Below are positions 1-35,012 of a DNA stretch of 35,012 nucleotides, piece after piece (positions within the stretch are counted from its first letter, which is position 1; each line of letters begins with the position of its first letter). The notes below the pieces were generated by a model. It made no database searches and had not been told where the DNA came from. It worked only from the letters and a program-made list of their open reading frames with translations. The DNA lies in IMG/VR virus record IMGVR_UViG_3300028176_000011, positions 1 to 35,012 of that record; one strand, 5' to 3'. The translations under genes and the position numbers were made by a program. Source of the DNA: a virus.

Positions 1-130
1 CTGCTCCTGTGGCAGCGCCGCGAGCGGTCTAACCTGGCTTTCCTTGGTCGGCAGGATGTCCAGATCGGCTTGGCGCGCACTCGCCGGGGCTGGCGAGAGT
101 GGTAACCCCGGCGAGGATGCCAAAGCGGTG
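1..130. repeat. Terminal direct repeat, left copy (circular join)
   Basis: Bases 1-130 are repeated at 34883-35012 with a single mismatch (position 4 c versus 34886 a). The reading frame of the minus-strand gene at the right end continues through this repeat into the left end without a stop. The simplest reading is an assembly overlap of a circular or circularly permuted molecule, so the unique length is about 34,882 bases. A true short terminal redundancy is possible but less likely. Confidence 0.93.
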
Positions 131-552
131 CCCGTATCAGATGGCAAAATCGGATTTCGGATTTCGGATTGCGGATCCTCGGCCGCTGCGTCCGGCTCCG
201 CATCCCGCAGCGCCTTGAGCACCGAGGAGGACCGTCGCTGCATCAGCGCCCAGGCCGTGCTCCGATCCCAGCGCCGCTCGCAGTATTCCTTCCAGGTCGC
301 GAACTGCTCCCGATACAGCCGGCGCGACCGTATCTCCTCCAGGTATTCACCGATCTCCTGGAAGATCGCCCCCGCCGTCTGGAATCCATCTTGGATCTTC
401 AGCTCATAAGTGCCGAAGTCCTTCTCGTCCTTTTCCGACAGCAACGTGGCCGCCGCCGGTACCACCCCACGCGCCGCCGGCAAGGTTGATACCACGCCAG
501 CCTCGACGCTGGACTTCGTTCTAGGGAAATATGGTGTTTGCAGTTTATTCAT
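1..552 (-). CDS. ParB-associated/DNA-binding-like phage protein, N-terminal part (gene crosses the window join)
   Basis: Translation starts at ATG 550-552, six bases after the upstream gene's stop (559). It reads leftward past base 1 and, because the ends overlap, continues at 34882 to a stop at 34079, giving about 451 residues. Residues ~47-115 carry a pattern known from phage and mobile-element proteins near ParB-like genes: an ELKIQDGFQTAG-type helix, then YLEEIRSRRLYREQFATWKE and Y-C-x-x-R-W-D. The family is usually read as a DNA-binding module, and that function is inferred here. A run of the CGAAATCC microrepeat (151-176) is inserted in frame after this module and encodes SEIRNP, so it is probably a disordered linker. 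It lies in the early operon between small unknown proteins and the replication gene. A replication or partition helper is possible. Confidence 0.75.
   Translation of the reverse strand, partial: MNKLQTPYFPRTKSSVEAGVVSTLPAARGVVPAAATLLSEKDEKDFGTYELKIQDGFQTAGAIFQEIGEYLEEIRSRRLYREQFATWKEYCERRWDRSTAWALMQRRSSSVLKALRDAEPDAAAEDPQSEIRNPILPSDTGTALASSPGLPLSPAPASARQADLDILPTKESQVRPLAALPQEQ
151..176 (-). repeat. CGAAATCC microrepeat, in-frame copy
   Basis: The plus strand shows about three tandem units of cggatttc. They lie inside the ParB-associated gene and encode a SEIRNP linker. The same family recurs at 23055-23116 and 31041-31082, always in this orientation. Confidence 0.8.
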
Positions 553-558
553 AGAATT

Positions 559-1059
559 TCAAGTTTGGGCAATTGGTTGAAATGCGGCGTATGGCATCAT
601 CAGTCGGGCGTGCTCGGCACAGTAGGACAGGTCGCAGTCGCTTCGGATATGCGTTGCACGCTTGCCGCAGTCATCCGATCCCTTGAGTTCCGTGATCCAC
701 TGACATCTCCGACCCGAACCAGCCGCTGCCGGATGGTGCGCTGTTTCCGGGCACCACCATAACAAGCAAAGTTTGTTGATTGCTCTCAGGCAGGCGTCCC
801 GGAGCCGTTGCGCTGTCGGAGTCCATCCGATCCCGCCGATATCCCACCACGGCGTCAGACGCATCACCCACTCCCGCTGGTGCATTGGATCATCCGGCCA
901 TGACGCCGATGGGAAGCTGAATACCACGCCTTGGAGCCGATTTTCTACGATGACCTGGCCGGCCTTGAGCTTCGCGGTTGTGGGCATGTCTCGCACAGAT
1001 TTGTCAGTCACCCGCGCCGCGCTATTGGGCGACTTTGGAGTATTGTTGTCGGCCCTCAT
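559..1059 (-). CDS. Hypothetical protein with C-terminal Cys/His cluster
   Basis: This 166-residue protein has no family I recognise. The middle is Trp- and Pro-rich (PWWDIGGIGWTPTAQRLRD). The last 50 residues hold C-Q-W, D-D-C-G-K-x-A-T-H and Y-C-A-E-H-A, spaced like small zinc-binding knuckles in phage proteins (a C...CGxxAT...YCxxHA pattern). Metal binding is therefore inferred. The start codon overlaps the stop of the upstream 107-residue gene by four bases (1056-1059), and the next gene starts six bases after its stop, so it is translated as part of the early operon. Its role is unknown. Confidence 0.75.
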   Translation of the reverse strand: MRADNNTPKSPNSAARVTDKSVRDMPTTAKLKAGQVIVENRLQGVVFSFPSASWPDDPMHQREWVMRLTPWWDIGGIGWTPTAQRLRDACLRAINKLCLLWWCPETAHHPAAAGSGRRCQWITELKGSDDCGKRATHIRSDCDLSYCAEHARLMMPYAAFQPIAQT

Positions 1060-1379
1060 GCCTGACCTTTTTTATTCGGTGTTATGATATCGATCCACTT
1101 GGCCTCCGCTTCCGGATATGTGGCGTATGGCCCGTGTCTCCGCACGCGCCGTGCCTGTGCGTTAGCCTGGTCGTTGGTACCCATCCCGGATGCCACTCGG
1201 CTTTCGGATTCCAGCGCTCCATTGCGCCACGATTTCGCCCGTTCTATGGCGAGTCCTGACAGGGCACCGTTCGGAAATCGTTTCTGACACTCGCGCCATT
1301 GCAGCGCCCAATGGCGCATGACGATCCGCACGGGTGAGATGTACGATCCGGGCGTCCCTCTTGAAATCGTAGCGTTCAT
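1056..1379 (-). CDS. Hypothetical early protein, 107 residues
   Basis: A basic protein (many Arg and Lys) without a recognisable domain, signal peptide or membrane segment. It overlaps the downstream 166-residue gene by four bases (ATGA type) and the upstream excisionase-like gene by four bases (1376-1379). Both overlaps support the assignment and tight translational coupling. Short basic proteins next to excisionase-like HTH genes are often DNA-binding accessory factors, but nothing in the sequence shows this directly. Confidence 0.7.
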   Translation of the reverse strand: MNATISRGTPGSYISPVRIVMRHWALQWRECQKRFPNGALSGLAIERAKSWRNGALESESRVASGMGTNDQANAQARRVRRHGPYATYPEAEAKWIDIITPNKKGQA

Positions 1380-1714
1380 ATCGTCGGCGTCTTAGATGGT
1401 TGCAACTCAGCCACGATCTCCCTCACGATCGGCGCCAGGAACTCCTTGAAAGCTCGCCTGGTCTGCTCACTCAATCGCTCCTGGAGGAAAACTTTCGGAG
1501 GCTCGGCTGCCAATGTGTCGGACACCACGTAAGCCAACAGGCTCGACTTCACAATCTTCCGGCCTGGACCCGGACCGACACCCGTGACACTGACCTTCCC
1601 GCCTTTTACCCAGCGCATAATTTGCCGGCGCGACTTCGACGCCATCGCCGCGGCTTCGGCGTAGGAGATATACTCCCTGCCGTTCACCGTTGGCGTTGAA
1701 GTGGCCGGGCTCAT
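1376..1714 (-). CDS. Excisionase-like helix-turn-helix protein
   Basis: This 112-residue protein has an N-terminal MerR/excisionase-type winged HTH at residues ~12-60. It begins EYISYAEAAAMASKSRRQI, followed by MRWVKGGKVSV, a short wing and a K-S-S-L-L-A-Y-V end. That is the usual layout of small HTH_17 proteins. The C-terminal half is helical and charged (RAFKEFLAPIVREIVAEL) and probably dimerises. Such proteins bend attachment-site DNA with the integrase or regulate early promoters. The phage carries a tyrosine integrase 2 kb away on the other strand, which makes an excisionase role plausible but unproven. It overlaps the next gene by four bases. Confidence 0.75.
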   Translation of the reverse strand: MSPATSTPTVNGREYISYAEAAAMASKSRRQIMRWVKGGKVSVTGVGPGPGRKIVKSSLLAYVVSDTLAAEPPKVFLQERLSEQTRRAFKEFLAPIVREIVAELQPSKTPTI

Positions 1715-1723
1715 TTCAGCGTA

Positions 1724-1906
1724 TCAGGATTCCAGCTTTGCGCCGGTGGGTAAAACATCCGGCGCAGCGTCTATGATCGCTGCGCCGGTGTCCGGGCGCA
1801 TTGCCCCCTCCGACGGTTCCGGTTTCGTCGAAATAGCCTGGAGGTGCTCCAGAAAATCAATTTCCTCCTGCCGCTCCTTCCGAGTCTTAGAACCCTTAGC
1901 GCTCAT
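1724..1906 (-). CDS. Small hypothetical protein, 60 residues
   Basis: The protein is short and hydrophilic. The N-terminal half is Lys/Arg/Glu-rich and likely helical (KTRKERQEEIDFLEHLQAI), and the tail is Pro/Ala-rich and probably disordered. Its stop lies nine bases before the excisionase-like gene, in line with the operon. No family recognised. It could be a small regulator or host-interaction protein, and the gene call rests mainly on position and tight packing. Confidence 0.55.
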   Translation of the reverse strand: MSAKGSKTRKERQEEIDFLEHLQAISTKPEPSEGAMRPDTGAAIIDAAPDVLPTGAKLES

Positions 1907-1943
1907 ATTGAACGTTTGCCTTAGCGACTTCGCGACTTCGTTG

Positions 1944-2168
1944 TTAACTATCCCGGGTCGCTGTGCATCTTTCGAGTCGGAAGCACCCCCTCATATACTC
2001 CAGCCATGCCACGGCCGTGTGCCCGCCCAGGAGCGAGGCCGGAGCGATTGTCTTAGTCCTGAGCTTCGATCCGTTATCAAGCAGGACGATCACTTCCGTG
2101 CCCACCTGGTGGACCGCGTTCCAGGCGTCCACCTTCCTTTGCTCTCGTTTTGGATCTGGTGCCTTCAT
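1944..2168 (-). CDS. Small conserved-type phage protein, 74 residues
   Basis: The core reads A-W-N-A-V-H-Q-V-G-T-E-V-I-V, L-D-N-G-S and T-x-T-x-x-P-A. It ends with G-G-H-T-A-V-A-W-L-E and a short beta strand. This matches a small beta-rich protein type found in many phage early regions, usually of unknown function. A strong ribosome-binding site (AGGAGG) sits just upstream of the ATG at 2168, which fixes the start. It lies eight bases after the upstream 214-residue gene in the same operon. Confidence 0.75.
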   Translation of the reverse strand: MKAPDPKREQRKVDAWNAVHQVGTEVIVLLDNGSKLRTKTIAPASLLGGHTAVAWLEYMRGCFRLERCTATRDS

Positions 2169-2176
2169 GCCTCCTC

Positions 2177-2821
2177 CTAGATATATGCCTCCAGCCCGCC
2201 AATCTTGTTCCGGAGAATTCTCGCCAGCGTCTCCTGGCTCTTACTCTCCGCAACGGCCAATTCCTCGCGCGCCCGTTTCAATCGCTCCTGCACGCTCTCA
2301 GGATCCAGACCGGGAATCCTCAGACGACTAGCCGGACCTGACGCCGCTGCCGGTGGTTCCACCGTCGCCGTCGCCGTGGGCTTGGGAAATGATTTCGTGC
2401 GGACATACTGATCAGGACCTGACCTGATCAACCACTTCTTGTCGTTGGTCCACCGGTACAGCGCTCCATAGACCTGTTTGATGTTGTCCGCCACGCCGGC
2501 TGCCTGCGCCAGGTCCTGCGTGCTGAACGGCTCCCGCAGACCCGCGGCGATGGAAACCAGTTCCCGTGCCGCCTGGAGGTGCTTCCCCCGGCCAGGGCCT
2601 CTAGTTTTTCTGGCCACGGCCGGCTTGTGCCGCTCCGGAGCGCACCGGGTGACTGGTTTTGGCAGACTCACGTCGGGTTGGCTGGTGGGGGCCCCAACCT
2701 GTATGGTGGGCGCAGAAACCTCGCTCGCCGGCTCCAATTCTGTCAGCGCCTCGATCGCCGTGTTCAGCTTGGCAATCCGCCCCCGCAGATCCTCGATCGT
2801 CAGTGCGATGCAGGATTTCAC
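2177..2821 (-). CDS. Hypothetical protein with central winged-helix-like domain
   Basis: This 214-residue protein has three parts. Residues 1-35 form a leucine-rich heptad helix (IEDLRGRIAKLNTAIEALTE). Residues ~85-145 resemble a winged helix (AARELVSIAAGLREPFSTQDL, then AAGVADNIKQVYGALYRW and KKWLIRSGPDQYV). The C-terminal ~40 residues form a second charged helix (ESVQERLKRAREELAVAESK). Pro/Ala-rich linkers separate them. The arrangement suggests a DNA-binding oligomer, possibly an early regulator or replication accessory. It overlaps the upstream 98-residue gene by four bases. Confidence 0.7.
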   Translation of the reverse strand: MKSCIALTIEDLRGRIAKLNTAIEALTELEPASEVSAPTIQVGAPTSQPDVSLPKPVTRCAPERHKPAVARKTRGPGRGKHLQAARELVSIAAGLREPFSTQDLAQAAGVADNIKQVYGALYRWTNDKKWLIRSGPDQYVRTKSFPKPTATATVEPPAAASGPASRLRIPGLDPESVQERLKRAREELAVAESKSQETLARILRNKIGGLEAYI

Positions 2822-3114
2822 GCGGCCACCCCATTTTGCGTTGCGATATTCGGCTCTCGGCTTTTCGCGCCAGCGGCCTGGTGCTCCTCAACCAGTTTCC
2901 GCATCACGGAAATCCGGTCAGCCTTGATCCACGCCTCATCGAGCAACTTCCAGATTCCCCACAGATCTGCATCAACCTTGATCAGGGTATCCAATTCATG
3001 CCGCAGGCTCAGAATCTCCTCGGCCAGTTCCCCCATTTGTTTACCTGACAGCGCCCTTGTCCAACAGCCTGCCAATTTCAGCGTTTCAGCATTTTCCGGT
3101 GGTGACGTGTTCAT
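2818..3114 (-). CDS. Hypothetical helical protein, 98 residues
   Basis: Predominantly alpha-helical by eye (SGKQMGELAEEILSLRHELD, then WKLLDEAWIKADRISVMRKL), with no signal or membrane segment. It follows a 40-residue membrane protein gene after a spacer filled by a CACGAACTACACGAA-type microrepeat, and overlaps the next gene by four bases. No family recognised. Position places it early in the leftward transcript, among fast-evolving accessory proteins. Confidence 0.65.
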   Translation of the reverse strand: MNTSPPENAETLKLAGCWTRALSGKQMGELAEEILSLRHELDTLIKVDADLWGIWKLLDEAWIKADRISVMRKLVEEHQAAGAKSREPNIATQNGVAA

Positions 3115-3115
3115 G

Positions 3116-3148
3116 TTCGTAGTCGTCTTTCGTGTAGTTCGTGGTTTA
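3116..3148 (-). repeat. AACCACGAACTACACGAA microrepeat spacer
   Basis: On the minus strand the spacer reads TAAACCACGAACTACACGAA followed by degenerate copies (AGACGACTACGAAC) directly up to the next ATG (3114). The first three bases are the stop codon of the upstream 40-residue gene. Confidence 0.7.
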
Positions 3149-3268
3149 TCTGTGACCGTCCCGCAGCCAGGTCAAAGCCAGCACGACCAGCGTGACCAGC
3201 AGACCTAGCCCAAATTCTGTCAGCGAAGAAACGCCCACGGTCAAAAGCATCTCGTTCATGCGATTCAT
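3146..3268 (-). CDS. Small single-pass membrane protein, 40 residues
   Basis: The ATG at 3268 opens a 40-residue frame. Residues 1-7 are polar. Residues ~18-34 are a clear hydrophobic segment (EFGLGLLVTLVVLALTWL), followed by a basic end (RDGHR), so N-out/C-in orientation is likely. It lies between the RHH regulator and the 98-residue gene, in line with both. An alternative ATG exists at 3259. Small inner-membrane proteins early in temperate phages often act in exclusion or regulation. Here the role is unknown. Confidence 0.55.
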   Translation of the reverse strand: MNRMNEMLLTVGVSSLTEFGLGLLVTLVVLALTWLRDGHR

Positions 3269-3326
3269 TTCTGCATCCAGCGGCCAGCCGCCTTCCTAGG
3301 TAAGAACGGCCAACCGCGAGAAATTC

Positions 3327-3500
3327 TTAGGCGGGTTGCTTTACCGGCTTTTCCTTGCCCTTCACTTCGTTCAGGAGTTCGGCAATGTAGCTCGACACAG
3401 TTACGCGACTGCCGCGCTTCTGGGCTAGCTCATCGGCGCGTTTCCTGGCGAGGTTGGCCGCGCTTTCAGGAATAGAGATGCTTAGTTTTTCAACTTTCAT
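3327..3500 (-). CDS. Ribbon-helix-helix (CopG/Arc-type) regulator, 57 residues
   Basis: The protein begins MKVEKLSISIPESAANLARK, a beta strand with alternating polar residues for major-groove contact and then the first helix. It continues A-D-E-L-A-Q-K-R-G-S-R-V-T-V-S-S-Y-I-A-E-L-L-N-E, the second helix with its usual turn. The tail is Lys/Pro-rich. That is the complete RHH fold at the usual length. It is the first gene of the leftward operon and lies directly under the promoter at 3507-3535, whose -10 region holds short direct repeats. Autoregulation and control of the lysis-lysogeny or early transcript is a reasonable inference. An antitoxin is an alternative, but no toxin gene is adjacent. 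Confidence 0.85.
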   Translation of the reverse strand: MKVEKLSISIPESAANLARKRADELAQKRGSRVTVSSYIAELLNEVKGKEKPVKQPA

Positions 3501-3506
3501 GTGCCT

Positions 3507-3535
3507 ACTATTGTCTACTGGGTAATACTTGTAAA
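3507..3535 (-). promoter_or_regulatory. Putative early leftward promoter
   Basis: On the minus strand TTTACA (3530-3535) and AATAGT (3507-3512) are separated by exactly 17 bases: one mismatch to the -35 consensus and two to the -10. Transcription would start about at the ATG of the RHH gene (3500), giving a leaderless or nearly leaderless message. Two AGTAG direct repeats, ten bases apart centre to centre, overlap the -10 and are a possible RHH operator. Confidence 0.4.
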
Positions 3536-3559
3536 GACTCTGAGCTATACTTTGTTGGT

Positions 3560-3619
3560 ATGGAAAACCAGTTTAGCCATGCCTATGAAGTATGGCTCAA
3601 AGGCTTGCACACTTGGTAG
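3560..3619 (+). CDS. Possible leader peptide upstream of integrase, 19 residues
   Basis: ATG 3560 opens MENQFSHAYEVWLKGLHTW and then a stop. A second 11-codon frame (MKRQFRSGTTD) follows at 3639-3674. Both precede the integrase start at 3784 on the same strand. They could be translated leaders that tune integrase expression, or chance frames. No strong ribosome-binding site is seen. Confidence 0.2.
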   Translation: MENQFSHAYEVWLKGLHTW

Positions 3620-3745
3620 CATTTGGTATTGTAAGACCATGAAGCGACAATTCCGCAGTGGCACTACGGATTAGCGCGAGTCGAAAAGCACCTGACCGAA
3701 ATCGATCGCAACACCCGGCGCTAGGCTCGACCCTTTTAATCCATG

Positions 3746-3780
3746 TTCACGCCTCACGTTTCACGTTTCACGTTTCACGC
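3746..3780 (-). repeat. GTGAAAC microrepeat upstream of integrase
   Basis: About four copies of tcacgtt lie on the plus strand, ending just before the ATG at 3784. The copy has the same genomic orientation as those at 19198-19221, 21676-21690 and 28832-28866, so relative to the integrase it is antisense. Confidence 0.8.
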
Positions 3781-3783
3781 ACC

Positions 3784-5148
3784 ATGAACATCACGTCATC
3801 CCCTCGGTTCAAAGTTAGCCTTCTCGCCGACGGCCGTCCCCCAGTTGGACCGGCGCTCTCCGCCGACACGCACGCACCGCGCACCAGGAACCCCGCCAAG
3901 CTCGTGACTGCCGGCAGCGCCAGCGTCCAGATATTTGGCCGCGCTCCCGGGCCATTCACCATCGCCTGGCGCGAGACTGCTGGCGGAACCCGCCGACGGG
4001 CTATGCGGTCCACATTTGCCAAAGCCAAGCGATTCGCGGAAAGCATCGCCACCAACGTCGCCAACGGCCAGACGGCCATGAATCAATTCACCGAGGCCGA
4101 CCGCGCCAGTTATCGCCGTGCCATCGAGATCCTGGGTCCCACCGGCCAAGCCCTCGAAACAGCCGCCGCAGAACATGCCCGGCGCGAGAAACTGCTGGTG
4201 GATCAGCATATCACCTTCGACCGCCTCATCACGCACTGGGCTGAGACCTGTCCCCGGGATTTCACCCCGTTGCCCATGCCCGCCCTGGTCGAACAGTTCC
4301 TCCAGGAAAAGGCCGAAGAAATCTGCGTTGAATGGCACACCGCCCTCAGCCAGCAACTCCACCGCCTGGCCAAGTGGACCCAGCGTCCACTGCATACCCT
4401 GAGTGCGGAGGAACTCACCGCCTGGTTGCGCGACCTAAAAGTGGGCCCCCGCACGCGCGCCAACTATCGCGCCGGCCTCGAGCAGCTCGCCCAATGGGCA
4501 AAGGATAACCAGCACTTACCGCGCATCTGGTCCGCACTCGACCAGGTCAAACGAACGAAAGTGCCACAATCGGAGATCAAGATTCTCACCCCCGAGGACC
4601 TCACCAAGCTGCTTTATGCCAGGTCGGAGATCGAAGAGCATGGCCGTGGCCATTCCGGCCTCTTGCTGTTGCTGGCGCTGCAAGCCTTCGCTGGCCTCCG
4701 CCATTCCGAAGCCCGCCGACTCGACTGGCGCGACGTGCATCTGTCTGAGCGGCACCTCTTCGTCGCCAAAGATGTCGCCCGCAAGATCAAGCGCGATCGC
4801 CTGGTGCCCATCTCCGATAACCTCGCTGCCTGGTTGCAGGCCTCCTCCCGGCCCAACGGTTTGATCTGTCCCATGCACCAGACCAGCGGAGCCCTCACCA
4901 AGGCCAAGCGCTCGGCCGGACTGCCCAGCGGCCGCAATGAAAGCCGGAACATCCTTCGGAAGAGTTTCATCAGTTACCGGTTGGCGCTGATCCAGAACCG
5001 CGCCCAGGTCGCTGAGGAGGCTGGCAATTCCCCATCTGTGATCCGGGCCAACTATCTGCGCCCCATACCGGAATCCGAAGCTCGGCGCTGGTTCAACATC
5101 TGGCCGCAGACCTCCGGCATTATCCAGCTCAAGTTCGCCGGCCTGTAG
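3784..5148 (+). CDS. int: Tyrosine recombinase/integrase (PVC-type)
   Basis: This site-specific recombinase would integrate the phage into the host chromosome. The start at ATG 3784 (454 residues) is preferred. A GTG at 3658 would add 42 residues, partly encoded by a microrepeat. Residues ~165-245 are the core-binding SAM-like domain (LVEQFLQEK... TRANYRAGLEQLAQWAK). The catalytic domain follows with Arg306 in FAGLRHSEARRL, a Lys near 334 (DVARKIKRDRLVPI), Arg392 in NILRKSFISYRLA and Tyr424 in ANYLRPI. The usual His of H-x-x-R is Asn389, and the second His is Asn415 (AGNSPSVI). As I recall, the Asn pattern is common in integrases of Verrucomicrobiota and related phyla, which is the main host clue. 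It is the only gene on this strand, convergent with the late operon. Confidence 0.92.
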   Translation: MNITSSPRFKVSLLADGRPPVGPALSADTHAPRTRNPAKLVTAGSASVQIFGRAPGPFTIAWRETAGGTRRRAMRSTFAKAKRFAESIATNVANGQTAMNQFTEADRASYRRAIEILGPTGQALETAAAEHARREKLLVDQHITFDRLITHWAETCPRDFTPLPMPALVEQFLQEKAEEICVEWHTALSQQLHRLAKWTQRPLHTLSAEELTAWLRDLKVGPRTRANYRAGLEQLAQWAKDNQHLPRIWSALDQVKRTKVPQSEIKILTPEDLTKLLYARSEIEEHGRGHSGLLLLLALQAFAGLRHSEARRLDWRDVHLSERHLFVAKDVARKIKRDRLVPISDNLAAWLQASSRPNGLICPMHQTSGALTKAKRSAGLPSGRNESRNILRKSFISYRLALIQNRAQVAEEAGNSPSVIRANYLRPIPESEARRWFNIWPQTSGIIQLKFAGL

Positions 5149-5209
5149 ATGGGTGCGAAAATCCTATTCCTGTCATAAAGCTGTCAGCTTTTCCGGGAGA
5201 CCCTCACAA

Positions 5210-5276
5210 AACCCTTTAGAATATGGTGCGCGATAGAGGGTTTAAACCTCTATCGCGCACCATATTCTAAAGGGTT
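5210..5276. repeat. 67-bp palindrome: 30-bp perfect arms, 7-base centre
   Basis: The left arm 5210-5239 and right arm 5247-5276 are exact reverse complements around gtttaaa. Removing one g at 5240 would make the whole 66 bp perfectly symmetrical. It sits 60 bases after the integrase stop in the 305-base gap between convergent genes. After the hairpin the minus strand continues with TTTTG and the plus strand with AAAAAG, so only a leftward terminator role is supported by a tail. Other candidate roles are an attP arm or a folded single-strand recombination site, a replication or resolution site, or a telomere-like site. The rest of 5149-5453 holds two TCTGTCATAA-like copies (near 5170 and 5391), a GGTGACGTGCGGTGACACC stretch and the hairpin below. 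Confidence 0.9.
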
Positions 5277-5414
5277 AAAAAGTGCCTTCTACCATTGGTT
5301 TTATTGGTCATTTTGCTGGTCCTGACGGAAGTCGGTTAACATTGAGAAAGTGCCAGCCGGTGACGTGCGGTGACACCTGCCAGTCAGATTCTGTCATAAC
5401 GGAGCGGATCGGAT

Positions 5415-5440
5415 AAATCGTAACAGTTGTTACGATTTTT
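5415..5440 (+). terminator. Probable terminator hairpin downstream of integrase
   Basis: The sequence forms a 10-bp stem (AAATCGTAAC with GTTACGATTT), a 4-base loop AGTT and a run of T ending at 5440. The stem is AT-rich, so strength is uncertain. It lies just beyond the end of the leftward late operon (stop at 5454) and could work in both directions. Confidence 0.5.
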
Positions 5441-5453
5441 CAGCTTGCCTGGC

Positions 5454-6206
5454 TCATGTGAGTTGCCGCACCAGCCAGAAATCATCCGCCAGGTCACCGT
5501 CTGTCAGGTAGTCCAGAGGAAACCAGCAATAGCCCTTCTGACCCCACCGTGGCCCCCAGGAGTTGCGCACCTTTCCCAGCCGCCGGCCCAGATCCAATTG
5601 GCACAGCCAGAGCGCATGGCCCCCGGCCATGGATTCGTCCGGCTTGGGCATCGGCACCATGCCGGTCCGCTGGACCTCCGCAGACTCGAATGAGTCGTAG
5701 ATCGTCGCCCCAAAGCACAGTGGCCCGAGGATCATCGCCGCCACGAGTGCCTCTTCCGTTGTGTTGTCCACCCGCTGGTAATCCAACACCTCGCAATACT
5801 GCGCCCGCTCAAAAGCCTCCATTGATGGCTCCAAAGTCACCCGGCCCGGGTCATATGGCCACAGGTATTCCGGACAGATGCCATCAGTGATCGCTCCGGC
5901 GATTATGTCGCGGATCTGCGCGCCCGCGTCGGAATCCGTTGTCCCCTCGCGATCGCGCGCCGCCCAGTACGAGAACAGTCTGGACGGCATGATCTCCGGC
6001 TTCTCCTGCTGTCGACGCAGAAACAGCGCCTGCGCCGCAAACATGTTCCCCGTGCAGGAACCGAGCTGTCCCTGGTCCCACGCCGGCGGAATACCAACCG
6101 ACCAGTCGCGCGTTAATTGCGCCTGAGGATGCGCTGCCCCGCAGAACTTCTCATCCCGCTTATCGGGCCGGTCCGGAATCCAGCCATAGCGCGCCGTTCG
6201 TCTCAT
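5454..6206 (-). CDS. Papain-like C1A cysteine peptidase
   Basis: A cysteine peptidase of the papain fold, 250 residues from ATG 6206. That start overlaps the phosphatase stop in an ATGA, and YGWIPDRPDKRD follows it, the usual opening of compact bacterial C1A proteins. The active site is complete: oxyanion Gln45 and nucleophile Cys51 (WDQGQLGSCTGNMFA), His197 (GGHALWL) and Asn215 (VRNSWGPRWGQKGYCWFP). There is no signal peptide or long prodomain. It is the last gene of the leftward operon, after a holin-like protein, a lipoprotein and a membrane phosphatase, where an endolysin is normally found. It may attack host or virion protein, or act on cell-wall peptides as the related CHAP and NlpC folds do. 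The C1A signature itself points to a protein substrate. Confidence 0.88.
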   Translation of the reverse strand: MRRTARYGWIPDRPDKRDEKFCGAAHPQAQLTRDWSVGIPPAWDQGQLGSCTGNMFAAQALFLRRQQEKPEIMPSRLFSYWAARDREGTTDSDAGAQIRDIIAGAITDGICPEYLWPYDPGRVTLEPSMEAFERAQYCEVLDYQRVDNTTEEALVAAMILGPLCFGATIYDSFESAEVQRTGMVPMPKPDESMAGGHALWLCQLDLGRRLGKVRNSWGPRWGQKGYCWFPLDYLTDGDLADDFWLVRQLT

Positions 6207-6781
6207 TCCGATTGTCGCTTTCTGCTGGCTGATTCCCAGAAGCGGGTCAGTCCCACAAGTGCCGGGTGGTATCCGTGATTTGTCATCTCGCACCAGGCCG
6301 CCGCGGCGTTGCTACGCTCCTGCAACCGGTAGAGCCCCACCAGCAACCCAGTCCTGTCCTGGCCATGAGCGCAATGCACGAACGTGCCTGGGACCAGAGC
6401 CTTCAGCGCCGTGCTCATAGCCACCGGATCTGGCCCCTCGATCAACTGTTCCATCGTATCGATCGGAAAGTAGAAAAGCCGGAAGCCAGCATCTATGGCC
6501 AACTGGTCGGATGCCTCCTCGTCGGTATTCAGCTTGATGTCATTCGTCAGGCCCAGCCCACGAAGGTAGGCCCACGCCGCCGCCGACTTCGGCTGTCCCC
6601 CGCGCCAGATGCCCGGCTCGACCTGGTCAAGGTTGGGCACCCCGCTGGCCGGGTCAGCACCTGATGTCGCACACCCGCCAAAGAGAAACGTCAGGATCAG
6701 CCAGAACAACGCCCCGAGCACCGCCGTGGCGATGCCCATCTTCCCCACAACCTTCCATTCAAACGGATCGAGGTTCTGCAT
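6203..6781 (-). CDS. Membrane-anchored dual-specificity (Cys-based) phosphatase
   Basis: A 192-residue protein from ATG 6781. Upstream in-frame codons lie inside the preceding lipoprotein gene. Residues ~15-34 are a strong hydrophobic segment (IATAVLGALFWLILTFLFGG) followed by Cys37, which gives a membrane anchor or lipobox-like site. The rest faces outward or stays cytoplasmic depending on topology. Residues 53-155 are a DSP/tyrosine phosphatase domain: entry strand PGIWRGGQP, probable acid Asp108 (YFPIDT) and the CX5R loop HCAHGQDRTG with Cys137 and Arg143. It would hydrolyse phosphate from protein Tyr/Ser/Thr or another phospho-substrate. The stop overlaps the C1A peptidase start, so the two are coupled. 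A phage membrane phosphatase in the lysis position is unusual. Confidence 0.87.
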   Translation of the reverse strand: MQNLDPFEWKVVGKMGIATAVLGALFWLILTFLFGGCATSGADPASGVPNLDQVEPGIWRGGQPKSAAAWAYLRGLGLTNDIKLNTDEEASDQLAIDAGFRLFYFPIDTMEQLIEGPDPVAMSTALKALVPGTFVHCAHGQDRTGLLVGLYRLQERSNAAAAWCEMTNHGYHPALVGLTRFWESASRKRQSE

Positions 6782-6785
6782 AGGA

Positions 6786-7112
6786 TCACGGCCCCGTGCT
6801 GGGCGCGTTAGTCCCGGCGCTTGCCGAATTCGTCGGCTGCTTAGCCATGAATAGCATCGCGCTCTTTCCCAGTTCCACGATGCCCCCGGATAACGTCGCA
6901 ATGCTCTGTTGGTCGGGCGTAGTGTCGCTCACGCTCAGGCTGGTCCCGCTTCCGTTGGTGTACACACCGTTGGAAATCTTCGTCAGGAACCCCTTCACCT
7001 GAACGCTTTCGGAGGTCCCGTCCTTGCTGGTTTTCGTGGCCGTCGCGCTCACGCATCCCGTCAGGGCCATGACTGCCACGCACAATGCCAAAACAATGAC
7101 TTTCGTTCTCAT
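6786..7112 (-). CDS. Small lipoprotein, 108 residues
   Basis: MRTKVIVLALCVAVMALTGC is a classic lipoprotein signal peptide with the lipobox LTGC (Cys20). The mature part is polar, Ser/Thr-rich (SATATKTSKDGTSESVQV), with one weak hydrophobic stretch (SGGIVELGKSAMLFM). It lies between the holin-like gene and the membrane phosphatase. Position and size fit an outer-membrane spanin subunit (Rz1-like), but the Pro-rich signature is weak and no inner-membrane partner is obvious. A different envelope lipoprotein is possible. Confidence 0.75.
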   Translation of the reverse strand: MRTKVIVLALCVAVMALTGCVSATATKTSKDGTSESVQVKGFLTKISNGVYTNGSGTSLSVSDTTPDQQSIATLSGGIVELGKSAMLFMAKQPTNSASAGTNAPSTGP

Positions 7113-7124
7113 AGGTGTCGTCTA

Positions 7125-7161
7125 TTCGGTATCCGTGTAATCCGTGTAATCCGTGGTTAAA
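7125..7161 (-). repeat. CCACGGATTACACGGATTACACGGAT microrepeat spacer
   Basis: On the minus strand TTTAACCACGG is followed by two ATTACACGG units and ATACCGAAT. The TAA is the stop codon of the holin-like gene (7157-7159). The repeat fills most of the spacer before the lipoprotein gene. Confidence 0.8.
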
Positions 7162-7384
7162 CTTCTTCCGGTGGCACTGGCGACTGCTTGAGGAACATCG
7201 CCAGCCCAACCAACCCGCCCACGACCGTAGTAGCGATGAGCTGTTTGAGGCTGAGCTGATCCACGCTCACCCCTACGATCTGGGCGCCGGTAATGCCCAG
7301 CGCGCTCAGAAACGAATTCGCCAGCCCGCCCACGACAGCCGCCGCCGCGCTCCTCAACCAGATCTTGGTCTTGCTCATGGGCAT
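7157..7384 (-). CDS. Holin-like protein with two membrane segments
   Basis: This 75-residue protein starts at ATG 7384 (second ATG at 7378). Residues ~10-32 (LRSAAAAVVGGLANSFLSAL) and ~46-65 (KQLIATTVVGGLVGLAMFL) are hydrophobic helices joined by a short loop, and the C-terminus is Pro/Glu-rich. Size, Gly/Ala-rich helices and position ahead of a lipoprotein resemble phage holins, which make inner-membrane holes late in infection. Function is inferred from topology and context only. The spacer upstream is a run of GCAGAAA microrepeats. Confidence 0.65.
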   Translation of the reverse strand: MPMSKTKIWLRSAAAAVVGGLANSFLSALGITGAQIVGVSVDQLSLKQLIATTVVGGLVGLAMFLKQSPVPPEEV

Positions 7385-7426
7385 TTCTGCTTTCTACTTT
7401 CTGCTTTCTGCTTTCTGCTTTCCCCC
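7384..7426 (-). repeat. GCAGAAA microrepeat spacer
   Basis: Five near-identical heptamers (AAAGCAG) lie on the minus strand between the stop of the 90-residue membrane protein and the ATG of the holin-like gene. The purine-rich GAGGGGGAAA at its upstream end could help ribosome binding, though it is about 40 bases from the ATG. Related copies are at 25905-25940 and 28115-28150. Confidence 0.8.
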
Positions 7427-7699
7427 TCACAGGCTCCTCGGGCACCAATATGGCCGTTTCTTCTCGGGCAATGGGCAGATCCCCGGCGGCCGACCATCCC
7501 GGCACGCCTGGCACACCACGAACGAATCTCTACGCCAGCGCCAAATAGCGTACGCCATCGTCAGCAGGCCCGACAAAAGGACGACCAGGTGATTCACCTC
7601 GACCAGAGTAACTGTGGCCAGAATCGTCGCGTTGGGGACGCACACCTCCAGGATGTCCTCCCACCGCTCTCTACCGCACATTTTCAGCCGCTCGATCAT
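7427..7699 (-). CDS. Small membrane protein with Cys-rich tail, 90 residues
   Basis: From ATG 7699 the protein has an amphipathic start (MIERLKMCGRERWEDILEVC), a hydrophobic region at ~20-52 (ATILATVTLVEVNHLVVLLS followed by GLLTMAYAIW) and a basic stop-transfer R-W-R-R. The tail holds C-Q-A-C, G-I-C-P and Y-W-C-P, a possible zinc-binding or disulfide cluster. It belongs to the run of small membrane proteins before the holin-like gene. It might be an antiholin or a second pore protein. No family recognised. Confidence 0.55.
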   Translation of the reverse strand: MIERLKMCGRERWEDILEVCVPNATILATVTLVEVNHLVVLLSGLLTMAYAIWRWRRDSFVVCQACRDGRPPGICPLPEKKRPYWCPRSL

Positions 7700-7745
7700 T
7701 CGCCTATGACCACATGTCAACTGACCCAAATCAGCGCGCCAGAGA

Positions 7746-7862
7746 TCATGGTTTTCCTCCCAGCACATACAAGACGACGCTGCCCAGGACGTAGGCCGAC
7801 AGCCAAGCAGCCGAGCAGCTCGCGGCAATCCAGGCTAACCATTTGCAGATGTTTCGTAGCAT
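7746..7862 (-). CDS. Tiny membrane protein, 38 residues
   Basis: ATG 7862 opens MLRNICKWLAWIAASCSAAW, continuing with LSAYVLGSVVLYVLGGKP. It is one long hydrophobic stretch after a basic start. It begins seven bases after the stop of the 53-residue gene, and its own stop overlaps a following ATG, which fits a tightly packed operon of small membrane proteins. Too short for homology by eye. Confidence 0.4.
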   Translation of the reverse strand: MLRNICKWLAWIAASCSAAWLSAYVLGSVVLYVLGGKP

Positions 7863-7868
7863 ACGTTA

Positions 7869-8030
7869 TCAGCAGAGGTAGAGGATGATGAATAGTGCCA
7901 ACCCGAACCACGCTGCGGGCGATGACCATAGAAACAGGTCCCGGACCAAGTGCCGGTTGGCCGGAAAGTCTTTGGGCGTTGGAATATCACGTCCGTAGTT
8001 GCTGGGTTCGGTTGCGGTGGGTTGATTCAT
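7869..8030 (-). CDS. Small membrane protein, 53 residues
   Basis: ATG 8030 opens a soluble, Pro-rich N-terminal half (MNQPTATEPSNYGRDIPTPK). A single C-terminal hydrophobic segment follows (LFLWSSPAAWFGLALFIILY), ending L-C. The start lies eight bases after the LamG-protein stop. A tail-anchored inner-membrane protein is the likely topology. Its role in lysis or envelope remodelling is inferred only from position. Confidence 0.5.
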   Translation of the reverse strand: MNQPTATEPSNYGRDIPTPKDFPANRHLVRDLFLWSSPAAWFGLALFIILYLC

Positions 8031-8038
8031 AGTTACGA

Positions 8039-8884
8039 TTATTGGCCATACCAGGTGTGGTACAGATAGCTGATGTCATCCGCGCTGAGAGCGTTGGTGT
8101 AGATTCGGAAATCGTCGATGGACCCACCAAACGCGGGAATCGAGGAACCCCACTGGCCTGAGCCGACCCGGAACGGGACGCCCGCATTCTTCACCGCGTC
8201 ACCGCTAACAGGTGACATGTCGCCGTCGTCGAGGATATGGTTTCCGTTTAAATACACCGCTGACACCGCGGCCACGTTCCAGACGAAGGCATAGTGCGTC
8301 CAGGTGTTAGATGGAGACATCGCAGATGAACTCGTGTATCGCCAACGGCGGTCGGCAGTTCCACCGGACGCACCATACCAACCGAGATACCAGCGGTTGT
8401 CGGTATAAATCTCCCCCATGAGCCCGGCCACGCCAGGCACGTTCCAGAAGCTGAAGAACGAACGCTCCAGACCGCAATTCCAGGTGTTTGTCTGCCGCAT
8501 CCACCAGGTGATGGTGCCGGTGGGGTATTTCCAAAAGTCGGTGGCGTAGGAGTAGAAGCCGGTGACTCCGCCCGTGGCTCTGCATTCCAGCGCGCCGCCA
8601 ACTTTGCCGGAGACCCACGCGGGACTGTTCGTGAGGATGCCGTTTAGTCCGCTACCAGATGAGTCTAAGGCGGCTGATCCCGCACTGTCGTCCAGTTTCC
8701 ACCAGGCGTAAAGCGCTCGGGTCAGATTGGTGGGCCCTCCTCCTCCTCCCGTTGGTCGCGAGGCGATGGTGAGCATGTCCACCATTGCCCGCTGGGGTAG
8801 TTGAGCGGTGGCGGTGCAGGCGAGCAGGCAGATAATGATCGAACTCACGTTCGATGCTACGAGGGGAAGTAGCCGGCGCATCAT
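8039..8884 (-). CDS. Exported LamG/concanavalin-like lectin-domain protein
   Basis: This 281-residue protein starts with a Sec signal peptide (MMRRLLPLVASNVSSIIICL, then LACTATAQL, cleavage after A-T-A-Q or nearby). A short Gly-rich linker (RPTGGGGGPTN) and a LamG_3-type jelly roll (residues ~60-275) follow. The domain shows LYAWWKLDDSAGSAALDSSG at its start, then GTITWWMR, WTHYAFVW, A-V-Y-L-N-G, and the closing GGSIDDFRIYTNALSADDI. These domains bind glycans or protein. It overlaps the upstream exported protein by four bases. It may be a receptor-binding or decoy protein. A signal peptide is unusual for a virion protein. Confidence 0.85.
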   Translation of the reverse strand: MMRRLLPLVASNVSSIIICLLACTATAQLPQRAMVDMLTIASRPTGGGGGPTNLTRALYAWWKLDDSAGSAALDSSGSGLNGILTNSPAWVSGKVGGALECRATGGVTGFYSYATDFWKYPTGTITWWMRQTNTWNCGLERSFFSFWNVPGVAGLMGEIYTDNRWYLGWYGASGGTADRRWRYTSSSAMSPSNTWTHYAFVWNVAAVSAVYLNGNHILDDGDMSPVSGDAVKNAGVPFRVGSGQWGSSIPAFGGSIDDFRIYTNALSADDISYLYHTWYGQ

Positions 8885-9480
8885 GGTATGAGCCTCCAGG
8901 GGAAGGTGGCCGTATTCGTGCCGTAGAGCAGCAACTGCGGATACATCTGGGCCATGAATTGAAGCTGAGCACCGAGCTTGGGGGTGATGGTGTTGGTCAT
9001 GGCATACCCGGCCAGCCAGGTGGACATGGTGTCACCATTGACGACGGCATTCGTTTCCGTGGTGCCAAATGCGCGCAGGGTGGTGCGGAAAGTCTGGCAG
9101 TTGGTGAGGAAGGCCGTGCTACGCCAGGCGTTGCTGAGCACCAGGTCAGAGGCCGCTTGCGCCGTCGCGGCGGCCTCGGCGAGGTTGTATTGGCTGGTGA
9201 TGCGCAGGGAACATGTGCCATAAGCCTGGTTCGTGCTGGTGACCAGGTAGTTGCCAGTCATGGCGTAACCGTTGGACGGCGGCTGGATATAGGTGATCCA
9301 GAGCCATCCGGCAGCGACCAGCATGTTGGTGGTGGGACGGTAGGTCACGGACCCGTCGGCATTGTTCAGCACCGTGGGCAGCGTCGTGATTATTTGCTGG
9401 GTGTTGGTCGATGCGTAGTTGAGCTGCGCCCGAGCAGTCAGGCCAGCGGTCAGCAACAGGATGGCAAGGAATGTCTTCAT
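8881..9480 (-). CDS. Exported hypothetical protein, 199 residues
   Basis: MKTFLAILLLTAGLTARAQ is a typical Sec signal peptide with an A-R-A-Q cleavage site. The mature part is Thr/Asn/Tyr-rich and beta-prone (TGNYLVTSTNQAYGTCSLRI). A helical middle (AEAAATAQAASDLVLSNAW) and a C-terminal hydrophobic patch (LQFMAQMYPQLLLYGTNTAT) follow. It overlaps the 557-residue protein and the LamG protein by four bases on each side, so the three are made together. No family recognised. It is likely a partner of the neighbouring exported fibre-like protein. Confidence 0.75.
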   Translation of the reverse strand: MKTFLAILLLTAGLTARAQLNYASTNTQQIITTLPTVLNNADGSVTYRPTTNMLVAAGWLWITYIQPPSNGYAMTGNYLVTSTNQAYGTCSLRITSQYNLAEAAATAQAASDLVLSNAWRSTAFLTNCQTFRTTLRAFGTTETNAVVNGDTMSTWLAGYAMTNTITPKLGAQLQFMAQMYPQLLLYGTNTATFPWRLIP

Positions 9481-11150
9481 TGTAGTTGGAACATGCGCCA
9501 GAGGTTATTCGTGGCGGCGGAAAACGCTTTATCAAAGAGCAGGGTGTTCACGGTGCTATTGGAGATGTTGTAAACCGGGGTCGCCACGAAACTGTTGGTC
9601 GCGAACGTCACGGCATAGACCGGATTGGTGACGGTAATGTCCAGGCGCACCCAGTGGGCGTAGCTCGCGTTGCCGGCCTGAATGGTGATGTAGGCATTCG
9701 TCACCAGCTTAATGCACTGCCAACTGCCATTTGCCGGGTCCACCAGGATGTTGGTTGCGGGCGTGCCGGTCGGCGTGATCGGGTTCGGGATGAAGTTGCC
9801 CAGGGCGGTGAGGTTGGAAACCGTGTTGACCGTCGCAATGGTGGCGTAGGTGGCTGTGATGGAGTTGCCGCTGGCGTCGGCGGTGGCCTTCGCGACGGTG
9901 AGGTTGGTCCAGGGGTAGCCGTTCGTTACAGCGCGGGCGTGGGCGACGGTGAGGTTGGTCCAGGGGTAGCCATTCGTTACGGCGGAGGCATGGGCGACAG
10001 TGATGTTGGTCCAGGGGTATCCGTTCGTTACAGCGCTGGCGTGGGCGACGGTGAGGTTGGTCCAGGGGTAGTCGTTCGTTACGCCCTGCGCATACGCCTG
10101 CCAGGTGTTGGTGACTTCGGCACTTACTGCGTTGGCGGTGTCTGCCACGCCGGCATAGGAGGCAATCGCCGCCTTTCCAACAAGACCAGCATAGTCCGCA
10201 AACACCGCAACATCGGCCTTCGAGATGTTCGTGATGCCCGCGCCGTTTCCGTAGAAGTTGGCGGCGTAGATGTTCGACGCATTCAGCTCCCCGCGCACGT
10301 AGGTGTTCCCCTGGACGTTCACTAGAAAGGCTTTAGCAATGTCCCCCTCAACCATGAATAAGTTGGTGGGGTCGAACCAGCTCGATTGGTAGCTGGCGAT
10401 TAACTGCGCCGCTCGCAGGTTGTTGAAGTCGTTGGTGCCAGTGAAGCTCTGACTTCGGCTCAGGCTGGGAATCGTTTGGCCATAGGCGTCATTGGTCGCG
10501 GCGTTGGCGGTAGCCGCCGCGCCGCCAATACTGGTGCCAGAGAGCATCTGGGTGCGAGCGTCGTTGTTGGTGAGGACGGTGGCCGGGAGTAGGGCTGGGG
10601 TGATGTCGCCGTTGACCAGGATAGCGTTCACGTCAACGCGTCCTTGGAAGGAGACCAGACCGGTTAGGTTGGTCATTCCGGAGCCGTTGCCGTTAATCGA
10701 CACCCGCCCCGCATTCGTCGAAAACGTGATGTTGCGCCCCGGCCCCAATTCCCCCTTTGCCCACCACGGCACCGGAAACAGCGACCCCAACAATAGCAGA
10801 TTCGTCTGCAGGCAATCCGATGCCAGCACCAGGCCGTTGGTATTCGGGATTACAAACCAGTTCGTGCTCGTCATCCATAGCCCTTGGAATTCCGCCCTCA
10901 CCCAACCGGGCATTACATTGGAGATCGTGACCGTACCGTCCAACCCGGTGATCCGAGTGATTCTGTCCCGCGTTGTTATTCCGGCCGCGTTCGTCGCCGA
11001 CACCATGATCGGGTATACCAGCAAGGTCCGCTGTGACTGCTCAGTCTGGCTGAAATCCCCGTAAGCAAACTTTACGGCCGCACCGCGCGCGACGGCGGCT
11101 GTCAGCAACACGCACGACGCAACAAGCACCATCCCAAGCAGCTTTTTCAT
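9477..11150 (-). CDS. Exported fibre-like protein with 17-residue repeats
   Basis: This 557-residue protein starts with MKKLLGMVLVASCVLLTAAV, a Sec signal peptide. The mature protein has GNGSGMTNLTG and FYGNGAGITNIS motifs of the kind found in trimeric tail-fibre and adhesin stalks. Four tandem 17-residue repeats (TNGYPWTNLTVAHASAV-like, 9892-10095) follow at residues ~350-420. The C-terminus is beta-rich (PNPITPTGTPATN... AGNASYAHWVRLDITVTN), suited to a trimeric head domain. It lies where tail fibres normally lie, between the large tail protein and the lysis-like cassette. Either a tail fibre that uses a secretion signal, or a surface adhesin displayed by the host cell. Confidence 0.8.
   Translation of the reverse strand: MKKLLGMVLVASCVLLTAAVARGAAVKFAYGDFSQTEQSQRTLLVYPIMVSATNAAGITTRDRITRITGLDGTVTISNVMPGWVRAEFQGLWMTSTNWFVIPNTNGLVLASDCLQTNLLLLGSLFPVPWWAKGELGPGRNITFSTNAGRVSINGNGSGMTNLTGLVSFQGRVDVNAILVNGDITPALLPATVLTNNDARTQMLSGTSIGGAAATANAATNDAYGQTIPSLSRSQSFTGTNDFNNLRAAQLIASYQSSWFDPTNLFMVEGDIAKAFLVNVQGNTYVRGELNASNIYAANFYGNGAGITNISKADVAVFADYAGLVGKAAIASYAGVADTANAVSAEVTNTWQAYAQGVTNDYPWTNLTVAHASAVTNGYPWTNITVAHASAVTNGYPWTNLTVAHARAVTNGYPWTNLTVAKATADASGNSITATYATIATVNTVSNLTALGNFIPNPITPTGTPATNILVDPANGSWQCIKLVTNAYITIQAGNASYAHWVRLDITVTNPVYAVTFATNSFVATPVYNISNSTVNTLLFDKAFSAATNNLWRMFQLQ
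9892..10095 (-). repeat. Four 51-bp in-frame tandem repeats
   Basis: Period 51 is seen from the marker ggttggtccaggggta recurring at about 9902, 9953, 10004 (gttggtcc form) and 10055. Each unit encodes one 17-residue stalk repeat. Sequence identity between units is high, which suggests recent expansion and possible length variation. Confidence 0.9.
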
Positions 11151-11170
11151 TCACCAATGCTCCCCTGTCA

Positions 11171-11192
11171 ATGTTCGATGTTGGATGTTCAG
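11171..11192 (-). repeat. ACATCGAACATCCAACA-type microrepeat
   Basis: A short run of gttcgatgttggatgttc sits between the 81-residue gene and the fibre-like gene. The larger copy is at 20839-20886 in the same orientation. Confidence 0.6.
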
Positions 11193-11195
11193 TCC

Positions 11196-11441
11196 CTACC
11201 CAATCCCCATCTTCCGCCCCGCCTTGTTCAGTGTCTCGCGCCGCTTCCAGCAGGGTGTCCCCGGTTTCAGTTGCTCATGCTCGTCCAGACAATCCAGCCT
11301 CAAAGCCCGCGCGATCGGCTTCACCAGTGCCTCGACCATATCCCCCAACCCCGCCTTGCCACAGCCGACGCAGTGGCCCGCTGGCAGCGGCGCCGTCTTC
11401 CCCGCTCCCGGCTTGGCCGGTGGAAACAACACGCGGATCAT
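11196..11441 (-). CDS. Small Cys-rich protein, 81 residues
   Basis: The ATG at 11441 overlaps the stop of the 1091-residue gene (ATGA). The protein holds H-C-V-G-C-G-K-A-G-L-G-D, then L-D-C-L-D and T-P-C-W-K-R-R-E-T-L-N-K. The C-x2-C plus C...C-x-x-R-R-x-x-L-N layout resembles small cysteine proteins that accompany tail genes in related prophages. A zinc-bound fold is inferred. It could be a tail-tip assembly factor. Confidence 0.65.
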   Translation of the reverse strand: MIRVLFPPAKPGAGKTAPLPAGHCVGCGKAGLGDMVEALVKPIARALRLDCLDEHEQLKPGTPCWKRRETLNKAGRKMGIG

Positions 11442-14400
11442 GGGCAATTCACGCTCACTCCCTGCGACTTGTAATCATCCGCAAACTGCCCCGGCCGGCA
11501 GGTGCAATACATCATCGCGATATACGTGCCCCAGGGCGTCACGGTCTCAGGCGGAGCCCAGGCACCCCCACCGCCTTCCGCCGCGCTTTCGTCTCCGTAG
11601 GGACCGAAGGGCGGAGGCACCACCACCCCATTGGGCGCGCTCGGGCTGGCCGTGGCCAGTTCCGCCACCGTCAGGACATTGATATGCAGCCCCGTCGGCA
11701 GCGCCGGCACTGAATGCCCGGCCCCGTCCGTTGGCAGACTCGACCTGGCCTCGCAATAGGCCCAGTGCGGGAAATAATAATCGCCCTCGGTTTCTTCCAC
11801 GCAGAGGTTCTCCGGGCAACTGCCATCGTCCATCGTCCAGTTACAGCCTGTCCCTGTGCATTCGTCACCGTTCTCCCGGCACGGCTTGTGCGGATACTGC
11901 CAGAGCGGATCTGGCATATCGAATAGGATGGCTCCCTGCCAAACGAAGCCGTAGCGGGAATCGCCCATTTTCCAGAAGTCCGTCTCATCAAAGGCGTAGG
12001 TCTTACCGTTGCGGAATACATCGGCGATGCCTTCCTCGGTGTAATTGGGTGATCCGCAAACTACCTGCGGATCGCACACGCTGAAGGCCAGGCAATCCTC
12101 TGCGACGTTCAGATTATAGACCTCGGCCGGCATCCCGCAGGATGATTGGTTGGCTCGTATTGCAGCGCCGGGGTTGCCTGGGCGATTCATGCAGCCCGCT
12201 GAATCGGTGTACTCAGTGATGAGCCGCGCACGCTCTCCCACCTCGCGGAAGTCCTGTCTCCATAACAGCACCACGAAGTCGCCCTTCGAGTCATCATCGT
12301 CCACCCAGTAGTCCGGTGCCCCGTGGGCTTTGACGTATCCGCCAGCGGACCAGGCCCCAAGCGTGCCTGGCACGGTGAAACTAACGGCATCGACGACCGT
12401 GACCGCTAGCGATGCTCCCAGCCCGGCCACGTCGGTACAGTCCACCAGATCGCCGGTCATCAGGTTATTTGCCTCCGTCGTGATCAGCACATTGGCACCG
12501 GACTGTGACGCTCCCTGCACGCGCATCCGGCCACAGATGCCCGCCGCGGCTGGAAACCTCAGCTTGCCCAAAAAGCCACATTCCGAAATATCCGCCGCGA
12601 CCGTTGGACCAGGCATCACCGGCGAGGCCGTCGTCAGCTCGTAAAGCGTGGCCGTGAGCTTCGTTACTCGGTACACCCCATCCGGCACTCCATAGCTGTT
12701 CAGCCCGCCTACCCGGCAATAATCGTTCGTGCTGATCCCCGTCGCGCCGTCGATGCTCAGCCGCCACTTCCCGCCCACCTGTTCAACCCCCTGCACACAG
12801 CGCACGGTCGGCTCATCCATCAGCAGCCGATCCTCGCCACAAGGCCGCGCGAAGTTGTGCGCCTTCCATGGCAGTTTGATCTGCGCCCACTTCTGGAGAT
12901 ACAACACATCGCCCCTCAGAATCGCCCACCACCCTGGCGGAAACGACCATCGCGTCGTGTCGTTCTCGGTCCAGCGCGTCGCCTCGGGTGGCATCAGCGC
13001 GTCGCTGATGTCCGTGCCGCCGCGGTCGTAGGCCGCTCCATCTCCCGGCGGAGATCCGGACCAGGCCCCGTGTGCCACCGGGTAAGTCGCGAAAAAACCG
13101 TCCGGGCCCTGGCACGCGCCCCACGTCACATGCTCCCAATCGAAGCAAGGCCCGCAGCCTCTGAGGCTCGCGTTGTAGTAGGAGAGCGGCGCGCCCACAA
13201 TATCGCCGTTCGCGTAAGCTGCCGCATTATCAGTCCAGGGCGCCACGCTGTTGGCAGTGTCGCCCGCCACAATCACCAGGCCATCGAGCGGGCTCCTGGC
13301 GATCGGCGTCTTGTCCACCCAGCTCGTCTGCGTCTCGCGCCGCCCCACCGTCGGGACAATGTGCGTGATGCCATCGGTCCGCCAGGGGTAGGTCACATCG
13401 TCGGCGAGGTCCCACGTGCCCAACAGAGCATCTCGCGCGTCCGCATAGACATCGGCAATGTTGTTCGCGTTGGACAGCGTTCCGGTGATCGTGGTCGTGT
13501 CCGTGTACCAGTACGAGGATGCGTAATGATCCACCTCCATGGTCGTGTAAGACGTGTTCCCGCTGGATATTACCAGGGTGGCATACGCTTCTCCACCGGG
13601 CCAGCCGCCCTGTTTACTGATGCGGCTCGACAAATTCAGACTGCCAGTCCCCGGATCGTAGGTGAATGCTCCGATCACCTCCCAGGACGAAATAGTCCAG
13701 TCATACCAGTAGAACGTCCTGGTGTTGCCGGAGATGTCGCAATACCAGTTCTGCCCCAAAGTCTCATCCCGTCCTGGCCTGATGCCACCGCTCGCGCCAT
13801 AAACGAAGCTGGACCAGACTGCAATGTAGCCGTGCATTTGGCCCAAGCCGTCAGGCCCATTCAGGATCATCATGCCCGCCAGTGACTGCATACTGAGCAA
13901 CGTCGAGCCATCCGTCCAAAAGTAGAATCCCGGCGCCGTAGGGTCTGGCTGCGAGCTGTCCCAACTCACGCTGTCGCGTGTCACTACTCCCGTCTGCGGA
14001 TTCACGCTCGCGCTCACCGCGTAGCTGGCCCACGTGTCCCCAGGGTCAGGCGGCGGCGAAGGATCCACGCACACATGCTCAGTATATCCGGTAGTGCTGG
14101 CGCTCAGGTACTTGTTCGCCTCGGGTGTCGTGTGCGCGTTCTCGAATCCGAATCTGCCGCATTCCGTTCCCAGGTCCGTGCATCCGTAAATGTCCGCCTG
14201 CCAATCCAACCGCCAGTAAGGATCATGCGACAACATGCCGTGGACCCCTTGCCACGCCCGCTGCGCCCTGACCGCCTTCCAGCCGAGTTTGCGGCAACGG
14301 CTGTAATCGTGGGGCGTCCCGCCCGCGGCAAAACAATTCAATACCTCCGTGACCACCGTCGCCCCGACACAACCCACCCCACCAGCCGCCGTGGATCGCT

Positions 14401-14713
14401 CATCATACGCGTCCTCGCCCCAGTACCTCCACGGCCCGCACTTCTTGCTGCCGGCGACGCAGCTCGCCTGGGGACTCCCGCTCCCGGGGCAGTTGCCAGT
14501 TATCGAGACCGGCCAAGAAATTCCCGTGTCCGGCCTCGGGTAAGGCGCTCTGTTGGCTCCTGCCGGCGAGTGGTAATCCGCCACCCGGCTGGAGTTCACC
14601 ATCGTCCCGACGCTCTGCTCGTCACTGCGCGTGTGCTGGTAGCAGCCCCGGACTCCCTTCCGCCTTCCGGGCCATCCATCGCACGGCGGCCTATATGGTG
14701 CCCCGCTATGCAC
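11438..14713 (-). CDS. Very large Cys-rich tail or surface protein, 1091 residues
   Basis: The start is GTG 14713, overlapping the GT9 stop by one base, with a GGGGG-rich ribosome site about nine bases upstream. An ATG 38 codons in is the alternative. No enzymatic motif is seen. The protein is Trp/Tyr/Gly-rich and beta-prone and has roughly forty cysteines spread along its length, for example CRENGDECTGTGCNW with G-S-C-P-E-N-L-C and DCLAFSVCDPQVVC. Residues ~690-830 have two small beta modules (RVTKLTATLYELTTASPVMP, then GDLVDCTDVAGLGASLAVTV) like those in structural proteins. By size and position it is the central tail-tip or fibre protein. The cysteine count suggests disulfides outside the cell or bound metal. 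Confidence 0.7.
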   Translation of the reverse strand: MHSGAPYRPPCDGWPGRRKGVRGCYQHTRSDEQSVGTMVNSSRVADYHSPAGANRAPYPRPDTGISWPVSITGNCPGSGSPQASCVAGSKKCGPWRYWGEDAYDERSTAAGGVGCVGATVVTEVLNCFAAGGTPHDYSRCRKLGWKAVRAQRAWQGVHGMLSHDPYWRLDWQADIYGCTDLGTECGRFGFENAHTTPEANKYLSASTTGYTEHVCVDPSPPPDPGDTWASYAVSASVNPQTGVVTRDSVSWDSSQPDPTAPGFYFWTDGSTLLSMQSLAGMMILNGPDGLGQMHGYIAVWSSFVYGASGGIRPGRDETLGQNWYCDISGNTRTFYWYDWTISSWEVIGAFTYDPGTGSLNLSSRISKQGGWPGGEAYATLVISSGNTSYTTMEVDHYASSYWYTDTTTITGTLSNANNIADVYADARDALLGTWDLADDVTYPWRTDGITHIVPTVGRRETQTSWVDKTPIARSPLDGLVIVAGDTANSVAPWTDNAAAYANGDIVGAPLSYYNASLRGCGPCFDWEHVTWGACQGPDGFFATYPVAHGAWSGSPPGDGAAYDRGGTDISDALMPPEATRWTENDTTRWSFPPGWWAILRGDVLYLQKWAQIKLPWKAHNFARPCGEDRLLMDEPTVRCVQGVEQVGGKWRLSIDGATGISTNDYCRVGGLNSYGVPDGVYRVTKLTATLYELTTASPVMPGPTVAADISECGFLGKLRFPAAAGICGRMRVQGASQSGANVLITTEANNLMTGDLVDCTDVAGLGASLAVTVVDAVSFTVPGTLGAWSAGGYVKAHGAPDYWVDDDDSKGDFVVLLWRQDFREVGERARLITEYTDSAGCMNRPGNPGAAIRANQSSCGMPAEVYNLNVAEDCLAFSVCDPQVVCGSPNYTEEGIADVFRNGKTYAFDETDFWKMGDSRYGFVWQGAILFDMPDPLWQYPHKPCRENGDECTGTGCNWTMDDGSCPENLCVEETEGDYYFPHWAYCEARSSLPTDGAGHSVPALPTGLHINVLTVAELATASPSAPNGVVVPPPFGPYGDESAAEGGGGAWAPPETVTPWGTYIAMMYCTCRPGQFADDYKSQGVSVNCP

Positions 14714-15564
14714 TACTCGTTTCCCCCTTTACTCCCGACACTCCCAGCCAGCACATTGGCCACCATTTCCGGCGTCGCGTGCATCGGCAGGGTCTCGATC
14801 AGCGGCGAACAGGGGGCCCAAAGGTCCTCACCCACAGGGATTCTCCTCAGCACCACTCCCGGCAAGCCCAGCGCGGCCGCCAGGTGCATCGAGCCCGAAT
14901 CGTGCCCCACCCAGAACCGACACGCGGCCAGCTTCCCGGCGAACTCCACCACACTGTCATTCTTGAAAAGCTCAATATGGACAGGCAGGACAATCGGCGC
15001 CGGGATACTGAAGGGCGAACAGTTATCCGGGTGGCCGAACAACACCGCGTCCACCATGATCATCGGCAACAGCCGCGCCCACTTCTCGCGCGGCCACGTC
15101 TTGGCCTTCACGGCGGATGTCGGGCACAAGGCCACCCGCTCGGATGGCACCGTTCCCGGAAATCGAATCCAAGGAGCGCCACTGCCCGCCTTGAGGCCCA
15201 GCCCCTTCCGGAAGAACTCATAAGCCGGCATTCCAGCTTCCGGCCGGGATCCCGAGTGGATCACCTGTCCCTTGGTGGCTTTCTCAAATGAAGTCTCGTA
15301 CCCCCGATGGTTCGAAATGAAGGTCAGCACGATGTCAGCGGCCGCGATTTCTTTGGCTAGCACCACGCTAATTTCTGGCCCCGCCCCGCGCCACAGCGGA
15401 CATATCGGACTGCGCGTCGCCGCCCCGGTGGCCACCGCCAGTGCCCCATAGCGGCTCACCAGGACAATCTCCGCGTCAGGCTGCGCCGCGCGGATGTCCG
15501 TAATCGCCGGCAGCATGAGCACCAGGCTGCCCAACCCACCATCCTGCACAATCACGATCTTCAT
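14713..15564 (-). CDS. Glycosyltransferase family 9 (heptosyltransferase-like)
   Basis: This 283-residue enzyme has the GT-B two-domain layout. The N-terminal Rossmann half starts MKIVIVQDGGLGSLVLMLPA, with AQPDAEIVLVSRYG after it. The C-terminal nucleotide-sugar half has RVALCPTSAVKAKTWPREKW and the family signature VGHDSGSMHLAAALGLPGVV. GT9 enzymes move heptose or similar sugars to lipopolysaccharide core or glycans. It is somewhat shorter than typical cellular homologues (about 320-350). It sits between a small tail gene and the 1091-residue gene, in line with both, so it looks like an inserted cargo gene. It may modify host surface glycan or a virion protein. Confidence 0.88.
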   Translation of the reverse strand: MKIVIVQDGGLGSLVLMLPAITDIRAAQPDAEIVLVSRYGALAVATGAATRSPICPLWRGAGPEISVVLAKEIAAADIVLTFISNHRGYETSFEKATKGQVIHSGSRPEAGMPAYEFFRKGLGLKAGSGAPWIRFPGTVPSERVALCPTSAVKAKTWPREKWARLLPMIMVDAVLFGHPDNCSPFSIPAPIVLPVHIELFKNDSVVEFAGKLAACRFWVGHDSGSMHLAAALGLPGVVLRRIPVGEDLWAPCSPLIETLPMHATPEMVANVLAGSVGSKGGNE

Positions 15565-15586
15565 GCCTCTTCACTGGTGCTGGCAC

Positions 15587-15787
15587 CTAGCCGTAAGGAC
15601 AGTCCGTCTTCCCACCGCCACCACCTGCCGGCGGATCAATCTCCAAAATCACCCCCTGGGCGGTGTACTTCACCTTGTACCCGCGCCCCGGCAAAATCTT
15701 ATTCGCCCGCACCGCGTCCAACAGCCGCTTGAACCATGACGCTTGCTGGCTGGATCCAGAAGGAGGATTTGGCGCGCTGCCTAGCAT
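15587..15787 (-). CDS. Small tail-region protein, 66 residues
   Basis: The protein has a Pro/Ser-rich start, a helix (SWFKRLLDAVRANKIL), then PGRGYKVKYTAQGVILEIDP and a Gly-rich end. The R-A-N-x-I-x-P-G-x-G-Y pattern recalls small tail proteins of related prophages that precede large fibre genes. It starts four bases before the stop-side boundary of the 261-residue tail gene. Function unknown. Confidence 0.65.
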   Translation of the reverse strand: MLGSAPNPPSGSSQQASWFKRLLDAVRANKILPGRGYKVKYTAQGVILEIDPPAGGGGGKTDCPYG

Positions 15788-15790
15788 GGC

Positions 15791-16576
15791 TCAGATCGGT
15801 TCCCCGTAAATGATCGTCGGCCAAAGTCCATATTCATACTCCAGCTCGATCACCATCTTTTGCCGCGCGGCCGCGCGCACCGTCGGGTGCATTTTGAACC
15901 AGCCATACTTGAGGCCAGTACGCTTGCTCGTTTCCGTCGGCAGATTGAACATCACCGTGGCTGGAATGTCCTCGAAAGTCATCAGCGTGGCAGTCGAAAG
16001 GATCTTCCCCACGTTGGTCAGTGCCGCCTTGATCACGTACATGTTGCTGACCGTTCGAGTGCGTCGCAGCACCGGAGCATTCACTCGGATTGCGCGGAGA
16101 CCGTTCATCATGAGGACATACACCGCAAACGCATCCTCGCTGCAGGGGTCATCCGGATCGAACAAAAGGAGCGGATCTTCAGTTATTTTGGGAGGATTGG
16201 CGATCAAGTCCCGGATCACAACCTTGTTCGCGTCCGAGATGTTGTTGATTACCTCAACGTCCGCCTCGAGTACATCCTTCTCGACATGGCTCGCGTGGAA
16301 TTCCCAGTTGTCCACCGGCACTTCCGCCTCGGGTGGGACTCCCCCCTCGCCGCCGGAATGGACCGCATACCTCGCCTCCAGCTCGTCAATCCCGATCCCC
16401 TGCTTGACCTCGCAGCTCGCCCCAGACGCCACGCAGAGGCTATACTGCGCCGCGATCGCCGCCCGCGTCCCGTGCCATGACCGCGTCAGATAGGGCCCCT
16501 GGTCTCCCCACCCAAATCGCAGCGGCTGCTCATGCGCGCCGGTTAACCCGTTGATCTTTGGTGCTCGTGTGGCCAT
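15791..16576 (-). CDS. Putative distal tail/tail-tip protein, 261 residues
   Basis: Directly downstream of the tape measure, where siphoviruses encode the distal tail protein. The sequence is mixed alpha/beta without enzyme motifs (GWGDQGPYLTRSWHGTRAAI, then LMTFEDIPATVMFNLPTE and MVIELEYEYGLWPTIIYGEP). An acidic insert with CSEDAF lies in the middle. It has no signal peptide or membrane segment. Assignment to the tail tip is by gene order only. Confidence 0.6.
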   Translation of the reverse strand: MATRAPKINGLTGAHEQPLRFGWGDQGPYLTRSWHGTRAAIAAQYSLCVASGASCEVKQGIGIDELEARYAVHSGGEGGVPPEAEVPVDNWEFHASHVEKDVLEADVEVINNISDANKVVIRDLIANPPKITEDPLLLFDPDDPCSEDAFAVYVLMMNGLRAIRVNAPVLRRTRTVSNMYVIKAALTNVGKILSTATLMTFEDIPATVMFNLPTETSKRTGLKYGWFKMHPTVRAAARQKMVIELEYEYGLWPTIIYGEPI

Positions 16577-16594
16577 TCTAACCCTCCAAGTTTG

Positions 16595-17851
16595 TCAAAC
16601 CGGCGGATACGACATCGTATCCCCGTTCCCCTGGCTGGGCCGCGTATTATCCGCAATCTGCTGCAACACCGTAAGCTGCCGATTCGCGATTCCCTCAATC
16701 ACGCTGCCGCCGCTGCCCAGGAAGTTGCCCACCCGGAGCAAAGCGTCACCTCGATCCACCATTAGTTTCCTCGCGGGCGATTTACTTTCATCCGGAAAGA
16801 CATATTTGGCAACCACTGGCTTGTTAAGACGTTCAGTTTGATCCGATAATTCCTTCCGTAATTCATCCAGCGGCTTGGTCCATTTCTCGATTGTTTCCAA
16901 AGCCGCCTTCTTGGCATTCTCCGTTGGATCTCCGTTTTGATCCTTCCGGTACTGATCCAGCGTCATTCCCTTCTCGGCTGCCGATGCCTTGTCCTTTGCG
17001 ATTTCCTGCTCTAGCCGCTTCTTCTCCGCGTAGTATTCAGGTGAGGGACCACCAAATCCGCTGGCCATACTCGCTCCCAGCCGTGAAAGCTTTGCCTCAG
17101 GCGTAGCAACACCGGTGCCGAAAAAACTTTTGACCCACGCCCAACCCGCTGCGAGTCCTGCAACACACTTGTAAACCGTCTCCAAAAAAGTGAGGAGTGC
17201 CGGCACCAACTGGACCACGATGATCTTCGATAACAGCGAGAATTCATTCCCCAGCAGATCCAGCGCGACGGCTGTTTTCGTGTCCATAATGATCCCCAGC
17301 CGTTCCATGTGCTTTTTCAAGACTTGAAAATCGGTCAACAATACCGGGATTAACTCTCCAAACGCTTTCCCAAAGACTTCCTCCATTGGACCTTCCAGAT
17401 CAGCCTGATTCATTGTATGGACACTTTTCGCCACTGGACCCATAAACATGTCCTCTCGACTCATGCTATTCAGTTGGGTCTTATTAATGCCCAGACTTCT
17501 AAAAGCCTTTAGCGTAGCATCCGATCCCGCTCCACCGCCGAGCGCCTTCGCGCGAGCCTTTTCGATTTTTTCGAACCCATTCACCAACGTGCTCAAGTCG
17601 CTCCCAGCATCCTTCGCCGCCTGTTTTAGTAACTGGAGCTTTTCCACCCCAATGCCCAATCTCTGGCTCGCGTGCACCAGTTCACCCGCTATTTCAACCG
17701 TCCTAGCAATGGCCTGCTCGATGCCATATACCCCAAACGCCTGGATCAGCAGGTTCTTAAACCCACCCACGGCCCCGCTTCCTAGCCGCGCCAGCCCCTT
17801 CTCAAATCCGCTGCCATCCAGCGCCACTTCGCCGATGAGTTTAAGCCCCAT
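16595..17851 (-). CDS. Tail tape measure protein (short)
   Basis: This 418-residue protein sets tail length. It has the typical opening (MGLKLIGEVALDGSGFEKGL), coiled-coil stretches, a hydrophobic core at ~205-245 (VVQLVPALLTFLETVYKCVA, then GLAAGWAWVKSFF) and a charged helix (YYAEKKRLEQEIAKDKASAA). At the usual ~0.15 nm per residue a tail of about 60 nm is expected, short for a siphovirus. Its ATG overlaps the upstream gene by 11 bases and follows a GGAGGAG ribosome site. The pairing with the upstream 204-residue protein matches the chaperone/tape-measure arrangement. Confidence 0.88.
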   Translation of the reverse strand: MGLKLIGEVALDGSGFEKGLARLGSGAVGGFKNLLIQAFGVYGIEQAIARTVEIAGELVHASQRLGIGVEKLQLLKQAAKDAGSDLSTLVNGFEKIEKARAKALGGGAGSDATLKAFRSLGINKTQLNSMSREDMFMGPVAKSVHTMNQADLEGPMEEVFGKAFGELIPVLLTDFQVLKKHMERLGIIMDTKTAVALDLLGNEFSLLSKIIVVQLVPALLTFLETVYKCVAGLAAGWAWVKSFFGTGVATPEAKLSRLGASMASGFGGPSPEYYAEKKRLEQEIAKDKASAAEKGMTLDQYRKDQNGDPTENAKKAALETIEKWTKPLDELRKELSDQTERLNKPVVAKYVFPDESKSPARKLMVDRGDALLRVGNFLGSGGSVIEGIANRQLTVLQQIADNTRPSQGNGDTMSYPPV

Positions 17852-18455
17852 GCGTCTCTTTCTCCTCCATCTTTGCGATCTCCTCCTCGGTCATCAGGCT
17901 AACCAACCCCTGATTCTCCGCCCACTTGAAATAATCCTCAAGTGCCTTTGTCAGCGGAAGTTCGTTGATCTCCTCACCCGACCATCCCAACTCACCGCGC
18001 AGCGCGATTTCCACGGCCAGTGACCAATGCGCTCCGGACGTTTTAGGATTCTCCGTTTCATCCCAGTACTTGGGCACTACGGAGCCCTCCTCGATGTAGC
18101 GCTTGAAAAGCATCATCTTCTCAATGACGTTGAAGCTGTGACCCTTCCGCCACCATTTCCCGAGGACTGGAATTCTGCTTAGGAACGGCAAGGGAGATAT
18201 TTTACGCGCCCAAGTCTTCACTTCTCGGTTGAGCCGTAGTGAGGTTACCAACTCCATGAATTCGTCCACGCGGTGAGTGCAGATGACCAGACCAAGCAGA
18301 AGATCCGCGATACCAACCTCTTCCTTACCGTCCGCCACAAACCCGCACCCAAATCGCTTCAGCAGCCGATAGCGCCCCAGCGACAGCGGCTTCAGCGCCA
18401 GACCCAGAATGCGGAACGGCTCAGGTATGGCCGCCTGAAAGTAAGCGGCTTCCAT
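17841..18455 (-). CDS. Putative tail assembly chaperone, 204 residues
   Basis: The gene immediately precedes the tape measure and overlaps it, where tail assembly chaperones lie. The protein is helical with an acidic C-terminus (GLVSLMTEEEIAKMEEKETH) and a basic middle (RKISPLPFLSRIPVLGKWWR). The N-terminal part has F-R-I-L-G-L-x-L-x-P-L-S-L-G-R-Y-R-L-L, an element often seen in chaperone-like proteins of related phages. No clear slippery site for a -1 frameshift was found near the stop, so a single product is assumed. Confidence 0.65.
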   Translation of the reverse strand: MEAAYFQAAIPEPFRILGLALKPLSLGRYRLLKRFGCGFVADGKEEVGIADLLLGLVICTHRVDEFMELVTSLRLNREVKTWARKISPLPFLSRIPVLGKWWRKGHSFNVIEKMMLFKRYIEEGSVVPKYWDETENPKTSGAHWSLAVEIALRGELGWSGEEINELPLTKALEDYFKWAENQGLVSLMTEEEIAKMEEKETHGA

Positions 18456-18464
18456 TCGCCAGCC

Positions 18465-18902
18465 TTACGTCGCCACGCCAGTGATGCCCGGACACGCCTG
18501 AATCGGGAACGTCACCTTGGCAAAGCCCGTGTTGCTCTTGCTCACCTTCACGCCCGACTGCACTTCCCATGAAGTCCCGACCAGGCTGGGCATCGACGTG
18601 CAGCCCGTGATGCTGATGAACGAGCCGGGGTCTTTCAGCGAGGTCGTGGTGTTCGTCAGCGCCGCGGCCAGCGAAGCACCGGCCACGATCCATTCCAGGC
18701 TGGCCTCGTCATGGATGTCGCTCCACGCGTGTACCACCTGGTTGCCGTAACCATCGCGGACCTTTTCGCACTCTGCCACCTTGCTCTGGTCCGCACCCTG
18801 TAACAGCGTTCCAGTCACTCCCGTGATAGCGATGCCTTGGCCGCCATTGGCGTCTTTAGTGCCCACAAAGCCGAAATTTACCGCGATACCGTTGATCGTC
18901 AT
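18465..18902 (-). CDS. Putative major tail tube protein, 145 residues
   Basis: A small beta-rich Gly/Thr/Ser protein (NGIAVNFGFVGTKDANGGQG, VTGTLLQGADQSKVAECEKV, SWEVQSGVKVSKSNTGFAKV). Size, composition and position two genes before the tape measure match a tail tube subunit. Three cysteines are present. The only competing tube candidate nearby is the 79-residue gene upstream, which is too short. Confidence 0.65.
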   Translation of the reverse strand: MTINGIAVNFGFVGTKDANGGQGIAITGVTGTLLQGADQSKVAECEKVRDGYGNQVVHAWSDIHDEASLEWIVAGASLAAALTNTTTSLKDPGSFISITGCTSMPSLVGTSWEVQSGVKVSKSNTGFAKVTFPIQACPGITGVAT

Positions 18903-18917
18903 AAGTGTTTGGAGTTG

Positions 18918-19157
18918 TCAGAGGTTGAGTGCCAGCGGAATCAGCGAGATTTGGACGTTCCTCATCCCGACCTGCGCATCGCCCTGCGCATTGAGCCGAG
19001 CCCCATTATACAGCCCGGTAGAAATGCCGCTCACTTCCGAGTGGAGCAGCGTTTTCACCGCGGCGATCTGGGTGGCATCGGTCGCCGGCCCGGTAATCCC
19101 TGCGATTGCCGTCGAGATTCCCGCCAACGATCCGAGTCCAGTAACAGTCCATGCCAT
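18918..19157 (-). CDS. Hypothetical tail-region protein, 79 residues
   Basis: A small Gly/Ala/Thr/Ile-rich protein (WTVTGLGSLAGISTAIAGIT), with a polar half and a C-terminal strand (VQISLIPLALNL). It has the same direction and packing as its neighbours. No family recognised. It may be a minor tail component or a tail-completion factor. Confidence 0.6.
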   Translation of the reverse strand: MAWTVTGLGSLAGISTAIAGITGPATDATQIAAVKTLLHSEVSGISTGLYNGARLNAQGDAQVGMRNVQISLIPLALNL

Positions 19158-19197
19158 TCTGGCACCGCCCCACCGTCAACGCACCGACCCCGCCCCT

Positions 19198-19221
19198 TCA
19201 CGTTTCACGTTTCACGCTTCA
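19198..19221 (-). repeat. GTGAAAC microrepeat containing a stop codon
   Basis: The minus strand reads GTGAAGCGTGAAACGTGAAACGTGAAGGG. The first TGA in frame (19212-19214) ends the 162-residue tail gene. Same family as 21676-21690 and 28832-28866. Confidence 0.8.
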
Positions 19222-19700
19222 CCTGTCAGGCCCGCCCCGCACGCATAGCACCGGAAATGCAGCACATCGATCCAGAAGCCCTTCTCGTCCTTGCCGCTCT
19301 CCGGCGCCCCAAACTGCACGCTCCCGGGAAACACCGTCAAATCTGACACCGACGCCGCCAGTTGCTCCGCCAGGTCGTCCACCTGTAACACCCGGAACAC
19401 CCCTTCCACCAGTGCCTGATTCGCCGCCTTGAGGCTCGCCTCCTGGCCGGCCGCATCCCCGCTCCCGTCCTCGTTGGGCACCGCTGCCGACTTGATAGCC
19501 ACCGTCCCGTTCACGAAGTAATTCCCGGTCCCATAAGGATCGTCGTTCCCGTCCACCTCAGCCGAACAAATCACCATCGGCGGCGCCTGTTTATCTTCCG
19601 CCGACTTCCCCGTCACCACCTGGGCCGCGCCGGCCACGGCCGCCACCATCGCCGCCAGGGCCGTCTCCACCTTGTCACTGATCAAAAAGAGTTGCGCCAT
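19212..19700 (-). CDS. Putative tail terminator/minor tail protein, 162 residues
   Basis: The ATG at 19700 follows the upstream stop by two bases, with GAGGACGAAG as ribosome site. The N-terminus is an Ala-rich helix (KVETALAAMVAAVAGAAQVV). Beta segments follow (APPMVICSAEVDGNDDPYGT; NYFVNGTVAIKSAA) and then an alpha/beta end with C-Y-A-C. That is the layout of tail terminator (gpU/HK97 gp10-neighbour) proteins. It lies between a gp10-like gene and the tail tube. Assignment mainly by fold pattern and order. Confidence 0.6.
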   Translation of the reverse strand: MAQLFLISDKVETALAAMVAAVAGAAQVVTGKSAEDKQAPPMVICSAEVDGNDDPYGTGNYFVNGTVAIKSAAVPNEDGSGDAAGQEASLKAANQALVEGVFRVLQVDDLAEQLAASVSDLTVFPGSVQFGAPESGKDEKGFWIDVLHFRCYACGAGLTGEA

Positions 19701-19702
19701 AA

Positions 19703-20404
19703 TCACTTCGTCCTCACGCCGGCCGCCGTGGCCGTCTCCCGCATTTTCTTCTCCATATAATCCAGCATAGATTTTTTCTCCGCATCAAAAGCCCGCTGCA
19801 GAGCCGGCTCGCCATATTTATAGAGCGCGGTCTTGTCGTCCCTCCTCGCGATGGCCGAGTTCACGATCGTCGCTTTCGCTGTCCACCCCTCGCTTGCCGG
19901 CACCGCGTAACCCTTCGGCTGCCCAACCTGAATCGCAGCCTTCTCTAGCCGCGGCGCTCCGCGAGTATCGGCCAGTCCTAACAAGGTCTTAATCGCCGGC
20001 AACCACCCCGATTTGAGAAACGCAATCGATCTCAACCGGGCAGCGAGCAGCGCCCGGATCGCTTCGGTCATCTCGGCCCCATACAGTCCCCTTCCCTTCC
20101 CGCGCCGCTTGTTGATGATCAGAGCGGCCAATGGCACATGTTGCTCCATTCCCCACCGCGAAAAGCGTTTCACCGTCCTAAGCGACATCTCCACTGCCTG
20201 CTTCTTTCTTTTGATGATCCTCCCCAAGTCGCCCTTCATGGCCGCCTTATCCGCCTTGGGAGTCTCGATCACCGCCCGCCGGGCAATGAAGAATGCCTTC
20301 GTGTCGCAGATCTTCTTTGGGTCGCGTTTCGACCACGCCCGGTACTTCTTCAGCGTGGCATCAAACTCCCTGGTGTTTACCCGAAATGAAACAGCGTTCG
20401 CCAT
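19703..20404 (-). CDS. Putative HK97 gp10-like neck/tail-completion protein, 233 residues
   Basis: The protein is very basic and opens NAVSFRVNTREFDATLKKYR, like gp10/gpZ-type tail-completion proteins. A Lys-rich segment (KRDPKKICDTKAFFIARRAV) and a C-terminal helix (LQRAFDAEKKSMLDYMEKKM) follow. It is longer than HK97 gp10 (about 130) because of a middle insert with a KRRGKGRGLYGAEMTEAIRA helix. It sits between the head-tail joining protein and the tail terminator, as in lambdoid phages. Confidence 0.65.
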   Translation of the reverse strand: MANAVSFRVNTREFDATLKKYRAWSKRDPKKICDTKAFFIARRAVIETPKADKAAMKGDLGRIIKRKKQAVEMSLRTVKRFSRWGMEQHVPLAALIINKRRGKGRGLYGAEMTEAIRALLAARLRSIAFLKSGWLPAIKTLLGLADTRGAPRLEKAAIQVGQPKGYAVPASEGWTAKATIVNSAIARRDDKTALYKYGEPALQRAFDAEKKSMLDYMEKKMRETATAAGVRTK

Positions 20405-20409
20405 CGTGA

Positions 20410-20434
20410 TTTCAGCTTTTCAGATTTTCAGCGT
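20410..20434 (-). repeat. GCTGAAAA microrepeat spacer
   Basis: On the minus strand ACGCTGAAAATCTGAAAAGCTGAAATC fills the gap between the neck gene stop and the next ATG. A longer copy inside the scaffold gene (24831-24860) is translated. Confidence 0.7.
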
Positions 20435-20440
20435 TTGTCT

Positions 20441-20764
20441 TCAGACTCCTTCCGCCGCGTCATTGCACATCAGCGTGATCACTTCCTCGCCCGGCAGCAC
20501 CCCGAGTTTATCGATCCGGTATTTCTTCGACGCGAAGATCAGCGTCTGCTTCTCGCGCGGCCCAACCTCCGGCAGCACCGACTTACGCACGAACAGCAGC
20601 AGGTCAGCCGTCACCGCAAACCCACCCAGCCCCAGGATCTTCGAAGCCGTCGCCTCGTTTGGGCAACACGGGTAATCCACTCCCCCCCAGGTAAACACCG
20701 GCTTCCCCAGGCTCTTCTCCACCTCCCGCAAACTGCGCGTGATCTCGCGTGACAACCGATTCAT
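20441..20764 (-). CDS. Putative head-tail joining protein, 107 residues
   Basis: An N-terminal helix (SREITRSLREVEKSLGKPVF) is followed by a small beta fold (TWGGVDYPCCPNE, F-A-V-T-A-D-L-L-L-F-V, QTLIFASKKYRIDKLGVLPG, VITLMCNDAAEGV). That resembles gpFII-type attachment proteins, in which a short beta barrel binds the connector. Gene order (after head genes, before gp10-like) agrees. Two adjacent cysteines (C-C) are an oddity. Confidence 0.6.
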   Translation of the reverse strand: MNRLSREITRSLREVEKSLGKPVFTWGGVDYPCCPNEATASKILGLGGFAVTADLLLFVRKSVLPEVGPREKQTLIFASKKYRIDKLGVLPGEEVITLMCNDAAEGV

Positions 20765-20838
20765 ACCCCTGCCACAGGGTCAACCGTCGGTTTACCACGT
20801 TCTCGATCGACCGCTGACACTCAACAACACCGATGCTG

Positions 20839-20886
20839 GCTGTTGCATGTTGGCTATGGGCTATGGGCTGTTGGATGTTCGATGTT
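20839..20886 (-). repeat. Microrepeat forming the C-terminus and stop of a glycosyltransferase
   Basis: The minus strand reads GGGAACATCGAACATCCAAC, then AGCCCATAGCCCATAGCCAA. It encodes the last residues NIEHPTAHSP and the TAG stop (20854-20856) of the upstream glycosyltransferase. It continues into the 89-base spacer before the head-tail joining gene. Confidence 0.75.
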
Positions 20887-21669
20887 CCCGCCCCACTCCC
20901 TCTCCAGCAATCCCTTGGCCCTTTCCCCGTATTCTCCCCGCACATCCCTCCCCTCGCTCCTCTCCAGCGCGTGCAGCGCCACGCCATACCAGTAAATCTT
21001 CCACGCCAGGTGCTGCTTCATCAGCTTCGGTTCCTGCGCGAAAGCTGCATCATAGGACCGCGCCGTCGCAACCGCCCGTTGCAGCGTTATCACGGGATCC
21101 TGCTGCCGGGCCTCTGCCGCCATATAGTCACAGTGAGAGGCCATGAATCCATCCGCCGTCGCGTGAGTCTGGTGCAGCACATAGGAAGCAGGACCCGCAG
21201 GCACCACTGCCGCCCGCCCAGGCCGGCACGCAATTGTCGCGTGGACCACGTTCTGAACCACGGCGCGTCCACGGTGGAACAGCCGCAACTGGCCCGACCA
21301 CGACCAGGGCGAAGTCTCGACATGATCGCCGAAGGAGTAATACAGGTGCGGGACAACCACTCCATCCCAGTCACTGCCAACCCAAAACGTACCCGACTCG
21401 ATCACTCCCCGCGTCGGCACTTCCCCGGCCGTAAATATCCAGATCCAGTCATGTCTGGCCATCTGCACGATTGCCATGGAATCCTCGTGGCCCGCCCGGC
21501 TGAACGGAACCCTCTCCACGCGCGCCCCGGCCGCAGCCGCGATCTCCGCCGTGCCATCCGTGGAAGACTTATCCACCACCAGGACCTCGTCCGCCCATTG
21601 CTGCGCATGTCCCAGCGCCAGCCGAATCCTCCTCGCCTCGTTATACGCCAGAATCAAACAGGTAATCAT
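20854..21669 (-). CDS. Glycosyltransferase family 2-like protein lacking DxD
   Basis: This 271-residue protein opens MITCLILAYNEARRIRLALG. It has the nucleotide-binding D-K-S-S-T-D-G-T strand-turn, and the fold continues with A-R-V-E-R-V-P-F. The metal-binding D-x-D/E site is replaced by IFTAGEVPTRG where D-A-D-E is expected. The C-terminal helix region (QDPVITLQRAVATARSYDAA) is intact. The protein ends in ten residues encoded by a microrepeat. AAGGG five bases before the ATG, part of the GTGAAAC microrepeat, gives the ribosome site. It is either a metal-independent or acceptor-specific enzyme, or inactive. It forms a pair with the next-door double glycosyltransferase. Confidence 0.82.
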   Translation of the reverse strand: MITCLILAYNEARRIRLALGHAQQWADEVLVVDKSSTDGTAEIAAAAGARVERVPFSRAGHEDSMAIVQMARHDWIWIFTAGEVPTRGVIESGTFWVGSDWDGVVVPHLYYSFGDHVETSPWSWSGQLRLFHRGRAVVQNVVHATIACRPGRAAVVPAGPASYVLHQTHATADGFMASHCDYMAAEARQQDPVITLQRAVATARSYDAAFAQEPKLMKQHLAWKIYWYGVALHALERSEGRDVRGEYGERAKGLLEREWGGNIEHPTAHSP

Positions 21670-21675
21670 CAGTTC

Positions 21676-21690
21676 CCTTCACGTTTCACT
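21676..21690 (-). repeat. GTGAAAC microrepeat giving stop and ribosome site
   Basis: AGTGAAACGTGAAGGG on the minus strand holds the TGA stop of the 584-residue glycosyltransferase (21679-21681). Its AAGGG lies five bases before the ATG of the following glycosyltransferase. Confidence 0.8.
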
Positions 21691-23433
21691 CTGCAATTGG
21701 CGTTCGCACAGCTTCCGATAGACCCTCTCCCCCGCCTCATACCGTTCCGGCGCATTCTGGTCCGCATAGGTCCGATCCAACGGCTTCCCCGTCCTGACCG
21801 GGTGCTCGTGTACAAACTGGATGTCTCGCGCCTCGATCACCGCCCCGCGCCGATAGGCGCAGTCAGTAAACCAGTTGTCTGAGAATACCCCCGTGAAATC
21901 CGGATGAAACAAGTAGCCGTCCCTTATCAGGTAATCTCGCGTGCAGATCGCCATGCACAACAGCCGGTCCCCTCGCACCCCATCGCTCACCGCCAGCACC
22001 TTCTGCTGCTTCACGTCCCCGAGCCGCTCCAGAATCAGCGAGTCCCACCTAGGCACCGGCACCCAGTCATCCGAAAGCTGCACGATCACCGGCGCCTCGG
22101 TTGCCCGGGCCCCCTCATTCCATGCCCGCACACACCCGCCCCCGGCCGGAACGACCATGTGGTGCATCCGTTTCAACGCCACGCTCTCCTGATCGTCAGC
22201 ATCCATCACAAATAGATGCTCAATCGCCGCCGGTCGCTCAGCCAGGTCGAGCCACACCTTCCGGCACATCGCCGCCTGCTGTGGCCGCCCCCGTGTCGCA
22301 TGTACCAGCGCTATCCGCGCCCCACCCGCTTTCTGCAGCATCATACGCCGCAGTGCCTCTGCCTCAGCCTCGTAACCGTTCACCCGCAGCACCTGGCTGT
22401 AAATCTCTTCCCCGAGCCACCCATAAACCGCCGCGCGGTCATTCCAGTCCGGCGATGCCGGCGGCAACGTGGCCACCATCTGCCGACCATAAGCCAGCGC
22501 CAGATCGCTCGCCCCGTAGTCCATCGAGTGGCACGCCAGCAACCCCAGCGCCTCCCGCCGCCGCGGGTCGGCCGCATAAGCCGCCTGCAGCATCGACTCC
22601 TTGGCCCTCGGATGCGTCGAAAGTTGCGCCAGATTCAACCACAGCTCGTAGCGCTCCGGCCGGCCCAGATCCGGAGCCCGCAACGCCCGCTCCGCCACCT
22701 TGATGCTACCGGTAATATCTCCCGACAGTGCCAGTTCTCCTTGAAGGTGATAAAGCAGGCCCGCCGATAAATCCTTTTCCGGTATGCTCTTGAGTATCCG
22801 CAGATTCCGCTCGCTGCTCCCCGACTTATTCAGGTGCGGCAGATGCGTCACCACTACCCGCTGATCCTCCATCCCATGCACCGGGTTCTCAGCAAACACA
22901 AAGCACTCATGCACCGGATAGCGCCACTTCCCGGACCCCCGCTTGATCATCCTCTCCCGCGGCACGCTCACCCCGCGCCCAAAAATGTTGTAAGGAAACA
23001 CATAGGCCAAATACTCCCCCTTCTCGGCATGACCCCGAATGAGTTCCACCGTGTTCGGAACTCGGATTTCGGATTTCGGATTTCCTTCGGTTTTCGGGTT
23101 TCGGTCTTCGGATTTATCATCCAGCACATCATCCGAATCGCACCAAAAACAGTAATCTCCTTCTGCCATCTCAAACGCCATATTCCGCGCCGCCGCAAAA
23201 TCGTCCACGTGTGGCCAGTCCAGGTGAAACGCCTTGTTAGGGTAGTGCGCCACCTTCAAGCGGATGTCCCGCGCCAGACAAAATCCCTGCGCCAATTCCA
23301 TCGTCCGGTCCGGCGTCTGACTCCCGATCGCCCGCACCACGCAGATTTCATCCGCAATCGGCGCAAAGCTCGCGAGGCACCGCAGGATATATTCCTCCAC
23401 ATTCCCCACGATCATGCACAGCGAGATCTTCAT
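21679..23433 (-). CDS. Double glycosyltransferase (two GT2-like domains, helical middle)
   Basis: This 584-residue protein has three parts. Residues 1-240 are a GT2 domain like bacterial SunS/WaaE-type enzymes (MKISLCMIVGNVEEYILRCL; D-x-D region WCDSDDVLDD at 98-106). Its VVD strand is changed to V-V-R-A-I-G-S-Q-T. Residues ~215-370 are TPR-like helices (AERALRAPDLGRPERYELWL). Residues 372-584 form a second glycosyltransferase-like domain (ARIALVHATRGRP, FVMDADDQESV, VQLSDDWVPVPRWDSL, FSDNWFTDCAYRRGA). A CGAAATCC microrepeat adds about 20 residues after the first DxD. It would transfer sugars, perhaps on host surface glycan or on a virion protein. It lies behind the coat-gene terminator. Confidence 0.86.
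   Translation of the reverse strand: MKISLCMIVGNVEEYILRCLASFAPIADEICVVRAIGSQTPDRTMELAQGFCLARDIRLKVAHYPNKAFHLDWPHVDDFAAARNMAFEMAEGDYCFWCDSDDVLDDKSEDRNPKTEGNPKSEIRVPNTVELIRGHAEKGEYLAYVFPYNIFGRGVSVPRERMIKRGSGKWRYPVHECFVFAENPVHGMEDQRVVVTHLPHLNKSGSSERNLRILKSIPEKDLSAGLLYHLQGELALSGDITGSIKVAERALRAPDLGRPERYELWLNLAQLSTHPRAKESMLQAAYAADPRRREALGLLACHSMDYGASDLALAYGRQMVATLPPASPDWNDRAAVYGWLGEEIYSQVLRVNGYEAEAEALRRMMLQKAGGARIALVHATRGRPQQAAMCRKVWLDLAERPAAIEHLFVMDADDQESVALKRMHHMVVPAGGGCVRAWNEGARATEAPVIVQLSDDWVPVPRWDSLILERLGDVKQQKVLAVSDGVRGDRLLCMAICTRDYLIRDGYLFHPDFTGVFSDNWFTDCAYRRGAVIEARDIQFVHEHPVRTGKPLDRTYADQNAPERYEAGERVYRKLCERQLQSET
23055..23116 (-). repeat. CGAAATCC microrepeat, in-frame in the double glycosyltransferase
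   Basis: About seven degenerate octamers encode KSEDRNPKTEGNPKSEIRVP directly after the WCDSDDVLDD motif. Same family as 151-176 and 31041-31082. Confidence 0.85.
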
Positions 23434-23442
23434 AATGTAGCT

Positions 23443-23471
23443 CGTAGCAGCCGACGTCAGTCGGCTCTAAC
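23443..23471. repeat. REP-like hairpin element, copy 1
   Basis: The plus strand reads cgtagcagccgac-gtca-gtcggctctaac, with stem GCCGAC/GTCGGC. It lies between the coat-gene terminator and the start of the double glycosyltransferase. Four more copies are at 27898, 27969, 29978 and 30043. Confidence 0.85.
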
Positions 23472-23509
23472 AAAAAAGAACGGCCGCTGCAGATTGGGTG
23501 CAGCGACCG
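23472..23509 (-). terminator. Intrinsic terminator after the coat protein gene
   Basis: On the minus strand an 11-bp GC-rich stem (23499-23509 with 23481-23491, one G-U pair) and a seven-base loop are followed by TTCTTTTTTG. This is a standard Rho-independent terminator. It separates the coat gene from the glycosyltransferase pair, so expression of the downstream genes needs read-through or its own promoter. Confidence 0.85.
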
Positions 23510-23529
23510 CTCAGACCGTACGGTTAAAT

Positions 23530-23560
23530 AGGAAGGCCGCGTCCAATCGCCGCGGCCTAT
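23530..23560 (-). terminator. Second hairpin after the coat gene
   Basis: GGCCGCG (23535-23541) pairs with CGCGGCC (23551-23557) around nine bases. The outer ATAGG/CCTAT can also pair with a bulge. It precedes the strong terminator by 20 bases on the minus strand. It may protect the coat message from 3' decay or add to termination. Confidence 0.5.
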
Positions 23561-23578
23561 TGGGGGTAAGGTAGAAAA

Positions 23579-24466
23579 TCAATCCAAGCGCTTGAGCACC
23601 ACGCCCGCATACGTCAGCCCCACGGCATAGCCGTAGTTGGCCTCCAGGTTCAGGTAACGCGCCCCGGTGTTGTTGTCGTAGTGATCGCGCAGCCCCATCA
23701 CCAGGCCCGTAGTCGGGTCACTGATTGGCCGGGCGTCCCGATACGTGTTGCCGTCCTGCGGCTGCAGATAACGCATCGCGATCGCGATGGCCGCCGCATG
23801 AGCCGCAAAGCCCATCACGCTCGCCCCGGTGAACATGCTGTTCACCTCGAACAAATCGAAGCCCAGCGCCCGGGGCACCTGGCCCTCGCGGATCGCCGTC
23901 GCCGACGCCATCATGTGCGCCTGCACGAAATTGGTCACCCCGAGCAGCGCGTCATACGGCACGCAGTCCAGGATCAGCGCCCGCGGCTCGCTCGGCACAT
24001 TGCTCTGGTTGAGCGCCAGCCGGCATACCCGCATCTGCCGCACGTCCATGACGCCGCTGCTGACGGCTGTCGCCAAAGAGAAATTGGCCGCGGCCGTAAT
24101 GACCAGCGAGAAAACGTCCTGAAGCACCGCAATGGCCAGCGCGGCTCCCTGTTGGCGCGCGAAACTAATCAGCGAAGCCTCGGAACTGTTCGCGGCATCC
24201 AGATCGTTCTGGCCGATCGGCACGTGCTTATGCCGGTTGATCGTCACGGTCACGACCGACTTGGTGCCCGCGCAAATCGCGTAGCTGCCGCCGAAGGTCG
24301 TCGCCGTCAGCGCCGCAATCAGCGGCACCAGCACCAAATCGCCCTTCTGCACCGGGTCCGGTGAGAAATTCGTTGAGAAAGCGCTAAAAGGCAGCAGCTT
24401 AGCCACAAACGCTTCGAGGGCGGACTGCGCGAAGATTTCGTTATTTAGATTCGAGTATGAGCCCAT
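23579..24466 (-). CDS. Major capsid (coat) protein, 295 residues
   Basis: Assigned by position after portal, protease and scaffold, and by composition: a mid-size protein, rich in Ala/Val/Thr and without enzyme motifs (KGDLVLVPLIAALTATTFGG, VPIGQNDLDAANSSEASLIS, MGFAAHAAAIAIAMRYL). The late part Y-L-N-L-E-A-N-Y-G-Y-A-V-G looks like the core of HK97-fold coat proteins. It has no signal peptide. The gene is followed by two hairpins, one a strong terminator, as expected for a highly expressed message. No long N-terminal delta domain is present, in line with a separate scaffold gene. Confidence 0.78.
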   Translation of the reverse strand: MGSYSNLNNEIFAQSALEAFVAKLLPFSAFSTNFSPDPVQKGDLVLVPLIAALTATTFGGSYAICAGTKSVVTVTINRHKHVPIGQNDLDAANSSEASLISFARQQGAALAIAVLQDVFSLVITAAANFSLATAVSSGVMDVRQMRVCRLALNQSNVPSEPRALILDCVPYDALLGVTNFVQAHMMASATAIREGQVPRALGFDLFEVNSMFTGASVMGFAAHAAAIAIAMRYLQPQDGNTYRDARPISDPTTGLVMGLRDHYDNNTGARYLNLEANYGYAVGLTYAGVVLKRLD

Positions 24467-24509
24467 ATTTAAAAGTAGGTTCTAGTTGATTGATTTCTGC
24501 GTTTGACTG

Positions 24510-25019
24510 TCAGTTCCGTTCCGCCCGGGAGGCCGCGAGAATCGCTTCCTTGTGTTTCCGGAAGAAAACCGTTCGCGCCGACGGATCCTGGATCGCCTTC
24601 ATCTGGTTGGTGAGGTCCTCGGCAGCACCGACCGAAACTCCGCCCGCCGGTGTGCCCGCCGGAGTGGTGGCAATCGGCGGCTGTCCCTGCGCCCCGGTGA
24701 TCTCTGCCGCCCTGTGGCTCGCGAGCTTCGCCGTCTCCGCCGTCGGATTGGCCAGCCGTTCCTTCGCCGTCGCCAGTTCGGTTGCTTGCGCAGCCATCTT
24801 GGTGGTTAGGGTGGCGACCTGCTGCTCTGCTTTCAGCTTTTCAGCTTTCAGCTTTTCAGCGTCTGCCAGGAGTCCTTCCGCATGTGCGGTCACTTCGGTG
24901 GAATTGGATTCAAGCGCCGTCTTGGCCTCGTCTCGTTCCGCCGTGAGTTTGAGGACATCCTCATTCAGGCGATCCACTTCCGCGTTCGCCTTCCCGATAT
25001 TCAGAAATTTCCAGGCCAT
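24510..25019 (-). CDS. Putative scaffold protein, 169 residues
   Basis: The N-terminal two-thirds is a long coiled coil (ANAEVDRLNEDVLKLTAERD, KLKAEQQVATLTTKMAAQAT), followed by a Gly/Pro linker. The C-terminal helix (ARTVFFRKHKEAILAASRAE) is basic, as coat-binding ends of scaffolds are. It lies between protease and coat genes, the usual scaffold place. The start is ATG 25019 or GTG 25028; AAGGTGG suits either. Part of the coiled coil (EKLKAEKLKAEQQ) is translated from a GCTGAAAA microrepeat at 24831-24860. Confidence 0.7.
   Translation of the reverse strand: MAWKFLNIGKANAEVDRLNEDVLKLTAERDEAKTALESNSTEVTAHAEGLLADAEKLKAEKLKAEQQVATLTTKMAAQATELATAKERLANPTAETAKLASHRAAEITGAQGQPPIATTPAGTPAGGVSVGAAEDLTNQMKAIQDPSARTVFFRKHKEAILAASRAERN
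24831..24860 (-). repeat. GCTGAAAA microrepeat inside scaffold gene
   Basis: About four units of gcttttcag (plus strand) are read as the coiled-coil segment A-E-K-L-K-A-E-K-L-K. The repeat phase fits the helix, so it may have become part of the function. Confidence 0.75.
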
Positions 25020-25050
25020 TATGCCCACGCCACCTTGTCAACGTCTCCCC

Positions 25051-25083
25051 ATTGGCTCTTGGCGATTGGCGATTGGCTATTTT
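25051..25083 (-). repeat. GCCAATC microrepeat spacer
   Basis: Three tandem units of ggcgattggc-type sequence lie between the protease stop (25083-25085) and the scaffold ribosome site. The second copy (31001-31028) is inside TerL. Confidence 0.75.
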
Positions 25084-25892
25084 CAGGCCAGCAACTCTTC
25101 CAGCCCCTCGACCACCCCGTCGCAGAGCCCGCAAGCCGCCGCCTCCGCCCCGTCGAAAATCTGTCCCTGCATGAATTCATCGGCCACCAGGCGCCGCAGA
25201 TTCACCGCTTCCTTGAACTGCCCAAAGATCTTATCCACCTGCCTCTGGATCATGCCCTTCTCTTCCTTGGTCAGTGGCTTCCAGTAGGCGCCCATCGTCT
25301 TGTACTTCCCGGCCGAGATCTCCTGCACACTCACCCCTTCCCGGTCCATCTGCCGGCTCTGCTCCAAAAATGCGCACCACACCCCAATCGACCCTACCAC
25401 CGAAGACTCAGTCGCGTAAAACCTCTGGCACTGAGTCGCCAGCCATAACGCCCCGCTACAGCACTCGCTATCGGTGAACCCGATGGTCTCCTTCGACACG
25501 ATCCCCGCGATCTTCCGGCCCAGCTCAGGAATCCCGGTCACCGCGCCACCAGGTGAATTGAAATCAAACACCAGCCGCCTCACGTTCGAGTCCGCCAGCG
25601 CCTCATCAATCATCCGCGCCACCTCATCACACCCGCACCCGCATGTGGACATCGGTATATCGCTCGCGTGTCCCACCAGCACCCCATGCACCGGAATGAT
25701 CACATCGCTCCCGCCCGTGTCCCACCCCTCGGGCTGATCCTGGCCGGGCTCCTGACTATCGTCCGGCAAATTGTCCGGCAACCCTTGCGCCATGCGGCTC
25801 TCCAGGATTCTGGCCATCGCCGCATGGCGCGCGTGCGTAATGATCAGCGGCTCGTAAAACAGCTTGGCAATAACGTTTGGATAACTCTTCAT
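25083..25892 (-). CDS. S49 (SppA/ClpP-fold) head maturation protease
   Basis: A prohead serine protease of the lambda gpC type, 269 residues. The ATG at 25892 with AAGGG four bases upstream is chosen. A longer frame to 25970 would translate a microrepeat. Motifs: PVHGVLVG, oxyanion FDFNSPGGAVTGIPELGR, nucleophile Ser147 in SECCSGALWLA, then SSVVGSIGVWCAFLEQS and the base Lys198 in AGKYKTMGAYWKPLT. Inactive tail parts E-F-M-Q-G-Q-I-F-D-G-A-E-A-A-A-C-G-L-C-D complete the family fold. It would cut scaffold and portal during capsid maturation. It lies just after the portal gene. Confidence 0.9.
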   Translation of the reverse strand: MKSYPNVIAKLFYEPLIITHARHAAMARILESRMAQGLPDNLPDDSQEPGQDQPEGWDTGGSDVIIPVHGVLVGHASDIPMSTCGCGCDEVARMIDEALADSNVRRLVFDFNSPGGAVTGIPELGRKIAGIVSKETIGFTDSECCSGALWLATQCQRFYATESSVVGSIGVWCAFLEQSRQMDREGVSVQEISAGKYKTMGAYWKPLTKEEKGMIQRQVDKIFGQFKEAVNLRRLVADEFMQGQIFDGAEAAACGLCDGVVEGLEELLA

Positions 25893-25904
25893 GCAGCCCT
25901 TAGG

Positions 25905-25940
25905 ATTTCGGCCTTCTGCTTTCCCAATTTCTGCTTTGTC
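25905..25940 (-). repeat. GCAGAAA/CGAAATCC mixed microrepeat spacer
   Basis: On the minus strand GAAGACAAAGCAGAAATTGG, GAAAGCAGAAGG and CCGAAATCC lie between the portal stop (25942) and the protease ATG, next to the AAGGG ribosome site. Confidence 0.65.
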
Positions 25941-25941
25941 T

Positions 25942-27558
25942 TCACGCCGTCCCTCCCTGGTCCACCGCACCAGCCCCCGGCTGGGCCCCCCCCGCGTCTC
26001 CCGTACTGCTCAGGCTCGTGGACGACGTGCTCGGCGGCCGCAGCACCATCAGCGCCTCCTGGATCGTGATCCCATGCTTCTTCGCCAGCGTCCCCGCCCG
26101 CGTCAGATCCGAGTCCGCCTCGGCCTCCCGTTGATCGTCCACGTCCTCCAGATACAGCCCCCGCCGCGCGCACGACAACTTGCGCGTCCCGATCCCGTGC
26201 CCGATCTCCTGAATGTCCACGTCCGAGTCATACTTCTTGTCGGCCGTCACGTCCCCGGGCCCCTGGTAATCCCACGAGTACCACTCATCATCCCACGGCA
26301 GCAGCCCCAGCTTCATAAACTTGGCCACCGCATACCCGTCCACCCGCAAGCAGCTCTTCCTCACCAGCCGGCGCCGCTTCCCGAGCACCGAGTTGATCTT
26401 CTCCACGACCACGCGCATCGAGGCGCCCCCGACGGCTCCCGGATCCAAAGAGAAAAACATGTCCCACTCGGTCCCTCGAAACGCATCCCGCAACGTGGTC
26501 TTCAAGAAGTTCTGGCTGCCCGCCCCTGGCCGGTCATAACCAAACGCCTCCAGCTTCGACCCCGTCTTAGCCTTCAGGTATTGGATTGTCCCGCCATAGA
26601 GCCGTTGCACATCGAGGTCCGTCTTCTTCCCATCCGCGTCGAACGTAGCCGCCTGCCGAATCACGCTCTTGGCCGAATCCTCGTCTCCCGTCTCATTGGT
26701 CTCCACCAGGGTGCGCGTCGAGAACACCTTCTGCGCCAGCATCTCGAACCGCTTCCACTCCCCAGTGTCCTGCCAATCGAAGGCGCTCGATGCCAGCAAC
26801 GAAAACCCGCGCACCTGGCCCATCGCAATCGGGCAAAACGCCGGAAACAAGTTCCGCGCCGGGATGTCCTGGTATTGGTCGGGCATTTCCCCGTCCACCC
26901 GGTAAGCGATCGCCCGCGACAAATCGTCCACGATCACCCCGTCAATAATCCTCGCCTCGAACTCGATGGCACCCTCGCCCACCGGATACGGCCGTGCATC
27001 ATCAATCAGCACCCCATCAATGCTCAAGCTGGCCCCCGCATACCGCACCGTCACGGTCGCCTCGTAGCTCGGGAACTTCCCTACGCGATGCGCCGGGATG
27101 GTTTGGATCAGCGGATACCCGTCCGGGGTCTCAGTCAGCAGCGTGAAGAATTCCCCCTCGACCAGCGGCGCGACGACCAACGCCTGCAGGTAGGAATCGT
27201 AATCGTACGGCCAGCCGGCCACGTCCATGATCTTGTGCCAGTCTCCCAGCATCCGTTCCGCCTGCTGCCCCCAGGCCTTGTTCCGGCCCGTGTACTGGGG
27301 AATGAACGTCGAAACCGCCAGATTTGCCTGCTCCAGCACCATCCCCATCAGCGCCGGGAAACGCCAAAAGATCGTCTTCCCCAACGACATCAGCGTGCGC
27401 CTGCCCAGGGACGACACGACCCGATGAATATCGTAATCCACCGGGTCCACATAACCCCGGTCCGAGGTCTGGGTGGCAGCCTCGATCAGCGTGTTTGCCG
27501 ACCCGTAACCCAGGGACAGCCCGCGCCGATCAATGATCTTGTAAGGAGGAGTTGCCAT
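25942..27558 (-). CDS. Portal protein (lambda gpB family), 538 residues
   Basis: The dodecameric ring at the head vertex through which DNA passes. Family features: R-R-G-L-S-L-G-Y-G-S-A near the N-terminus, TLIEAATQTSDRGYVDPVDY, the R-x-L-M-S-L-G-K segment, then D-W-H-K-I-M-D-V-A-G-W-P-Y-D-Y and V-V-A-P-L-V-E-G-E-F-F-T-L-L, and I-P-A-H-R-V-G. Length is as for lambda gpB. The ATG has AAAGGG nine bases upstream and follows the connector gene by three bases. The C-terminal 40 residues are Ser/Gly-rich and disordered. Confidence 0.93.
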   Translation of the reverse strand: MATPPYKIIDRRGLSLGYGSANTLIEAATQTSDRGYVDPVDYDIHRVVSSLGRRTLMSLGKTIFWRFPALMGMVLEQANLAVSTFIPQYTGRNKAWGQQAERMLGDWHKIMDVAGWPYDYDSYLQALVVAPLVEGEFFTLLTETPDGYPLIQTIPAHRVGKFPSYEATVTVRYAGASLSIDGVLIDDARPYPVGEGAIEFEARIIDGVIVDDLSRAIAYRVDGEMPDQYQDIPARNLFPAFCPIAMGQVRGFSLLASSAFDWQDTGEWKRFEMLAQKVFSTRTLVETNETGDEDSAKSVIRQAATFDADGKKTDLDVQRLYGGTIQYLKAKTGSKLEAFGYDRPGAGSQNFLKTTLRDAFRGTEWDMFFSLDPGAVGGASMRVVVEKINSVLGKRRRLVRKSCLRVDGYAVAKFMKLGLLPWDDEWYSWDYQGPGDVTADKKYDSDVDIQEIGHGIGTRKLSCARRGLYLEDVDDQREAEADSDLTRAGTLAKKHGITIQEALMVLRPPSTSSTSLSSTGDAGGAQPGAGAVDQGGTA

Positions 27559-27561
27559 AGC

Positions 27562-27843
27562 TCACACCCTTTGAGGCCGGGACATGATGTCCGAGAAGCA
27601 CGCCCTGGTGCTCGTGACGGCCGTCACCTGGTCAATCGGGTAAGTGGTCGGGTCCAGCAGGTTGAGCGCCTTCAGGAGCTGCTTGATCCGTGCCTGCGCT
27701 GAAAGCTCCACCTCGCTCCCGCTCCTCGCCTCGCCCGCCTGAGCCATGACGGTAGCCTTCCCGGCCGCCAGGTCTTCCTGCGCGGCAACCAGTTCCTCTT
27801 CCAGCTCCTGCTGATTCCACCCGACGAAATAGTTGATCGCCAT
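27562..27843 (-). CDS. Putative head-tail connector (gpW-like), 93 residues
   Basis: A helix-rich acidic protein that precedes the portal gene by three bases, where lambda encodes gpW. N-terminal helix FVGWNQQELEEELVAAQEDL, a turn with A-G-K-A-T-V-M-A, then helix SAQARIKQLLKALNLLDPTT. The two-helix-plus-beta-turn order is like gpW (68 residues), with a 25-residue C-terminal extension. The assignment rests on order and pattern, not on a clear signature. Confidence 0.55.
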   Translation of the reverse strand: MAINYFVGWNQQELEEELVAAQEDLAAGKATVMAQAGEARSGSEVELSAQARIKQLLKALNLLDPTTYPIDQVTAVTSTRACFSDIMSRPQRV

Positions 27844-27897
27844 TACCCCCCCCCAGTGGTCAACCCCTTATTCCCTCCTTCCCCTCGTTCCTTCCAT

Positions 27898-27926
27898 CGT
27901 AGCAGCCGACGGCAGTCGGCTCTAAC
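27898..27926. repeat. REP-like hairpin element, copy 2
   Basis: cgtagcagccgac-ggca-gtcggctctaac, in the same orientation as the others. It lies in the non-coding region before the connector gene. Confidence 0.85.
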
Positions 27927-27968
27927 TTCCTAAATAGGCGGGTTCTGGTTTAATCCGCCCAATTACCT

Positions 27969-27997
27969 CGTAGCAGCCGACGGCAGTCGGCTCTAAC
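27969..27997. repeat. REP-like hairpin element, copy 3
   Basis: Identical to copy 2 over 29 bases, 71 bases away. The two copies flank a short AT-richer stretch. Confidence 0.85.
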
Positions 27998-28012
27998 TTC
28001 CTGGACTAGCTA

Positions 28013-28104
28013 GGGCGGCGTGCTCCTTCGTATCCTGCGAGTCCTCACGGAACTCACCATCTGCCTGCGCAGAGCCTAAGGTTTTGAAATAGGCCACGCC
28101 GCCC
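28013..28104. repeat. Ten-bp inverted repeats enclosing 72 bases
   Basis: GGGCGGCGTG at 28013-28022 is the reverse complement of 28095-28104. The enclosed DNA has no frame of note. It could be a small non-autonomous element or an RNA structure. No target-site duplication is evident. Confidence 0.45.
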
Positions 28105-28114
28105 CAAAATTCAG

Positions 28115-28150
28115 CATTTCTGCTTTCTGCATTCTGCTTTCCGATTTCTC
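28115..28150 (-). repeat. GCAGAAA microrepeat
   Basis: On the minus strand GAAATCGGAAAGCAGAATGC and AGAAAGCAGAAATGC. Third copy of the family also seen at 7384 and 25905. Confidence 0.7.
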
Positions 28151-28217
28151 CCCCTACCCTGCCATTGACTCCTCGCTCCATTCAGGGCCGCAAGGCCTGG
28201 TTGTTCTGTTGGGCGCG

Positions 28218-28245
28218 CGGCGCCGGTCCACTTTTCCCGGCGCCG
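28218..28245 (-). terminator. GC-rich hairpin 16 bases after the Gam-like gene
   Basis: CGGCGCCGG (28218-28226) and CCGGCGCCG (28237-28245) pair perfectly around ten bases. No T-run follows on the minus strand, so this may be a Rho-type pause site or an RNA-stabilising hairpin rather than an intrinsic terminator. Confidence 0.4.
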
Positions 28246-28260
28246 CCCTTTCCCTTTCCC

Positions 28261-28824
28261 CTACACCTTCACAACCTGCCGGCTCTCCACCGCCGTCAGA
28301 TCCGGCTCGATATAAAACGACTCTTCCTGCGTGATCTTCAGCCCGCGCCGCTTCAACAAGTTCGCGACCCGCTCCTCGTTTTTCACCTTCCGGCACATCG
28401 CCAGAATCCCTTCCTTATCCACCTCCTCCTTCGTTCGGATAAACGCGCGGCCCCAGCCGGAAGCCCGGAACAGCGCCAGGCATTTGTCCCAGTTGAACGC
28501 CCGCGAGAACAACGCGACCTTGGGCGTCCCGCTGCGGAATCCCATCGTGCCGCTCGTCAGCCGCAAGGACTTGCAATCCTTCGGAAATATATCCGGCGTC
28601 GCTTCCGCCCACGCCCGTAGCGCATCCGTCCGTTCCTTCAGGACCTCCGCGCATTCCGCCAGCTCCGCCTCGAATTTGTCATTGATCCCCAGGATCATCC
28701 CGTCCCGCTCAGCCGACAGCGTCCGTTGTTCATTCGCCGCGAGCGCCAGCTCGGTCATAGTCGCCTCCGCTTCCTCGCGCGACTTGATCATCGGCAGCGC
28801 CACTTTGATTCTCATTGGTTTCAT
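28261..28824 (-). CDS. gam: Mu Gam-like host-nuclease inhibitor, DNA-end-binding protein
   Basis: This 187-residue protein binds double-strand ends and shields linear phage DNA from host exonucleases, as Mu Gam does (a relative of Ku). Residues ~8-60 form the long helix pair (MTELALAANEQRTLSAERDG, INDKFEAELAECAEVLKERT). The central beta region has GTMGFRSGTPKVALFSRAFN, and the C-terminal part contains R-G-L-K-I-T-Q-E-E-S-F-Y-I-E-P. Length matches the family (~175). AAGGG, from the GTGAAAC microrepeat, lies five bases before the ATG. It is placed between regulators and head genes. Confidence 0.87.
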   Translation of the reverse strand: MKPMRIKVALPMIKSREEAEATMTELALAANEQRTLSAERDGMILGINDKFEAELAECAEVLKERTDALRAWAEATPDIFPKDCKSLRLTSGTMGFRSGTPKVALFSRAFNWDKCLALFRASGWGRAFIRTKEEVDKEGILAMCRKVKNEERVANLLKRRGLKITQEESFYIEPDLTAVESRQVVKV

Positions 28825-28831
28825 CGTTTCC

Positions 28832-28866
28832 CTTCACGTTTCACGTTTCACGTTTCACGCCTCACG
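28832..28866 (-). repeat. GTGAAAC microrepeat supplying stop and ribosome site
   Basis: On the minus strand four GTGAAAC-type units end in GTGAAGGG. The TGA at 28848-28850 ends the LmbU-like gene. AAGGG serves the Gam-like gene. Confidence 0.85.
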
Positions 28867-29474
28867 TCAGCCAGCCGCTCATAAAACTCCACGATCGGCT
28901 TCAGCCTGGCCCTCACCGCCTCGCACCGGTCCGGCGACCAAAACTCACCCGGCCGGGCCTTGAGCCAATGCTCCAGGTCATCCGCCGCCTTGAGCCCGAA
29001 CTGCACCACCGGACCATCCCCCTCCAGCGCGTTGCTCTCCCCCTGCGAGAGCCGGATCTGCTGCCTCAGCCCGGCCACCGGCAGATGCTCGCTCTCCGCC
29101 TTTGCCAGCCACTCGGTCTGTTCCTGCGGCTTCAGCGCTGCCACTTCGGCGTGCTTCGACCACCCCAGAGTGTCCCGACGTCGGGACAATTCAACCGCCC
29201 CGGAAACCCACGCGTGGTTCCGCAGCGTCCCGTAATCGATCCCGTTGGCCTCGGCGAACTCCTTGAGCGCGCCATACTTGCGCTCCCCGAAGGCCGCCCA
29301 ATCCCCCAACCACCACTTCATCACCTGGTCCACCCGCAACAGCCGACGACCCACCGCCGCCCAGCCATCCAGGTCCAGCCCCTCCGGCAGCTCCAGTCCC
29401 AGCGGCGAAAACTGCGCCTGCTGCGACGCCAGCTCCCGTTCCAGTGCCTGCAACTCGTTTCCAGTATTCATCAT
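28848..29474 (-). CDS. LmbU-like transcriptional regulator, 208 residues
   Basis: Residues 30-140 match the pattern of the LmbU regulator group, first known from actinobacterial antibiotic clusters. L-D-x-D-G-W-A-A-V-G-R-R-L-L-R-V leads to KWWLGDWAAFGERKYG, then N-G-I-D-Y-G-T-L-R-N-H-A-W-V-S and L-G-W-S-K-H-A-E-V-A-A-L. The last part carries the HTH-like helices. Such proteins bind DNA and activate operons. In this phage it sits directly after the zinc-ribbon/HTH gene and before gam, so it may control late or packaging genes. Its stop codon lies in a microrepeat. Related proteins in PVC prophages would be expected. Confidence 0.75.
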   Translation of the reverse strand: MMNTGNELQALERELASQQAQFSPLGLELPEGLDLDGWAAVGRRLLRVDQVMKWWLGDWAAFGERKYGALKEFAEANGIDYGTLRNHAWVSGAVELSRRRDTLGWSKHAEVAALKPQEQTEWLAKAESEHLPVAGLRQQIRLSQGESNALEGDGPVVQFGLKAADDLEHWLKARPGEFWSPDRCEAVRARLKPIVEFYERLADVRRET

Positions 29475-29487
29475 CAGATTTCGAACA

Positions 29488-29964
29488 TCACACCTTCCTC
29501 GGGCGCCGATTGCTCAGCTTGAACTTCCGCGCCACTTCTTCCCGCCTCATGTATTGCGAAGGCGGCGTACCCAGATAACCGCAGATGTACCGGCATTGCT
29601 TGCTGACGGTCGCCTTCCGGACGCCCCAGGTCCGTGCGTAATCCGTCATGCTCACCCCGCCCGCGAAGCCATCGCCCGTGGCCAGGAGGTAGCAGCCCAG
29701 CGTGAATTTGCTGTTCCGCGCGTTGTAGATCAGCAGCACCAGCCGCCGGTAATAATCCGTGTGCTTTCGGAAGCTTTTATGTTCGGGGCTGTCCAAATTT
29801 CCTGACCCTTCCACCCCAGAGGCCTCGACGTTTCCTCGGCAAATCGGGCAGACCGCGTCCACCGTGTGCTTGCAACTCGGACACATCGCCTCGAGCATGT
29901 GATCCGCCGGATGGTCGCACGCTGAAGCCATCGGCAGATCCGCCACGTCGTGCAATGCGCTCAT
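29488..29964 (-). CDS. Zinc-ribbon plus HTH regulator, 158 residues
   Basis: The N-terminal ~45 residues contain M-C-P-S-C-K-H-T-V-D-A-V-C-P-I-C-R-G, two C-x2-C knuckles forming a zinc ribbon. A flexible stretch follows, then residues ~70-100 (HTDYYRRLVLLIYNARNSKF) and a C-terminal HTH (GVSMTDYARTWGVRKATVSK, Q-C-R-Y-I-C-G-Y-L-G) with a basic end. The HTH is like those that read DNA in sigma-like or replication regulators. It is 13 bases before the LmbU-like gene, forming a two-regulator unit. Activator or repressor role unknown. Confidence 0.72.
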   Translation of the reverse strand: MSALHDVADLPMASACDHPADHMLEAMCPSCKHTVDAVCPICRGNVEASGVEGSGNLDSPEHKSFRKHTDYYRRLVLLIYNARNSKFTLGCYLLATGDGFAGGVSMTDYARTWGVRKATVSKQCRYICGYLGTPPSQYMRREEVARKFKLSNRRPRKV

Positions 29965-29977
29965 CGTTTATTTTCTC

Positions 29978-30006
29978 CGTAGCAGCCGACGGCAGTCGGC
30001 TCTAAC
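29978..30006. repeat. REP-like hairpin element, copy 4
   Basis: Identical to copies 2 and 3. It lies in the 92-base spacer between TerL and the zinc-ribbon regulator, 36 bases before copy 5. Confidence 0.85.
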
Positions 30007-30042
30007 TATCGGGTTACTGGTTACTGCTTTCGGCTTGTTCAT

Positions 30043-30071
30043 CGTAGCCGCCGACGTCAGTCGGCTCTAAC
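30043..30071. repeat. REP-like hairpin element, copy 5, overlapping the TerL stop
   Basis: cgtagccgccgac-gtca-gtcggctctaac. Read on the minus strand it provides the last codons V-R-A-D and the TGA stop (30057-30059) of TerL. Confidence 0.88.
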
Positions 30072-31955
30072 GTCCACCGCCTCAATCCGTGCCGCTTCTG
30101 GCGCGGTGATCCGCTCCATCGCCGGGTCCGGGACCAGGTCAGACAGGATTGCCCCGAGCGTGTTCATGTTCGCCAGGTCTCGGGCATGGTCATTCCGGCT
30201 CTCCTTCCAAAAGACCCGCGTCTCGCCTGTGCGCGCCACATAGTCGGTCTTGCGCACGCGCGCCGCCATTTGCTGGGCATACTCCGATTCCATCTCTGGC
30301 TCGGTGGAGTTCAGCGGCTCTTCCCAGCTACCGTTGTCAATCATCTCCTGAACCTTTTGGTTCAGTTGCGCCTTAGAAAACGCAATCAGCGGGCAATACT
30401 TGCGCCCTCCCATCGCCCCACCGCTCCCGGGATCACCCCACGAAAGCGGCGCATAGCTCTTCTGCACATACCGCTTCCTGATTCGGTGCGTGAACGAGTA
30501 AGCCTTGTCCCCGCGCACCGCGATCCATCCGTATTTCAGACACGCCGCATACACGCCATGATCGCCCTTGGGCAGGAAGTTGGAATCGATAAACACATGG
30601 TTGGCCTCAACCTTGAATTTGAGCCGCAGTTCCTCCAGCGCCGCAAACCCATACGCCTTTCCAAACCCCAGCTTCCGGCTCTTCTCCAGTGACCAGGCCC
30701 GGGCCATCCACCAGAACATGTCTTCCTCCTGCCGATCAATCGAAAGGAACCGTCCCTTCTCCTCTGGCCAGTCCGAATGAATCTCATACGCCGACCGACG
30801 AAAATGCAGGCCACCCTTGAGTAGGCTCTCCAGGTCCCGAAACATCGCGCGCCGCTTCTGGAAGAACTGCAACTTCGGTTTCAGGTCGCCACGCTTCTCC
30901 GCGTTGCACGCATCCAGCCACAACTCAACCAACTCGTCCCACGGAAAATCAATTACCGTCTCCCAGTGAAATGAATCCTTCTTCCGCTCGACCAAATCCT
31001 CTTGGCGATCGGCGATTGGCAGTTGGCTGTCTGCCACCTGCGGATCTCCTTCGGCCTTCGGATTTCGGTCTTCGGATTTCGCTATCCGGTAGCGACCCGT
31101 CCGGTTCCATTCCCCCTTCGTCCTGGGATTGTCCAGGTGCGGATGCCGGCAGTGCGGACACTCAAAGTGCGTCGATGGCACACATTTCGGGATGTTCCAG
31201 TCCCCATTCGGCAGTTGGTAGCGGTTCCAGGTAATCCCCCAAAAGCTGCCGTCCAACCGCTGTCCCGAGAAGATCGGATCAAAGTATTTCCCACACTCGG
31301 GGTTGAGGCACTGCACTTCCCACTCATGGATCAGCCCTTTATGGTAGGCCCGATACCAGTCGCTTTCCTCCATCGGCACACCGTCCATCGGCCCGGCTTG
31401 CGAGACCCGCAAAACCTTCGAAGTCTGCATCTTCAGGTAATCGCCAATGCGCCCTTCGGCCTCGCCCATCTTCCCCTGCGACCACATCCAAACCTCCTCC
31501 TCGCGCAGATACCGGATGCCCTTCCCCTGCAGGTTGCCCAAGGCCGGACCGCGCAAATACCACGTGTGCCCATTCGAGAACAGGATCTCGTCATTCCGCA
31601 ACTCGTGCGCATCGGTCGGGAACAGCGCGGCCACCGGCTTACACCGCGCGAATATCTTTTGAATCCGTTCCTGCCCGTGATCCTTGGCGGCCTGCTCTGT
31701 CTGAAAGACGTCCATGTAGGGGCCCGGATCAACCACCAGCGTCCAGGGACAGAACACGTCGCCGATCAGCGACCCGCCACCCCGCACCGGCTTGAGCACA
31801 TTGGTCTCGCGCTTGTGATCATTCTGCAACGAGGTGAATACCCCAATGAAGTGACGCGACTCCACGCACGTGAAGAATCCCGTCTTGGTAATGGGCGGCT
31901 CCAGCCACACATGGTCGCGCGCCCACTCCGGGATCGGCCGCCGATCGCGCGGCAC
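30057..31955 (-). CDS. terL: Terminase large subunit, GpA family
   Basis: The DNA-packaging motor and headful/cos nuclease, 632 residues, as lambda gpA. The Walker A place reads LKPVRGGGSLIGDV (a departure from the canonical G-K-S), and the Walker B place is I-R-Y-L-R-E-E-E-V-W-M-W. A zinc ribbon follows at ~235-290 (CLNPECGKYFDP and FECPHCRHPHL). The nuclease domain shows LSIDRQEEDMFWWMARAW, V-F-I-D-S-N-F-L-P and SRNDHARDLANM, with the expected acidic residues. Between zinc ribbon and nuclease a microrepeat (31001-31082) adds about 25 residues, with S-E-D-R-N-P-K. A REP-like element gives the stop. It starts seven bases after TerS. Confidence 0.93.
   Translation of the reverse strand: MPRDRRPIPEWARDHVWLEPPITKTGFFTCVESRHFIGVFTSLQNDHKRETNVLKPVRGGGSLIGDVFCPWTLVVDPGPYMDVFQTEQAAKDHGQERIQKIFARCKPVAALFPTDAHELRNDEILFSNGHTWYLRGPALGNLQGKGIRYLREEEVWMWSQGKMGEAEGRIGDYLKMQTSKVLRVSQAGPMDGVPMEESDWYRAYHKGLIHEWEVQCLNPECGKYFDPIFSGQRLDGSFWGITWNRYQLPNGDWNIPKCVPSTHFECPHCRHPHLDNPRTKGEWNRTGRYRIAKSEDRNPKAEGDPQVADSQLPIADRQEDLVERKKDSFHWETVIDFPWDELVELWLDACNAEKRGDLKPKLQFFQKRRAMFRDLESLLKGGLHFRRSAYEIHSDWPEEKGRFLSIDRQEEDMFWWMARAWSLEKSRKLGFGKAYGFAALEELRLKFKVEANHVFIDSNFLPKGDHGVYAACLKYGWIAVRGDKAYSFTHRIRKRYVQKSYAPLSWGDPGSGGAMGGRKYCPLIAFSKAQLNQKVQEMIDNGSWEEPLNSTEPEMESEYAQQMAARVRKTDYVARTGETRVFWKESRNDHARDLANMNTLGAILSDLVPDPAMERITAPEAARIEAVDVRAD
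31001..31082 (-). repeat. GCCAATC + CGAAATCC microrepeats inserted in TerL
   Basis: Two families side by side (31001-31028 and 31041-31082) encode SEDRNPKAEGDPQVADSQLP plus I-A-D-R-Q-E. This is an insertion between zinc ribbon and nuclease domain of the terminase, in frame. Confidence 0.85.
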
Positions 31956-31962
31956 AAAGATG

Positions 31963-32649
31963 CTATGCCACGTTTGCTTTACAATCGAGGTTCCACTCCG
32001 TTTCCAGCGACTGCATGAAGTCCATCAGTTCATCGCACAGCCGCTTGCCATAGATCCGCGCCTGTGGAACATCGAGCCCGGCCACGGCGGTCGGGTATTC
32101 GTTCACCAGCCGCTGCTCCAGGATGGCCACCGCCGGGGTCAGGCAGCGCCGAAGGCTCTCCTGCACCTTCGACTTTTTGACCAGCTTCCCTTCCGTCAAA
32201 TCATTGGCCACGCGCAGCTTCCGGATCTCCTCCATCAGCTTTTCATCCCGTAAAGAACGCCCCGACTTTTCTTTCAGCGCCGTCTCGACATCGAGGAGCC
32301 GGTAGAATTTCGTCTTCCCCACCACGCGCGTCGGCGTGAGCCCCGCCACGGCCTTGTCGATCGTCCGCCGGTCCTTCCCCGTTTCCTTCGAGAGCGCGTT
32401 AACCGAATAATCGGGCAGCAGCGTCGTTCCCGTCGGCTGCCGCGGCTTTCCCCCGTCCGCCTCCGCCTGCAATCGAGAACCCGCTGCCGCCTTCGATCGC
32501 GGTCTCGTTTTCGGCTTCGTTTGCGAACCCGTTGCCGGCTTCGCTTGCGACGTCGTGTTGGTCTTCGCTTGCGAAGTGGTGTGCGGCTCCAGTTGCGAAG
32601 TAGTGTTGGGCTTCCGTTGTGGGGGAGACTTACTTTTTGACCCTTTCAT
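31963..32649 (-). CDS. terS: Terminase small subunit (Nu1-like), 228 residues
   Basis: Recognises the packaging site and recruits TerL. Residues ~80-125 are a winged HTH (YSVNALSKETGKDRRTIDKA, V-V-G-K-T-K-F-Y-R-L-L-D-V-E-T-A-L), the Nu1 DNA-binding domain. A helical region for oligomerisation and TerL contact follows (EKLMEEIRKLRVANDLTEGK). Residues 13-45 are an unusual Thr/Ser/Gln/Lys/Pro-rich tail made of four 8-residue repeats encoded by 24-bp DNA repeats (32521-32616). The gene lies between the candidate packaging site and TerL. Confidence 0.85.
   Translation of the reverse strand: MKGSKSKSPPQRKPNTTSQLEPHTTSQAKTNTTSQAKPATGSQTKPKTRPRSKAAAGSRLQAEADGGKPRQPTGTTLLPDYSVNALSKETGKDRRTIDKAVAGLTPTRVVGKTKFYRLLDVETALKEKSGRSLRDEKLMEEIRKLRVANDLTEGKLVKKSKVQESLRRCLTPAVAILEQRLVNEYPTAVAGLDVPQARIYGKRLCDELMDFMQSLETEWNLDCKANVA
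32521..32616 (-). repeat. Four 24-bp tandem repeats in terS
   Basis: Units start with ttgcga at 32521, 32545, 32569 and 32593. They encode T-T-S-Q-x-x-P/T-x repeats in the disordered N-terminus. Confidence 0.9.
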
Positions 32650-32901
32650 ACTGATACCCTGCGCAGTTTGGTAACCTGTTACTGTGCGAAAGGTAGTAGA
32701 TTCCTTATGACCCCGGCCTATGGATCGGATGGTAATACGCTGTGTGGAGCGTGGTGGTGCGCTGTGTGTAGCGTGCTGGTGCGCTTATCAACGGAGCATA
32801 AACTGAATCTCGGCTTTGCACGATGCAAGTGTGCTCCTTTACATCGGCCGTGCAAAGTTAGATATTTCGCTTGCTGTGTATCAAGGTGGGTGCCATCGCG
32901 A
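32650..32901. other. 252-base non-coding region, candidate cos/TerS-binding site
   Basis: It lies between the replication gene and terS, the usual cos place in lambdoid phages. It holds two tandem 22-bp repeats (32738-32759, 32760-32781: CGCTGTGTGnAGCGTGnTGGTG). It also holds a nine-bp inverted repeat, ctttgcacg/cgtgcaaag (32814-32822 and 32849-32857), separated by 26 bases. No good gene is seen. An 81-codon plus-strand frame begins at a TTG and looks spurious. Promoters for the packaging genes may also lie here. Confidence 0.5.
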
Positions 32902-33930
32902 TCAACGACATGAACCGGGTCTGGCAGGTTTGACTCGAATCAAAGCCAGTTCATTCCTCACCGACACGTTCAACCATGCCGCCGGGCGTGCGTTCAACCG
33001 GTGTTCGCGTTGCAGCATTTCAACGTGCCCGATCAGCTCTTCCAGCCTGGCAGGTATCCGGTCAATCGCCTCGAACCAGATCATAGCACAACGTTCTTTT
33101 CGCTCGTTTTCACCGATGAGTCTGAACAGCCTTCCTTCCGCACGTTGCCTGGCCTCATTTCGAACCTGTTCCGTTTCCTCCCGGTAGCCTCGATCGATTA
33201 GTCGATTCGATTGTACAGAAACATACCTCGATCGATTATCCGGTTCGACGCGCGCGGGTGTTCCCTCCTGGGGAACTCGCGCAGTTCCCTGTGGGGGAAC
33301 TTTCAGCGTCGCAGTTCCCTGTGGGGGAACCGGTTCAGCCCGCATACCATCCTCGACAGCGGCCCACAGCCTGCCAACTGGCCACTTTGACTCGACTTGG
33401 TTCCCTGCTGGGGAACTCAATATGCCCATAGCACTGCTGCGCACAGCCCCCGGCTCGACTCGACTATTACCGCGCTGGCGCTCGACAAAGTCAACACGCA
33501 ACATCTCATTTAACGTGGGATCAGGCGGAATCAATTCCGACTGATCCGGCGTTGTCTCTTCCAACCAACGCTCCAATTTCACCAGCTCACTCGCCTCACT
33601 TACGCGCAGTGGCACCCGCCACCCAATGGTCGGCAGAAGCGCAAACCACAACCATCCGCGATCCAGCGACCCAGACTCAACGACCGACTGCCGATGCAGC
33701 CATGACAACTCCTCGGAAACCTTCGACTTTCTCAAACCGCACAATTGGCAGAACACCTGTTGCTCGTTAACGAGCATACGAAACTCAGATGCACTGTCAG
33801 CCCTCAATGACCTGATCAGCGAATACTCGATCACCGTCAGCACCAAAAGCCGTTGGGGCTCCGTGAAGTCGTGATGTCTGACGCCCTTGAAGTATTCCAG
33901 TGCGGGGCGAAACATAGTGGCTTGGCTCAT
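32902..33930 (-). CDS. Winged-helix replication initiator-like protein, 342 residues
   Basis: Residues ~20-95 form a winged helix of the phage replication-protein (O/DnaD-like) style (TEPQRLLVLTVIEYSLIRSL, QQVFCQLCGLRKSKVSEELS, H-R-Q-S-V-V-E-S-G). The middle (~190-230) is a Pro-rich linker with V-P-P-Q-G-T repeats. These are translated from 17-bp palindromic iterons, so the gene may carry its own origin, as lambda O does. The C-terminal ~110 residues are helical and charged (REETEQVRNEARQRAEGRLF; IWFEAIDRIPARLEELIGHV). No helicase or primase motifs. Function is inferred. A start-proximal hairpin (33940-33960) lies in the leader. Confidence 0.72.
   Translation of the reverse strand: MSQATMFRPALEYFKGVRHHDFTEPQRLLVLTVIEYSLIRSLRADSASEFRMLVNEQQVFCQLCGLRKSKVSEELSWLHRQSVVESGSLDRGWLWFALLPTIGWRVPLRVSEASELVKLERWLEETTPDQSELIPPDPTLNEMLRVDFVERQRGNSRVEPGAVRSSAMGILSSPAGNQVESKWPVGRLWAAVEDGMRAEPVPPQGTATLKVPPQGTARVPQEGTPARVEPDNRSRYVSVQSNRLIDRGYREETEQVRNEARQRAEGRLFRLIGENERKERCAMIWFEAIDRIPARLEELIGHVEMLQREHRLNARPAAWLNVSVRNELALIRVKPARPGSCR
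33260..33416. repeat. Four 17-bp palindromic iterons in the replication gene (putative origin)
   Basis: GTTCCC-N5-GGGAAC occurs at 33260-33276, 33284-33300, 33314-33330 and 33400-33416. Three are read in one codon phase (V-P-P-Q-G-T or V-P-Q-E-G-T). The fourth is read in another phase (S-S-P-A-G-N), so conservation is of DNA, not protein. The layout is that of initiator binding sites within an initiator gene. Confidence 0.75.
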
Positions 33931-34078
33931 GGTGGTTTCGGTTTGGTGGCTTGACCACCTATCGCTTGCCCCTATTATTAGGCATGTTCTTGGCTCTGGG
34001 GCTATTCCTGGTGACTCGTGCGTGGGGCAAGCTCATTGACGTGTAGCTTGCCCCTTCTCGTATACCGATCGCACGCGG
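33931..34078. promoter_or_regulatory. 148-base intergenic region with GCTTGCCCC repeats and hairpins
   Basis: The CTTGCCCC word occurs three times (33973 region, inverted at 34024, and 34047). The last two form a 10-bp perfect stem, GGGGCAAGCT/AGCTTGCCCC (34024-34054), around 11 bases. Near the replication gene start, GGTGG-CTTGA-CCACC forms a second hairpin and also provides AGGTGG-type ribosome-binding sequence. No run of T follows either hairpin. The repeats look like operator sites for replication control. A possible -10 (TAATAAT on the minus strand near 33977) lacks a clear -35. Confidence 0.45.
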
Positions 34079-35012
34079 TCACGAATGCACCCCATAAAAC
34101 CGTCCCACTGCCTGCGCCAGCGTCTCGATAATGTCGTTCTGGTGTAAGCGGGCCTTAGCGTCGGAATAGGTCTTAAATGGTAACACTTTATTGGGGTCCG
34201 GAGTCCACCCTCCTACATCACCAGCGTACCGGTATTTGGACGCCACCTTGCATGTCGCGTTGCTGATCGGCGGCCTGGTTAGGACAAAACCGATGCCATT
34301 CGCGTCCACCGTAGCTGCCGGGATTTTGGGCGGGTGTGCCGCATGATGGTTCACCCTCATGTTGGCGATCGAGAACAGATCATACAGCGGTTTGAGCGCC
34401 GCCATGGCTCGACCCGCGTGCGCGGTCATATCCGCACCCGGCCAATCGGCGAGCATAGCCTCCAATCCGCCCAAATCCGCCGCGGCATCTCGCAGTGCCC
34501 ACCTTATGTCCATTTCCATGGGGGTTTTATTACCGTGCCTCACCCATGCCTCGATCTTCTCGATCGCTCGCACTGCGTAATTGCACTGCGATACCTTGCC
34601 GTCCTCCGGGGAGACCAGGTCCTGCAGCGCCCGGATGAACGTCACTGCGCGCTGCGCTGCCTCCAGCACGCGTTCCCAGTCGCGATGCACCGCGGGCGCC
34701 TGCACGGCCACGCCACGCCCCTGCTGCACCGCCGCCTTCACCTGTGCCGCCGTCGGCTTCAGCGTTGTAGAACCTGGTCCGGCATGGTTCTGGAACTGCT
34801 GCACCGCCGCCTTTACCTGTGCCGCCGTCGGCTGCTTACCGATGCCAGCGATCGCCTTGGCCTTGCTCCACGCCTCGACCGCCTGATCCTGTGGCAGCGC
34901 CGCGAGCGGTCTAACCTGGCTTTCCTTGGTCGGCAGGATGTCCAGATCGGCTTGGCGCGCACTCGCCGGGGCTGGCGAGAGTGGTAACCCCGGCGAGGAT
35001 GCCAAAGCGGTG
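34079..35012 (-). CDS. ParB-associated/DNA-binding-like phage protein, C-terminal part
   Basis: The continuation of the gene that begins at 552. Positions 34883-35012 duplicate 1-130. The C-terminal ~300 residues hold a tandem pair of T-A-A-Q-V-K-A-A-V-Q-Q segments, encoded by two 38-bp direct repeats (34721-34758 and 34796-34833, one mismatch). Helical stretches follow (WERVLEAAQRAVTFIRALQD) and a globular end (KVLPFKTYSDAKARLHQNDI). No catalytic motif is seen. A TTG at 35005 could be mistaken for the start, but the frame runs on across the join to ATG 552. Confidence 0.75.
   Translation of the reverse strand, partial: TALASSPGLPLSPAPASARQADLDILPTKESQVRPLAALPQDQAVEAWSKAKAIAGIGKQPTAAQVKAAVQQFQNHAGPGSTTLKPTAAQVKAAVQQGRGVAVQAPAVHRDWERVLEAAQRAVTFIRALQDLVSPEDGKVSQCNYAVRAIEKIEAWVRHGNKTPMEMDIRWALRDAAADLGGLEAMLADWPGADMTAHAGRAMAALKPLYDLFSIANMRVNHHAAHPPKIPAATVDANGIGFVLTRPPISNATCKVASKYRYAGDVGGWTPDPNKVLPFKTYSDAKARLHQNDIIETLAQAVGRFYGVHS
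34721..34833 (-). repeat. Two 38-bp direct repeats in the ParB-associated gene
   Basis: 34721-34758 and 34796-34833 differ by one base (34739 c, 34814 t) and both encode T-A-A-Q-V-K-A-A-V-Q-Q. A recent in-gene duplication. Confidence 0.85.
34883..35012. repeat. Terminal direct repeat, right copy (circular join)
   Basis: The same 130 bases as 1-130, except position 34886. It marks the place where the circle was opened. Confidence 0.93.

Follow-up and report, generated by a model that had tools for sequence, protein, structure and literature searches.

Does the large palindrome beside the integrase gene of this virus serve integration, the termination of transcription or some other process? 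The window, i.e. the whole stretch of 35,012 nucleotides that was analysed (IMG/VR record IMGVR_UViG_3300028176_000011), represents the circular genome, about 34.9 kb long, of a temperate phage. A 130-bp direct repeat with one mismatch is present at both ends (1-130 and 34883-35012), and a second, nearly identical contig (IMGVR_UViG_3300028178_000192, here G002) spans this terminal joint, which makes the genome circular or circularly permuted. The minus strand encodes portal, head, tape-measure and terminase proteins, the plus strand a tyrosine integrase (int). In agreement with a preliminary description of the sequence, the palindrome lies beside int and at the end of the late operon: int (3784-5148, plus strand) and the last late gene (5454-6293, minus strand) converge on a gap of 305 bp (5149-5453), in which it is found. 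ARAGORN reports zero tRNA genes in the window.

Over about 12 kb, G002 (1-294, against window 3639-3665) matches the window at 99.9-100% identity, and it diverges exactly at window position 3665. Past this point the two share no sequence, and consequently G002 is uninformative on the attachment site. The divergence falls inside a small ribbon-helix-helix-like gene (MKRQFRSGT...) that is open to the contig end in G002 and cut short in the window just ahead of the int module, which we read as a recent exchange of modules upstream of int. Dispersed short repeats of one family (77-100% identical; 27897-28002, 29978-30075, 23438-23471, 19194-19222, 3754-3780 and 7381-7416) recur at several positions of the late operon and ahead of int. 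The late operon also carries unusual cargo for a phage: its last genes (5454-6901) encode a papain-like cysteine protease (Peptidase_C1) and a tyrosine-phosphatase-like protein. Two glycosyltransferase genes (20857-23433; PHROG beta-1,4-glycosyltransferase / glycosyltransferase) follow directly downstream of the major head protein. At 7122-7160 a ATCCGTGTAATCCGTGTAATCCGTGG repeat is present, presumably of a type found in verrucomicrobial genomes and thereby a hint at the host phylum.

The palindrome itself covers 67 bases (5210-5276) and is near-perfect. Its left arm (5210-5239) and right arm (5247-5276) are exact reverse complements over 30 bp, as had been claimed, and flank the 7-nt asymmetric centre GTTTAAA (5240-5246, plus strand). 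This centre had been described as one base off symmetry, which holds in so far as dropping one G yields a perfect 66-bp palindrome (AACCC...AGAGGTTT/AAACCTCT...GGGTT), but plain symmetry fails at three positions; alternatively, the element can be described as 33-nt arms (97% match) with 1 nt between them. The longest other arm in the window measures 11 bp (loops of at most 20 nt) or 12 bp (wider loops), and the longest arm in simulated sequence of the same composition is 10. An exact inverted duplication this long had been said to be usually lost unless selected; in E. coli, strong instability of palindromes applies above about 100-150 bp. Folded as RNA, the palindrome gives a very stable hairpin on both strands (about -57 to -62 kcal/mol, z = -10 to -15). 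It is carried by one record only; G002 ends before it.

A hairpin-forming element that is richer in AT than its genome (43% against 60% GC) might be a folded single-strand recombination site, a replication-fork site or an inserted palindromic mobile element (MITE/REP-like) unrelated to the integrase. Against this, the palindrome is single-copy, its sole other match in the genome being its own reverse complement, and a 19-base exact probe of the arm has zero matches in genome_contigs and viral_contigs. A target duplication is absent as well, and the flanks are attP arms (see below). Nothing was found in favour of the single-strand or fork sites suggested earlier, and we consider this group of explanations very unlikely.

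The neighbouring integrase has 454 residues when started from ATG 3784 (the reading frame is open from GTG 3658) and matches the PHROG integrase profile (6e-18) and Pfam Phage_integrase. In an alignment of 24 members the residues R306, K334, N389-x-x-R392, N415 and Y424 are invariant and match the tyrosine-recombinase active site, with N replacing the usual H of HxxR in these 24 members. An arm-binding-like N-terminus (three strands and a helix at residues 46-100), a core-binding domain and a catalytic domain are predicted. The AlphaFold model (pLDDT 82) has an N-terminal beta-sheet with a helix, followed by the core-binding and catalytic domains, and Foldseek places full-length lambda Int (1z1b) among its best matches (422 columns aligned); as modelled, the protein shares the three-domain layout of lambda Int. 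By profile and fold it is thus of the lambda/Xer type, in line with the ordinary-looking integrase that had been noted near the palindrome.

A long near-perfect palindrome adjoining a tyrosine recombinase gene could also be the telomere resolution site of a protelomerase, with the prophage kept as a linear plasmid. However, ResT-TelK_cat is unmatched in the genome (a control genome was matched), the integrase belongs to the lambda/Xer-like family and the symmetric centre is broken by one G. In addition, arm-type sites such as those described below are unexpected at telomeres, and in one relative whose attP is laid out alike, a tmRNA 3' end occupies the core. The protelomerase option raised earlier is therefore extremely improbable.

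Around the palindrome we found four putative arm-type binding sites, all on the plus strand and given here with their offsets from the core centre. On the P side, site 1 (CTGTCATAA, 5170-5178, offset -72) is followed after 11 bp by its direct repeat, site 2 (CTGTCAGCT, 5181-5189, -61). On the P' side, the degenerate site 1 (CAGTCAGAT, 5381-5389, +139) is followed after 10 bp by site 2 (5391-5399, +149), an exact copy of P-arm site 1. Three of the four contain an exact TGTCA and the CAGTCAGAT site has AGTCA. Directly adjoining the centre, AGAGG (5235-5239, left arm) and CCTCT (5247-5251, right arm) form inverted core-type half-sites around the putative 7-bp overlap, the region of strand exchange. 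The locus thereby combines what characterizes a lambda-type attP: an adjacent tyrosine integrase gene, arm-type direct repeats on both sides at conserved spacing, inverted half-sites around an asymmetric overlap of about 7 bp and a predicted arm-binding domain in the integrase.

Relatives were collected with a pattern on the conserved KSFISYR...GNSP motif, which listed 80 of 109 matching stretches, most of them with int homologues. Searches with int alone or with a two-row alignment retrieved no kin besides G007 (IMGVR_UViG_3300020122_000326), the peptidase gene as probe gave distant matches only, and the phages and plasmids collections gave no relevant match. G007, also among the portal homologues (portal 68% identical), is complete with a 127-bp terminal repeat and has a homologous int with an attP-like layout downstream of it, one further ORF lying between. 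The integrases of the window, locus L148 and G007 are 33-37% identical (33-35% for G007). In the window, G007 and L148 the same order is seen downstream of int: a pair of TGTC-type direct repeats (spacing 11 bp) comes first, then a dyad whose centre has 7 nt, and finally a second pair in the same direction (spacing 10 bp). Offsets from the centre are -72, -61, +136 and +146 in L148 and -71, -60, +126 and +136 in G007. In 1.8 Mb of retrieved loci a four-site template matches these three phages only, and it matches 0/120 simulated strand-windows; as it was formulated after inspection of the same three phages, the simulation bounds chance and is not an independent test. Other targets occur in the same integrase family: a tRNA 3' end lies upstream of int in G016 (locus L053, 2157-2186) and a tmRNA 3' end downstream of it in L148 (5393-5480), from which it appears that the family moves among tRNA and tmRNA targets.

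It had been argued beforehand that relatives with a similar int but no palindrome would speak for a mere terminator or an assembly artefact. On this point the outcome is divided. The long palindrome is absent from the relatives: among the 80 of 109 matching loci listed, palindrome arms longer than 10 bp do not occur up to 600 bp from int (in G007 the dyad is located further downstream). Two relatives nonetheless have a shorter dyad with a 7-nt centre in the same register, which argues for a core site rather than a mere terminator. In G007 this core consists of 10-bp perfect arms (12 with one G-T wobble) around TTTGTAT. L148 has the 3' end of a tmRNA as its core (Rfam E 1.7e-12), with the 5-bp T-stem as the inverted half-sites and the 7-nt T-loop as the centre.

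A bidirectional or leftward terminator, which would stop late transcripts from running antisense into int, is nevertheless suggested by the position of the palindrome between convergent genes, by the stability of its RNA hairpin on both strands and by GGGTTTTGTG, which follows it on the minus strand. This T-run (TTTTGTG) is weak, as already stated in the preliminary description, and on the plus strand a T-run is absent (AAAAAGTGCC; AAAAAG). A terminator scan of the sequence left the palindrome uncalled, a G+C-rich hairpin followed by a T-run not being found there. Moreover, a separate terminator-like hairpin (AAATCGTAACA-GT-TGTTACGATTT, 5415-5438, with the T-run following on the plus strand) is located between the late operon and the palindrome, and the attP geometry centred on the 7-nt centre would have to be a coincidence. 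A bidirectional or leftward terminator is hence quite unlikely as the main function, whereas in the episome the palindrome could also terminate transcripts as a secondary effect.

Given that a single record carries the palindrome, that G002 falls short of it and that the relatives are without it, it might also be an assembly artefact, a false inverted duplication created where reads of attP, attB, attL and attR mix. The arm sites, however, stand on both flanks at kin-like spacing (+139 against +136 for the first P' site), which implies that no extra 28 bp was inserted, and both edges of the palindrome break at the same point, which is unexpected of fold-back chimaeras. We therefore regard an artefact as distinctly improbable.

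Taken together, the palindrome is very probably the core of the attP of this phage, with a 7-bp overlap and inverted core sites for the integrase; the telomere, terminator and folded single-strand readings are less supported. The attP arm proposed earlier was close to this: layout and integrase support attP well, but the palindrome is its core and not an arm. The N-terminal domain of the integrase would bind the arm-type TGTCA repeats, and its core-binding and catalytic domains the inverted half-sites beside the centre. Cleavage would then take place at the edges of the GTTTAAA overlap, which would recombine with an identical stretch of the host chromosome. The host target may be a tRNA gene, for which CCTCTATCGCGCACCA is a candidate tRNA/tmRNA gene end. 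No attB, attL or attR was found, and the arm probe is absent from both contig collections.

A tRNA 3'-end-like string is indeed present within the palindrome (5224-5251, minus strand). It reads AGAGG-TTTAAAC-CCTCT-ATCGCGC-A-CCA, in the order T-stem, loop, T-stem, seven acceptor bases, discriminator and CCA, and its register is that of L148. This combination of T-arm and CCA matches once in the window (0.03 expected per shuffled window); a palindrome with a 7-nt loop would contain it by chance with P = 0.0004. A T occupies the place of the invariant C56, and the Rfam covariance model left the string unscored while scoring a real 30-nt tRNA 3' end (E 3.9e-6); a tRNA-derived core is for these reasons no more than plausible. 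The resemblance of TTTAAAC to the anticodon loop of tRNA-Leu(UAA) was considered as well and this reading was rejected, the T-arm and D-arm being absent at the right places in the sequence.

Integration alone does not account for the length of the arms. Att sites with a 7-bp overlap and a flanking dyad, and att sites in T stem-loops, are well known (PMC8371274). The related integrases use the T-arm of tRNA or tmRNA genes, in which inverted stems around a 7-nt loop are naturally present. The cores of the relatives are symmetric over 5-12 bp only (about 10 bp in G007, 5 in L148), leaving the 30 bp of the window unexplained by attP function; its arms are about three times the kin length. Recombination probably does not require symmetry as far out as 30 bp. 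Template switching can create perfect stems in one event (PMC8794818), and we infer that the extra 20 bp per side most likely derive from a single such event, in which replication would have switched template at a short hairpin and copied one arm as a mirror image. The P' spacing suggests that the mirror arm replaced sequence rather than added it.

Selection for the long palindrome through either-orientation integration, cruciform extrusion or episomal termination is not supported. With a core that is nearly fully mirror-symmetric (a 66-bp perfect palindrome with TTTAAA at its centre), the phage might integrate both ways round, with the same target 3' end restored each time. Alternatively, a cruciform or hairpin might form only in the circular phage and be divided in the prophage, so that late transcription or integrase access would be switched according to the state of the phage. 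We consider such a role unlikely.

With the attP core as the preferred reading, an unexplained palindrome in an uncultured phage becomes a predicted integration site with a defined crossover. The att layout of a little-studied integrase family (P arms at -72/-61, P' arms at about +126 to +149) makes the cores of its members directly readable. The over-long palindrome also offers a natural test of the degree of core symmetry that a directional integrase can tolerate, and it may have grown by template switching at a tRNA-like hairpin.

Among known systems, the site resembles the lambda-type attP in having two direct-repeat arm sites per side, inverted half-sites around a 7-bp asymmetric centre and int next to it, and the modelled integrase resembles lambda Int in its arm-binding-like, core-binding and catalytic domains; it differs in a core symmetric over 30 bp each way against about 7-10. 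With the attP of tRNA and tmRNA 3' ends (the Williams sublocation class, to which L148 belongs) it shares the register of T-stem, 7-nt loop and T-stem and an ACCA at the right distance. Its T-loop TTTAAAC, however, lacks the invariant C56, its other side is a mirror copy and not phage sequence, and it is unrecognised by Rfam. G007 has a related portal (68%) and int (33-35%), the same four arm sites and a palindromic core with a 7-nt centre, although that core has 10-bp perfect arms of different sequence and no CCA at the expected place. The telRL and tos sites of N15, PY54 and phiKO2 are palindromes of about 40-60 bp beside a tyrosine-recombinase-like gene. The window palindrome likewise adjoins a tyrosine-recombinase gene, but it is accompanied by arm-type repeats, comes without a protelomerase and has an imperfectly symmetric centre. 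Overall, the attP sites are ordinary; it is the mirror symmetry of 30 bases each way (against about 10) that is seen in no relative checked.
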